Shown here in pieces: positions 1 through 64,000 of a DNA stretch of 64,000 nucleotides. The position numbers were made by a program, and so were the translations under genes. Source of the stretch: Leisingera sp. NJS204 (lineage in GTDB: Bacteria; Pseudomonadota; Alphaproteobacteria; Rhodobacterales; Rhodobacteraceae); assembly GCF_004123675.1 (NCBI RefSeq), contig NZ_CP035417.1:2099501-2163500 (forward strand), given 5' to 3'. Positions within the stretch are counted from its first letter, which is position 1. Every line of letters begins with the position of its first letter. The notes under the pieces are model-generated. The model worked only from the letters and a program-made list of their open reading frames with translations, searched no databases and was not told the DNA's origin.

Positions 1-230
1 GAATTCGACACTGATAGAACTCCTTTTGGAATACGTCCTGCAGGATTCACCTGCATGCTGTCTGTTTGGAACAGAGTGTCGCCGAAGTTTCTTAATTTTC
101 TCCTCATCAGCACCACTGACGGCCTGCTATCCCAAATGTCAGGAGACGTTTGACATGGCTGTAATGCCGATGCGGTGGGCACAGGCTTTGCAGCGTTCAA
201 AGATGACTTCCGGGCCATTGTGCAACGGCA

Positions 231-941
231 CGGCTGGGCTGGGGAGCAGAGCGAATAAGGCCGGTACTGGCGGATGCGGACCATTTACCGCACCAATATC
301 CCTGCCAACCCTTCACCCTCAGCGGCGACCGTAAGCGCGGCCAGGATCCCCGGCACCTCTGACCCGACGTTGCCCGCATCATCCGCGAAGTGCAGCCGGA
401 ATGGTGCTTCTTTGAAAACGTCGCCGGCCATCTCACCCTTGGCCTGCAAGACGTCGTCGGCGACCTTCAAGGCATGGGCTGCCGGGTTGCAGCGCGCGTG
501 CAATCGGCGGCTGAAGCCGGCGGGTCTCATATCAGGCAAAGGCTCTTCATTCTGGCCCACGCCGACCTACAAGCAGGGCGGCAACCGGACCTCGATCCGG
601 ATGGGGCCCGGCAGCTTCCTGTTTGTGGCGGATCAGAATCAGACCGGGGGTCAGGTCTCGCTGAGGACGGCGGGGCTGTGCTGGAAGGTGATGTGGGATC
701 TGATGAAGGCCACCGGCTGGACGCCGGGGCCGCTGGCCTCTTCGCCCCGATGCCTGGTGACCTTGCTGGCTGGGGACGCGCACTCGAAGGGGGCAGCCCT
801 GCTGCAGCAGAACCCTGCCTTCACCGACTGGATGATGGGCTGGCCTGCGGGGGGGACCGATCCGCTGCAGCCGGTAACGGGGTGGTCCCAATGGCTGCAG
901 CGCGCGCGTATCTCGAATTGAGGAAGGAGTTCGAGGTGTGA
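231..941 (+). pseudogene. Decayed DNA (cytosine-5) methyltransferase
   Basis: Remnant of a C5 cytosine methyltransferase. Frame 3 shows the catalytic PCQ motif (codons at 300-308), an in-frame TGA at 360 where relatives have tryptophan (context DPRHL*PDVARII), then the ENV motif (414-422) and an AHAD block near 550. From about 547 the family-like sequence continues in frame 1, ending in a tract of the type NPAFTDWMMGWP before a stop at about 921. One nonsense change and one frameshift therefore break the gene. No target-recognition region can be read with confidence, and the true 5' end is not recognisable. It is probably a phage or mobile-element relic. Confidence 0.7.
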
Positions 942-1054
942 GGCAAACCGTCTCGAACCCTTCAAAAATCGCAAAGCCCCCCATTAAATAGGTGTTCGAA
1001 ACCCTCTGCCGCCCGGCGTTTTTTAACGTTTTGGGCGGCGGATTGCCGCGTTTT

Positions 1055-1230
1055 GCAACGGCAAGTGTCCCGCACTGCAACGCGAAGTGTCCCAAAACCG
1101 CAGCGTCAAAACGCGGAACCGGCGCGGATCCCGACTGGCAATACCCCGGTTTTGGGCTTGAAAATAAGGGATTTCGCGAAAATGAGTTGCTGCAGCGGGA
1201 AATGTCCCGAAATTCAACGCGAAGTGTCCC
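1055..1230 (+). repeat. Four direct repeats, consensus GCAACGnGAAGTGTCCC
   Basis: A 17-base unit ending in AAGTGTCCC (AAATGTCCC in one copy) occurs at 1055-1071, 1077-1093, 1192-1208 and 1214-1230. Within each pair the spacing is exactly 22 bases, two helical turns, and all four face the same way. A GC stem (GCCGCCC/GGGCGGC, about 1010-1041) lies just before. The rest of the gap 942-1348 contains no gene I can support. Repeated short motifs at this spacing resemble the multi-repeat ends of IS21-family elements, but no istA/istB is present, so this is inference. Confidence 0.75.
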
Positions 1231-1348
1231 GCTACACCCGCCACAAACTGCACGGTGGCTTTGCATTTGCGCAGCTTGCCTCAGCCACGCGCGCCCGCTA
1301 TTAAATAAACAACTGTTCAATTCATCTGAGCGACGGGAGGCGCGGCTC

Positions 1349-2488
1349 ATGGATTTCGCACTGACAGAAGAACAGCAGGCCATTTTCGACATGGCCCATG
1401 CATTCGGCCAGGACAACATCGCACCGCATTCCCGCCAGTGGGAAAAAGACGGCACCATCCCCAAATCCCTGTGGCCGCAATTGGCGGAACTGGGTTTTGG
1501 CGGGCTGTATGTGTCTGAGGAATACGGCGGTTCCGGCCTCTCGCGTCTGGATGCCACCCTGGTGTTCGAAGCACTGGCGATGGCGGACCCCGCCATTGGA
1601 TCGTTCCTGTCGATCCACAATATGTGCGGCGGCATGATCGACAAGTTCGGCTCGGAAGAGACCAAGCAGAAATGGCTGCCCGCACTCTGCACGATGGAGA
1701 AGATCTTCTCCTATTGCCTGACCGAACCCGGTTCCGGCTCCGACGCCGCGGCCCTGAAAACCCGCGCCGAGCGCAGCAACGAGGGCTACATCCTGAACGG
1801 CACCAAGGCGTTCATCTCCGGCGGCTCCTACTCCGACGCCTATGTCGTGATGTGCCGCACCGGCGAGGATGGCCCCAAAGGCATCTCCACCGTGGTGGTC
1901 GAGGATGGCAACCCGGGCCTGTCGTTCGGCGCGCTGGAGGACAAGATGGGGTGGAAGGCGCAGCCCACCTCGCAGGTGCAGTTCGACGATTGCGCGATCC
2001 CCGCGGACAACCTGATCGGCGAGGAAGGCAAGGGCTTTTCCTACGCGATGGCCGGACTTGACGGCGGCCGTCTGAACATCTCAGCCGGCGCGCTTGGCGG
2101 CGCCCAGACAGCGCTGGATCAGACCGTGCAGTATATGTCCGAGCGCAAGGCCTTTGGTAAATCCATCAACCAGTTCCAGGCACTTCAGTTCCGGCTGGCG
2201 GAATATGAAACCCGCCTGCAGGCCGCCCGAACCTTCCTGCGCCAGGCGGCGTGGAAGCTGGACACCGGCGCCCACGACGCCTCCAAGTTCTGCGCCATGG
2301 CCAAGCTGATGGTCACCGACACTGCCTTTGACGTGGCCAACGGCTGCCTGCAGCTGCACGGCGGCTACGGGTATCTGGCGGACTACGGGGTTGAGAAGAT
2401 CGTGCGCGACCTGCGGGTGCACCAGATCTTGGAGGGAACCAATGAAATCATGCGCCTGATCGTCGCCCGCCAGCTGATTGCCGCGTAA
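1349..2488 (+). CDS. Acyl-CoA dehydrogenase (probable isobutyryl-CoA dehydrogenase)
   Basis: FAD flavoprotein of 379 residues, normal for the acyl-CoA dehydrogenase family. Visible features are the N-terminal helical domain, the signature YCLTEPGSGSDAA near residue 123, the second signature QLHGGYGYLADYGV, and the C-terminal HQILEGTNEI, whose glutamate (about residue 362) fits the catalytic base of short-chain enzymes. The ATG at 1349 is chosen over upstream in-frame starts because GGGAGG sits 8 bases before it and the protein begins as relatives do (MDFALTEEQ). It is followed closely by a 3-hydroxyisobutyryl-CoA hydrolase and mmsB, which points to oxidation of isobutyryl-CoA to methacrylyl-CoA in valine breakdown. 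Exact substrate is inferred from context. Confidence 0.92.
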   Translation: MDFALTEEQQAIFDMAHAFGQDNIAPHSRQWEKDGTIPKSLWPQLAELGFGGLYVSEEYGGSGLSRLDATLVFEALAMADPAIGSFLSIHNMCGGMIDKFGSEETKQKWLPALCTMEKIFSYCLTEPGSGSDAAALKTRAERSNEGYILNGTKAFISGGSYSDAYVVMCRTGEDGPKGISTVVVEDGNPGLSFGALEDKMGWKAQPTSQVQFDDCAIPADNLIGEEGKGFSYAMAGLDGGRLNISAGALGGAQTALDQTVQYMSERKAFGKSINQFQALQFRLAEYETRLQAARTFLRQAAWKLDTGAHDASKFCAMAKLMVTDTAFDVANGCLQLHGGYGYLADYGVEKIVRDLRVHQILEGTNEIMRLIVARQLIAA

Positions 2489-2539
2489 ACTGCAGCCGAC
2501 ATAATTACCCCGGCGCAACACCACGATGGAGCACCCAGG

Positions 2540-3586
2540 ATGAGTGATATCCATATCCGCAAATCCGGCCAGGCCGGCCGCATCACCTTCACCCGCCCCA
2601 AGGCGCTGAACGCGATGAGCTATGAGATGTGCATGGCCATTGATGCAGCGATGCGGGAGTGGGCCAAGGATAACAGCGTCAAGCTGGTGGTGATCGACGC
2701 CGAAGGCGACAAGGCCTTTTGCGCCGGTGGCGACATTGCCGAGCTGTATGATACCGGCACCAAAGGCGATTACAGCTATGGCCGTACCTTCTGGCGCGAT
2801 GAATACCGGCTGAACGCGCTGATTTTTGAATACAAGAAACCGGTGATCAGCTTCATGCAGGGCTTCACCATGGGCGGCGGCGTTGGCATCGGCTGCCATG
2901 GCACCCACCGGGTTGTGAATGAAACCAGCCAGATTGCCATGCCTGAGGTCGGCATCGGCCTGGTGCCGGATGTGGGCGGCTCCTTGATGCTGGCGCTGGC
3001 GCCGGATCATTTGGGCGAATACCTTGGCATGACCGCGGCCAGGATGGGCGCCGATGACGCGATCCTTGCGGGTTTTGCTGATTTTTTCATCCCGCAAGAG
3101 CAATGGCCCGCGATGATATCCGCGCTGGAAGAAACCGGCGCCGCCAAACTGGTCGAGGACGCCGCCCTGCCCGCTCCGCAAGGAAAGCTGCGCCCGGCGC
3201 TGGCGGATATCTCCCGCCACTTCGCCAAGGAGACGCTGGAAGACATTCAAGCCAGCCTCCAGGCTGAGGACAGCGATTTTGCCGCCGCGACGTTGAAATC
3301 CCTCAGCCGCAACTCGCCGCTGTCGATGGCCTGCACGCTGGAAATGCTGCGCCGCCTGCGCGCGGATGGCCCTGCCATCCGCCGGGCGCTGGATCTGGAA
3401 TACCGCTACACCTTCCGCGCCATGGACAAGAGTGATTTCCTGGAGGGCATCCGGGCCCAGATCATTGACAAGGACCGCAATCCGAAATGGCAATATGCAA
3501 ACCAGGCTGTACCTGCGCAGGCGATTGAAGACATGCTGGCGCCCTTGGGCGCAGATGCGCTGACATTTGAGGAGGAACTCACATGA
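2540..3586 (+). CDS. 3-hydroxyisobutyryl-CoA hydrolase (enoyl-CoA hydratase superfamily)
   Basis: Crotonase-fold protein of 348 residues, the length of HIBCH-type hydrolases rather than the roughly 260 residues of simple enoyl-CoA hydratases. It shows the CoA-binding strand KAFCAGGDI, the oxyanion segment FTMGGGVGIG and the MPEVGIGLVPDVGG segment that carries the catalytic carboxylates of this subgroup. It should release CoA from 3-hydroxyisobutyryl-CoA so that the next gene product (mmsB) can oxidise the free acid. It starts 51 bases after the dehydrogenase, and its stop overlaps the mmsB start (ATGA), consistent with one operon and coupled translation. Confidence 0.9.
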   Translation: MSDIHIRKSGQAGRITFTRPKALNAMSYEMCMAIDAAMREWAKDNSVKLVVIDAEGDKAFCAGGDIAELYDTGTKGDYSYGRTFWRDEYRLNALIFEYKKPVISFMQGFTMGGGVGIGCHGTHRVVNETSQIAMPEVGIGLVPDVGGSLMLALAPDHLGEYLGMTAARMGADDAILAGFADFFIPQEQWPAMISALEETGAAKLVEDAALPAPQGKLRPALADISRHFAKETLEDIQASLQAEDSDFAAATLKSLSRNSPLSMACTLEMLRRLRADGPAIRRALDLEYRYTFRAMDKSDFLEGIRAQIIDKDRNPKWQYANQAVPAQAIEDMLAPLGADALTFEEELT

Positions 3587-4458
3587 AAATCGGATTTATA
3601 GGACTGGGCAACATGGGCGGGCCGATGGCCGCCAACCTGGCCAAAGCAGGCCACGAGGTCACCGGTTTTGATATGGCCGATGTCAGCATCGAAGGCGTGA
3701 CAATGGCCGCCTCCGGCCCCGAGGCCGCAGCAGGCGCCGACGCCGTCATCACCATGCTGCCCAACGGCGCCATCCTGCGCCTTGTCGCGGCTGAGATCAT
3801 CCCGGCAATGACCAAAGGCGGCGCCTTCATCGACTGCTCCACCGTCGACGTGGACTCCGCCCGCGCGGTTGCCGAACAGGCCGACGCCGCAGGTCTTTTG
3901 TCCGTGGACGCCCCGGTCTCCGGCGGCATCGGCGGCGCGGCCGGCGGCACGCTCACCTTCATGGCCGGCGGCTCGGCTGATGCCTTTGCCGCCGCCGAAC
4001 CGCTGTTTGATATCATGGGTCAAAAGGCTGTGCATTGCGGCGAGGCCGGCGCCGGTCAGGCGGCCAAGATCTGCAACAACATGATCCTCGGCGTGACGAT
4101 GATTGCCACCTGCGAGGCCTTTGCGCTGGCCGACAAGCTGGGTCTTGACCGGCAGAAGATGTTCGATGTGGTCTCCACCTCCTCCGGCTACAGCTGGACC
4201 ATGAACGCCTATTGCCCGGCACCGGGCGTCGGCCCGCAGTCGCCCGCCGACAACAATTACCAGCCCGGATTTGCGGCTGAGCTGATGCTGAAGGACCTGG
4301 GCCTTAGCCAGCAAGCCGCGGCCAGCGCCGACGCCGACACGCCGATGGGGGAACTGGCCATGGCGCTGTACAAGAAATTCGTCGAGGACGAAGACGGCAA
4401 AGGCATGGATTTTTCTGCCATGCTGCCGCGGTTCGAGACACGCGGCCGCGACGGCTGA
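3583..4458 (+). CDS. mmsB: 3-hydroxyisobutyrate dehydrogenase
   Basis: NAD-dependent beta-hydroxyacid dehydrogenase of 291 residues. The Rossmann motif GLGNMGGPMAANLAKAGH starts near residue 7; the substrate segment DAPVSGGIGGA and the GAGQAAKICNNM segment with the expected catalytic lysine follow. It converts 3-hydroxyisobutyrate to methylmalonate semialdehyde. The start overlaps the preceding hydrolase stop by four bases. The usual partner mmsA (methylmalonate-semialdehyde dehydrogenase) is not next to it here; upstream of the operon lies repeat and pseudogene sequence instead. Confidence 0.93.
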   Translation: MKIGFIGLGNMGGPMAANLAKAGHEVTGFDMADVSIEGVTMAASGPEAAAGADAVITMLPNGAILRLVAAEIIPAMTKGGAFIDCSTVDVDSARAVAEQADAAGLLSVDAPVSGGIGGAAGGTLTFMAGGSADAFAAAEPLFDIMGQKAVHCGEAGAGQAAKICNNMILGVTMIATCEAFALADKLGLDRQKMFDVVSTSSGYSWTMNAYCPAPGVGPQSPADNNYQPGFAAELMLKDLGLSQQAAASADADTPMGELAMALYKKFVEDEDGKGMDFSAMLPRFETRGRDG

Positions 4459-4499
4459 GGCTTGCCTCCTCAAACGCAGGCTTTGAACAAATGACCTGT

Positions 4500-4551
4500 C
4501 AGGCGGCCTGTTCCGGGCCGCCTGTTGTGCCCGGCGTTTTTAAAATACCCT
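4500..4551 (+). terminator. Terminator of the valine-catabolic operon
   Basis: A perfect 9-bp stem CAGGCGGCC/GGCCGCCTG with a 7-base loop (4500-4524) lies 42 bases after the mmsB stop and is followed by a weak T run in GGCGTTTTTAAAA. It is placed correctly to end the three-gene operon. Confidence 0.65.
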
Positions 4552-4668
4552 TAAAATTCGAGTAAACTCCAGGATTTCGGCACCAGCCCGCCACAGTTCT
4601 GTCTCAGTTCCCCAGCATTCCGGTAAGCGATCGTAAATTCTCGCACACCCGGAGGCGCGCTGTCTGTT

Positions 4669-6240
4669 ATGGCCACGGCAACGGAACTGAACATCAACTC
4701 CTCTGCAACCGCCACCCAGATGGCAGAGGAAATCTTTGGCGACGGCGTCACGGTTGAAAGTGCCAGCTACAGCGGCGACAGCCTGTCATCGGGCATCTAC
4801 ACTGGCGCTGATACAACCACACCAGGCGTAGCACCTGCAGATTCCGGCGTGATCCTGTCGACAGGTTACGCCCGCGACTTTACCAACAGCGACGGCAGCA
4901 CCAACACAAACGTCCGCGGCAACACCAGCACCAATACCACCGGCGCCAACAACGACGCGGATTTCAACGCCCTCGCCGGTGCCGCCACCCGCGATGCCTC
5001 GTTTCTGGAAATCGACTTCACCCCGGACGGCGACCTGCTGACCATCGACTTTGTGCTGTCCTCCGAGGAATACCCCGAGTTCGCCAATTCGCAATACAAT
5101 GACGTGGTCGGTGTCTGGGTGAATGGAGTAGAGGCCCAGGTCTCCATCGGCAACGGCACCGCGTCGATCGGCAATATCAACGATGGCACCGAAAACGTCT
5201 ATGTCGACAACACCGGCGACCAGTTCAACACCGAAATGGACGGGTTCACCATCACCCTGACCTTTGTCGCTCCGGTGAATGCAGGGGAGATCAACACCCT
5301 CAAGATCGGCGTCGCCGATACTGTAGACAGCAGCTATGACACCAACCTGCTGATTGCCGGCGGCTCAGTGCAGACAGCGGTGGTCGCGCAGGATGACCAG
5401 GAAGATATCGCGATCAACAAGACCCGTGTGGTGGATGTACTGGAAAACGACACCACCACCGGCGGCACGCTGACCATCACCCATATCAATGGCCAGGAAG
5501 TGTTCGCAAATGATACCGTCACCCTGGCAACCGGACAGCAGATCACTCTGAACGCCGACGGCACCTTGACCGTCGTCACCGATGGCGACCTGGAAACCGT
5601 CTATTTCAACTACACTGCAGACAACGGTCTGGGCAACTCCGACACCGGCCTGGTCGAGATCAACCAGACGGTTCCCTGCTTCCTGCGCGGCACCCTGATC
5701 CGGGTGCCCGGCGGTGAAATCCCGGTCGAGGACCTGCGCCCCGGCATGGAGGTTCTTACCTACGACAACGGCCCGCAGCCCCTGCAATGGACCGGCAGCC
5801 GCCGCATCGCCTGCACGCCCGGGACCGCTCCGATCCGCTTTGCCAAAGGCAGCTGCGGCAACAGCCGCGACCTATATGTGTCGCCGCAGCACCGGATGCT
5901 GGTTTCCGGCAGCCGCGCCGAGCTGCTGTTCGGCGAGGGTGAGGTTCTGGTCAAGGCCAAGGACCTGGTGAACGACAGCACCATCCGCCCGGCGCTGGAG
6001 ATGCAGGAAGCGCAGTATGTCCACCTGCTGTTCGGCCGCCACCAGATTCTCTGGGCCGACGGCGCCCTCAGCGAAAGCTACCAGCCCGGCCCGCAAACAG
6101 CGGCAGGATTTGACGCTGGCACCTTGGCGGAAATCCGCGAATTGTTCCCGGAACTCTGCGCTGAAACCGGCCGCGGGTACGGAAATGCGGCGCGGCTGGC
6201 CCTGCGCAGCCATGAAGCGCGGGTTCTTGCCGCTGCGTAA
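4669..6240 (+). CDS. Choice-of-anchor L and Hint domain secreted protein
   Basis: 523-residue protein without a classical signal peptide. Residues about 10-240 are rich in Asp, Asn, Thr and Gly and match the choice-of-anchor-L pattern (VILSTGYARDF; SSEEYPEFANSQYNDVVGVWVNG; FNTEMDGFT). A cadherin-like segment follows (about 250-330; VVDVLENDTTTGG). Residues about 335-480 form a Hint_2 domain starting PCFLRGTLIRVPGGEIPVEDLRPGM, with the Cys at the splice-like position and the late block SPQHRMLV. Such proteins are frequent in Rhodobacterales and are thought to leave by type I-like routes; the Hint domain suggests autoprocessing. CGGAGG precedes the start, somewhat far off. No secretion genes are adjacent. 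Role unknown. Confidence 0.8.
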   Translation: MATATELNINSSATATQMAEEIFGDGVTVESASYSGDSLSSGIYTGADTTTPGVAPADSGVILSTGYARDFTNSDGSTNTNVRGNTSTNTTGANNDADFNALAGAATRDASFLEIDFTPDGDLLTIDFVLSSEEYPEFANSQYNDVVGVWVNGVEAQVSIGNGTASIGNINDGTENVYVDNTGDQFNTEMDGFTITLTFVAPVNAGEINTLKIGVADTVDSSYDTNLLIAGGSVQTAVVAQDDQEDIAINKTRVVDVLENDTTTGGTLTITHINGQEVFANDTVTLATGQQITLNADGTLTVVTDGDLETVYFNYTADNGLGNSDTGLVEINQTVPCFLRGTLIRVPGGEIPVEDLRPGMEVLTYDNGPQPLQWTGSRRIACTPGTAPIRFAKGSCGNSRDLYVSPQHRMLVSGSRAELLFGEGEVLVKAKDLVNDSTIRPALEMQEAQYVHLLFGRHQILWADGALSESYQPGPQTAAGFDAGTLAEIRELFPELCAETGRGYGNAARLALRSHEARVLAAA

Positions 6241-6338
6241 CCGGCTGCAGGCGGGCCGCCGCCGCCGGCTTTACCGCCCTCTTGGATTTTGCGCCTGGCC
6301 CGTTATGTCAATGGCGACCAGGAAAGGACCCGCCGTAA

Positions 6339-6692
6339 ATGGTACGCCGTTATTTTGTTTCCATCATTGTTCTCGCCGCCACTTGTGCAGTGGCTATTCC
6401 GCTTGCTGCAGGCAATGGCATCGGACATGGCAAGTCGGACCAGGCAGGCTTGCACTGCCCGGCAGGCCTGGCCAAGACCTCATCGCATTGCGTGCCGCCG
6501 GACCATGCCAAGAAGTTCTACCGCCGCGGCGACCATATTCTGGATGAGTACATCTGGATCGGGTCTCCCGGCGAATGGGCACCGGACCCATTTGGCAGCT
6601 ATGTTCAGGCCGGCGGCTATGTCTATCAGGTGAACCGCGAGACCCAGAAAGTGCTGCGCCTGATCGGTGCCGAGGCGGACCTGGCGAACTGA
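6339..6692 (+). CDS. Small exported protein of unknown function
   Basis: 117 residues. The N-terminus (MVRRYF, then about 18 hydrophobic residues ending near AAG) is a clear Sec signal peptide. The mature part has two cysteines (LHCPAGLAKTSSHCVPP) and a C-terminal stretch with the pattern DHILDEYIWIGSPGEW...YVYQVNRETQKVLRLIG, which resembles small RcnB-like periplasmic proteins, though I cannot place it securely. It stands alone between the Hint protein and the convergent XRE regulator. Confidence 0.6.
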   Translation: MVRRYFVSIIVLAATCAVAIPLAAGNGIGHGKSDQAGLHCPAGLAKTSSHCVPPDHAKKFYRRGDHILDEYIWIGSPGEWAPDPFGSYVQAGGYVYQVNRETQKVLRLIGAEADLAN

Positions 6693-6708
6693 CCCGCCGC
6701 ACTGCCTG

Positions 6709-7479
6709 CTAGCGGCCGCCCATAGCGGCCATCGTCTCCCGCGTGGCCTCATCAGCCGGAAACAGCATTTCGATCCGCAGCTCCGCCATCGCCAGATCCC
6801 CTGTGCCGCCGAACTGGGTAATGGTGGAAAAGAACGACAGCACCTGCCCGCCCATCCGGTAGCGGGCCGGGATCACCGCGGGCAGCTCCCCCTCAGGTGC
6901 GCAGCCCGAGGCCGCCACCATCCGCTGCAGCCGCTCTACCGCCTGTTCCAGCACCGGATCCTCGCCGAAATGGGCCAGCTCGGTTCTAAGCCGGGCCAGG
7001 CTCAGCCGTTCAACATCCTGCAGGTTCTCCAGCACTTCCCGCAGACCGGCGTTCTCCAGCAGAGCCTCAATCAGGCTGCAGCCCGCACTGATCCCTACGC
7101 CTTCAAGCATTAGGGCCGCAGGCCGGTTCAGGCGCAATAGCCGCCAATGCCGGTCGATCATCAGCGCCGGATACGGCTCATGCGCGATCATCATCTGTTC
7201 AGCGGCCTGCTTCAGCGGCGCCAATTCCGCATCGTTCAGATTCCTCCGTGAAAACACAGGTGCCAGACCGGCAGCCGCCAGCAGCTGATTGCGCGCCCCG
7301 CCCGGCACCTGCAGTTCATCGCTTAAGCGCAGCACCATGCCGCGGCTGGGCCGCGACCTTCCGCTCTCCAGAAAGGACAGATGCCGCGCCGAGACTCCGG
7401 CCTCCAGCGCCAGCGCCATTTGGCTCATCCGCCGCAGCCCGCGCCATTTCTTCAGAACCGCGCCGAAACCTTCCGCCAT
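6709..7479 (-). CDS. XRE-family regulator with MmyB-like ligand domain
   Basis: 256 residues. Residues 1-65 form an XRE helix-turn-helix (LKKWRGLRRMSQMALALEAGVSARHLSFLESGRSRPS). Residues about 90-250 match the MmyB-like ligand-binding region typical of this regulator class (YPALMIDRHWRLLRLNRPA; GGQVLSFFSTITQFGGTGDLAMAELRIEMLFPAD). It is divergent from a small membrane protein, with a 15-bp palindrome between them, so it probably regulates itself and that neighbour. The ligand is unknown. Confidence 0.88.
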   Translation of the reverse strand: MAEGFGAVLKKWRGLRRMSQMALALEAGVSARHLSFLESGRSRPSRGMVLRLSDELQVPGGARNQLLAAAGLAPVFSRRNLNDAELAPLKQAAEQMMIAHEPYPALMIDRHWRLLRLNRPAALMLEGVGISAGCSLIEALLENAGLREVLENLQDVERLSLARLRTELAHFGEDPVLEQAVERLQRMVAASGCAPEGELPAVIPARYRMGGQVLSFFSTITQFGGTGDLAMAELRIEMLFPADEATRETMAAMGGR

Positions 7480-7528
7480 GAGCTGTCTCCTTTTCCCGCA
7501 GCATAGACAGGCACAATCAGAAGTTCAC

Positions 7529-7543
7529 TTACCTCCAAGGTAA
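7529..7543. promoter_or_regulatory. Palindromic operator candidate TTACCTCCAAGGTAA
   Basis: A perfect dyad, TTACCT-CCA-AGGTAA, lies in the 121-base divergent gap between the XRE regulator and the membrane protein gene. Its position suits an autoregulatory operator for the XRE protein. No binding data; position and symmetry are the only evidence. Confidence 0.45.
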
Positions 7544-7600
7544 TTGTTCCGCTTCCGTGCCTGACTGCATTCTGCGCGCAGACATTATCAGGAGCTTCCA

Positions 7601-8035
7601 ATGACCCATTCAGCTGCAATCCGCATGCTCAAAACCGTCACGATACTCGCCGCCGCCTTCGGGCTGGCTATGATACTGGCGCTGGCCACCCCGCTCGGCA
7701 CTGCACTAAGCCTATTCATCGATCTCGCCTTTCTGCCGGTGGACGGCGCCCAGGCGCTTACCCCCGGCGCGGCCGCCCTGATGACCGCCATCAGCGGCGG
7801 GCTAATGTGCGGCTTCTGCGTGCTGATCTACCTGGTGACAGAGCATATCTACAGCACCAACCCGGCTCTTGGCCGCCGCCTGCTGATCCCGGCCCTGCTG
7901 GCCTGGTACGTGCCCGACAGCCTCGGCTCCCTCGCCGCCGGCGCCTGGTTCAACGTTGTGATGAACACGCTCTTCCTGCTGTTGTTCCTGGTGCCGCTGA
8001 TGCTGGCCCGCCCCGCCGCCGCGCAAACTGCATGA
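7601..8035 (+). CDS. Small integral membrane protein
   Basis: 144 residues with four likely membrane spans (about 12-35, 55-80, 92-110 and 112-135) and no recognisable catalytic motif. AGGAG lies just before the ATG. Divergently placed against an MmyB-type XRE regulator, an arrangement in which the regulator usually controls the neighbour. Function unknown; not assignable to a named family by eye. Confidence 0.65.
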   Translation: MTHSAAIRMLKTVTILAAAFGLAMILALATPLGTALSLFIDLAFLPVDGAQALTPGAAALMTAISGGLMCGFCVLIYLVTEHIYSTNPALGRRLLIPALLAWYVPDSLGSLAAGAWFNVVMNTLFLLLFLVPLMLARPAAAQTA

Positions 8036-8052
8036 ATAATGAGGGCGAAACC

Positions 8053-8121
8053 GCCCCCTTTCATCTTTCCAGAAATACTCCGGGGTGAATTGGCCAAAGG
8101 CCAAGAGGGGCTGCGCCCCTC
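8053..8121 (-). terminator. Terminator region with TATTTnTGGAAAGATGAA motif (copy 1)
   Basis: Read on the minus strand, GAGTATTTCTGGAAAGATGA (8080-8061) runs into a GGCG/CGCC hairpin and then towards the convergent membrane-protein gene. A second hairpin, GAGGGGC/GCCCCTC, sits at 8106-8121. It lies about 95 bases past the stop of the minus-strand gene at 8175. Two more copies of the same arrangement follow cysK and cysE. Confidence 0.55.
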
Positions 8122-8174
8122 ATCCCAGCTCCAGTCTTGCTCCGCTAAACGAAATGCTTTTGCGGCTAAACAGC

Positions 8175-8554
8175 TTAAGGACCGATGGACACTGGCAAGC
8201 CGGCAAGAAGCCGTTTCCAATATCTGGCGCAGCTTGATAAGACCCGTGCAAACTCCCGATGCACATCAAGTGTAGACGGCAATAACCGCCACTCATCAAT
8301 TCTGGCGTCTATCAGCCGGTCCCCAAGTTCTTTTCCCATCACAGGGTAGGCCCGAAACCGCAGCTTCTCTGCCAATTCCCTCCATTCGTCCATTCTCCGT
8401 TGTCCCGCGATTGTTGGCTCAGTTTCTAAAACTGAGAACAACGCGCTGCACTCGCAGAGTTCTAGCGCCCAGCTAAAACACTTCGGCGCACGCTCAGCAA
8501 TTGCAAATGGGACTTGCAGCATCAGCACGAACCCGACCGCAAATCCCACAACTT

Positions 8555-8558
<4 letters not shown>
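8175..8558 (-). CDS. Small secreted protein translationally coupled to uvrA
   Basis: 127 residues starting with GTG; the start overlaps the uvrA stop as GTGA, so translation is probably coupled. The N-terminus ([24 protein letters not shown]) is a good Sec signal peptide. The rest is helical and basic, with cysteines near residues 27, 34 and 36 and one late. The codon pattern is less GC-rich than uvrA's. No family recognised. Its place directly behind the SOS-controlled uvrA means it would be co-expressed during DNA damage. Confidence 0.55.
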
Positions 8559-11413
<2,855 letters not shown>

Positions 11414-11502
11414 AATGCCCCCGTGCCCGCGCCTGCCAAACCAGCGGCAAACGCCCGCCATACAAATAGGGAATGCACCGGGAAACGCCAAGCCCCAAAA
11501 GA

Positions 11503-11517
11503 GAACATATCACGAAC
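11503..11517 (-). promoter_or_regulatory. SOS (LexA) box of uvrA
   Basis: GAAC-ATATCAC-GAAC on the plus strand (GTTC-N7-GTTC on the minus strand) matches exactly the direct-repeat LexA box known from alphaproteobacteria. It sits 90 bases upstream of the uvrA ATG, so uvrA is expected to be induced by DNA damage. Confidence 0.85.
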
Positions 11518-11693
11518 AGGACAAAACTTGCTGACAGCAGCTGGCAGCAGGCTGCGCCGGCCCCGGATCAAACCGGAAAACACGCGTTTTCCGGCCCGGA
11601 TTTCAACCGGAATCCGGCGCGCCGCTTGCGGCGCCATGCCCAACGGGCGCCGGCCCCCGGACCGGGGGCCGGCGACGGGCGGGAGAGGCCCCG

Positions 11694-12863
11694 TTACGCC
11701 ATGCTGCGCCGCCGCGCTGACAGCAGACCATGCACCGCAGTTCCGCTCAGGAACAGCACCAGCAGCACAGCCATCATGCCGCCAAAGCCGCCGCCGGCCA
11801 GTGCCAGCACCATCAGCGGCGTTCCGATGGTATTGCCCAGATTGCCCATCTGCGCCATTGCACCGCTGGACTGCGCCCGCGCGGCGGCACTGCCGTTCAG
11901 CTGCGGAACGGCCGCAAAGGAGCCGCCCTGCACCAGCCCCATGGCCCCCGCCATGGCGATACAGGCGGCCGGCGCGCCGGGCATGGCCCACAGCCACAGG
12001 GCGGCGGCGGCACAGGCCAGGAACCCCAGCTGCGCCAGCCGCACCCCCGGCAGGAACCGCAGCAGATACACCCCCAGGGTCATCGACACCGCAATGCTGG
12101 CCAGCGGCATCATCCCCAGCACAAAGGCGCGCATGTCCTCGGCGATATAAGGCGGGATCACCGTCAGCACCGCTACAAAACAACAAGTGTAAAACAGCCA
12201 GCCCGCGGCCGGCGCCGAAATCCAGGGGGACCGGTAAATGGGCAGATGCAGCCCGGGCAATTCCGCCAGACGCGGCAGCGGCCCCCTTTCCGGCACCGGA
12301 ACATCGCGCAAGGCAAAGCCCAGCAGCAGCGCCAGCCCCGCCATTACGCCCGCATGGGCACCAAACAGCGCCAGCAGCCCCCAGGCATCCGCCAGCGGCA
12401 GCCCGAACCAGGCCAGCAGGGTAAAGGCGACGGCAAAAAACGTGCTCCACAGGGTCATCGCCAGCCCCCGTCCCCGCTCCGAGCTCAGCTGTGCAATCAG
12501 AACCGGCCCTGCCACTACGATACCCAGATGCGACAGCCCCTCAACCACACGGGAGGCCAGGAACACCCCGAACGGCAGATGCAGCGCTTGCAGGGCAGAC
12601 ATCGCCGCCCCCGCCCACAGCGCCCAGATCAGCGTGCGCCGGTAGCCGAAAGCGGCGACATACAACCCCGCCACAGCCCCGAGCAGAATGCCCAAAACCC
12701 CGACCAGCGACACGGAAAAGCTGATCGCGTTTCCCGCCTGCGGGTACAGCTCGGCCATCCGGCCAAAGATCACACTGATCTTGCCGTATTGCGCAGCCGC
12801 CCCCAGGCCTGCGCCCCAGACCGCCAGGATCAGCCCCCAGCGGGAATTTCCGGATGCCGTCAT
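11694..12863 (-). CDS. MFS transporter
   Basis: 389 residues with about 12 hydrophobic spans and the short cytoplasmic loop FGYRRTLIWALW after span 2 that is typical of major facilitator proteins. The ATG at 12863 (MTASGNSRWGLILAVWG) has AGGGG upstream and begins just before the first span; the longer in-frame reading adds a low-complexity leader unlikely to be translated. CynX/NimT-like efflux permeases are the nearest look. Substrate unknown. It is transcribed towards uvrA but separated by 180 bases with the SOS box, so probably a separate unit. Confidence 0.85.
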   Translation of the reverse strand: MTASGNSRWGLILAVWGAGLGAAAQYGKISVIFGRMAELYPQAGNAISFSVSLVGVLGILLGAVAGLYVAAFGYRRTLIWALWAGAAMSALQALHLPFGVFLASRVVEGLSHLGIVVAGPVLIAQLSSERGRGLAMTLWSTFFAVAFTLLAWFGLPLADAWGLLALFGAHAGVMAGLALLLGFALRDVPVPERGPLPRLAELPGLHLPIYRSPWISAPAAGWLFYTCCFVAVLTVIPPYIAEDMRAFVLGMMPLASIAVSMTLGVYLLRFLPGVRLAQLGFLACAAAALWLWAMPGAPAACIAMAGAMGLVQGGSFAAVPQLNGSAAARAQSSGAMAQMGNLGNTIGTPLMVLALAGGGFGGMMAVLLVLFLSGTAVHGLLSARRRSMA

Positions 12864-13001
12864 GGCTGCTGCCCCTGTTGTGTCGCTTGACAAGCCTCTG
12901 GTTACCCCGGACCCGGCGCCGGGACCAGAGCCCTGCCGCCAAAGAAAAAGGCGGCCCCTCACAGGGAGCCATTCCGTACTGTATGGCACGCGTCCTGCCA
13001 G

Positions 13002-13036
13002 CCTGCCGACCGAGAGGTCGGCAGGTATTTGTTTTT
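13002..13036 (+). terminator. Orphan intrinsic terminator
   Basis: CCTGCCGACC-GAGA-GGTCGGCAGG forms a perfect 10-bp stem with a tetraloop, followed by TATTTGTTTTT on the plus strand. No plus-strand gene ends here, so it may end a lost gene or an unannotated small RNA. Confidence 0.5.
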
Positions 13037-13080
13037 ACGCCCTGATCTTGTTTGATTTTTCCGTCATCAGGGGCGGATTG

Positions 13081-13102
13081 GCGGGAAGTTCGAACTTCCC
13101 GC
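13081..13102. repeat. Perfect 22-bp palindrome
   Basis: GCGGGAAGTTC followed by its exact reverse complement, with no spacer. It marks the left edge of the transposon scar region and could be an element end, a recombinase site or a target site. Function not shown. Confidence 0.7.
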
Positions 13103-13200
13103 GGTGAGCGCTCAGTTGTGCCCGCTTGATTTCGTCGTGGGCCATAGTGGCCAATATTTGAGGTACGCGAGCTCTTGACCCAGAAACGGACAAAAGGACC

Positions 13201-14150
13201 GAACAAGGTGAAAAGCCTGGGGAGTTCATCTTCAACGGCGCCAACGGCAAGCCATCGCGAAAGGCCGGCCACAAAAAAGGATCTGTGCCGCGTGCACGCT
13301 CCGTCCGGGTAATCCACAAGCCCTGCAAAGGACTGCCTGGGGCCCGCTTTACAGTGTCGAGCGGGCATCGCCGTCAGAAGACGCGCGACGAGAACATCGA
13401 GATCTTGTCCCTGTTGGCCAATGGCACGGGCCTTCACGGCATCCGCCGCATTCTCCGTACGCCCAGGGGCGAGACGGAGCCGGGAATGTCCAGGCTTTAC
13501 AATCGCATCTTCTGGCTCGAGCGGACGCTCTTAGCCTACGAGAAAGCACAACTCGCGAAGTGGCGCTAGCGTGTCGAACGGCAGCGTATCAAAGACGGCA
13601 AGCCCTGCACCCACACGCGCATCGCCAACGACGGCATCGTCGCCGGCGTAAACCGGCAGACCAAGCTCGACCGCAAAATCACGCAGCTGAACTGCCCGGT
13701 CAGTACCGCCATTCGCTCGGGCTATGACTTCCGCTGCGATGTGGATTTCGATCCGACCATCGACCCGCTGGAGGTCATTGAGGACGCCTCCTTCGGCGTC
13801 GCCCGGGGCTCGGCCCCTCGCAAGCTGTATCGGAACTCGAAAGGCACCTTCACCGCACCAAGGCTTCACTTCCAGCGGCCGGCGGCGCGGTTCGACGAAC
13901 CGGCGCTCTTCTCCGCTGCGGAGAAGCGCCTGTGCCACTTCATAGGACGGACCGCCACAGCATTCGATGCCGCCGGAGAACCTCTCTCGCCGGAGGCTTA
14001 CATGGCGACCCAGGCCGCCACCGCCCGGGCCGACGAGATCGAGCACCTGCGCGATCACTGGTTCAACCTCGTGAAGCACGAACGTGACAGCCGGAACGCC
14101 TTCAATGGCGTTATGACGCGCGGCACTTATACGAAAGCGATGGGGTGGAC
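13201..14150 (+). pseudogene. Transposase-like protein, 5' part, interrupted
   Basis: A single frame runs from about 13201 to 14150 with one in-frame TAG at 13567 (KWR*RVERQ). Before the stop it shows a zinc-ribbon-like remnant (HKPCKGLPGARFTVSSG) and a helix-turn-helix-like stretch; after it comes the block TRIANDGIVAGVNRQTKLDRK, then SGYDFRCDVDFDPTIDP, resembling the first part of a DDE-type catalytic domain. The sequence stops making sense at about 14150, where an IS110-family end begins (GTGGACGCCCCCCCGGCGG), and a matching 3' part resumes near 16346. Family name not assigned; the transposase nature is inferred from the domain order. Confidence 0.6.
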
Positions 14151-14217
14151 GCCCCCCCGGCGGCATCGAATGTGCCAAGGTAGCGGGCGTTGGAGCACTG
14201 CTAGGAGGAGAGCGTCC

Positions 14218-14974
14218 ATGAACGAGGTTAGCATCATCGGCCTGGATTTGGCTAAGAACGTATTTCAAGCACATGGTGCCGGGGTGGACGGGTCCGTTAT
14301 ATTCAGGCGCAAGTTGTCGCGCGTGCAGCTGCTGAAGTTCATGAGCGAGCAGCCCTCCTGCGTCGTGGCGATGGAGGCATGCGCGAGTGCCCATTATTGA
14401 GGTCGGGCAATCAGCGATCTGGGTCACGGCCTCCGTCTGATCCCGCCCGCATACGTGAAGCCGTTCGTAAAACGCCAGAAGAATGACATGGCTGATGCAG
14501 AGGCCATAGCGCAAGCAGCATCGCGTCCGGCCATGCGGTTCGCGGCCGTGAAAAGCGAGGAACAGCAGGCGGCAGCGCTGGCATATCGCACCCGCGATCT
14601 CCTTGTCCGCCAGCGCACGCAGACGATCAACGCCCTTCGCGCCGCCAATGGAAACCTTCTCGAAAGGCCGGGATTTCGCGGCCTGGGTCGGGCTCACGCC
14701 GAAACAGCATTCGAGTGGCGGCAAGGAGCGGCTCGGGCGGACGTCGAAGATGGGTCAGCGCGACATTCGAAGGTTGCTGATTGTCGGCGCTGTGGCAGTT
14801 GTGCGATGGGCGGCACGCAAAGGCGCCCCAGAGGGCTCTTGGCTCGCACGAATGTTGGCGCGCAGGCCTAAGATGCTGGTTGCGGTGGCGCTGGCCAACC
14901 GCATGGCCCGAACGGCCTGGGCGCTGATGCGCAAGGGTGAGGATTACAGAGATCCGGCGATGGCGGCCGCATAG
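14218..14974 (+). pseudogene. IS110-family transposase, broken copy
   Basis: Starts MNEVSIIGLDLAKNVFQAHG with GGAGG upstream, the typical opening of IS110-family RuvC-like (DEDD) transposases, and continues with VVAMEACASAHY. A TGA at 14398 replaces the tryptophan expected in HYWGR; the frame continues YVKPFVKRQKNDMADAEAIAQAA. At about 14640 the middle of the protein is missing and the C-terminal transposase domain (FAAWVGLTPKQHSSGGKERLG...GQRDIRRLLI) appears in another frame, ending at 14974. Nonsense mutation plus internal deletion make this copy dead. The element itself probably spans about 14145-15227. Confidence 0.85.
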
Positions 14975-15291
14975 GTCGAGTTCGCCGGCGTGTCGCCGGG
15001 AATGTGAGCAGGACGGAGGAACGTAAGGGCAAACGGTCACGAGACTGGGCCGGGAGAACCATCATTGACGCCGATGCGCCTCCGAGCGCGGGTAAGCGAA
15101 CTGGACCCGATCTGCATATCTCCATAAGGGCCCGCAGCTGTTGACAGGCTGCAACTTTGAGGCCGGACACACGACTGCACCTGACCACATGCACAAACAG
15201 TCTGAAAAAAGCTTGCATTCATCGGGGCAATGGTATGGACCCCGCCGCCCTCGGGCGGCGTATCTTCGAATGGAGATTGGAGGATCATAAC
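14975..15291 (+). other. Non-coding stretch between two IS110 transposases
   Basis: 317 bases without an ORF. The last part (TGGTATGGACCCCGCC from about 15232) resembles the left end of the first element, so the boundary between the elements probably lies near 15228. IS110-family elements encode their bridge RNA in a non-coding end, so the remaining roughly 250 bases are the natural place to look for such an RNA. No bridge-RNA fold was computed. Confidence 0.4.
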
Positions 15292-16345
15292 ATGCAAATC
15301 AAAAGGATCGGCCTGGATCTGGCCAAGTACGTTTTCGAAGTTCACGCAGTGGGTACGACTGAAGAAGTGGTTTTGCGGAAGACCCTCCGGCGAGACGCTG
15401 TTGCGCATTTCTTCGCAGAATTGCCGCCCTGTATTGTTGGTATGGAAGCCTGTTGCGGATCGCATTATTGGGCACGGCTTCTGACCGATTTGGGCCACGA
15501 GGTGCGGCTGATCTCTCCACAGTTCGTGAAACCTTATGTGAAATCGAACAAAAACGATCGCAACGATGCCGAAGCGATTTGCGAGGCTGCCGGCCGGCCA
15601 TCAATGCGGTTTGTCCCCCCTAAGTCGGCTGAACAGCTTGAAATCCAAGCGGTCCACCGTATCCGCCAGCGCGTGGTCGCAAACCGTACCCGGCTGGTAA
15701 ACCAAGTCCGCGGTTTGCTTGGGGAACATGGTGTCGTGGTGGCGCGGGACATCACCCGCATCCGGCGTGCCCTCAGTGAAATAGTCGATAACAATCAGGG
15801 CGAATTTGGGGAGATCTTCATTGATATGTTGCGCGACATGCGTGAGGAACTGGCCGAACTCGACAGCCGTCTTGCAGGCTGCAACCGGCGGATTAAGAAT
15901 CTCTTCCGCGCCAATGAGATGTGCCAGCGCATTGGTCAAATCGAAGGTGTTGGCCCGATTACAGCAACGGCATTGGTGGCAGCAGTCGGTGATAAATCCT
16001 GCTTCAAGAATGGTCGTCAATTTGCCGCGTGGCTGGGGCTCGTTCCAAAGCAACGGTCAAGCGGTGGAAAAGCACGCTTGTTCGGGATCAGCAAGCGCGG
16101 TGACCGATACCTGCGCACACTGCTGATCCACGGCGCACGAGCTGTGCTTGGAAAGGCGGCCGGGAAAACCGATCCGCGCAGCCAATGGATCGCGCGGATG
16201 CGCGAACGACGGCATCCGAATGTCGTCTCGGTGGCACTGGCTAACAAGAACGCTCGGATAGTCTGGTCGCTCTTAGCGAGAGATCAGAACTACCGCCCAG
16301 AACCCGCCATGTCGTTCGCTTGAACGGCACCTCGGAAAGTCAATA
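15228..16345 (+). mobile_element. IS110-family insertion sequence with intact transposase
   Basis: Element bounded on the left by a GGACCCCGCCGCC sequence similar to that of the neighbouring dead copy and on the right by resumption of the interrupted host gene at about 16346. Only about 20 bases separate the transposase stop from that point, short for a complete right end, so the right end may have been trimmed. Boundaries are estimates. Confidence 0.6.
15292..16323 (+). CDS. IS110-family transposase
   Basis: 343 residues, full length for the family. The N-terminal RuvC-like DEDD domain shows GLDLAKYVFEVHA with the first Asp, VGMEACCGSHYWAR with the Glu, and NDRNDAEAICEAA with the later acidic residues. 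The C-terminal Transposase_20 domain shows IGQIEGVGPITATALVAAVGD and FAAWLGLVPKQRSSGGKARLFGISKRGDRYLR, including the Ser needed for strand cleavage. The ATG at 15292 has GGAGG nine bases upstream. No frameshift or stop is visible, so the protein could be active if both element ends are intact. Confidence 0.93.
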   Translation: MQIKRIGLDLAKYVFEVHAVGTTEEVVLRKTLRRDAVAHFFAELPPCIVGMEACCGSHYWARLLTDLGHEVRLISPQFVKPYVKSNKNDRNDAEAICEAAGRPSMRFVPPKSAEQLEIQAVHRIRQRVVANRTRLVNQVRGLLGEHGVVVARDITRIRRALSEIVDNNQGEFGEIFIDMLRDMREELAELDSRLAGCNRRIKNLFRANEMCQRIGQIEGVGPITATALVAAVGDKSCFKNGRQFAAWLGLVPKQRSSGGKARLFGISKRGDRYLRTLLIHGARAVLGKAAGKTDPRSQWIARMRERRHPNVVSVALANKNARIVWSLLARDQNYRPEPAMSFA

Positions 16346-17713
16346 AAGGAGAGCTACCCAGAATATTACAACATCTGCCAGGAGATGGAAAAGGGTCACG
16401 CCCGTTGCTTCTCGAACCTGATGTGTGGATCGGCAAGGTCAGCACCGATGCCTTAGGGGCGATGAGGAAGAAGCAAGAGGAAATCCATCGGGGCTCGCAG
16501 CAACGAAATATCGGGCCGCCCTAAGAAGCCGGATATACATCAGCAATCGCGACCTCGAAGCCGGAACCAAACAGACCGTTGCAATCAGGCGGGGTCCATA
16601 TACATCCACACAGGCGTCCCTTGCCTGTCTCAAGTGGATGATCCCCAGCAGGAAGCTCACCCTCGTTGGCAGGCGGGAGGGGCAGATGGCGCGGGTCCTG
16701 CCGCACATTTTCCGCAAGGAGATCCTTGCGGACAGGTTCGAACGGGCAGTCATTGGCTTCAAGAAAGATGTGCAGATCGACCGTATCCGCGAGAAACAGG
16801 CGGTGTTTTCGAAGAGCCTCAAGAAATGGCGCGAGATGCATCCTCACTTAAAGCCTTGGGAAGCGCTACAGACTTGGACTTCCGCGAACCTGAAGCCTGC
16901 CTACCGCACCAACCCAAACGACCAGCCGAAAAGCTCGTGGGCGGGTCCAATCCCCGCTTCGGCCGCGTTCCCGCGCATGGGGGGTCATAGCCCTATCCAG
17001 ATGGCAAACGAGATCGACAAGACCGTTGGCTTCCCGATCCTGTCAGCACGCTATCGTGCCGACTATCGAGGGCTCCGGATTGACGACCCGGAACTCCGTG
17101 CCGCCATCACCCGCCGGGTCATCCACGCGACGATCCAGCCGGCCTCCACCTTCATGAACGCCATTCGCAAGCGCGTCAGCATCGTCCAGCGGGCAGGTGG
17201 CCGCAGCTCTCGCGTAGGCGCCACATACATCAACGGCGCTGCCAGCAATCCGCGCGTCCTGATCGCCCTGATGAACATATGGCGCGTGCACTGCAACTTC
17301 TTCAATTGGAGGCCCTACAAGCTGCCTCTGGAGGCGGAGGCAAAACCTGGAGAAGGCCCAGAGGCGTGCGCTGTGGAGGGGGCTCCTGATACGGCAGAAA
17401 GTGGCGAGCCGTTCAGGCGCATATCGCTGTGCCGGGGAGAGACAAGGCGATCCTTGTGCCGAAGAGGCGTGCCAGCAAGGCCGTCCGCACCACTCCGGCG
17501 ATGCGGACGGGTGTCCATCAGCCGTCGCAACCAAAGGGCTCGCAGCAGGAAGCAGACAGTGTCGAAAAGGCGGAGGCCTCCGGCGGAGCCTTCAAGAAGA
17601 AGCGAGACCGTCGGCGGGACGATCGCTCTCACCTGCCCAACCTCTTCAGGATTCTCTATCAACCGTGGCGGTCCCACGGCACGCCAATGTCGGCAAAACT
17701 TCAAGGTCGCTAA
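16346..17713 (+). pseudogene. Transposase-like protein, 3' part, decayed
   Basis: Continues the gene broken at 14150. It resumes as YPEYYNICQEMEKGHARCFSNLM in frame 2, passes through frame 1 (WIGKVSTDALGAMRKKQEEIHRG) and is readable in frame 3 from about 16500 to 17340 (AGPIPASAAFPRMGGHSPIQMANEIDKT; ITRRVIHATIQPASTFMNAIRKR; LIALMNIWRVHCNFFNWRPYKLP). It ends in frame 2 with ILVPKRRASKAVRTTPAMRTGV and LFRILYQPWRSHGTPMSAKLQGR, stop at 17711-17713. At least three frame changes show long decay. Grouping the two parts is inferred from order, direction and matching protein style. Confidence 0.6.
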
Positions 17714-17725
17714 AGGCCCGAAAGG

Positions 17726-17754
17726 AAAAACGGGCGGCAGTTTCCTGCCGCCCG
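17726..17754 (-). terminator. Terminator of lpd
   Basis: Perfect 10-bp stem CGGGCGGCAG/CTGCCGCCCG with a TTTC loop on the plus strand. Read on the minus strand it is followed by TTTTTCC, and it lies 78 bases past the lpd stop. Confidence 0.8.
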
Positions 17755-17831
17755 TGTCCTACAACTCGGAATGGCTCCGCCTCACAGGCCGCCTTTCCAA
17801 TTTCCGCTCCACAGGCAACTTGCCAGGCAGC

Positions 17832-19226
17832 TTACATATGGATCACCCGGTCATAGGCATCGAGCACCGATTCATGCATCATCTCGGACAGCGTCGGATG
17901 CGGGAAGACGGTGTTCATCAGGTCTTCCTCGGTGGTTTCCAACTGGCGGCCCACCACGTAGCCCTGGATCAGCTCGGTCACTTCCGCACCGACCATATGG
18001 GCGCCCAGCAGCTCACCTGTTTTGGCGTCAAAGATGGTCTTCACCATGCCTTCAGCCTCTCCCAGCGCAATCGCCTTGCCGTTGCCGATGAAGGGGAAGC
18101 GGCCGACCTTGATGTCATAACCCAGTTCCTTGGCCTTCGCTTCGGTATAACCGACCGAAGCCACCTGCGGCTGGCAGTAGGTGCAGCCGGCAATGCTTTC
18201 GGGCTTTACGGCATGCGCGTGTTTGCCCGCGATCAGCTCGGCCACCATGACACCCTCGTGCGACGCCTTATGCGCCAGCCAGGGCGCGCCGGCGATATCG
18301 CCAATCGCGTAAAGACCATCCACCCCGGTGCGGCAGTATTCATCCGTCACCACATGGGTGCGGTCGACCTTGACGCCCAGCTCTTCCAGCCCCAGGCCTT
18401 CGACGTTGCCGACGATGCCCACGGCAGAGATCACGGTGTCGAACTCCTGCTTTTCAACCTTGCCGCCAACCTCGATATGGGCCGTCACTTTACCCTTACC
18501 GCGGTCCAGCTGCTTGACCATGGCTTTCTCCATGATCTTCATGCCCTGTTTGACAAAGGCCTTCTTGGCAAAGGCGGAGATTTCCGCGTCTTCCACCGGC
18601 AGCACCCGGTCCATCACTTCAACCACCGTGGTGTCGGCGCCCAGCGTGTTGTAGAAGCTGGCAAATTCAATACCGATGGCGCCCGAGCCGATGACCAGCA
18701 GCTTCTTCGGCATCCGCACCGGGTCCAGCGCGTGTTTGTAGGTCCAGACCAGATCGCCGTCAGCCTCAAGCCCCGGCAGTTCGCGTGCCCGTGCGCCGGT
18801 GGCCAGCACGATGTGTTTGGCGGTCAGCTCTTCAGAGCCTTTGTCGGTTTTGACCGACACCTTGCCCTTGGCAGGAAGCGTCGCTTCGCCCATGACCACC
18901 GCAATCTTGTTCTTCTTCATCAGGTGGCCGATGCCCGAGGACAGCTGTTTCGCCACCCCGCGCGAGCGTTTCACCACCGCGTCCAGATCATAGCCGATGT
19001 TCTCGGCTTTCAGGCCGAAATCCTTGGCCCGCTCCATCAGGTGAAATACCTCGGAGGAGCGCAGCAGCGCCTTGGTCGGGATACAGCCCCAGTTGAGGCA
19101 GATACCGCCCATATGCTCGCGCTCGACAATGCAGGTTTTCAAACCCAGCTGTGCGGCACGGATGGCCGCGACATAGCCCCCCGGCCCGGCGCCGATTACG
19201 ATCACGTCATAAGATTGTGCGGCCAT
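17832..19226 (-). CDS. lpd: Dihydrolipoyl dehydrogenase (E3)
   Basis: FAD disulfide oxidoreductase of 464 residues that re-oxidises lipoyl groups of 2-oxoacid dehydrogenase complexes. FAD motif GAGPGGYVAA at residues 12-21, redox pair CLNWGC (C43 and C48), NAD motif GSGAIGIEFAS, and the C-terminal HPTLSE with catalytic His and Glu. The ATG at 19226 has GAGGGAG upstream; a longer reading adds ten residues without support. The gene is 17 kb from pdhA-pdhB-pdhC but carries the same palindrome 34 bases before its start, so it is likely co-regulated with that operon. Confidence 0.95.
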   Translation of the reverse strand: MAAQSYDVIVIGAGPGGYVAAIRAAQLGLKTCIVEREHMGGICLNWGCIPTKALLRSSEVFHLMERAKDFGLKAENIGYDLDAVVKRSRGVAKQLSSGIGHLMKKNKIAVVMGEATLPAKGKVSVKTDKGSEELTAKHIVLATGARARELPGLEADGDLVWTYKHALDPVRMPKKLLVIGSGAIGIEFASFYNTLGADTTVVEVMDRVLPVEDAEISAFAKKAFVKQGMKIMEKAMVKQLDRGKGKVTAHIEVGGKVEKQEFDTVISAVGIVGNVEGLGLEELGVKVDRTHVVTDEYCRTGVDGLYAIGDIAGAPWLAHKASHEGVMVAELIAGKHAHAVKPESIAGCTYCQPQVASVGYTEAKAKELGYDIKVGRFPFIGNGKAIALGEAEGMVKTIFDAKTGELLGAHMVGAEVTELIQGYVVGRQLETTEEDLMNTVFPHPTLSEMMHESVLDAYDRVIHM

Positions 19227-19260
19227 AGTGCTCCCTCGCCCTCGAACAGGTTCCAAAACT

Positions 19261-19276
19261 AGTTTACCGTTAAACT
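19261..19276 (-). promoter_or_regulatory. Shared palindrome before lpd
   Basis: On the lpd strand, AGTTTA-ACGG-TAAACT, a perfect 6-bp-arm inverted repeat centred 43 bases before the ATG. A near copy (GGTTTA-ACAC-TAAACT) precedes pdhA. Best explained as an operator for a common regulator. Confidence 0.65.
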
Positions 19277-19430
19277 ATTTTTTTCTGCGCTGCAATCATC
19301 CTCTGCTGCGGCATAGCGGCCATGCAAGAAACAGCGCAACGCCGTCTGAACAGGCTATGCTGCAGGCAAACAACCCGCCAGCAGATTTTTGCGTTCGCCT
19401 TGAAAAGGCTGCAACTGGCAGGATCACAAT

Positions 19431-19468
19431 AGAAAACGCCGCACCCCTTTCAGGGCGCGGCGTTTTCT
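19431..19468 (-). terminator. Terminator of the DUF924 gene
   Basis: A 12-bp perfect stem AGAAAACGCCGC/GCGGCGTTTTCT with a 14-base loop begins 30 bases past the stop at 19498. The arm itself supplies the A and T runs, so it can work in both directions. Confidence 0.7.
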
Positions 19469-19497
19469 ATTGCTTCAGACCCGTGACAGGACCGGGT

Positions 19498-20076
19498 TCA
19501 GCCCGCAGCTTGCACTTGCCGCACGGTCTCGCCGTAGCCGCCCGCCATCACGTAATCCAGCTCCGGCGCGGTGCTGGCGCGGTGCAGCGCCTCGTTGCGG
19601 TAAGGGAAGCGGCCGAACTGGCGGATCACCTCGCGGTGGGCCCGCGCGTGCAGCAGGTTGCTGGTGCCGGTCTGGGGCATCCGTTCCAGCATCAGCCGGA
19701 TGCAGCGTTCCTGGTCGCACAGGTTCTCGGAATGCATCAGGGGCAGATAGAAGAACTGGCGCGCCGGTTCGTCGATCTTCTTGTCCCACTTCTTGTTGAT
19801 CGCCACCTTGGCCGCCGACAGCGCCGCCCGGTCAGAGGCAAACGCCTTGCCTTCGCCGCGGAACATGTTGCGGGGGAACTGGTCCATCAGGAGGATATAG
19901 GCCAGGGTGCCGCTGGGGTAGGTCAGCCAGAAGGAAAACCTGCCCTCGCAGGCCTCCTCCCAGGTCTTTTGAAACTTCGTGCGGATCTCTTGATCCAGCG
20001 CGTCATCCTGCAGATACCATCCCTTTTCCCCAACCTTATCGAGCCAGAATGCAAGTATCTCTTCGGGACCAGTCAT
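19498..20076 (-). CDS. DUF924 family protein
   Basis: 192 residues matching the DUF924 family: EEILAFWLDKVGEKGWY at the start, the central FSFWLTYPSGTLAYILLMDQFPRNMFRGE, then FFYLPLMHSENLCDQERC and RQFGRFPYRNEALHRAST. The family is all-helical (TPR-like) and its biochemical role is not established. The ATG at 20076 is chosen because GGAG lies ten bases upstream; a TTG five codons earlier is possible. A T-rich partial dyad (TTACCTTTACAAGTAACC, 20126-20143) lies in its upstream region. Confidence 0.88.
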   Translation of the reverse strand: MTGPEEILAFWLDKVGEKGWYLQDDALDQEIRTKFQKTWEEACEGRFSFWLTYPSGTLAYILLMDQFPRNMFRGEGKAFASDRAALSAAKVAINKKWDKKIDEPARQFFYLPLMHSENLCDQERCIRLMLERMPQTGTSNLLHARAHREVIRQFGRFPYRNEALHRASTAPELDYVMAGGYGETVRQVQAAG

Positions 20077-20214
20077 CGGTCGTAACTCCAAGTTTTTCCT
20101 GACCCTAACTTCAGGCCATTTTACATTACCTTTACAAGTAACCTTGGGTCACAAATTGCGACAGGCAAGCCCTCTGTGTGAAATAATCCTCACAATTCCG
20201 GCTGGTTAGCGCAA

Positions 20215-30134: not shown

Positions 30135-30669
30135 AAGCAAAATCAACGAGCCCGGGCCGAAGCAGGCCGAAGCAACCCCGGCTCCCACTGCTGCGCCGGC
30201 GGCTCCGGTCAGCGACTACAGGTCCAGCGCCCCCAAGGCCAAGCCAGCCGCGTCGCTGCTCAGCTCTGACCTGCACATCACCGGCAACGTTAAGACCACC
30301 GGCGACATCCAAGTCGAAGGCACGGTCGAAGGCGACATCCGCGCGCATCTGCTGACGGTCGGTGAAACTGCCACCATCAAGGGCGAGGTCACCGCCGATG
30401 ACGTGGTCATCAACGGCCGTATCGTTGGCCGCGTGCGCGGCCTGAAGGTGCGCCTGACCGCCACCGCCCGCGTCGAAGGCGATATCATCCACAAGACCAT
30501 CGCCATTGAAAGCGGCGCCCACTTCGAAGGCTCTGTGCAGCGCCAGGACGACCCGCTGAACCCGGGCGGCCGCAAATCCGCCCCCGCCGCAGCACCTTCT
30601 GCCGTTCCGGCTCCGGCCCCGTCTGCAGCCGTAAAAGCAGCGACTGCCGCGCATAAAGCCGAGGGCTGA
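30124..30669 (+). CDS. Bactofilin
   Basis: 181 residues. Residues about 45-145 form the DUF583/bactofilin beta-helix with regular repeats (DLHITGNVKTTGDIQVEGTVEGDI; GETATIKGEVTADDVVINGRIVGRV; ATARVEGDIIHKTIAIESGAHFEGSV); both ends are Pro/Ala-rich tails, as usual. Bactofilins polymerise without nucleotide and anchor cell-wall enzymes. The start lies inside the 3' end of the M23 gene (11-base overlap), so the two are co-translated and probably act together. Confidence 0.93.
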   Translation: MFSKSKINEPGPKQAEATPAPTAAPAAPVSDYRSSAPKAKPAASLLSSDLHITGNVKTTGDIQVEGTVEGDIRAHLLTVGETATIKGEVTADDVVINGRIVGRVRGLKVRLTATARVEGDIIHKTIAIESGAHFEGSVQRQDDPLNPGGRKSAPAAAPSAVPAPAPSAAVKAATAAHKAEG

Positions 30670-30704
30670 TCCGCCGTTACTGCCGGATCCGGCATGACCA
30701 TTTC

Positions 30705-30736
30705 AAAAGCCGCAGGCCATCGCCTGCGGCTTTTTT
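30705..30736 (+). terminator. Terminator after bactofilin
   Basis: AAAAGCCGCAGGC-CATC-GCCTGCGGCTTTT: 13-bp stem with a tetraloop, followed by further T residues, 36 bases past the stop. A textbook intrinsic terminator. Confidence 0.92.
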
Positions 30737-30883
30737 GTACCCGGTCAGCTTCGCATTCTGCCAGTCCCGCAACGGTATCTTGTATTCCTTACCTTGCACC
30801 CGCGAGTTGAGGCCGATAGTTAACACGGAAAATACAGGACTGCGGCCCGGCACGCGGCACAACGAAAAGGGTATTTTTGGGAA

Positions 30884-32128
30884 ATGGCGACAGTAAACTT
30901 GAATGATCCGAGCGGAACCTGGTCGCTCAATGACCTGAACTCTCCGGATTTTGCCAACGCAAGCATCACAACGCAAACTTCCAGCCTGATTGTCTTTACC
31001 GGCACCAACGGGGCTGGCTTCAGCCTGACCGGGGATTTTTCCTCCGCGTCCCCTTATTCCTGGACGCTAAAGTCTCTCAGCATCACATCCTACGGAACTC
31101 CAGTTCTTTCGTTCTCCGGCTTTTCGATGAATTTCTACACGTTCGCCTCCTCCAGCGGCGCACGTCTGGAAGCATCCATTCTGGCCGGCAGCGATACAAT
31201 CACCTCCAACATGGCCGAGGGACAGCGCTGGCTCACCCATGGCGGCAATGATACAATCAAGCTTGGAACCGGTGACGACACGCTGTACGGCGGCAGCGGC
31301 ACGGACCGCCTGATTATTGCCGACACATTCGGCAATGCGTCTTTCTCCTCAAACTTCAGTACGGTCACAATCGACTCGGGCGATGGCCGCGATATTGTGT
31401 CCTCGATCGAACAGCTGGAATTTTCCGACCGGACCTTTGCCCTGACAACCGGCAGCTACAGCGGCAATTCCCTGACCGGCGACACATCCGCCGGGCTTTC
31501 CAGCGACCTGATTTTAGGCGGCGCCGGCAATGACACCTTGTCCGGTCTGTCTGGCAGCGACTTGTTGCTGGGGGAAGATGGCAATGACCGCCTGCTGGGT
31601 GGCGCCGGTCGCGATACGCTCAACGGCGGCGATGGCGATGACGACCTTTGGGGGGGCAGCGGACGCGACATGCTGATTGGCGGCATGGGCGATGATCTGC
31701 TGATTGGCGGCAAACACGGCGACAGGCTGCTGGGCGGCGGCGGCGCCGATGAGCTGAAGGGCGGCCATGGCAAGGACGTTCTGATCGGCAATTCGGGCAA
31801 CGACCTGCTGGTCGGCGGCGGCGGCAGCGATACACTGAAGGGCGAGTCCGGGCGCGACATGCTGCTGGGCCACAAGGGCAACGACGTGCTGACCGGCGGC
31901 AGCAACGCGGATACCTTCGTCTTCCACAAAGGCCACGGCAACGACACTATCACCGATTTCACCGCCGGAGAGGACCGCATCGCGATCGGCCGCGGCGCCT
32001 CCCGGCTGAGCCAGCTGGATTTTGACAGCCAAGGCGATGACGTCCTGGTCTCCTTTGCCAATGTCACCATTCTGGTGGAAGACATCACCGTGGCGCAGCT
32101 GCAGGACGCGGACAACTTCCTGTTCTGA
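30884..32128 (+). CDS. RTX calcium-binding protein
   Basis: 414 residues. The first about 110 residues are a Ser/Thr/Asn-rich beta domain without a signal peptide. Residues about 115-350 hold at least twelve RTX nonapeptide repeats of the form GGxGxDxLx (for example GGAGNDTLS, GEDGNDRLL, GGDGDDDLW, GGHGKDVLI, GGGGSDTLK), which fold as a calcium-filled beta roll, and the C-terminus DADNFLF resembles a type I secretion signal. No ABC exporter genes are nearby. Extracellular or surface role; target unknown. Confidence 0.9.
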   Translation: MATVNLNDPSGTWSLNDLNSPDFANASITTQTSSLIVFTGTNGAGFSLTGDFSSASPYSWTLKSLSITSYGTPVLSFSGFSMNFYTFASSSGARLEASILAGSDTITSNMAEGQRWLTHGGNDTIKLGTGDDTLYGGSGTDRLIIADTFGNASFSSNFSTVTIDSGDGRDIVSSIEQLEFSDRTFALTTGSYSGNSLTGDTSAGLSSDLILGGAGNDTLSGLSGSDLLLGEDGNDRLLGGAGRDTLNGGDGDDDLWGGSGRDMLIGGMGDDLLIGGKHGDRLLGGGGADELKGGHGKDVLIGNSGNDLLVGGGGSDTLKGESGRDMLLGHKGNDVLTGGSNADTFVFHKGHGNDTITDFTAGEDRIAIGRGASRLSQLDFDSQGDDVLVSFANVTILVEDITVAQLQDADNFLF

Positions 32129-32151
32129 CCGCTGCAACCATTGACCTGCTC

Positions 32152-32178
32152 AAGGCGCGCCCCGGCGGCGCGCCTTTT
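32152..32178. terminator. Bidirectional terminator
   Basis: AAGGCGCGCC-CCGGC-GGCGCGCCTT followed by TT. It sits between the convergent RTX gene (ends 32128) and the DUF3179 gene (ends 32180). Confidence 0.8.
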
Positions 32179-32179
32179 G

Positions 32180-33142
32180 TCATTTCAGCATCCACCGCCC
32201 GTCCGGCCAGAAGGCGTGAAAGGCAAAGGCAAACATCACATCATGCGCCACGTCGAACCCGCTTGCGTCGCGCACCCGGACCGAGCCGATGTCCCGCCCC
32301 TTGGCCAGCGTGCCCGCATCCAGCGCCGAGGCCTGCCCGGCCCGCCAGCTGAGCACCACGCCCGCTTCCCGGATCTCGCCCGTTTTTGCCAGCCGCGCCA
32401 GCGGCCAGGCCCGGCTGCCGACCCGCACCACCCGGTCCAGCGGTGCCAGCCCATGCGGCGGCGGGGTGCCGTCATACAGAAACGGCCAGTCTGACGTGTC
32501 ATACCCCCGGTAAGGGTTTTGCCCGTAGCGCCTGTTATAGCCAGGCTGCGCCATCACCAGACCATCCGGGTTGCGCGCTTTGAACTCTTGCCAGCTTTCG
32601 ACCCAGCTGGGCAGACTGGCCAGCCGCTGGCCGCTCATCTCGCCGGCAATGCCGGTGCCGATCGCCTGCTGCCACCAGCTTTGGGTTTCGCGGTCATACA
32701 TCACCATGTCGGAATAACGCAGCTTGCCGGTGACCCCGAACCGCAGCACCCCCGCCCGGGTGCGCCGGTCGAATGTCATCGCCGAATTGCACAAGGGGCA
32801 ATAGGTCACCGCCACCGGCACGCCTGCCACCACATCGTTCACGATCTCATGCCAGGTAAGGTAACGCAGCGGATAGGCGCGGGCCGGCGCGCCCTCTATT
32901 TCCAGCGCGATCACCGGCTCCCGCGGCGTCAGCCGCCGGTCCCTGGCCGCCGCTGTGAACTGCGGCGCATCCAGCGCCGGAATGCCGTCCTTGGGCACCC
33001 CGCCGGAGCGGATCTGCCCCCAATCCCCGACACTCGTCCGGCTGAAATCGGTTTTCGGCCATTCACGTTTCCATTGGGCAGGCTCAGCCTGCGCCATCCA
33101 GGGCAAAAACATTGCCGCACTCATCAACAAACGTCCCAGCAT
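32180..33142 (-). CDS. DUF3179 domain-containing exported protein
   Basis: 320 residues. Starts MLGRLLMSAAMFLPWMAQA, a Sec signal peptide, with GGGAG upstream of the ATG at 33142. The body matches DUF3179: YLTWHEIVNDVVAGVPVAVTYCPLCNSAMTFDR with its CPLC motif, and FGVTGKLRYSDMVMYDRETQSWWQQ. The CxxC suggests metal or redox chemistry, but no activity is established. It stands alone between the RTX gene and the cyclophilins. Confidence 0.88.
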   Translation of the reverse strand: MLGRLLMSAAMFLPWMAQAEPAQWKREWPKTDFSRTSVGDWGQIRSGGVPKDGIPALDAPQFTAAARDRRLTPREPVIALEIEGAPARAYPLRYLTWHEIVNDVVAGVPVAVTYCPLCNSAMTFDRRTRAGVLRFGVTGKLRYSDMVMYDRETQSWWQQAIGTGIAGEMSGQRLASLPSWVESWQEFKARNPDGLVMAQPGYNRRYGQNPYRGYDTSDWPFLYDGTPPPHGLAPLDRVVRVGSRAWPLARLAKTGEIREAGVVLSWRAGQASALDAGTLAKGRDIGSVRVRDASGFDVAHDVMFAFAFHAFWPDGRWMLK

Positions 33143-33314
33143 ACAAAACTCCCTGCTGAACCCCCAGTATTCGGGACAAGCCGGGACTGAACAGTGGGAA
33201 ACACAGGCTTGTGACATCATGTCAGAGGCTTGGCACAGCGCAGGGCTGCAACGGCAAAGGCCCGCCCCCGGATACCGGGAACGGGCCTTGGATTTTCCGG
33301 AAAACCGGAGGTCC

Positions 33315-33863
33315 TTATTCGGTGACGGTCACCTTGGTCATGGCGTCGGGCTGGCCGATCACCGCGCCGTTTCCGCCTGTGCCCAGCTTGATCGCGTCAA
33401 CCACATCCATGCCGCCGGTCACCTTGCCGACAACCGTGTACTGGCCGTTCAGGAAATGGCCCGCATCAAACATGATGAAGAACTGCGAATTGGCGCTGTT
33501 CGGGTTTTGCGACCGGGCCATGCCGACCACGCCGCGGTCAAACGGCAGGTCCGAGAACTCGGCCGGCAGATCGGGACGGCTGGAACCGCCGCGCCCGGCA
33601 GCACTCATGTCGCCGCCGGCCTTGCCGAACTCGACGTCGCCGGTCTGCGCCATGAAGCCCTCGATCACCCGGTGGAACACCACGCCGTCATACTGGCCCT
33701 CAGTGGCCAGTGCGGTGATCTGCGCCACATGTTTGGGCGCCACATCCTCAAAGAGGTCGATCTTGATGGTGCCGTTGGCCTCGCCCTCGACCTGAACTTC
33801 CAGGCCGGTAGCAAAAGCAGGCCCTGCTGCCAGCAGAGCCACCAGGGACAGGCTTTTAAGCAT
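33315..33863 (-). CDS. Periplasmic peptidyl-prolyl cis-trans isomerase (cyclophilin)
   Basis: 182 residues. The first 18 (MLKSLSLVALLAAGPAFA) are a signal peptide. The cyclophilin fold shows YDGVVFHRVIEGFMAQTGDVEFG, with the active-site FHRVI, then MARSQNPNSANSQFFIMF and HFLNGQYTVVGKV. It speeds proline isomerisation in exported proteins. Its start overlaps the stop of the upstream cytoplasmic cyclophilin by eight bases, so the two compartments are served by one transcript. A hairpin (about 33255-33288) may end the unit. Confidence 0.92.
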   Translation of the reverse strand: MLKSLSLVALLAAGPAFATGLEVQVEGEANGTIKIDLFEDVAPKHVAQITALATEGQYDGVVFHRVIEGFMAQTGDVEFGKAGGDMSAAGRGGSSRPDLPAEFSDLPFDRGVVGMARSQNPNSANSQFFIMFDAGHFLNGQYTVVGKVTGGMDVVDAIKLGTGGNGAVIGQPDAMTKVTVTE

Positions 33864-34362
33864 CCGCAGCTACCTTTACGCTGATCATCCGGTCCGGGTT
33901 TGCCGGCGGCTCGCCTTTGGTGATCGCATCCACATGCTCCATACCCTCAATGACACGGCCATAAACGGTGTACTGGCCGTTCAGGAAGTGGTTGTCCTTG
34001 AAGTTGATGAAAAACTGCGAGTTGGCGCTGTCCGGGTTCGCCGAGCGCGCAGCACCCAGAGTGCCGCGGTCATGCGGCAGCTTGGAAAACTCAGCCGGCA
34101 GGTTCGGCAGGTCCGAGCCGCCAGTTCCCGCCATGCGGATGTTGAAACCGTCTTCCATGTCGCCATTGGCCACGTCGCCGGTCTGCGCCATGAAGCCGTC
34201 AATCACCCGGTGGAAACAGACGTTGTCGTATTCGCCGGCACGGGCCAGTTCCTTCATGCGCTCGGCGTGTTTCGGCGCCACGTCGGGCAGCAGCTCAATC
34301 ACGACGTTGCCGTCTTTCAGTTCAACAATAACGGTGTTTTCGGGATCTTTAATCTCGGCCAT
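33856..34362 (-). CDS. Cytoplasmic peptidyl-prolyl cis-trans isomerase (cyclophilin)
   Basis: 168 residues with no signal peptide: MAEIKDPENTVIVELKDGNVVIELLPDVAPKH, then YDNVCFHRVIDGFMAQTGDVANGD and ARSANPDSANSQFFINF. The ATG at 34362 has AGGAG just upstream; the far longer in-frame reading is a shadow of pgk on the other strand. First gene of the two-cyclophilin unit, divergent from pgk. Confidence 0.93.
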   Translation of the reverse strand: MAEIKDPENTVIVELKDGNVVIELLPDVAPKHAERMKELARAGEYDNVCFHRVIDGFMAQTGDVANGDMEDGFNIRMAGTGGSDLPNLPAEFSKLPHDRGTLGAARSANPDSANSQFFINFKDNHFLNGQYTVYGRVIEGMEHVDAITKGEPPANPDRMISVKVAADA

Positions 34363-34501
34363 CTGGCTCTCCTGTCGTCGAAATTTGCACAGATACCTAA
34401 GGCCAGCGCCCGGAAATGCCAAGGGAGCATTGACTGATGCGCAAAAACCCCCGAAACAGCCCGCGGATTTACCTGCATTTTCACCATAAGGGGTCTCGCT
34501 G

Positions 34502-35692
<1,191 letters not shown>

Positions 35693-35901
35693 CCGGAAAC
35701 GCCCGCCCGGTCAGCCGGACGGGCGCCTTCCGCGGGTTGCGGGTTCAGGAGCCCCCTTCCGCTCCCGGCCGTGCCGAGAAAAATCACCCTGTGGACAGTT
35801 TTAGGATTCACAAGCCGATTCGGTTGTGGCATAACAGAGGCAGACGCCGGGAAACGGCGCAAAAACAAAAACTTGAGCAGTAACATACAGGCACCTCCAA
35901 A

Positions 35902-36201
35902 GTGACCCGAAGCAATCGCCCGTCGCTGGGCGCCATCGCCTTTTTTGCCATCGCCTTCGCGCTCAGCGCGTATTTCACCTTTGCGGCGGTGCAGGGCGAC
36001 TTCGGTCTGTTCAGACGGGTCGAGATCCAAGCCGAAGCAGAAGAACTGCGGCTGGATCTCGACCGTCTCCAGTCCCGGATCGGCGGCATGGAAAACCTGA
36101 CCCGCCGCCTGTCCGACGACTATCTCGACCTTGATCTCCTGGATGAGCAGGCCCGCTCGGTGCTTGGCCTTGTCCGCGCGGACGAGATTGTCATCCGCTA
36201 A
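35902..36201 (+). CDS. Septum formation initiator protein, FtsB/DivIC-like
   Basis: 99 residues starting with GTG. One membrane helix (about 10-30, LGAIAFFAIAFALSAYFTFAAVQ), then a coiled coil (about 40-78, AEAEELRLDLDRLQSRIGGMENL) and a short conserved tail (LLDEQARSVLGLVRADEIVI). This is the FtsB/DivIC layout: a bitopic divisome protein whose coiled coil pairs with FtsL. It lies between pgk and the pdh operon, a common place for it in alphaproteobacteria. Confidence 0.88.
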   Translation: MTRSNRPSLGAIAFFAIAFALSAYFTFAAVQGDFGLFRRVEIQAEAEELRLDLDRLQSRIGGMENLTRRLSDDYLDLDLLDEQARSVLGLVRADEIVIR

Positions 36202-36341
36202 GCGCCCTCCTGTCCGTCCCCCCTTTGCCGCGCTTGCTGTTTGCTGCGTGGCATTTTTGCGTTCCATGGGCGGATTTTTACGCGGCGGAAACCCCGCGGC
36301 AGAATAACACTATTCAGCCGGGCCAAAACCGGGTATCAATT

Positions 36342-36357
36342 GGTTTAACACTAAACT
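36342..36357 (+). promoter_or_regulatory. Shared palindrome before pdhA
   Basis: GGTTTA-ACAC-TAAACT ends 28 bases before the pdhA ATG. It matches the lpd-strand copy before lpd (AGTTTA-ACGG-TAAACT) in both arms but for one base. Candidate operator of the pyruvate dehydrogenase genes. Confidence 0.65.
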
Positions 36358-36385
36358 ATCTAGCCTGCAGGGGGAGTCGACCACC

Positions 36386-37402
36386 ATGGCCGCTAGGAAA
36401 AGCGCAAAGAAACCAAACGTTTCTGCCGAAGAGCTTACGAAACACTACCGCGAAATGCTGCTGATCCGCCGATTCGAGGAAAAATCCGGCCAGCTTTACG
36501 GCATGGGTCTGATCGGCGGCTTCTGCCACCTCTACATCGGCCAGGAAGCGGTTGTTGTCGGGCTTGAGGCCGCAGCTGAGGAAGGCGACAAGCGCGTCAC
36601 CTCCTACCGCGACCACGGCCATATGCTGGCCTGCGGCATGGACCCGGACGGCGTCATGGCCGAATTGACCGGCCGCGAGGGCGGCTACTCCAAGGGCAAG
36701 GGCGGCTCCATGCATATGTTCTCGAAAGAGAAGCATTTCTATGGCGGCCACGGCATCGTCGGCGCCCAGGTGCCGCTTGGTGCCGGCCTTGCCTTTGCCG
36801 ACAAATACAAGGGCAACGGCCGCGTGACATTCGCCTATTTCGGTGACGGTGCCGCCAACCAGGGCCAGGTCTACGAGACCTTCAACATGGCCGCCCTGTG
36901 GAAGCTGCCGGTGGTCTTCGTGATCGAGAACAACCAATACGCCATGGGCACCTCGCAGCAGCGTTCCACCTCCAGCGCCGAGATCTGGGAACGCGGCAAG
37001 GCCTTCGGCATTCCGGGTGAGGCGGTCGACGGCATGAACGTGCTGTCCGTCAAGGAAGCCGGCGAGCGCGCCGTGGCCCACTGCCGCAGCGGCGACGGCC
37101 CCTATATCCTCGAAGTCAAAACCTACCGCTACCGCGGCCACTCAATGTCGGATCCGGCCAAATACCGCACCCGCGAAGAGGTCCAGAAAATGCGCGAAGA
37201 GCGTGACCCGATCGAGCACGTCCGCGAGATGCTGCTGACCGGCAAACACGCGACCGAGGACGACCTCAAGGCGATCGACAAGGAGATCAAGGAAATCGTC
37301 TCCAAGTCCGCAGATTTCGCCAAGGAAAGCCCGGAACCCGCGCTCGAAGAGCTGTGGACCGACATTTACGCCGACGAAGTCCCGCAGGAGGCCAGCGCCT
37401 GA
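36386..37402 (+). CDS. pdhA: Pyruvate dehydrogenase E1 component, alpha subunit
   Basis: 338 residues. Thiamine diphosphate motif GDGAANQG at 153-160 through ENN at 181-183, the HGIVGAQVPLGAGLAFA block, and the phosphorylation-loop-like RYRGHSMSDPAKYRTREEV. With the beta subunit it decarboxylates pyruvate and acetylates the E2 lipoyl group. GGGGGAG lies upstream of the ATG. Its stop overlaps the next start by one base (TGATG). The shared palindrome upstream suggests co-regulation with lpd. Confidence 0.96.
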   Translation: MAARKSAKKPNVSAEELTKHYREMLLIRRFEEKSGQLYGMGLIGGFCHLYIGQEAVVVGLEAAAEEGDKRVTSYRDHGHMLACGMDPDGVMAELTGREGGYSKGKGGSMHMFSKEKHFYGGHGIVGAQVPLGAGLAFADKYKGNGRVTFAYFGDGAANQGQVYETFNMAALWKLPVVFVIENNQYAMGTSQQRSTSSAEIWERGKAFGIPGEAVDGMNVLSVKEAGERAVAHCRSGDGPYILEVKTYRYRGHSMSDPAKYRTREEVQKMREERDPIEHVREMLLTGKHATEDDLKAIDKEIKEIVSKSADFAKESPEPALEELWTDIYADEVPQEASA

Positions 37403-37788
37403 TGCCGCATTTCGAAATCCACGCAACGGATGTTGAGGCCGCAAAGACCTTTTACAGCGGTCTGTTCGGCTGGCAGTTTGAGCCGATGCCGGGCGGCGAA
37501 GATATGGCGTATCACCTGATCGAAGGCGCCGATATCGGCATGGCCCATGGCGTGACCGGCGGCCTGATGAAACGTATGGGCGATGCCCCTGCCGCCGGCG
37601 GCCCGGTCCGAGGCGGCACCATGACATTTGAAGTCGACGACTGTGACGAGCGCTACAGCTGGGCGCTTGGCAACGGCGGCGCCGAGGCGCTGCCGCCCCA
37701 GGACTATCCCGGAATTGGCCGCTGCGCCTATGTTGAGGACGGTCAAGGCAACATCGTCGGAATGATCACTCCTGCGGAGAGCAACTGA
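37402..37788 (+). CDS. VOC-fold (glyoxalase/bleomycin-resistance type) protein
   Basis: 128 residues with paired beta-alpha-beta-beta-beta units: [31 protein letters not shown], then [22 protein letters not shown], ending [14 protein letters not shown]. It is of the small single-domain VOC type that resembles stress-response or glyoxalase-like proteins. The ATG overlaps the pdhA stop by one base, with GCAGGAGG just upstream, and pdhB begins one base after its stop, so it is fully embedded in the pdh operon. Its role there is not known; detoxifying a reactive carbonyl made by the complex is only a guess. Confidence 0.85.
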
Positions 37789-37789
37789 T

Positions 37790-39160
37790 ATGGCAACCGA
37801 AATTCTTATGCCCGCCCTGTCGCCGACCATGGAGGAAGGCACGCTGGCCAAATGGCTGGTCAAGGAAGGCGATACCGTGAACTCCGGCGATATCATGGCC
37901 GAGATCGAAACCGACAAGGCCACGATGGAGTTCGAAGCTGTTGACGAAGGCATCGTCGGCAAGATCCTGATCGGCGAAGGCACCGAAGGCGTCAAGGTGA
38001 ACACGCCCATCGCGGTGCTGGTCGAGGACGGAGAGAGCTACGACGCCTCTGCCGCGCCGGCATCCGCCGCCGCCAGCGAAGCGCCGGCGGCCGAGGCACC
38101 TGCGGCGCCCGCAGCTGCTGCCGCGGCTGCGCCGGTCGCCTCCGTGACCCTGGAACCGGATTATCCGGAAGGCACCGAAATGGTGCAGACCACGGTCCGC
38201 GAAGCCCTGCGCGACGCCATGGCCGAGGAAATGCGCCGCGACGAAGATGTGTTCCTGATGGGCGAGGAAGTCGCCGAGTACCAGGGCGCCTATAAGATCT
38301 CCCAGGGCCTGCTGGACGAATTCGGCGCCAAGCGGGTGATCGACACGCCGATCACCGAACATGGCTTTGCCGGCATCGCCACCGGTGCGGCCTTCGGGGG
38401 CTTGCGCCCGATTGTCGAGTTCATGACCTTCAACTTCGCCATGCAGGCGATTGACCACATCATCAACTCGGCGGCCAAGACGCTGTATATGTCCGGCGGC
38501 CAGATGGGCGCCCCGATGGTGTTCCGCGGCCCCAATGGTGCTGCCGCCCGCGTCGGCGCCCAGCACAGCCAGGACTACGCCGCCTGGTACATGCAGATCC
38601 CCGGCCTCAAGGTGGTGATGCCCTACTCCGCGTCCGACGCCAAGGGGCTGATGAAAACCGCGATCCGTGATCCCAACCCGGTGATCTTTCTGGAGAACGA
38701 GATCCTCTATGGCCGCGCCTTTGATGTGCCTAAGCTGGATGACTACACCGTCCCCTTCGGCAAGGCCCGGATCTGGCGTGAAGGCACCGACGCCACCATC
38801 GTCTCCTTTGGCATTGGCATGACCTATGCGCTGGAAGCGGCTGATAAGCTTGCAGAAGACGGCATCTCGGCCGAGGTCATCGACCTGCGCACCATCCGCC
38901 CGATGGACCTGCCCACAGTGATCGCCTCGGTGCAGAAGACAAACCGTCTGGTCACGGTCGAGGAAGGCTGGCCGCAGGGTTCGGTCGGCAGCTATATTGC
39001 CTCGGAAGTGATGCAGCAGGCCTTCGATTACCTTGATGCGCCGGTCATCACCTGCACCGGCAAGGACGTGCCCATGCCTTATGCAGCCAATCTCGAACGC
39101 CACGCGCTGATCACCACGGATGAGGTGGTCGCAGCCGTGAAGCAAGTGACCTACCGGTAA
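37790..39160 (+). CDS. pdhB: Pyruvate dehydrogenase E1 component, beta subunit, with lipoyl domain
   Basis: 456 residues. Residues 1-80 form a lipoyl domain with K43 in [10 protein letters not shown]; an Ala/Pro-rich linker (about 85-120) follows; the transketolase-like beta subunit starts near 130 ([34 protein letters not shown]) with [21 protein letters not shown] and the C-terminal [16 protein letters not shown]. An N-terminal lipoyl domain on E1-beta is known in alphaproteobacteria. The domain is almost identical to that of the following E2 gene. Confidence 0.96.
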
Positions 39161-39171
39161 GGAGCCTCAAG

Positions 39172-40485
39172 ATGCCCACAGAAATCCTGATGCCCGCGCT
39201 GTCTCCCACCATGGAGGAAGGCACCCTTGCCAAATGGCTGGTCAAGGAGGGCGACACCGTCTCCTCCGGCGACCTGATCGCCGAGATTGAAACCGACAAG
39301 GCCACCATGGAATTCGAAGCCGTGGACGAAGGCGTGGTCGGCAAAATCCTGATCGCCGAAGGCTCCGAAGGCGTGAAGGTCAACACCCCGATCGCGGTGC
39401 TGCTGGAAGACGGCGAAAGCGCTGATGACATCGGCACTGCTCCGGCCTCCTCTGAACCCGCCGCAGCATCTGCCGCAGCCGAGCCGGGGCCTGCAGCGTC
39501 GCCCTCTCCTGCCGCGGCCTCACCAGCCCCGGCAGCCCCCGCCGCGTCTGATGGCAGCCGGATCTTCGCGTCACCGCTGGCGCGCCGCATCGCCGCGGAC
39601 AAGGGCCTGGACCTCGCCCAAATCAAAGGCTCAGGCCCCAAAGGCCGCATCGTCAAGGCAGACGTCGAAAGCGCCAAGCCGCAAGCCGCCGCTGCCCCGA
39701 AAGCAGACGCTGCACCCGCCGCCGCTGCCCCGGCGGCCGCAGCACCAGCAACCGGCCCCTCCGCCGATCAGGTTGCCCGCATGTACGAGGGCCGCGACTT
39801 CGAAGAGGTCAAACTGGACGGCATGCGCAAAACCATCGCCGCCCGCCTTACCGAAGCCAAGCAGACGGTGCCGCATTTCTACCTTCGCCGCGACATCCAG
39901 CTGGATGCGCTGCTGAAATTCCGCGGTGAGCTGAACAAGCAGCTTGAAGGCCGCGGCGTGAAGCTTTCGGTCAACGACTTCATCATCAAGGCCTGCGCCC
40001 TGGCGCTGCAATCGGTGCCGGATGCGAATGCTGTCTGGGCCGGCGACCGGGTTCTGAAAATGAAAGCCTCGGATGTGGCCGTTGCCGTCGCTATCGAAGG
40101 CGGTCTGTTCACCCCTGTTCTGCAGGACAGCGATATGAAATCGCTCTCTGCGCTCTCAACCGAGATGAAGGACCTCGCCAAACGCGCCCGCGACCGCAAG
40201 CTGGCGCCGCATGAATACCAGGGCGGCTCTTTCGCGATCTCCAACCTCGGCATGTTCGGCATCGACAATTTCGACGCCATCGTGAACCCGCCGCATGCCG
40301 GCATCCTGGCGGTTGGCGCCGGCGTCAAAAAGCCCATCGTCGGCAAAGACGGCGAGCTGGCGGTGGCCACGGTGATGTCCGTAACCCTATCGGTCGACCA
40401 CCGGGTGATCGACGGCGCCCTTGGCGCGGAGCTTTTGAACGCGATCAAGGACAACCTGGAAAACCCGATGGTGATGCTGGCCTGA
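39172..40485 (+). CDS. pdhC: Dihydrolipoamide acetyltransferase (E2)
   Basis: 437 residues. One lipoyl domain (1-80, K43 in [10 protein letters not shown]), a linker, the E3/E1-binding domain (about 125-160, [34 protein letters not shown]), a second Ala/Pro linker, and the catalytic domain ending in DHRVIDG, where H410 is the expected catalytic base. It moves the acetyl group from lipoyl to CoA and forms the core of the complex. It starts 11 bases after pdhB with AAGGAG upstream; last gene of the operon. Confidence 0.96.
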
Positions 40486-40510
40486 TCCGCCTTCACTGCG
40501 AAACCTTAAC

Positions 40511-40535
40511 AGCCCCGGCCAAGACCGGGGCTTTT
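40511..40535 (+). terminator. Terminator of the pdh operon
   Basis: AGCCCCGG-CCAAGA-CCGGGGCT followed by TTT, 25 bases past the pdhC stop. Confidence 0.88.
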
Positions 40536-40577
40536 CCTTTACCTCAAGACACGCGGTCAGGCAGCTGAACACAAACG

Positions 40578-40622
40578 AAAAAAGGGGCGCGCCCGCCCCC
40601 TTTCATCTTTCCAAAAATACTC
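40578..40622 (-). terminator. cysK terminator with TATTTnTGGAAAGATGAA motif (copy 2)
   Basis: On the minus strand GAGTATTTTTGGAAAGATGA leads directly into a GGGGGCG/CGCCCC hairpin and then TTTTTT. It begins 53 bases after the cysK stop. Same layout as at 8053 and 41979. Confidence 0.8.
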
Positions 40623-40674
40623 ACCTGCGCAACACCCGCCGCGCCCGCGCCACCAGCGGCGGCGCGCTGATCTC

Positions 40675-41739
40675 TCAATACTGAAAGCCGGGCGTCGAGG
40701 CCGACAGCGCCGCCTCATCCGCGTCCATCTCCGCCGCGATGCCATCGAACAGCGGCGTCGACAGATAGCGCTCGCCAGTATCCGGCAGCACCGCCAGCAG
40801 CACAGCTCCCTCCGGCGCGCTCTCCGCCACCTTGATCGCCGCCGCCAGGCTTGCACCGCCGGAAATCCCGGTCAGGATGCCTTCTTCAGCCGCCAGCCGC
40901 TTGGACCAGGCAATGCTCTCCTCGCCGCTCACCGGCTCCAGCATATCGAAATAGCCCTTGTCCAACGCCTCCTGCAGCACCAGCGGGATGAAATCCGGGG
41001 TCCAGCCCTGGATCGGGTGCGGGTTAAAAGCCGGATGCGTCGCCGCCGGCTCGCCCTCATCATTGCGCGCCTGCGCCTCACCCGACTGCACCAATGCGGC
41101 ATTGGCAGGCTCGCTGAGGGTGATTTTCAGATCCGGCCGCGCGCCCTTCAGCACCCGCCCCAGGCCGGTGACCGTGCCGCCGGTGCCATAGCCCAGCACT
41201 ACATGATCCAGCCGCTGCCCGTCAAAATCACCCAGGATCTCCCGCGCGGTGGTGGCCTCATGAATGTCGGCGTTGTCCTTGGTCTCAAACTGATGCGCCA
41301 GAAACCAGCCGTTTGCTTCGGCAAGCTCCTTGGCCTTCACCACCATGCCGACGGCCTTGTCCTCCTTGCGGGTCAGCACCACCTTGGCGCCCAGCATCCG
41401 CATCAGCCGCCGCCGCTCGACGGAAAACCCGTCATGCATGGTGATCACCAAAGGATAGCCCTTGGCGGCGCACACCATCGCAAGGCCGATCCCGGTATTG
41501 CCGCTGGTCGCCTCCACCACGGTCTGCCCCGGCGCCAGCCGGCCCTCGCGCTCGGCAGCCTCAATGATGTTCAGCGCCAGCCGGTCCTTCACCGATCCCG
41601 CCGGATTGAACGCCTCAAACTTCACATACATTTGAACATGATCCGGTGCGATCCGGTTCAGCCGGATGGCCGGCGTGTCACCCACGGTTTCCAGGATCGA
41701 CCCATACAAACGGCCGCGGCCTTCGGTTGTGTAAATCAT
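40675..41739 (-). CDS. cysK: Cysteine synthase A
   Basis: 354 residues; a PLP enzyme that makes cysteine from O-acetylserine and sulfide. The PLP lysine is K51 in NPAGSVKDRLA; the EATSGNTGIGLA loop, GYGTGGTVTGLGRVLKG phosphate-binding stretch and EGILTGISGGAS block follow. It is about 35 residues longer than typical CysK, the extra part being C-terminal (ending ASTPGFQY). It follows cysE on the same strand with about 310 bases between, so the two form a cysteine-making pair with separate terminators. Confidence 0.93.
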   Translation of the reverse strand: MIYTTEGRGRLYGSILETVGDTPAIRLNRIAPDHVQMYVKFEAFNPAGSVKDRLALNIIEAAEREGRLAPGQTVVEATSGNTGIGLAMVCAAKGYPLVITMHDGFSVERRRLMRMLGAKVVLTRKEDKAVGMVVKAKELAEANGWFLAHQFETKDNADIHEATTAREILGDFDGQRLDHVVLGYGTGGTVTGLGRVLKGARPDLKITLSEPANAALVQSGEAQARNDEGEPAATHPAFNPHPIQGWTPDFIPLVLQEALDKGYFDMLEPVSGEESIAWSKRLAAEEGILTGISGGASLAAAIKVAESAPEGAVLLAVLPDTGERYLSTPLFDGIAAEMDADEAALSASTPGFQY

Positions 41740-42048
41740 CGTCTTTCCCCCGTTCCTGTCGTCTCAGTTAGCTATTGCTTCCAAACATATGCCCATCGCC
41801 GCCGCTCTGATCAAGGAAAGACCGCCGCAGCCACGCAAGGAAAGACCGGTGTTCAAAGCGTTGCAGCCGAAGCAGAACCAGATGCTCTGCCAACGCCCCG
41901 GCGCAGACGGAAACAAGGCCGGAAATCCTGAGAAAAGAAACGGAACCCCAGTCCCTTACCCCAAAAACCCGGCCAACAAAAAAGGGGCGCCAAACGCCCC
42001 TTCATCTTTCTTGCAAATACTCAATTCCCGCGGCCGGCGCCAGATGCC
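41740..42048. other. cysK upstream region with duplicated 13-mer
   Basis: 309 bases without a gene. The 13-mer CAAGGAAAGACCG occurs twice, at 41812-41824 and 41836-41848, 24 bases apart, 73-109 bases upstream of cysK. The right end is the cysE terminator. A duplicated activator site for cysK is possible but not shown. Confidence 0.5.
41979..42022 (-). terminator. cysE terminator with GATGAA motif (copy 3)
   Basis: On the minus strand, GAGTATTTGCAAGAAAGATG runs into GGGGCG-TTTGG-CGCCCC and TTTTTT. It starts 27 bases after the cysE stop. Third copy of the motif, slightly diverged in the centre. Confidence 0.85.
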
Positions 42049-42870
42049 TCACTCCGCAGCAGGAGACCCCGCCGGCACCACCTGATCCATATTGACCGAA
42101 GGCTGATCACAACCCGCCTCGCCGACAATCCTGGCCGGCACGCCCGCCACTGTAGTGCAGGGCGGAACCTCCGCCAGCACCACCGACCCGGCGGCAATCC
42201 GGCTGCAATGGCCAACCTTGATGTTGCCCAGAACCTTGGCACCGGCGCCGATCAGCACGCCATCGCCGATTTTCGGATGGCGGTCCTGCTCTTCCTTGCC
42301 GGTGCCGCCCAGGGTCACCGAATGCAGCATCGACACATTGTCGCCCACCACCGCGGTCTCGCCGATCACAATGGAATGGGCATGATCAATCATGATCCCC
42401 TTGCCGATCCGGGCGCCGGGGTGGATGTCGATGCCGAAAATCTCGGACGTGCGCATCTGAAAGAAATAGGCCAGATCCTTCTGCCCCTGCTCCATCAGGT
42501 AATGGCTGACCCGGTAAGCCTGTACCGCCTGGAACCCCTTGAAATACAGGATCGGCTGCAGCAGCCGGTGGCTGGCCGGGTCGCGCTCGTTGATCGCCAT
42601 CAGGTCGGCACGGGCCGCCTCTACCAGTTCCGGGCAGTCCGCATAGGCGTCATCGACAATTTCCCGCAGGATTGTCATCGACATCTCGTTTGAGGACAGC
42701 TTGGCGGCGATCCGGTAGGACAGCGCCTTCTCCAGCGTCTTGTGGTGCAGGATACAGGCATGGACCAGCCCGCCCATCAATGGCTGGGTGGCCACGGCCT
42801 CCTCTGCTTCGCGGGTGATGCGGTCCCATACGGGATCCACTGGCGTTACGGCTTGCTGTGTTTTTGCCAT
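42049..42870 (-). CDS. cysE: Serine O-acetyltransferase
   Basis: 273 residues. N-terminal helical part (DPVWDRITREAEEAVATQPLMGGLVHACILHHKTLEKAL), then a left-handed beta helix of hexapeptide repeats with the catalytic His region GIMIDHAHSIVIGETAVVGDNVSMLHSVTLGG. It activates serine as O-acetylserine for CysK. The C-terminus ends AGSPAAE and lacks the terminal isoleucine that normally docks into CysK. In Rhodobacterales cysE commonly flanks the GTA cluster, as it does here. Confidence 0.94.
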   Translation of the reverse strand: MAKTQQAVTPVDPVWDRITREAEEAVATQPLMGGLVHACILHHKTLEKALSYRIAAKLSSNEMSMTILREIVDDAYADCPELVEAARADLMAINERDPASHRLLQPILYFKGFQAVQAYRVSHYLMEQGQKDLAYFFQMRTSEIFGIDIHPGARIGKGIMIDHAHSIVIGETAVVGDNVSMLHSVTLGGTGKEEQDRHPKIGDGVLIGAGAKVLGNIKVGHCSRIAAGSVVLAEVPPCTTVAGVPARIVGEAGCDQPSVNMDQVVPAGSPAAE

Positions 42871-43179
42871 GGGTCAACGTCCTTTCTCCGCTCAGACTAC
42901 CCATCTAAGGTGGAATGCAGCAAACGCAAACCCGTGATGAGGCATATTTTTGAAATGAATGAGTCGGATCAGGCGCAGCTGAAACAGCAGATTACCGCCC
43001 AGTTGGCGCTGAAGCCGGCGGCGCACAGGTGTATCAGATGCGCTTCGGGCTGACAGGTTTTTGCGCCCGGAATCAAGCCGCAGGCGCCGGGTGAGCGCCT
43101 GCCCTTAGTTGCAATCCGCCCGCGCCGCCGCCAGGCGGCGCTGCGCCCAACGGCTGGCCGGACAGGTTCCCTGCCCGGA
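42871..43179. other. Gap between cysE and the GTA cluster
   Basis: 309 bases with no firm gene. It holds two GC hairpins past the end of the GTA cluster (CAGGCGC/GCGCCTG at 43081-43101; GCGCCGCC/GGCGGCGC at 43122-43141) that could end GTA transcription but lack T runs, and the cysE upstream region. A 38-codon plus-strand ORF (42937) is not convincing. Confidence 0.55.
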
Positions 43180-43488
43180 TCAGCGGGCGGGAGCGCTCCG
43201 CTCCGCGTCCATCGCAGCCGCCAGTTCCCGCAGCACCAGCCGGGTGCAGCTTAGATATTCCGGATCATCCAGAAACGGCTCGGCGGCCAATGCAAACCGC
43301 CGGGCTGCCGCACTCAGAGACCCATCGCCCCAGCGCGGATGCAGACGGCCCATCAGGCGGCAATGCGCGGCCGCCTCCGCCGCACCGCCTAAGATACGGC
43401 GGCACAGGTGCAGCCGTATGTTCTCCGGCACCGCCAGCAGCGCCCGTGCCACGGCAGACACATCGCCGGGCAGCACAGGAAACCTCAT
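43180..43488 (-). CDS. DUF7742-like protein following GTA g15
   Basis: 102 residues; the ATG at 43488 overlaps the g15 stop (ATGA). It starts MRFPVLPGDVSAVARALLAVPEN and is helical, with LCRRILGGAAEAAAHCRLMGRLHPRWGDGSLSAAA. Similar short genes often trail g15 in roseobacters. The tight overlap shows it belongs to the GTA transcript; its function is unknown. Confidence 0.7.
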   Translation of the reverse strand: MRFPVLPGDVSAVARALLAVPENIRLHLCRRILGGAAEAAAHCRLMGRLHPRWGDGSLSAAARRFALAAEPFLDDPEYLSCTRLVLRELAAAMDAERSAPAR

Positions 43489-46400
43489 CCCAGCACACAT
43501 TTGGCCGCAGGTCCGGCGCCGAACCGGGCGGAGCGCTGCGCAATTTCCAGACTGTCGCCCGGCTGCACCCCGTCCGCTGCTTGCAGTGCCGCCGGATAGG
43601 TCCAGCCCCGCGTTCCGGAACTCTCCTCCCGCAGCACCGTGTTCCCGCGCATCACCCGGATGCGGTAGGATTCGATCTCTTCGCCCAGCGGCACCTCCTC
43701 CAGCTCCCAGCTGTCACCCTCAATCCGCGTCCGGCGCACCCAGGAAGCCGCAATGTCCGCCCCCAAGCCGCCTGCCAGCCGCAAATGCACCGGCGCATAG
43801 GGGCGCAGGCCAACGCCCTCAAACGCCTCCTGCAGATGCAGATAAGACGGATCCTCCAGCGCCCGCCGCGCCGGGCCGATCCGGTAGTGCCGCAGCCGGC
43901 GCCGCTGTTCCGGCGCCAGTTCCATCTGCACCGGTGTTCCATCCAGCAGCACCACAAATGATCCGGCAGGCCAGACCGCAGGCATCAGCGCATCCGTGCC
44001 CTGCTGTCCGCGCAAGCGTCCGCGCAACAGATACGTCTGCGGCGCAATCAGCTCTGCCTCGCGGAACTGGAACAGCTCCCAGTTTCCGGCCGAGCCATCG
44101 CCGATCACCGCCGCATTGGCACCATTCAGGACTGCCTGCATATCGCGGCTTTCAAGCGAGCCGGAGATCAGCTTTACCTGAAGATCCGCCCCCAGATCCC
44201 AGCGCCCGGAACCGGCGGCGAACAGCGGCGATTGTGTCACCCCGACCACCTGCCGCGCCGCAACCACCTGTTCCAGCGCGTAATTTTCATCCGCCTCCGC
44301 GCCGTAAACCGCTACGCTGCCTGGCCAGGCCTGCGCCGTCAGTGCCAGATGCGGTGCATGCGGCACCTCGTCGCCGCGCATCAAGGGCAAGTCCATGAAC
44401 AAGGGCAGCACCGGCCCAGGGGCTGCAAAGGCATTGACCCCCGGCAGCTCCTCCGCCACCGCGGCCAGATCATAGACACCGGGCTCGATCCGGACCGCCT
44501 CCACCATCTGCGCTTCCGCCTGCTCCACCCGGTCGATACGGTAGAGCTGGTCCTTGCCCTCCACCGGCAGGGAGACCACATCCCCCGCCCCCAGATGCAG
44601 CATCGAAGGCGGCAGCGAGAACCGCGCCGTATCGCGTGAGATCCGCGCCTCGGCCAGCCAGCGGCTGACGGTCTGGCGCGCCTCGGCTCGGGTCAGCGCC
44701 AGCGGCAGCTCGTTCTGGCTGACACTATGCGTCGCCTCATCCGGCAGCACCGCCTCAACCGAACCGGCAGCATGGTCGCCGCCCCATTCGGTGAACCGCA
44801 GCCGCACCCGGCCCGCCAGTTCCGCCTCGCTGGCGCGGGCGAGCTCCAGGCTGCCGTCCATCTCGTCATTCCCGGCCAAATGCGCCAGCGCCAGCGCCTC
44901 GGCGCCTGTCCCTTTGCGCATCCGGAACTTCAGCAGCCCGTCACGTTCCACCGCATCAAACCCGTGCCGCAGCATCAGGGGCTGCAAAACCGTGCGCGCG
45001 TCGCTGACATCCGGGTTCGCAAACCCATGCACCACGCCATATAGGCCAGTGACATCAATGTCATACAGACCGGAGCGGTGGCAAACCTCCTCCACCACCG
45101 ATCCCAGTGTCCGCTGCCCGGCGCGCCCGTTCAGCCAATGGCCGCGCAGATAGTTTTCGCCATCGTTCCAGATCTCAATGCGGCTGGGAAAGGCCGGAAA
45201 CGGCCGCGCATCCCAGGCCCAGACATAGGCGTTGGCCATGTCCAGCATCCGCCCTTCGTATTCTTCTGACAGCGGATTGTTGGCGGCCTCTCCCCAATAG
45301 CCCAGAAAGGCCCGCAGATAGGCAATCTGCATCAGGTCGTCCCGCAACCCGTTGGAATACCTCGGCAGTTTTGATTCCGAGCTTTTCGGATCCAGAAACT
45401 TGTTCGGCTGATTGGTGCCCTTGTCGATGGCAGCGCAGCCCAGTTCGGTGAACCAGACGGGCTTGGACTGCGGCACCCAATCGGTGGGCGCTGCCTGCCG
45501 CACCCCGCCGATCCGCTCGTGATGCTCACTTGTCCACCAGCTGCGGATATCCTTGTAACGCCACACCCAAGCCTCATCATGGGCGCCGTCGGTGATCGGG
45601 GTGCGGATTTGCGCTTCGCGGGCTTCCGGCGAGTGGTAGTACCAGTCAAACCCCTCGCCGCCTTCGACATTGCTGCGCAGATAGTCCGGATCATAGATCG
45701 CCGGCACGCCGGATTGCGCGTCCAGATGGTCCTCGCCGTCGCGCCAATCGGACAGCGGCATGTAATTGTCGATGCCAATGAAATCGATGTTGCCGTCCGC
45801 CCACAGCGGGTCGAGGTGGAAATAGCGGTCCCCCTCCGGCGACTGATAGCCCCAGTATTCCGACCAGTCAGCGGCATAGCCGATTTTGGTCTCTGCACCC
45901 AAGAGCGCGCGCACCTCTGCCGCCAGTCCTTTCAAGGCCTGAACCGCCGGAAAGCCGGTGGCGCCGCGGATCTGGGTCAAGGCCCGCATTTCCGAGCTGA
46001 TGCAAAACGCCTCAACCCCGCCCGCCGCCGCACAGAGCGCCGCATTGTGCAGGATAAAACGCGACAGGCTCCATTCCTGCGGCCCGTTATAGGTGACGGT
46101 TCCCTCGCCCAAGGTGAAATCCGCCGCAGTGACGGTGCCAATGAAGCCCGCAACTTCAGCCTCCGCCGCCGCCGTGCCATCGGGCGACCCCGGCTGTCCG
46201 GGCGCCGCAGACAGCGTGATCCGCCCGCGCCAGGGCAGATGCGGCTGGCCGACAGCCCCGGTCCAGGGATCGGTCAACGAATTGTCTTCGGCCTGATCCA
46301 TCAGGATGAACGGGTAGAACATCACCCGCAGCCCGCGGCCCTGCATCTCGCGGATCGACTGGATAACCGAGGCATCCGCCGGGGTGCCGCCATAAAGCGG

Positions 46401-47399
46401 CTCGCCGTCCTTCTTCAGCACTTCCTCAGCCGCGGTGCGGATCACGCCGCTGACAGACCAGGGCATGCTGCCCTCGGCGTGCTTATGCTCCACCTTGGGT
46501 TTCAGCGAACACTCACCGCAGCGCAGGTCGCCGCCGAACCACGACACAATCAACGAAGCCGCACCGCAGGCCGGCAGCTCAGCCTCCAGCGCGTTCAGCG
46601 AGGTCTTGAGATCACTAAGGCCCGAGGGCGTATGCTCATTGGCCGGCTTGGCATCCCCCGGCCCGCCGGAATACTGCACAACATCCGATGCCAGCGCGTA
46701 TTCGCCGGTGCCGGGCATCAGCGCCACCCCCTGCACCAGCCGGCCCAGATCCTGCGCATGGCTGCTGCTGGCGGGCTGCTCGGGGCGCAGCACATCAAAT
46801 GAAAACTGCGGCACCCGGTTGCCAAACCGGGCAAGGTCCAGGTTCTCCATCACCACATAGGCGGTGCCGCGGTAGGCGGGCACCCGGCCTGCGCCTTCGA
46901 CCGCTTCCATCACCGGATCGGCCAGCTGGTCCATGCTGCCGGTGTAGACGGTCATGTTCAGATCCTTGGGCGCCACTTCCTCGCCATCAGCCCAGACGCG
47001 GGACACATGCGCGACCTCGCCCTCGCACAGCGCAATCGCCAGCGACACGGAATAGCCGTAGCTGGTCACCTGCGGCTGGCTGGGCCGCCCCTTGCCGCCG
47101 CCGCCGCTGGTCTGGGAGGTTTCCAGAAAGCGCGAGGTCCAGATCACCTGGCCGCCCAGCCGCATCCGGCCATAGACCTGCGTCATCGGTGTGCCTTCGC
47201 TGGCCTGGGTCAGGCGGAAACGGTCGACCCTGCCGGTCTCCACCGGATCCGCGCCGCTGCCCAGCAGCCGTTCGTCGATCACCCGGCCCAGAGTCGCGCC
47301 CACCGCGCGGCCAATCACCGCCGACGACAGCCCCGCCACGGTGCCGCCGATTGTGCCGCCAATCGCCGCACCGGCGGCAGAAAGAAGAATGGTTGCCAT
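43485..47399 (-). CDS. GTA baseplate megatron protein, glycoside hydrolase TIM-barrel-like (g15)
   Basis: 1304 residues, the largest GTA gene. The N-terminal glycine/alanine-rich segment (LLSAAGAAIGGTIGGTVAGLSSAVIGRAVGATLG) with TPMTQVYGRMRLGGQVIWTSRF is typical of g15. The central part (about 430-740) is the GTA_TIM domain (LSRFILHNAALCAAAGGVEAFCISSEMRALTQIRG; IDFIGIDNYMPLSDW; KPVWFTELGCAAIDKGTNQPN), followed by phage tail-tip modules. It forms the tail tip that contacts the recipient cell. Length and order match RcGTA. Confidence 0.94.
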   Translation of the reverse strand: MATILLSAAGAAIGGTIGGTVAGLSSAVIGRAVGATLGRVIDERLLGSGADPVETGRVDRFRLTQASEGTPMTQVYGRMRLGGQVIWTSRFLETSQTSGGGGKGRPSQPQVTSYGYSVSLAIALCEGEVAHVSRVWADGEEVAPKDLNMTVYTGSMDQLADPVMEAVEGAGRVPAYRGTAYVVMENLDLARFGNRVPQFSFDVLRPEQPASSSHAQDLGRLVQGVALMPGTGEYALASDVVQYSGGPGDAKPANEHTPSGLSDLKTSLNALEAELPACGAASLIVSWFGGDLRCGECSLKPKVEHKHAEGSMPWSVSGVIRTAAEEVLKKDGEPLYGGTPADASVIQSIREMQGRGLRVMFYPFILMDQAEDNSLTDPWTGAVGQPHLPWRGRITLSAAPGQPGSPDGTAAAEAEVAGFIGTVTAADFTLGEGTVTYNGPQEWSLSRFILHNAALCAAAGGVEAFCISSEMRALTQIRGATGFPAVQALKGLAAEVRALLGAETKIGYAADWSEYWGYQSPEGDRYFHLDPLWADGNIDFIGIDNYMPLSDWRDGEDHLDAQSGVPAIYDPDYLRSNVEGGEGFDWYYHSPEAREAQIRTPITDGAHDEAWVWRYKDIRSWWTSEHHERIGGVRQAAPTDWVPQSKPVWFTELGCAAIDKGTNQPNKFLDPKSSESKLPRYSNGLRDDLMQIAYLRAFLGYWGEAANNPLSEEYEGRMLDMANAYVWAWDARPFPAFPSRIEIWNDGENYLRGHWLNGRAGQRTLGSVVEEVCHRSGLYDIDVTGLYGVVHGFANPDVSDARTVLQPLMLRHGFDAVERDGLLKFRMRKGTGAEALALAHLAGNDEMDGSLELARASEAELAGRVRLRFTEWGGDHAAGSVEAVLPDEATHSVSQNELPLALTRAEARQTVSRWLAEARISRDTARFSLPPSMLHLGAGDVVSLPVEGKDQLYRIDRVEQAEAQMVEAVRIEPGVYDLAAVAEELPGVNAFAAPGPVLPLFMDLPLMRGDEVPHAPHLALTAQAWPGSVAVYGAEADENYALEQVVAARQVVGVTQSPLFAAGSGRWDLGADLQVKLISGSLESRDMQAVLNGANAAVIGDGSAGNWELFQFREAELIAPQTYLLRGRLRGQQGTDALMPAVWPAGSFVVLLDGTPVQMELAPEQRRRLRHYRIGPARRALEDPSYLHLQEAFEGVGLRPYAPVHLRLAGGLGADIAASWVRRTRIEGDSWELEEVPLGEEIESYRIRVMRGNTVLREESSGTRGWTYPAALQAADGVQPGDSLEIAQRSARFGAGPAAKCVLG

Positions 47400-47866
47400 C
47401 AGATCATCTCCTTTGGAAAGTGAAACCGCGCCACGATGCGGCGCTGCCAGGGCGGGCTCAGCGGGCTTTCGACAACCCCGTGGCCTGTGTAGGCGTGGAT
47501 GAAAGCAGGGCCTGGTTCGAGAGCGTCCCGCACGCCAGCCCTCAGTTCTGATATGGACGACTGCACCCCCAGATGCTTGGCCACCGACCCATCGCGCATC
47601 CGGAACAGGATCACATCGCCGGCGGCAGCCTCAGACAAGGGTTTCGCCACCAAATGCCGCGCCGCGGCCTGCCATAGCGCCTCAGCCCCCTGCGGTTCGG
47701 ACCAATCCATCGTATAGGCGGGCGGCGCCTCGGGCTCGGCCCCGTACAGCTCCCGCCACAGCCCCCGGATCAGGCCCAGGCAATCGCAGCCCGCGCCCTT
47801 GCAGGCGGCCTGATGCACATAAGGCGTGCCGATCCAGCCGCGGGCGGCCTGAACCACCCGGTTCAT
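47399..47866 (-). CDS. GTA NlpC/P60 peptidase (g14)
   Basis: 155 residues. NlpC/P60 cysteine peptidase with catalytic C29 in GCDCLGLIRG and H98 in VAKHLGVQ. It cleaves peptidoglycan to let DNA enter the recipient. The ATG at 47866 overlaps the g13 stop (ATGA) and replaces a longer, unsupported reading; its stop shares its last base with the g15 start. Confidence 0.93.
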   Translation of the reverse strand: MNRVVQAARGWIGTPYVHQAACKGAGCDCLGLIRGLWRELYGAEPEAPPAYTMDWSEPQGAEALWQAAARHLVAKPLSEAAAGDVILFRMRDGSVAKHLGVQSSISELRAGVRDALEPGPAFIHAYTGHGVVESPLSPPWQRRIVARFHFPKEMI

Positions 47867-48750
47867 CGTCTGCTGCCCCCGGTGTTCATGCCGGACTGGC
47901 GCGGCACCGCCATCACCCAATCTTCGCCCGGAATATCGGGGAAGCCCTGAAAATTCAGAAGGTTATTGAACTTCAGCCGGCAGGTTTCCATGCGCTTGTC
48001 GCAACCGGCCTCCAGCCGGACCGTGTCCCCCGGTGCCACTGCCGAACGGATCGGTTCCCACAGGGTGATCCGGCGCCCGCAGGCCTTGGTCTGATCCGCC
48101 TTTACGGCGCCCCACAGCCCTTTTGCCGCACCGCTTAGCACCATCAACCGCCCGCCGGTGAACCAATCCGGTTCAAATCCCGGCAGCGCGTCCCAATGGA
48201 ACACCTCGTTGCGCTCAACTGCGATGGTCTGCAGCTCAACCGCGTAGCCGGGCGTCTCCAGATCAAAGCGGCAGGCCGCATCGCCCAGCACCGCCGTGCA
48301 AGGTTTCTGATAGATCCGCCCAAGCGGCTGGTTCAGCAGCTCCGTCAGCCCGCGCAGCTCAGCCTCGAACGCACCGCCCGCACGGCGGATCTCGCCGATT
48401 GATCCGCGGAACTGCAGCCAGCGCATTGATGCATCCTGCCAGTTCACCAGCCAGCAGCGCACCTCGGCACCGTCAAAGCGCCCCGCTTCAATGTCCTGCT
48501 CGCGCACGGCGGCGTCGCTTAAAACCCCCAGCGCTTCGGTGTTGTCGACAGACAGACCGGTGGCTTGGCTCACGGCCCGTGCCGTCAGCCCGCTGCCTGG
48601 CTGAAAGTGCAACCCGTCAAAGCTCAGCACACAGTCGTGATCGGTGAAACCCAGCACCGTGCCGTCACGCCGTTCCAGCGCCCAGGCCCGGCAGAGCGTG
48701 GTGACGCCGGTCTTAAGGTGGGCCTGTAACGCGTTGGAAAGACTGCTCAT
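47863..48750 (-). CDS. GTA hub protein, DUF2163 (g13)
   Basis: 295 residues. DUF2163 and C-terminal phage BR0599-like domain: LQAHLKTGVTTLCRAWALERRDGTVLGFTDHDC at the start, ending CDKRMETCRLKFNNLLNFQGFPDIPGEDW with the paired cysteines that bind an iron-sulfur cluster in the RcGTA hub. Start overlaps the g12 stop by four bases. Confidence 0.93.
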   Translation of the reverse strand: MSSLSNALQAHLKTGVTTLCRAWALERRDGTVLGFTDHDCVLSFDGLHFQPGSGLTARAVSQATGLSVDNTEALGVLSDAAVREQDIEAGRFDGAEVRCWLVNWQDASMRWLQFRGSIGEIRRAGGAFEAELRGLTELLNQPLGRIYQKPCTAVLGDAACRFDLETPGYAVELQTIAVERNEVFHWDALPGFEPDWFTGGRLMVLSGAAKGLWGAVKADQTKACGRRITLWEPIRSAVAPGDTVRLEAGCDKRMETCRLKFNNLLNFQGFPDIPGEDWVMAVPRQSGMNTGGSRR

Positions 48751-49379
48751 ACCCGGACCTCCACCACCGGCACCGCCGGCGCCTCACCTGCTTGGAACGA
48801 CGCCACGCTGGTCTGGATGCCAGTGGTATCAAAGCGCACCGGCACGTCGAATTCAAAGCCGGCGTTGATGCTAAGGCCGACCTCCGGCGGATGCGCCAGG
48901 GTGATCAACCCGGTGGCGGTGTCCAGCTGGTAATCGACGCTTTCGCGCAGCTCATCCTGTTCGATGCCGACCCGCACAGAACCCGCTACCGGCTTGGCAA
49001 TCGGGCGCTGATAGGTGAACTCCCCCGACCGGTAGGTCTTGGCCAGCTGGAACGTCACGGTGCTGCCGTCGCCGATGGCAATCACCTGATCGCGGAAATC
49101 CGCCTCGGCGCTGGGCCGGGCTGATTTGTAGTCGCTCCAGTCCTTCCAGCGAAAGCCGTACAGCTGCCCTTGGCGGGCTTCGAAGAAGGCGATCAGGGTT
49201 TCGATATCCTCCAGCGCACGCAGGCCCAGACCGGCATCATAACGGCGGCGGGAATGCGCCCAGGGGGTGTTGCGTTCTTCAAACCCGTTGGCAAGCGTCA
49301 CCACATCGGTGCGCCGCTCAGGCCCGCCGACCGAGCCGAAGCTAAGCGAAGCGGGAAAGCGGACTTCGTGGAAATTCAT
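48747..49379 (-). CDS. GTA distal tail protein, DUF2460 (g12)
   Basis: 210 residues. DUF2460: MNFHEVRFPASLSFGSVGGPERRTDVVTLANGFEERNTPWAHSRRRYDAGLGLR, a near-invariant opening in GTA g12. The ATG at 49379 with GGAGGG upstream is preferred over a start five codons earlier. It caps the tail tube and binds the hub. Confidence 0.94.
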   Translation of the reverse strand: MNFHEVRFPASLSFGSVGGPERRTDVVTLANGFEERNTPWAHSRRRYDAGLGLRALEDIETLIAFFEARQGQLYGFRWKDWSDYKSARPSAEADFRDQVIAIGDGSTVTFQLAKTYRSGEFTYQRPIAKPVAGSVRVGIEQDELRESVDYQLDTATGLITLAHPPEVGLSINAGFEFDVPVRFDTTGIQTSVASFQAGEAPAVPVVEVRV

Positions 49380-49396
49380 CTGGTTACCCTCCATCC

Positions 49397-50056
49397 TTAA
49401 CGGTTGCGTCCGCCGCGTGACAACGCGCGGGACAGCTGTGCGGCAATCTGGCTGCGGCTGCGTTCAAAGCCTTTGACGTCGGGGGTGGAGACATTCATCA
49501 CCACATTGACCCCGCCGCCGCCCTGGCTGCGCACGCCAAGCGAGCCGTCAGCGCCGCGGGTCAGCGGCAGGATCGCCTCCGGTCCGGCCTCGCCCATCAG
49601 CCCGGTGGCGCCGCGCATCGGGAATGCGGTTGGTCCGGTGACAACGCCGCCCTTGGCAAACGGCATCACCTTGCCTTGGCTGAAGGCGGCGCCATCGGCA
49701 AAAGGCAGGATGTTTCCGATCAGCGAGGTGAGGCCGTCGGTCAGCAACCCGCCGGCATGGTTCATCACCGGTTTCATGGCAGCGTTGTAGGTGGTGCGGA
49801 TCATCGAGCGCGCCAGCGTGTCCATCGACTCCGACAGGCTGTCGCCGTCGAACACCAACCCGTCAAAAGCACGCCGCAAGCCCTTGGAAAGACTGCGGTC
49901 CAGTATCTGCGCGTCGCGGCCGGTTTCGGAAAACCCTTCTTTCACACGGCCCAGCGTTTCTGCAAAGGCAGCGGCCATTCCAGAGGCACCGTCCAGCGCT
50001 TCTCTCAAAGCCTCGCCTTGCAATTCCAGTTCTGCCATTGATGACGAGTCAGCCAT
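49397..50056 (-). CDS. GTA tail tape-measure protein (g11)
   Basis: 219 residues, short for a tape measure, matching the very short GTA tail. It has the block MRGATGLMGEAGPEAILPLTRGADGSLGV, typical of phage tape-measure C-termini, preceded by a hydrophobic helix region (GGLLTDGLTSLIGNILPFADGAAFSQG). The start overlaps g10.1 by eight bases. Confidence 0.9.
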   Translation of the reverse strand: MADSSSMAELELQGEALREALDGASGMAAAFAETLGRVKEGFSETGRDAQILDRSLSKGLRRAFDGLVFDGDSLSESMDTLARSMIRTTYNAAMKPVMNHAGGLLTDGLTSLIGNILPFADGAAFSQGKVMPFAKGGVVTGPTAFPMRGATGLMGEAGPEAILPLTRGADGSLGVRSQGGGGVNVVMNVSTPDVKGFERSRSQIAAQLSRALSRGGRNR

Positions 50057-50264
50057 CTGTTGTCTCCTTTTCCTGAGGGCCCGGGATGTCGGGGAAGTCC
50101 TGCATCAGCGCCGCCAGCCGGTCCCGGCCAAGCGGCTGCGGTGCTGCGGCCTCGCCCAGCATCAGCCGCAGCTCTGCCGGGGTCAGTTGCCAGAAGTCGC
50201 GCGGCAGCAGCCTGAGGCCTGCCATGCCCGCGCGCATCAGGGCGGGCCAGTCGAGCGCGCTCAT
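50049..50264 (-). CDS. GTA tail assembly chaperone (g10.1)
   Basis: 71 residues: DWPALMRAGMAGLRLLPRDFWQLTPAELRLMLGE is the conserved core of this short GTA protein. It overlaps g10 by four bases and g11 by eight. In phages this position holds the second tail chaperone, often made by frameshift; here it is a separate ORF. Confidence 0.85.
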   Translation of the reverse strand: MSALDWPALMRAGMAGLRLLPRDFWQLTPAELRLMLGEAAAPQPLGRDRLAALMQDFPDIPGPQEKETTDG

Positions 50265-50581
50265 TTGCCTTCCGGCACAGCAAAGCTGCGCACCAGCAGC
50301 TCTGCCGCCACCCGCGCCGCCTGCATGGGACCGCCGGTGATGGTGGCAGCGGCAAGATCATCACGGCTTAGGTCATGGCCGCCGCCCTCAAGGCCGGCCG
50401 CCAGCAGCGCCAGCACGTCGCGGGCGGAAAACCGGCCCTGCTCAAACCGCTGCACCAGATCCACCAGCGCGCCTTCCTCCAGCGCGGCCTCCAGCCCCGC
50501 CAGCGCGCCAAGAGTCAGCTTCAGCGCGTAAGGCTTTCCATTCACGAGTAATTCCGCCTCGCCTGCATGGGGATTCACCAT
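50261..50581 (-). CDS. GTA gp10 tail assembly chaperone
   Basis: 106 residues: VNPHAGEAELLVNGKPYALKLTLGALAGLEAALEEGALVDLVQRFEQGRFSARDVLALLAAGLEGGG fits the GTA-gp10 family (tail tube adaptor/chaperone type). It begins three bases after the g9 stop and overlaps g10.1. Confidence 0.9.
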   Translation of the reverse strand: MVNPHAGEAELLVNGKPYALKLTLGALAGLEAALEEGALVDLVQRFEQGRFSARDVLALLAAGLEGGGHDLSRDDLAAATITGGPMQAARVAAELLVRSFAVPEGK

Positions 50582-50584
50582 TGG

Positions 50585-50998
50585 TTAAACCGCAGCAAAG
50601 CTGAGCTGGCCGGCACTGGCCAGCGACAGCTCATAGGTCGCTTCGCCATTGTGGCTGCCGGCATATTCAAGCGCGGTCACCTGAAACGCGCCCTGCACGA
50701 TGCCGAAATCCGGGATGATGACCTGGAATTCCGGCGTCAGCCCTTCGAAAAACAACTGCCGGGCGCGTTCATCCGTCGCCTCGTCCCGGAAGATGCCGGA
50801 GCCGGAGATACTTGCCGAGCGCACGCCAGCACCAGCCAGCAACTCGCGCCAGCCGCCCTGGCTTTCGAGGCTGGTCACATCGACGCTTTCCGCATTGAAA
50901 CTGATCCGCGTGGCGCGCAGGCCTGCGATGGTTTCAAACAGGCCGGCGCCGTTCATGTCCACTTTGACCAAAAGGTCCTTGCCGTTTTGAACTGTCAT
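50585..50998 (-). CDS. GTA major tail tube protein (g9)
   Basis: 137 residues, phage major tail protein TP901-1 type: GKDLLVKVDMNGAGLFETIAGLRATRISFNAESVDVTS, SISGSGIFRDEATDERA, and a C-terminal ALEYAGSHNGEATYELSLASAG. It polymerises into the tail tube. Confidence 0.94.
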   Translation of the reverse strand: MTVQNGKDLLVKVDMNGAGLFETIAGLRATRISFNAESVDVTSLESQGGWRELLAGAGVRSASISGSGIFRDEATDERARQLFFEGLTPEFQVIIPDFGIVQGAFQVTALEYAGSHNGEATYELSLASAGQLSFAAV

Positions 50999-51044
50999 GG
51001 GTTTTCTCCCGGTAATTCAATTGGTTTTAGGGGTGTCCTGATAT

Positions 51045-51452
51045 TCAGACGTCATCCACCCGCGCACGGAACCGCAGGGTGATCTGGCGGCCGCCGGTGT
51101 TCAGCCGTTCCGCCTTGGCCCGATCGAACCAGAGGCCGGTCAGCTGGCCGCGGGGCAGTGGTACGGAGGCGCCAACCAGCGCGTCGCAGACCGCCGCGGC
51201 GGTGGCCTTGGCGCCCGCAAAACCGGCGGTGTCGGTGGTGACAGTGATGAAGAACCGGTGCTCGGCGCCGCCTGCCGTCTTGTCGGAGCGGTCAAGCACC
51301 TCCTCCGATCCCAGCGCCACATAGGTCTGCGGCAAGGGGCCTGCGGGAATGGCGTCATAGATCGCGCCGCCGACCAGAGCTGTGAGGCCCGCGTCACCGG
51401 TCAGATGGGTGTAGACGGCGGATTGCAGCCCGCCTGCGATGGCATAGGTCAT
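51045..51452 (-). CDS. GTA tail terminator, DUF3168 (g8)
   Basis: 135 residues, DUF3168: GGLQSAVYTHLTGDAGLTALVGGAIYDAIPAGPLPQTYVALGSEEV. It caps the tail and joins it to the head. Overlaps g7 by four bases; a 46-base gap separates it from g9. Confidence 0.92.
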   Translation of the reverse strand: MTYAIAGGLQSAVYTHLTGDAGLTALVGGAIYDAIPAGPLPQTYVALGSEEVLDRSDKTAGGAEHRFFITVTTDTAGFAGAKATAAAVCDALVGASVPLPRGQLTGLWFDRAKAERLNTGGRQITLRFRARVDDV

Positions 51453-51781
51453 CCGCTCACCTCCTCAACCGCGAAACACGTCAGGTAGCGGGCATCTGGA
51501 TCGGATTCTGCAATTGCATCAATACGGTAGATCCTGTTTCTGTCGCGGAATCGCTGATCCGGACGGGGCCGGGATGCAAAGCCTTCGGGCGATGCACGCA
51601 GGGTGATCCTGTATTTTTGCAAAGACAGGCTGTCCCCGCTCAGACGCCCGGAAAGCGACTTCACCTCGGCCCAAAGGGTGCCAAGCGCCACCCAGTCCTC
51701 GGTATAGCCGCCGGCGCCATCGGAGCTGCGCTGGGGGTCTTCCAGCACCAGCTTGCGGGTGAGTTTCGGAGGGTTTTTCAT
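51449..51781 (-). CDS. GTA head-tail stopper (g7)
   Basis: 110 residues: MKNPPKLTRKLVLEDPQRSSDGAGGYTEDWVALGTLWAEVKSLSG, the phage head-tail joining protein pattern. The ATG at 51781 overlaps the g6 stop (ATGA); the longer in-frame reading is a shadow of g6. Confidence 0.92.
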   Translation of the reverse strand: MKNPPKLTRKLVLEDPQRSSDGAGGYTEDWVALGTLWAEVKSLSGRLSGDSLSLQKYRITLRASPEGFASRPRPDQRFRDRNRIYRIDAIAESDPDARYLTCFAVEEVSG

Positions 51782-52380
51782 ACCAGGCCTCCCAATGTCA
51801 GCCGCAGGCTGCGGTAGCGTTCGATCAGGCTGGTCACGCCAAAGGGCATGCAGCCGCCGTGCAGGCCGGTGTCGGCCCGGTATTCGTAGTAATGCGCAGC
51901 CAGCAGCATCACCGCCTGACCCAGATCGGCGGGCAAACCGCCCCAGTCCCCGGCCATGCCACACTGCAGGGATATCCGCGCCAGACCGCCGGTTGGAATG
52001 GCCGGCAGAAGGCTGCCTGCCGGGCAGAGACGCGGGCGCTGGCTGTCGCGCTCCAGGTGATAAAGGGAGGCATCCAGAACCGTTTCGGTGCCGCCGGCGT
52101 CGCGTATCGCAACCCCGGTCACCGATTGCACCGGGGCGATGGGCAGGATCATCCGGGCGCGGTCACGCCAGTGACGGATCTCCAGCTCGAATTCGCGTGT
52201 TATCAGCGCCTTGCCGGTCCTAGCCTCAATCGCTGCCAGGGCGGCGCGCAGAAAGCCAAACAGCACCTCATCCTGCAGGCTGTCCTCGCCAAAGCCGGTG
52301 CCCAGACGCAAATGCGCCTTGAACTGGGCCAGCGGCAGGGCGGCCTCGGGCACGGGTGTCACTTCGCTCAGCATCATCAT
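51778..52380 (-). CDS. GTA head-tail adaptor (g6)
   Basis: 200 residues: ALPLAQFKAHLRLGTGFGEDSLQDEVLFGFLRAALAAIEARTGKALI is the phage gp6-like head-tail connector pattern. Three ATG codons in a row (52380, 52377, 52374) begin the gene, with AGGAG upstream. A 174-base gap with a strong hairpin separates it from the capsid gene. Confidence 0.9.
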   Translation of the reverse strand: MMMLSEVTPVPEAALPLAQFKAHLRLGTGFGEDSLQDEVLFGFLRAALAAIEARTGKALITREFELEIRHWRDRARMILPIAPVQSVTGVAIRDAGGTETVLDASLYHLERDSQRPRLCPAGSLLPAIPTGGLARISLQCGMAGDWGGLPADLGQAVMLLAAHYYEYRADTGLHGGCMPFGVTSLIERYRSLRLTLGGLV

Positions 52381-52516
52381 CTCACTCCTGCGGGCCTTCC
52401 CCTGCTGCGGCCCTGATCTGCTGTCCGGGTGGGGTTCGGCGGGCATGCACCATCCCTTGCCGCTCGGACGGAGGGGAGCAGCTGGACGGCAAAGGACTGT
52501 GGGGTGCATGCCCGCC

Positions 52517-52540
52517 GGCGGACCGGTCTGCCGGTCCGCC
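52517..52540 (-). terminator. Hairpin after the GTA capsid gene
   Basis: Perfect 10-bp stem GGCGGACCGG/CCGGTCCGCC with a 4-base loop, 15 bases past the g5 stop and without a T run. It may act as a partial terminator or mRNA-stabilising end that favours capsid over downstream tail genes. Confidence 0.5.
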
Positions 52541-52554
52541 ATCAGCGCAAAGCG

Positions 52555-53736
52555 TTAGCTCGCGCCGAATTTCATCAGCTTGATCGCAGCAAAGTCGCTG
52601 ACGTCGCCGCCGACCCGCTTGGTCGCGTAGAACAGCACATGCGGCTTGGCGCTGAACGGGTCGCGCAGCACCCGCAGATCCGGGCGTTCGGCAATCGTGT
52701 AGCCCGCGCGGAAGTCGCCGAATGCAATCGGGTAACTGTTGGCGGCCGGATCCGGCATGTCCTCGGCGATCAGCACCGGGTAGCCCATCAGGCGTGCAGG
52801 TTCACCCGCGGCCAGGCCGTCGGACCACAGGAAGCGGCCATCGGCGTCTTTCAGTTTCCGCAGCATTCCCGCAGTCTTGGAGTTCAGAATGAAGGTGGCA
52901 TTGGCGCGGTATTCCGCCCCCAGCGCATAGACCAGGTCGATGATCGCGTCGCCGTTGCCGATCTCACCGTCCACGCCGGTCGCCTTGTAGCCGATGCTGC
53001 CCCAGGTCCAGATGTCGTTTTCAGCCACGGTGTAATCAAGGAAACCGCGGGGCTTATCGACGCCGTCGCCGTTGATAAAGGCGTCGGCCTCGGACCGGGA
53101 GAATTTGTCGGCAATGCGGCCTGCCAGCCAGCCCTCGATATCAAAGGCGCTGTCATCCAGCAGCCGCTGCGAAGCCTTGGGCAGCGCGCTCAGTTCGTGC
53201 AGCGGGATCGAGATACGGTCGATAGTACCGGTGGAGGTCTCTGCCGCCGGGCCGGTTTCATTGGCCCAGCCGGCCCCCATTTCGCTGTGGTCGATCAGCA
53301 CGTCATATGACGATGCCTCTACATGCACCACGGAAGCGACGGCGCGGATCGAGGCGGAGGCATTCAGCACCGCCTTGACGGTTTCCGAGGTCTGCGGGTC
53401 AACCAGATAGCCGCCGTCGCCGCCCACGGCAGTGGACATCGCCTTGCCCTCCAGTTCCAGCCCGCGCAGGCTGTCGTCGTCGCCGCTGCGCAGGTAGGCG
53501 TTGAACGCCTTTTGATGCGGCGCGCCCGCGTCCTGGCTGGCTGCCAGATGGGGGCGGTTCTGAGAGATTGTCTTACGGTCCAGCATGTTCACTCGCTCTT
53601 CTGCCTGTTTCAGCCTTGATTGCACGTCGTTCTGAAAGCCCTTGAATTCATGAAGAAAGCCGGTGACGGCCTGTTTCACTTCATGGGCCAGGGGCGCTGT
53701 GTCCCCGGAGGTATCCGGGAGGTCTTGGTTGCTCAT
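52555..53736 (-). CDS. GTA major capsid protein, HK97 fold (g5)
   Basis: 393 residues. A helical scaffold-like delta domain (about 1-100, with EVKQAVTGFLHEFKGFQNDVQSRLKQAEERVNMLDRK) precedes the HK97 core starting near KAMSTAVGGDGGYLVDPQTSETVKAVLNASASIRAVASVV. The junction LEGK-AMSTA is the likely cut by the g4 protease. Other landmarks: LHELSALPKASQRLLDDSAFDIEGWLAGRI and RPDLRVLRDPFSAKPHVLFYATKRVGGDV. Confidence 0.95.
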   Translation of the reverse strand: MSNQDLPDTSGDTAPLAHEVKQAVTGFLHEFKGFQNDVQSRLKQAEERVNMLDRKTISQNRPHLAASQDAGAPHQKAFNAYLRSGDDDSLRGLELEGKAMSTAVGGDGGYLVDPQTSETVKAVLNASASIRAVASVVHVEASSYDVLIDHSEMGAGWANETGPAAETSTGTIDRISIPLHELSALPKASQRLLDDSAFDIEGWLAGRIADKFSRSEADAFINGDGVDKPRGFLDYTVAENDIWTWGSIGYKATGVDGEIGNGDAIIDLVYALGAEYRANATFILNSKTAGMLRKLKDADGRFLWSDGLAAGEPARLMGYPVLIAEDMPDPAANSYPIAFGDFRAGYTIAERPDLRVLRDPFSAKPHVLFYATKRVGGDVSDFAAIKLMKFGAS

Positions 53737-53751
53737 GATTGGTGTCCTGTT

Positions 53752-54318
53752 TTATGTCCGGCCTGCCTTGAGGCCGCAGGTGATCTGGCGCAGGCCTGTG
53801 GCCAGTGCGCGCAATGCGTCTGCCTCGGCATCCAGGGCAAAAGATTTGCCCGCCACCCGCGCTGCGGGCAGCATCGGGAAGGTGACCAGCGACACCTCCC
53901 ACAGCTCCACCTCGGTCAATTGGCGGGTGCCGTCCTGGCCGCGGCTGGATTTCACGGTGCGGTAGCCGATTGACAGCCCGTCGATGGCGCCTGCTTCGAT
54001 CAGTGCAGCAGCTTCGGCGCCCTTGGGAGTGGCGGTCAGGATGCGGCCCTTAACGTAAAGCCCGCGCTTGTCCTCGCGCACCTCGTCCCAGACGCCGATG
54101 GGCTGCGCCGGGTCGTGCTGCCACAGCATCTTGACCGTGCGGCCCTGATCCTGAAGCGCCTTCAGCGAAGCGGCATAGGCGCCGCGCATCACCACATCGC
54201 CGCCCTGGTCGGTCTGGCCGAACAGGCTGGCGTAGCCGCTGATTTCTGTTGCGTCCTTCAGCGAGAGGTCCTCGCCGAAGCGTGCGAATTTATGTTCAAG
54301 CCGGGGTGGTCCCTGCAT
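53752..54318 (-). CDS. GTA prohead protease (g4)
   Basis: 188 residues, HK97 prohead protease family. The catalytic histidine is H68 in KMLWQHDPAQPIGVW, and the serine S116 in DGLSIGYR; the second acidic/His region WEVSLVTFPMLPAARV is present. It trims the capsid delta domain. It begins 26 bases after g3.5 and precedes the capsid gene by 15 bases. Confidence 0.94.
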   Translation of the reverse strand: MQGPPRLEHKFARFGEDLSLKDATEISGYASLFGQTDQGGDVVMRGAYAASLKALQDQGRTVKMLWQHDPAQPIGVWDEVREDKRGLYVKGRILTATPKGAEAAALIEAGAIDGLSIGYRTVKSSRGQDGTRQLTEVELWEVSLVTFPMLPAARVAGKSFALDAEADALRALATGLRQITCGLKAGRT

Positions 54319-54344
54319 GATATTTGCCTCGCAAGTTGTTGTTG

Positions 54345-54569
54345 TTACGGCAGTTGAACCGTCAAGAAGGATTGAAAGGCCTGCGCCAGGATCACCGCGG
54401 CAACGCCGTAGACGGTGAGCCAGAGGCGTTTCTCCAGCCGTTCCATCATTTGTTCGATCCGGTCGAGCCGGCGGTTCACCGCCTCGTTCTGGATCTGGGC
54501 GACCCGCTCATGGGCGGACAGGCGCAATCCCGGTGAACAATCGAAGGCATGCATCGGGTGCTCAGTCAT
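54345..54569 (-). CDS. GTA g3.5, small membrane-anchored protein
   Basis: 74 residues: MTEHPMHAFDCSPGLRLSAHERVAQIQNEAVNRRLDRIEQMMERLEKRLWLTVYGVAAVILAQAF; a short amphipathic/coiled-coil part, then one hydrophobic helix (about 50-67). The ATG at 54569 overlaps the g3 stop by eight bases, and a longer reading is a g3 shadow. Function unknown; conserved in GTA clusters between portal and protease. Confidence 0.82.
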   Translation of the reverse strand: MTEHPMHAFDCSPGLRLSAHERVAQIQNEAVNRRLDRIEQMMERLEKRLWLTVYGVAAVILAQAFQSFLTVQLP

Positions 54570-55776
54570 CCTGTCCGCCCCCCGCTTGCGGCGCGGCGGC
54601 GGCTTCTGCGGGCAAACCCAGCAGCTGCCGCTTTTCCGCGGTGCTGAGGAAATCCGCGCCAGACACCCGGCGCCACTGCGCCTCGCGTTCGGCCGCCAAG
54701 GCGGGCAATTGATCAAGGTCGGGTTTCAGGGTCAGAACCTCGCCGGTCCAACCGGTAAGCCAATCGGCCAGCGCTGCGGTGACCTTGGCCGCCAAGGGCA
54801 GCACGGTCAGCCGGTAAAAGGCGCGGTGGGCCTCTTGATAATTGGCGTAGGTTGCATCGCCGGGAATGCCGAGCAGCATCGGCGGCACCCCGAATGCCAG
54901 CGCAATCTCGCGGGCGGCGGTGTCCTTGGTTTTCTGGAATTCCATGTCGGAGGGCGAAAAGCCCATTGGCTTCCAGTCCAGGCCGCCTTCCAGAACCATC
55001 GGACGGCCGGCATTTTTGGCGCCCTGAAAGTTTGATTGAATCTCGTCACTTAGGATGCGGAATTGTTCCTCGGACATGCGGCCATGGCCATCCGATCCTG
55101 TCCAGACCAGCGCACCGGAGGGACGGGCCGCGTTGTCCAGCAGCGCCTTGGACCAGCGGGAGGCGGCGTTGTGCACATCTATCGCCATTGCCGCCGATTG
55201 CAGGGATGAAAGGCCATAGTGGTCGTCCTGCGGGTGGAAGCTTTTGATATGGCAGATCGGGGATTGGGCAGGATCACTGGCAAAGCGGTGCTTGCGCCCG
55301 CCCACCACATAATCAAAACCCGCGGGCCAACCGTCCGGCCCCGGCACCACGTTCATCCGGTCGGAGCGCAGCACATGCAGCTCTGCCGGGGCGCTGTTCT
55401 CTGTCGTCACCGCCTCAATGTAGGCGTTGCCGGACAGCAGGAGATGGCCATACAGCGCCTCCAGCAGTTCGGCCTGGCCCTGCGCCGGGTTGGGGCGGGC
55501 CAGAAGCGCCAGCCAGGGGTGGCTGTCATAGCGCTGGCGGCTGTCCTGCAGCACCAGCGGCACAGCGGCGGCGGCCTCGGCGATCATACGGATCACCCGG
55601 TGGCCGACCGGATTGCCGGCAAAACCGCTGCGGGTCAGGGAGACGCTGTCGCGCGGGCTCCAGGCGGTGCGGCCTGCGCCCTGCCAGGAGACCACGCGGG
55701 CGGTCTGGCTGGCCTTCTGTTCCAGGGCGGTTTCCGGGGTTTCGGGCTTGTTGCGCCGCAGCAGGTCAAAGACCAT
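54562..55776 (-). CDS. GTA portal protein (g3)
   Basis: 404 residues, phage portal HK97 family: SLTRSGFAGNPVGHRVIRMIAEAAAAVPL, HPWLALLARPNPAQGQAELLEALYGHLLLSGNAYIEAV, CHIKSFHPQDDHYGLSSLQSAAMAIDVHNAA, and AREIALAFGVPPMLLGIPGDATYANYQEAHRAFYR. The ATG at 55776 with GAGGAG upstream replaces a longer in-frame reading. Twelve copies form the DNA entry ring. Confidence 0.95.
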   Translation of the reverse strand: MVFDLLRRNKPETPETALEQKASQTARVVSWQGAGRTAWSPRDSVSLTRSGFAGNPVGHRVIRMIAEAAAAVPLVLQDSRQRYDSHPWLALLARPNPAQGQAELLEALYGHLLLSGNAYIEAVTTENSAPAELHVLRSDRMNVVPGPDGWPAGFDYVVGGRKHRFASDPAQSPICHIKSFHPQDDHYGLSSLQSAAMAIDVHNAASRWSKALLDNAARPSGALVWTGSDGHGRMSEEQFRILSDEIQSNFQGAKNAGRPMVLEGGLDWKPMGFSPSDMEFQKTKDTAAREIALAFGVPPMLLGIPGDATYANYQEAHRAFYRLTVLPLAAKVTAALADWLTGWTGEVLTLKPDLDQLPALAAEREAQWRRVSGADFLSTAEKRQLLGLPAEAAAAPQAGGGQDD

Positions 55777-55922
55777 TGTCCGCTCCTCATGGTTGCTGTT
55801 TCTGGCGCTCTGTGCCGAAGGGCCTGTTGCGCCTTTGCTGAGGATGATTAATGACAGAGAGGCCTGAAGATTTGGCCAGCGGTGCGTACGCAGGGGGCGC
55901 AACACCTTGATGTAACCCGTTG

Positions 55923-55959
55923 TAAAAATTGAAAATGGCAACGTTGCACGCTGCCATTT
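55923..55959 (-). terminator. Terminator-like hairpin between GTA terminase and portal
   Basis: On the minus strand AAATGGCA-N11-TGCCATTT followed by TCAATTTTT. The hairpin lies in the unusually long (231-base) gap between g2 and g3, about 50 bases past the g2 stop. It could end a share of transcripts, so g3 may need antitermination or its own promoter. Confidence 0.55.
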
Positions 55960-56007
55960 CCTGGTCTTTCCTTGCCGCAGTTCCCCCAGCCTGCGGCGGG
56001 GCTGCGT

Positions 56008-57423
56008 CTACAAGACCCGCACCTGCGGAAGCTGCAGTTTCGCCGCTGGATGAATGATCAGCTCATGCAAGGCCCAGACCAGCGCATCCAGCCGGTCGGG
56101 CGAGCCGCTGCCGCGGTAACCTTGCGGGGTCATCAGGCACATCTGGTCCTCCAGCTCTCCCAGCCCCGGCAGGTGTTTGACGCGGCCCTGCTCATACAGC
56201 GCGGCAGCGGGTTCGGCGCGGGCGGACTTGCCTTTGCTTGCGTGCAAGGCGCGGAACGGCACCATGGGGTCGGCCTGGCGCAGCACGGTCTCCACCAAGG
56301 CACCGCCCTGATTGACCTCGGCCACAACCCGGTCGGCGCCATGGGTATCGCGGGCGGCAATTGCGGCCTGGGCCCAGGCCAGCGGCCCGACGCCCTGCAC
56401 GGTGCAATCGGCCAGAACATAGGCGCGCCAGTCCTGCGGCGGGCCCTGGGTGACGGCGCCGGCCACCACGATGCCGCAAGCGTCCGAGGACTTCCCCGAA
56501 CTGACCGCTGGATCCACCGCCACCACCACCCGGTCGAGCGGCGGTGCCTCTGCCACCTGCGCAGCGACCAGCGCTGCGTTTGTCCAGAGCGCCCCCTGCA
56601 CATCGGTCAGCATTACCCCGTCCAGTTCCTGCCGCCCCAGACGGGTGCCCGCATAACGCGCGCGCACCTCCTCCAGGAAGGACGGTGCGAGGTTGGCACG
56701 GTTGGCCTCGGTCGCGGCGTGGGTCTGCACAGTACTGGGGGCGGCCAGCAGCCGTTTCAGCACCCGCGCATTGCGCGGCGTGGTGGTGACACAGACGCGC
56801 GGGTCCTGGCCCAGCCGCAGAGAGAATTGCAGCATGTCCCAGCACTCCTGCCCCTTTTTCCACTTGGCCAGCTCATCCGCCCAGGCGGCATCGAATTGCG
56901 GTCCGCGCAGGGCCTCGGGGTCGTGGGCGGAAAACGCCTGTGCCTCGGCGCCGTTGGGCCAGATCAGCTTGCGTTCGGAGGCTTTCCATTTGGGGCGGCG
57001 GTCGGGCGGCGAGCAGGCCAGAATGCCGCTGTCGCCATGGATCATCACGTCACGCACCTGGTCATAGGTTTCCGCCACCAGCGCGATGCGCCTTGCGGTG
57101 CCAGGATCGTGCGGGCGCGGCCCTTCGGCAAGGGTGCGGATCCATTCGGCCCCTGCCCTAGTCTTGCCGGCACCGCGGCCGCCCAGGATCACCCAGGCAC
57201 GCCAGCCGCCCGGCGGCGGCCGCTGGTGGTCCAGCGCCCAGAAATCAAAGAGATGCGGCAGCGCGCAGAGTGCTTTACGCTCCAGCTCATTCAAGAACCA
57301 GTTCTGGAGCGAGAGCGGAACGCAGGCCAGAAAGTCCGCGCTCGACAGCTGCGCGTGCCGCGACGAGATCGAGTTCATGTTCGGATTTGAGCATGCGGGC
57401 GAATTCTGTGCTTTGTTCTGCAA
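56008..57423 (-). CDS. GTA large terminase subunit (g2)
   Basis: Up to 471 residues. Packaging ATPase with Walker A GGRGAGKT (residues 81-88 of the long reading) and the TQQ-like GPQFDAAWADELAKW block, then the RuvC-like nuclease with VVVAVDPAVSSGKSSD and the late acidic set (VVAEVNQGG; SPDRLDALVWAL). The start could be 57423 or the ATG at 57378; both overlap g1 (137 or 92 bases), an unusually long overlap that also occurs in other GTAs. It packages DNA without sequence preference. Confidence 0.94.
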   Translation of the reverse strand: MQNKAQNSPACSNPNMNSISSRHAQLSSADFLACVPLSLQNWFLNELERKALCALPHLFDFWALDHQRPPPGGWRAWVILGGRGAGKTRAGAEWIRTLAEGPRPHDPGTARRIALVAETYDQVRDVMIHGDSGILACSPPDRRPKWKASERKLIWPNGAEAQAFSAHDPEALRGPQFDAAWADELAKWKKGQECWDMLQFSLRLGQDPRVCVTTTPRNARVLKRLLAAPSTVQTHAATEANRANLAPSFLEEVRARYAGTRLGRQELDGVMLTDVQGALWTNAALVAAQVAEAPPLDRVVVAVDPAVSSGKSSDACGIVVAGAVTQGPPQDWRAYVLADCTVQGVGPLAWAQAAIAARDTHGADRVVAEVNQGGALVETVLRQADPMVPFRALHASKGKSARAEPAAALYEQGRVKHLPGLGELEDQMCLMTPQGYRGSGSPDRLDALVWALHELIIHPAAKLQLPQVRVL

Positions 57424-57655
57424 GGAGTCTCTCCACTTTCTGGCAATCGCGGATCAGCTGTTCCAGTTTGCTGACCTGGCTTTTGGCGCCGGTCACTTCA
57501 TCGGCGCCTTCCGCGTCGAGCTGCTCGCGCAGCTCCTCCGCCTCGTTGCGCAGGCGGTGGATGCTCTCCTGCAGGGATCGCAGGAGATCGGCGGTGTAAT
57601 GCACTTGCCGCGTCAGCACAGCGGCGCCGTCCTGGTCTGTTGGGTGATCTGTCAT
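57287..57655 (-). CDS. GTA small terminase subunit (g1)
   Basis: 122 residues. The ATG at 57655 begins MTDHPTDQDGAAVLTRQVHYTADLLRSLQESIHRLRNEAEELREQL and the protein is almost all coiled coil (KLEQLIRDCQKVERLLAEQSTEFARMLKSEHELDLVAARAA). It matches RcGTA g1 in size, coiled-coil design and position. GTA small terminases lack specific DNA recognition. First gene of the cluster, about 95 bases after the predicted transcription start. Confidence 0.87.
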   Translation of the reverse strand: MTDHPTDQDGAAVLTRQVHYTADLLRSLQESIHRLRNEAEELREQLDAEGADEVTGAKSQVSKLEQLIRDCQKVERLLAEQSTEFARMLKSEHELDLVAARAAVERGLSGLRSALAPELVLE

Positions 57656-57758
57656 GAATTTGTCTGCCTCATGCGTTTTTTGTCCGCACAAGAGAAAGAA
57701 CGGCGGCCACCGGCGGAGGAGTCCGGGGCCGTCCTTGTTTCTTCCAGCTGCAATACAA

Positions 57759-57787
57759 CCTATACGGGTTTTCATCGGAAAAGTCAA
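57759..57787 (-). promoter_or_regulatory. Predicted GTA promoter
   Basis: On the minus strand TTGACT (57787-57782), a 17-base spacer, then TATAGG (57764-57759). It is the only good sigma-70-like site in the upstream region of g1; the leader would be about 95 bases. In RcGTA transcription needs the activator GafA, whose binding here is not testable by eye. Confidence 0.55.
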
Positions 57788-57928
57788 GGGGCATGGCGAG
57801 GCATGCGTACGGTAGGTGCGCAACGGGCTGCCGCAAACGCGGGCGGCACACATCCTTCGGCAAAGCAAGCCAAGCCCCCGTAAACGAGCGCGGCATAGGC
57901 GGATGCCCATAAATCGGAGGTAATTTAA

Positions 57929-58024
57929 ATGATGTGCATCTTTCGCAAAATCACCCTTTTCGAAATGCAATCCAGGATTGTAGCGTCGACCCTGCACGAC
58001 GCCGTGCAGAAACGTCATTTTTGA
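57929..58024 (+). CDS. Small ORF, 31 residues, with strong ribosome site
   Basis: GGAGG ends eight bases before the ATG at 57929, an ideal ribosome-binding site. The peptide begins MMCIFRKITLFEMQSRIV and ends in KRHF; it is basic and amphipathic. It stops 16 bases before the next gene, forming a likely two-gene unit. No family recognised; coding status rests on the ribosome site and spacing only. Confidence 0.4.
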   Translation: MMCIFRKITLFEMQSRIVASTLHDAVQKRHF

Positions 58025-58040
58025 TAACGAGGAACCGCAC

Positions 58041-58439
58041 ATGGGTTGGACCAATCACCAGATCGCCACCGCACAGGAATCGGCACCTGTCCAGGGGGAT
58101 GCCGGAAAGATCTTTTATGATGCCACTCTCCACTATGTGAACATTCCGGCAAACGCCACAATTGTGATGTCCGGCGGCCCCAGCGGCGAAGGCCAGACTT
58201 CCGTTGACGATGTGGTCAAACTGACCATGACGGACCAAAGCGATCCGGAAAACACCGCAACATATTCACATGACTACAGCAATGGCTGTTCCGGTGTGGT
58301 GACGCCGATGCAGCCAGTGGACCTAAGCACGCAGTTCAGCGCGCTGGCTGGAAAAACCGTCAAGGCGACCATTGAATTCTATGATAAATGCGGCGGTTAC
58401 CAGAGCGGGACGAATTTCTACATCTGTATCTACACGTGA
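58041..58439 (+). CDS. Hypothetical protein with beta-rich sequence
   Basis: 132 residues, GAGG nine bases before the ATG. No signal peptide or membrane segment. The sequence alternates short polar and hydrophobic stretches as in a beta-sandwich (FYDATLHYVNIPANATIVMSGGPSGEGQTSVDDVVKLTMTDQ; KTVKATIEFYDKCGGYQSGTNFYICIYT) and has cysteines in NGCSGV, DKCGGY and YICIYT. Not recognised. It stands between the GTA promoter and mltG on the plus strand, divergent from the GTA genes. Particle-related roles such as a fibre are speculative. Confidence 0.65.
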   Translation: MGWTNHQIATAQESAPVQGDAGKIFYDATLHYVNIPANATIVMSGGPSGEGQTSVDDVVKLTMTDQSDPENTATYSHDYSNGCSGVVTPMQPVDLSTQFSALAGKTVKATIEFYDKCGGYQSGTNFYICIYT

Positions 58440-58476
58440 CGCCGGCCTGACTTGGGGGCGGCCCCAAGGCTTGCAT

Positions 58477-58503
58477 CAAAAAGGGCGCCCCAAGGGCGCC
58501 CTT
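58477..58503. terminator. Bidirectional terminator
   Basis: AAGGGCGCCC-CAA-GGGCGCCCTT, a perfect 10-bp stem. Read on the minus strand it is followed by TTTTT and lies 76 bases past the mltG stop; the plus-strand gene ends at 58439. A second dyad (CTTGGGG/CCCCAAG, 58451-58468) is adjacent. Confidence 0.8.
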
Positions 58504-58578
58504 CCTGCTACCGGATACATCACCGCAGACTGTTTCCCGGCGCGAATTCCGGTGCGAATTCCGGCCCTGGCCTCAGCC

Positions 58579-59733
58579 TCAGTTGTTCTGCTGCTGGGCT
58601 TCGATCTCGCGCCATTTGGCCACATTCCTGTTGTGTTCGTCCAGCGTTTCGGCGAACGCATGGCCGCCGGTGCCATCGGCAACAAAGAACACATAATCCG
58701 TGGCTTCAGGGTTCACCGCGGCCTCCAGGCTTTCCATGCCGGGGTTGGCGATCGGGGTCGGCGGCAGGCCTTCGATCACATAGGTGTTCCAGGGGGTGGC
58801 CTTGCGCAGCTCGCTTTGTCGCAGACCACGGCCCAGGACACCTTCGCCCTTGGTGACGCCGTAGATCACCGTCGGGTCCGTCTGCAGCCGCATGCCGCGG
58901 TTCAGGCGGTTGGTGAAGACCGAGGAGACCACGCCGCGTTCAGAGGCAACGCCGGTCTCCTTCTCGATGATCGAGGCAAGGACCAGCATTTCTTCGGGGC
59001 TGCCGACCGCAGCATCTGCGGACCGGCTTTCCCAGGCGGCGTTGATGCGCAGCTGCTGGCGCTCCTGCATCTCAGCCAGAACGGCGGCACGGTCTGTGCC
59101 GGTGGTGACCTCATAGCTGTCGGGCGCCAGGAGGCCCTCCCCCGGACGTTCGCCGGGTTCGCCGTTCAGCACATCCATCGCCTTAAGCGCCTCAACCACC
59201 TGCCAGCTGGTCACGCCTTCGGCCAGCGCAATCCGGTAACGGGTGTCGGCCTCCTGGCGGGTCTCAGTGTAGGCAGCAGGAACCTCCCCTTCGCCGAGGA
59301 TGAAGGCGGCCTTTTCCTCGAATTTATTGGTCGCCGGATCCAATTCGCGCACCACGGTCTGGGTACGGGTCACGCCGACGCGGTAGACAATCTCGGTGCC
59401 GCAAGTGGAGGCGCCTGAATGGGTGATCCCGTCGATGATCCGCTCCATCGAGGAGCCCGGTTCCAGCAGGAAGCTGCCGGCCTTCAGCTGGCCGGTCTTC
59501 TCGCTGTATTTGGCGCCGAGGCGGAAGATGGCGGCGGAGGCAACCGCGCCCTGGGATTCCAGATCGCGGCTGACCCGTGCCATGTTCGAGCCCCGCTCGA
59601 CGCGCAGGCAGATCGCTGTCTCCAGCGGGCCTTCAGCGGTGTATTGCGATTTGCCCCACAGAATCAGGCCGCCCAGCAGGAACAAAGCCGCAATGAGCAC
59701 TGTCAGCATGTTGGAGGCGAGGCTGCGCCACAT
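58579..59733 (-). CDS. mltG: Endolytic transglycosylase MltG
   Basis: 384 residues. One N-terminal membrane helix (about 8-27), a LysM-like region, and the YceG domain with LVLASIIEKETGVASERGVVSSVFTNRLNRGMRLQTDPTVIYG; the glutamate in IIEKETG is the catalytic residue. It cuts nascent glycan strands to set their length. The ATG overlaps the fabF stop by one base (TGATG), so the two are co-translated. Confidence 0.95.
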   Translation of the reverse strand: MWRSLASNMLTVLIAALFLLGGLILWGKSQYTAEGPLETAICLRVERGSNMARVSRDLESQGAVASAAIFRLGAKYSEKTGQLKAGSFLLEPGSSMERIIDGITHSGASTCGTEIVYRVGVTRTQTVVRELDPATNKFEEKAAFILGEGEVPAAYTETRQEADTRYRIALAEGVTSWQVVEALKAMDVLNGEPGERPGEGLLAPDSYEVTTGTDRAAVLAEMQERQQLRINAAWESRSADAAVGSPEEMLVLASIIEKETGVASERGVVSSVFTNRLNRGMRLQTDPTVIYGVTKGEGVLGRGLRQSELRKATPWNTYVIEGLPPTPIANPGMESLEAAVNPEATDYVFFVADGTGGHAFAETLDEHNRNVAKWREIEAQQQNN

Positions 59734-60998
59734 CAGCCGGCCTTTCCGAAGATCACCGAGGCATTGGTGCCGCCAAACCCAAAGGAGTTCGACAGCGCAA
59801 TCTCAACCTTACGCTCACGTTTGGCGTTGGGGGCCAGATCCACCTGGCTTTCGATGGCGGGGTTGTCCAGATTGATGGTCGGCGGTGCAACCTGATCGCG
59901 GATCGCCAGGATCGAGAAGATCGCCTCAATCGCGCCGGCCGCGCCCAAGAGGTGGCCGGTAGCCGATTTGGTCGAAGACATGGTGACATTGGCGGCGTGG
60001 TCGCCCAACAGCCGTTCAACCGCACCCAGCTCAATTGTGTCGGCCATGGTCGAAGTGCCATGCGCATTGATATAGTCAATGGCGGACGGCTCCAGGCCCG
60101 CGTTTTTCAGCGCCGCCCTCATCGAGCGTTCGCCGCCTTCGCCATTCTCGGACGGCGCGGTGATGTGGTAGGCGTCGCCCGACATGCCATAGCCCAGCAC
60201 CTCGGCATAGATCTTGGCGCCGCGGGCCTTGGCGTGCTCGTAGTCTTCCAGCACAACGATGCCGGCACCCTCGCCCATGACAAAACCGTCTCGGTCGGCG
60301 TCATAGGGGCGCGAGGCCGCTTTAGGGTCGTCGGCGCGTTTGGTGGACAGCGCTTTGCAGGCGTTGAAACCGGCAATGCCGATTTCGCAGATCGCCGCCT
60401 CGGCGCCGCCTGCGATCATCACGTCGGCGTCGCCGGATTTGATCAGCCGCGCCGCATCGCCGATGGCGTGGGCGCCGGTCGAACAGGCGGTCACAACCGA
60501 ATGGTTCGGGCCCTTGAAGCCAAAGCGGATCGACACCTGCCCCGAGATCAGGTTGATCAGCGCACCGGGGATAAAGAAGGGGGACACCCGGCGGGGGCCT
60601 TTTTCCTTGATCATCACGGCGGTGTCCGCAATCGACGACAACCCGCCAATACCAGAACCGATCATCACGCCGGTGCGCAGGCGGCTTTCTTCATCCTCGG
60701 GCGTCCAGCCGGCGTCCCGCACAGCCATATCCGCAGCAGCAATGCCATAAAGAATGAAGTCGTCTATCTTCTTCTGGTCTTTCTTGATGACCCAGTCATC
60801 CGCGTTGAATGTTCCCTCGGAGCCGTCGCCGCGCGGCACCTCACAGGCATATGTGGTGGATACACCGCTGGCTTCGGCGTCAAACAGGGTGATCGGGCCC
60901 GCGCCCGACTGGCCGTCCAGCAACCGGGACCAGGTTTCTTCGACTCCGCTGGCCAGCGGGGTGACCAGGCCCAGTCCGGTGACAACTACTCGACGCAT
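59733..60998 (-). CDS. fabF: 3-oxoacyl-ACP synthase II
   Basis: 421 residues. Catalytic triad contexts are present: SVVTACSTGAHAIGDA with the nucleophilic cysteine, INAHGTSTMADTIE with the first His, and KSATGHLLGAAG with the second. It elongates acyl-ACP by two carbons. The ATG at 60998 has AAGGAGAG upstream. acpP, the usual upstream partner, is not the next gene here; a 625-base gap with a candidate small RNA follows instead. Confidence 0.95.
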   Translation of the reverse strand: MRRVVVTGLGLVTPLASGVEETWSRLLDGQSGAGPITLFDAEASGVSTTYACEVPRGDGSEGTFNADDWVIKKDQKKIDDFILYGIAAADMAVRDAGWTPEDEESRLRTGVMIGSGIGGLSSIADTAVMIKEKGPRRVSPFFIPGALINLISGQVSIRFGFKGPNHSVVTACSTGAHAIGDAARLIKSGDADVMIAGGAEAAICEIGIAGFNACKALSTKRADDPKAASRPYDADRDGFVMGEGAGIVVLEDYEHAKARGAKIYAEVLGYGMSGDAYHITAPSENGEGGERSMRAALKNAGLEPSAIDYINAHGTSTMADTIELGAVERLLGDHAANVTMSSTKSATGHLLGAAGAIEAIFSILAIRDQVAPPTINLDNPAIESQVDLAPNAKRERKVEIALSNSFGFGGTNASVIFGKAG

Positions 60999-61622
60999 TC
61001 CTTGCTCTCCTTTGCCTCGGCAATCCGTCCGTTCAAATAGCTTGGAATGGCGGCTGGGTGCAAGAGCGGGCTGATCTCCAGTGCCGCCGCGCGCACTGTG
61101 CATTTCACGGAGAAATTGCGGGAGTGGAGTTTATTGTTAACCAATACCCCTTAGGTTGATAGCACGATGATGACAGAACTCGGCATCCGTCCTCGTGGAT
61201 TGCCAAAACCGGGCTGGAGGTCTGGGCCAATTTTCCTCCAGCCCGTCTTTTTTTCCCAACTATGCTGACAGCACATTGCTTATGCTCGTTTCACCGGCCA
61301 TCCGGCCCTGACTTACTTGCTGCCTCTGCCCCGCCGGTTTCCATGTTGCTGTCCCGGTGTTGCCAGCCGCGGCTCAGATCCAGGCGCCGGCCAGCCGACA
61401 GAGACCGGCAAATTTCCGCCACTGGAAAATCAAATCCAAGGCCGGCGGAAACTTAGTTTCGAGGCGCCTCTGGTATCTGGAGCATCCCTGCGGCTACTGC
61501 CTGCGCCCTGTGCGCAGTGCCCTGTGCAGCCTGGACAGCCCCAAAAAGCCGCCTGCGTTAACGGCACATTTGGATTTATACGTCATTCTTTCAGTCCAAA
61601 GGCAAAAAGGAACGGCCCCGCC
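60999..61622. other. Long gap before the PilZ pair
   Basis: 624 bases between fabF (minus) and the first PilZ gene (plus). It contains a candidate small RNA with promoter and terminator (61134-61256). The rest (61257-61622) holds no ORF with a credible start and ribosome site. Confidence 0.6.
61169..61256 (+). ncRNA. Candidate small RNA with own terminator
   Basis: A strong intrinsic terminator (GGGCTGGAGG/CCTCCAGCCC, 14-base loop, then GTCTTTTTTT; 61211-61256) has no gene in front of it. A promoter-like TTGTTA (61134-61139), 17-base spacer and TGATAG (61157-61162) would start a transcript near 61169, giving about 88 bases. A 48-codon ORF from 61167 lacks a ribosome site, so non-coding is favoured. 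Promoter match is moderate. Confidence 0.5.
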
Positions 61623-62495
61623 ATGCGCAATTGGCTCCCGCTAACTGCATTTTTACTGGTGATTGGACTGCTGCCGGAACGCGCAGCCGCCAGTTGCACT
61701 GTGCATCAGGAACTGTCGAACCTGCACCGGGCGTCCAAGGGGTTTCTCGCCTATCTCAGCTCCGGCCAGAATGCCTTTTATGTGCAGCATCTGCGCAGCT
61801 GGATCAGCACAAACCCGCCCGCGCCGATGCGGCAGCGGATGAACGCGGTTGGCATTCAATCCGTCGCTGCCGGCATGCAGGAGCTTTTACAGCAGCAGCA
61901 GGTCCTGCTGAAAATCCTCTCCAGCCAGGGCCGGGCTGCCGCGCTTGAAACCGCGCGCCATATGGGCACCCCGGTGCTGACGTCGGAATTCGGAACCCGT
62001 GTCGAAGCTTTGCCCTGCGACCAGGTGAAGGAAAGCGGCAATGGCAGCAAGCTGGTTGCCGTGGCTGCGGGCGATGCACGGCAGAGCCAGCAAATCAGAA
62101 ATGCCGCAATTGCCTGGCTGTCGTTTCTGGTTCTGGGCGGCAGTGCGCTGTATTTCCTGGACCGGATCGGCATCCGCAAAATCCGCCGCACAAAACGCTA
62201 CCCCTGCGCAGTGCCTTGCGTCTTGCAGGCGGGCGGGCGGACAGTCCAAGCTCATCTGGTCGATCTGAGCCGGGCCGGCGCCAAGGTGCGCCCCGACAGC
62301 CCTTGCGAAGTGTCTGGGCGGGTGACCCTCGATTTCGGCGGATACACAATGGATGCCCAGGTCCGCTGGCAAACCCCCGGCTATTGCGGCGTCCAATTCT
62401 CCAAGGATTTCAACTTCATGCAATTGCACCGCCTGCTGGAGGCCTTCCCGCTTCAGGGCGACGGCCTGCGCGAAGAAGTGCGGCTCGGAATATAA
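61623..62495 (+). CDS. Membrane PilZ protein with periplasmic sensor region (copy 1)
   Basis: 290 residues. Signal-anchor (5-24), then a helical periplasmic region (25-135) bounded by C25 and C132, a membrane helix (161-180) and a cytoplasmic PilZ domain (about 185-275). The c-di-GMP signature is complete: RRTKR at 188-192 (RxxxR) and DLSRAG at 214-219 (DxSxxG). It probably reports c-di-GMP or passes a periplasmic cue to it. AAGGAA lies upstream of the ATG at 61623; a longer in-frame reading starts before the signal peptide and is unlikely. Paralogue of the next gene. Confidence 0.87.
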   Translation: MRNWLPLTAFLLVIGLLPERAAASCTVHQELSNLHRASKGFLAYLSSGQNAFYVQHLRSWISTNPPAPMRQRMNAVGIQSVAAGMQELLQQQQVLLKILSSQGRAAALETARHMGTPVLTSEFGTRVEALPCDQVKESGNGSKLVAVAAGDARQSQQIRNAAIAWLSFLVLGGSALYFLDRIGIRKIRRTKRYPCAVPCVLQAGGRTVQAHLVDLSRAGAKVRPDSPCEVSGRVTLDFGGYTMDAQVRWQTPGYCGVQFSKDFNFMQLHRLLEAFPLQGDGLREEVRLGI

Positions 62496-62829
62496 CAGCC
62501 GTTCGGCGTGCTAAAGAATCCGACGGGTCCAGCACAAAAACTTTGCAATTCAACTGCCCTTCCAAATGAAACCGGCTGGAAAAGACGCGCGAATCCGGCA
62601 TGTTCCGCACCGCCTTGCCAGGCGGCAGGCGCGTTGCGTGTCTTTTCAGTTCCAAAATCACCGGCCAATGCCACAAACCATGATGTGCAACTCCGGACGG
62701 TGTTGCCGGTTTTGCGGTGAATTATACACCCGCATAGAGGGTGTTAACGGTATCCAATTATCCATTGGGTGGTTCTACTGCATCCAACACCGCGACTGCA
62801 TTTCCACTCATGACCGGAAGGGTCCTGCA
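62496..62829. other. Gap between the PilZ paralogues
   Basis: 334 bases. ACACCC-N7-GGGTGT (62726-62744) lies about 90 bases before the second PilZ start, just after a TATACA-like -10, and may be an operator. No small gene can be supported. Confidence 0.45.
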
Positions 62830-63741
62830 TTGAGACACTGGCCATTGATTATCGCTCTATCGATTGCCCCGGCTGTGGTTTGCGGCAGTGCAGGCATGGC
62901 TGCCGCATCCTCCAGGGCGACCTGCATGCTGCAATCGGATCTCGCGCTTATGCGGCATGAGATGCGTGAGTTCCTGGATTATTTGCGGACCGGGCAACAG
63001 AACGGCCAGGCCAGGAAGCTGCGCCACTGGATGGCCGACCACCCGGCCGTGCCGCTGCGCATGCGGATGCGCAGGTCAGGCATGGGGGCCTATGAGCCGC
63101 TTGCCATGAGGTTGATTACACAACAAAAAGGCCTTCTCGAAGTATACCGTATCCATGGACGGGAACGGGCGGAGGTCAGTGCGCGGCGGCTGGGCGCACG
63201 GGCCTTGCTGGAGGATTTATCCAGACAGATCGTTTCTTTGCCCTGCGATTTCGTACCGAAGGACATGCAAACCGGTCAGGCACAGGCAAGCCTCGGCCCA
63301 TTTCTGCCATACCGGCGGAGGACCGCTATTGCCAGTTCTCTCTTAGCTCTGCTTCTCTGCGGCGCCGGCCTGTTTTTGGCAGAGCGGGTCACGCGCAAAC
63401 GCTTGCGGCTAAGGCGCCGTTACCATTGCTCTTTGCCGTGCACCCTGCACTGCCGCCAGCGCCGGTTCCCTGCAAAAATTGTGGACATCAGCCGGGTGGG
63501 TGCAAAAATCCGGGTGCTGGAGCAACCGCAGGAACCGCGTGAACCGCCGTTCAATATCAAAGAGGGTGTCATCGCCTCGGTGCCCGGTGTGGCGTCTTTT
63601 GACGCACAGATTCTGTGGCAAAACGCCGACTATTTCGGCATCAAATTCAACGCCAAACTGCTGCGTGCCGATTTGAAAGCCTTGCTCAACTCAAATCAAC
63701 AGGATCAGGAACAACCGGAACCCGCCGCCAAGGAAGCATGA
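62830..63741 (+). CDS. Membrane PilZ protein with periplasmic sensor region (copy 2)
   Basis: 303 residues from a TTG start at 62830, chosen because GGAAGGG sits just upstream and the reading then aligns with copy 1 from its first residues (RHWPLIIAL versus RNWLPLTAF). Same layout: signal-anchor, helical periplasmic part between C32 and C139, membrane helix (about 165-184) and PilZ domain with RLRRR at 193-197 and DISRVG at 219-224. The cysteines are 107 residues apart in both copies. It has a longer, Pro/Glu-rich loop in the PilZ barrel (about 231-245) and a charged tail. Confidence 0.82.
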   Translation: MRHWPLIIALSIAPAVVCGSAGMAAASSRATCMLQSDLALMRHEMREFLDYLRTGQQNGQARKLRHWMADHPAVPLRMRMRRSGMGAYEPLAMRLITQQKGLLEVYRIHGRERAEVSARRLGARALLEDLSRQIVSLPCDFVPKDMQTGQAQASLGPFLPYRRRTAIASSLLALLLCGAGLFLAERVTRKRLRLRRRYHCSLPCTLHCRQRRFPAKIVDISRVGAKIRVLEQPQEPREPPFNIKEGVIASVPGVASFDAQILWQNADYFGIKFNAKLLRADLKALLNSNQQDQEQPEPAAKEA

Positions 63742-63817
63742 TCCAGCAGCGTGCTGTCGGCCGTCCGGATCCCTGCCTTCAGTTCCGCGCGTTTCGGGGG
63801 ATGGCCGCAACTGGGGC

Positions 63818-63849
63818 AAAAAAACGCCTGCGGACCAAAATCCGCAGGC
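63818..63849 (-). terminator. Terminator of hisA
   Basis: Minus strand: GCCTGCGGA-N6-TCCGCAGGC followed by GTTTTTTT, seven bases past the stop of the minus-strand gene. It also faces the PilZ gene that ends at 63741. Confidence 0.88.
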
Positions 63850-63855
63850 ATTGAT

Positions 63856-64000
63856 TTATTGGAACTCGGCTACCGGCTCGGGTTCGGGCCGGGCGACTTC
63901 CAGAACTTCCTCGACAGTCACTGTTTTGCGGAACAGCGCCCTGCCAATCATCGCACCGGAAATATTGTAGATGTATTTCAGGCGCGAAACATCATCCGAG
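63856..64000 (-). CDS. hisA: Probable HisA isomerase, C-terminal fragment
   Basis: The last 47 codons of a minus-strand gene that continues past the window. They read DDVSRLKYIYNISGAMIGRALFRKT, then VTVEEVLEVARPEPEPVAEFQ and TAA. The SGAMIGRALF block matches the phosphate-binding end of the HisA TIM barrel (histidine biosynthesis), with a Pro/Glu-rich tail. Identity is probable; only the tail is visible. Confidence 0.65.
   Translation of the reverse strand, partial: SDDVSRLKYIYNISGAMIGRALFRKTVTVEEVLEVARPEPEPVAEFQ

Follow-up and report, generated by a model that had tools for sequence, protein, structure and literature searches.

Palindromes before pdhA and lpd of Leisingera sp. NJS204 as probable operators of a MarR-family regulator of malate, pyruvate and acetyl-CoA metabolism

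Rhodobacteraceae are important recyclers of marine carbon. As far as the accessible parts of the respective papers go, the control of pyruvate dehydrogenase in this family has been either predicted, with CceR as the regulator (PMC4344238), or called indirect, with RedB and FnrL as the proteins involved (PMC9603517). In the stretch of 64,000 nucleotides of the Leisingera sp. NJS204 chromosome analyzed here (hereafter, the window), two genes for components of this complex, pdhA and lpd, lie far apart on opposite strands, and each is preceded by a similar near-palindrome. These two sites raise the question of whether one protein binds both and, if so, which protein that would be.

The two palindromes and their conservation

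The genes and sites under consideration are the following:

36386..37402, plus strand: pdhA, pyruvate dehydrogenase E1 alpha (TIGR03182, over the cut-off)
37790..39160, plus strand: pdhB, pyruvate dehydrogenase E1 beta (NF008854, over the cut-off), presumed from gene order to share the pdhA operon
39172..40485, plus strand: E2, dihydrolipoamide acetyltransferase (TIGR01349, over the cut-off), likewise presumed from gene order to be in the pdhA operon
17832..19226, minus strand: lpd, dihydrolipoyl dehydrogenase, E3 (TIGR01350, over the cut-off)
36339..36360, plus strand: predicted pdhA operator, 22 bp, ATTGGTTTAACACTAAACTATC, core at 36342-36357, 33.0 bits with the 22-bp matrix
19258..19279, minus strand: predicted lpd operator, 22 bp, AATAGTTTAACGGTAAACTAGT, core at 19261-19276, 28.5 bits with the 22-bp matrix

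Among the best 80 of at least 585 confirmed relatives, identity of this pdhA to those of Leisingera reaches 98%. The pdhA core, GGTTTAACACTAAACT, ends 28 bases short of the ATG at 36386; its counterpart, AGTTTAACGGTAAACT on the minus strand, ends 34 bases before the lpd ATG at 19226, so that the positions and distances given in the preliminary description are confirmed. Counted in the form AGTTTA-N4-TAAACT, the motif AGTTTANNNNTAAACT occurs with at most two mismatches at three places in the window, against 0.17 expected, and none of 100 shuffles reached three. With the 22-bp matrix, which was built from 80 pdhA sites of other genomes (the best 80 of at least 585 relatives), no place in the window other than the pdhA and lpd sites scores above 6.9 bits, and the best of 60 shuffled windows reaches 13.8 bits.

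Genome-wide, the core GTTTA-N4-TAAAC has five exact matches. They precede lpd, pdhA, the malic enzyme gene maeB (L001, outside the window), an acetyl-CoA synthetase gene, acs (L002), and a plasmid repC-like gene (L005). The bare core is no commoner than its reversed control (5 exact matches versus 3, and 20 versus 95 with at most one mismatch); this count accordingly proves nothing, and the evidence resides in the position of the sites and in the full 22-bp match. By the latter measure, the maeB site (30.3 bits) stands with those of pdhA and lpd, and the acs (4.6 bits), repC-like (7.0 bits) and fabF (6.9 bits) sites, all below the best shuffled window, were treated as background. The fabF site consists of a core with one mismatch at window positions 61128-61143, within a 22-bp match at 61125-61146. 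Thus, on the concern raised in the preliminary description that the motif might occur at a random rate, the answer differs between its two forms: the 22-bp motif rises above the shuffles, whereas the core alone is at background level.

The site before pdhA is kept, with at most two mismatches to the core and within 250 bp upstream, in all 80 loci compared (61 exact, 16 with one mismatch and 3 with two); these are the best 80 of at least 585 confirmed relatives, a sample that is biased towards close relatives and whose species may overlap with the genomes scored below. In the same best 80 loci, the consensus of the site is ATAGTTTAACGYTAAACTAT, and the distance from the end of the core to the start codon is nearly fixed, with a median of 29 bp and quartiles of 28-30. 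The exact core is present in 43 of 61 genomes of the family. Among 29 loci with the exact core, taken one per genome from other genomes, the site precedes pdhA in 9, maeB in 7, lpd in 4 and aceE in 2, and it lies elsewhere in 7. Conservation before pdhA, as anticipated in the preliminary description, thus holds throughout this sample; for lpd, the motif was found in four other genera, as sampled among the 29 loci rather than counted over lpd orthologues.

These observations bear on the possibility that the two palindromes resemble each other by chance. The lack of enrichment of the bare core over the reversed control would fit that reading, but the conservation at all of the best 80 of at least 585 pdhA loci at a nearly fixed distance, the presence of the same motif before maeB and aceE, and matrix scores that exceed every shuffle made render coincidence extremely improbable. 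Both palindromes are therefore, almost certainly, true operators, as predicted from these comparisons. The suggestion of a common regulator for pdhA and lpd is likewise supported by the sequence comparisons at pdhA, lpd, maeB and aceE.

The nature of the additional targets is informative. An extra aceE site was detected in L177, and the three aceE sites score 13.3, 24.3 and 35.4 bits. The aceE product of L133 (TIGR00759, over the cut-off) is a homodimeric E1 that is unrelated to the E1 of the pdhA type, and because this is a different E1 type, the site appears to follow function rather than gene ancestry. Given that MaeB converts malate to pyruvate and pyruvate dehydrogenase converts pyruvate to acetyl-CoA, the targets form one route. 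Four of the seven exact-core loci elsewhere stay under 8 bits. Three matrix matches exceed 15 bits without preceding any of the four target genes, namely, those in L030 (35.7 bits), L038 (21.7 bits) and L018 (18.8 bits), of which the last two come from genomes without a marR match. The L030 copy of the operator (L030:1497-1518) is flanked by the 3' ends of two convergent genes, an amidohydrolase gene and a melibiase-like gene.

A MarR-family protein as the candidate binder

A pointer to the regulator comes from outside the family. The strict motif AGTTTARYRYTAAACT, a form that misses variants, including the site of the Leisingera genome itself, was found in 6 of 289 genomes spread over the class, that is, in 3 of the 4 from the family and in 3 of the 285 others. 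All three motifs outside the family (L181, L182 and L183) are located directly before an FMN oxidoreductase gene that is followed by a gene of the MarR family. This pointer to MarR is independent of pdhA. The oxidoreductase of L181 belongs to the Acg family (NF047509, over the cut-off), and those of L182 and L183, where tandem copies of the operator are spaced 24 bp apart, were judged similar by eye. In the Leisingera genome, the corresponding gene is:

G000:C1:4061834-4062271 (L249:6832-7272, minus strand in L249): marR, 146 aa, Pfam MarR_2 and MarR over the cut-off

The recognition helix of this protein, VTRGAMTNTL, is nearly the same as that of the L181 and L182 proteins (VTKGAMTNTL) and that of the L183 protein (VTKGAMTNTI). 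Two further cases, too few for anything but illustration, fit with this pattern: the MarR protein of L189 has a differing helix (VPKTSMSHTL) and no site above 8 bits nearby, and that of L190 keeps the helix (VTKGAMTNTV), with matches of 15.0 and 11.4 bits preceding an oxidoreductase-like gene.

Some 1.9 Mb separate the Leisingera marR from pdhA. Upstream of marR are the gene for glutaredoxin 3 and an amidase-like gene, for which the top-ranking model, deaminated glutathione amidase, scores under the cut-off, and marR faces ubiG; by eye, the neighbors are alike in several other loci. No site above 5 bits was detected with the 22-bp matrix in the stretch around marR, and hence there appears to be no autoregulation there. 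The protein has no cysteine, and 28 of the 29 aligned proteins of this type, this one included, have none in the first 150 residues, a composition that speaks against a thiol switch.

With the L181 MarR as the query, 52 of the 61 family genomes match at an E value of 1.9e-28 or better, and nine do not. With the Leisingera protein as the query, 197 of 216 genomes that are at least 95% complete match at 1e-14 or better, two of them weakly; G366 (4e-16) and G452 (5e-19) were counted as marR-minus, resulting in 21 marR-minus genomes. A pdhA site of 15 bits or more, a threshold fixed after the scores had been seen and only just exceeded in G025 (15.7), G015 (16.5) and G002 (19.3), is present in 61 of 64 marR-plus genomes versus 1 of 12 marR-minus genomes (Fisher 7e-10). 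In the first set, the 56 of the 61 family genomes that have pdhA, the site occurs in 48 of 50 genomes with a MarR match and in 1 of 6 without. In the second set, which was chosen to add marR-minus genomes and genomes with a diverged marR (30 picked, 21 with pdhA, 20 of these new), it occurs in 13 of 14 with marR and in 0 of 6 without. G019, in which the sole pdhA-like match is a 42% identical paralogue, was left unscored. Among 1120 shuffled upstream regions, none reaches 15 bits, the best being 14.4.

The same distribution holds for the malic enzyme gene: the maeB site is present in all nine marR-plus genomes of a hand-picked set (21.1 to 30.3 bits) versus none of the 21 marR-minus genomes (highest score, 5.3; Fisher 7e-8), where the G054 match, at 46% identity, might be a paralogue and one of the two maeB copies of G452 was scored. 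The Fisher values overstate the significance because the genomes are not independent draws.

Overall, the site occurs where marR occurs and is gone where marR is gone, with four exceptions. G033, a 74% complete assembly, has a pdhA site without a marR match, and three genomes with a marR match lack a good pdhA site, namely, G379 (5.5 bits), G020 (4.0 bits) and G008 (-16.3 bits). In G020, there is a 13.3-bit site at aceE instead, and in G008, the best MarR match adjoins an oxidoreductase gene, like the distant type. The marR-minus genome G428 retains a decayed match of 11.1 bits, 31 bp from the gene, a spacing typical of these sites. In the tree built from 50 pdhA rows, in which the bootstrap had not settled and some branches are long, the seven marR-minus rows require 7 changes, at least 3 of which are forced by well-supported branches; marR-minus rows being scattered in this way, the loss of marR was not one old event. 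From the co-occurrence and the helix comparison, a MarR-family protein is very probably the binder of these sites.

No pdhA match was obtained in ten of the 21 marR-minus genomes (G017, G047, G054, G352, G356, G374, G380, G397, G424 and G452), nor in at least four marR-plus genomes (G030, G395, G473 and, its paralogue apart, G019). The loss of marR and a change in the type of pyruvate dehydrogenase may be linked.

CceR and other candidate regulators

Our first suspicion was a LacI operator. A palindrome of even length with a pyrimidine-purine step at its center would suit a LacI protein as well, and under this explanation, CceR, a member of the LacI family, would bind the sites, in line with the prediction for RSP_1663 of Rhodobacter sphaeroides, which we take to be CceR. 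In the available part of PMC4344238, RSP_1663 is predicted to bind [AGT]GTT-N6-8-AAC[ACT], a motif with two clusters that differ in the spacer, and its predicted targets include pdhAB, malic enzyme and zwf; both window sites fit this loose motif in its N8 form. Furthermore, MaeB is lowered and the zwf product is raised in a Paracoccus cceR deletion (PMC11323563, in the portion accessible to us), and the gene for L142, likely CceR as judged by inference, is itself commoner among marR-plus genomes (9 of 9) than among marR-minus genomes (10 of 21). However, of 29 loci of zwf, a predicted target, 16 carry GTTA-N4-TAAC and none carries GTTTA-N4-TAAAC (the partial locus L173 having been left out), so that the half-sites differ from those at pdhA. 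This palindrome, which reads GTTAGCGCTAAC in 14 of the 16 carrying loci (for example, L150, L154 and L165), is perhaps the CceR operator; upstream of maeB in 30 genomes, the best match to it has three mismatches. Moreover, L142 is present in 19 of the genomes scored for maeB, and the maeB site accompanies it in 9 of 9 with marR and in 0 of 10 without (Fisher 1e-5), and the presence of the likely CceR is accordingly not sufficient for the site. The distribution of L142 and the zwf motif together disfavor CceR, which we consider improbable as the binder at pdhA and lpd; given that MaeB is lower in the Paracoccus deletion, as far as the available text of that study goes, CceR may influence maeB through some other route. 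Most simply read, the published motif merges the operators of two different proteins.

The Leisingera genome has four LacI genes, L141 and L144 among them, and the across-genome test covered L142. Co-occurrence alone cannot separate two factors with the same distribution, so that the pattern could reflect another transcription factor that disappeared together with marR. Such an unrelated factor would not explain the three sites outside the family because all of these front gene pairs with a MarR protein of nearly the same recognition helix, and we regard its involvement as unlikely. With respect to other known proteins, RedB and FnrL of Rhodobacter capsulatus affect pdhA, pdhB and lpdA1, an effect that the authors call indirect in the accessible part of PMC9603517. 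A search for the motif letters in six spellings found no paper among open-licence papers, a weak negative result.

A second GntR-like LacI gene (L143; L187:5106-7282), 55% identical to L142, sits next to, and divergent from, a gap (GAPDH)-like gene, as judged by eye; other second copies of L142 in the 30 genomes are at most 38% identical.

Proposed regulation and its relation to known systems

The palindromes before pdhA and lpd are probably operators of a MarR-family regulator, most likely a repressor, of a predicted malate-pyruvate-acetyl-CoA regulon. One regulator, most likely the Leisingera MarR described above, would bind directly and would control the conversion of malate to pyruvate and then to acetyl-CoA via maeB, pdhABC and lpd. 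The center of the pdhA operator is about 36 bp before the start codon, and the upstream region contains a conserved CTCGC block 29-33 bp and a TA pair 8-9 bp before the core, a spacing roughly like that of -35 and -10 elements. The CTCGC block is unlike a standard -35 element, and a strict sigma-70 scan before pdhA found no promoter. If CTCGC and TA do represent a promoter, the start of transcription would fall within the operator and be covered by a bound dimer. Given the location of the operator just downstream of this -35/-10-like pair, repression is proposed, and the MarR protein likely acts as a repressor. With rising levels of a pathway metabolite, it would dissociate from the DNA; the targets suggest, as a tentative guess, that the ligand is pyruvate or a similar 2-oxo acid. 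The preliminary description left the regulator unnamed, as either a repressor or an activator; the position of the operator now points to repression, and the protein evidence points to the MarR family.

One counterpart among the systems compared here is the enterobacterial PdhR, of the GntR family, which controls aceEF-lpdA according to the accessible part of PMC5343134. PdhR is, and the candidate would be, a regulator of pyruvate dehydrogenase genes, including that for E3, a likeness that here exists at the level of sites only (pdhA and lpd, and aceE elsewhere). In contrast to PdhR, the candidate identified here belongs to the MarR family and would have a different operator, its gene is about 1.9 Mb away instead of heading the pdh operon, maeB is among the predicted targets, and there is no site at its own gene. 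No regulator gene was seen beside aceE in L133 and L134 when their open reading frame lists were inspected by eye. The earlier statement that the palindrome is not a PdhR site of the GntR type agrees with the MarR_2 and MarR matches of the best-supported regulator. In Corynebacterium, pyruvate dehydrogenase and acetate genes are under the control of RamB, which represents still another regulator family; this protein and its motif are unrelated to those described here.

A further resemblance is to the uncharacterized MarR proteins encoded beside Acg-family oxidoreductases, whose operator is the same and whose recognition helix is almost identical. The arrangement differs in that the marR gene follows the site-bearing gene in those loci, whereas in Rhodobacteraceae, marR is not adjacent to its predicted targets, which are genes of central carbon metabolism. 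On balance, we lean towards the view that pyruvate dehydrogenase of Rhodobacteraceae is run by a MarR repressor that is related to these regulators of oxidoreductase operons and was rewired to maeB, pdhABC/aceEF and lpd; it would be an independently evolved analogue of PdhR and would gate the flow from malate to acetyl-CoA. If so, this would be a clear case in which an unrelated family fills the role of PdhR and in which regulator and operators were lost together more than once, and the published CceR assignment would have mixed two operators into one, such that the network assignment would need revision. The proposal names one specific candidate protein, an operator defined over 22 bp and three operons as its targets. 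The three oxidoreductase-marR pairs detected outside Rhodobacteraceae belong to three other alphaproteobacterial families.
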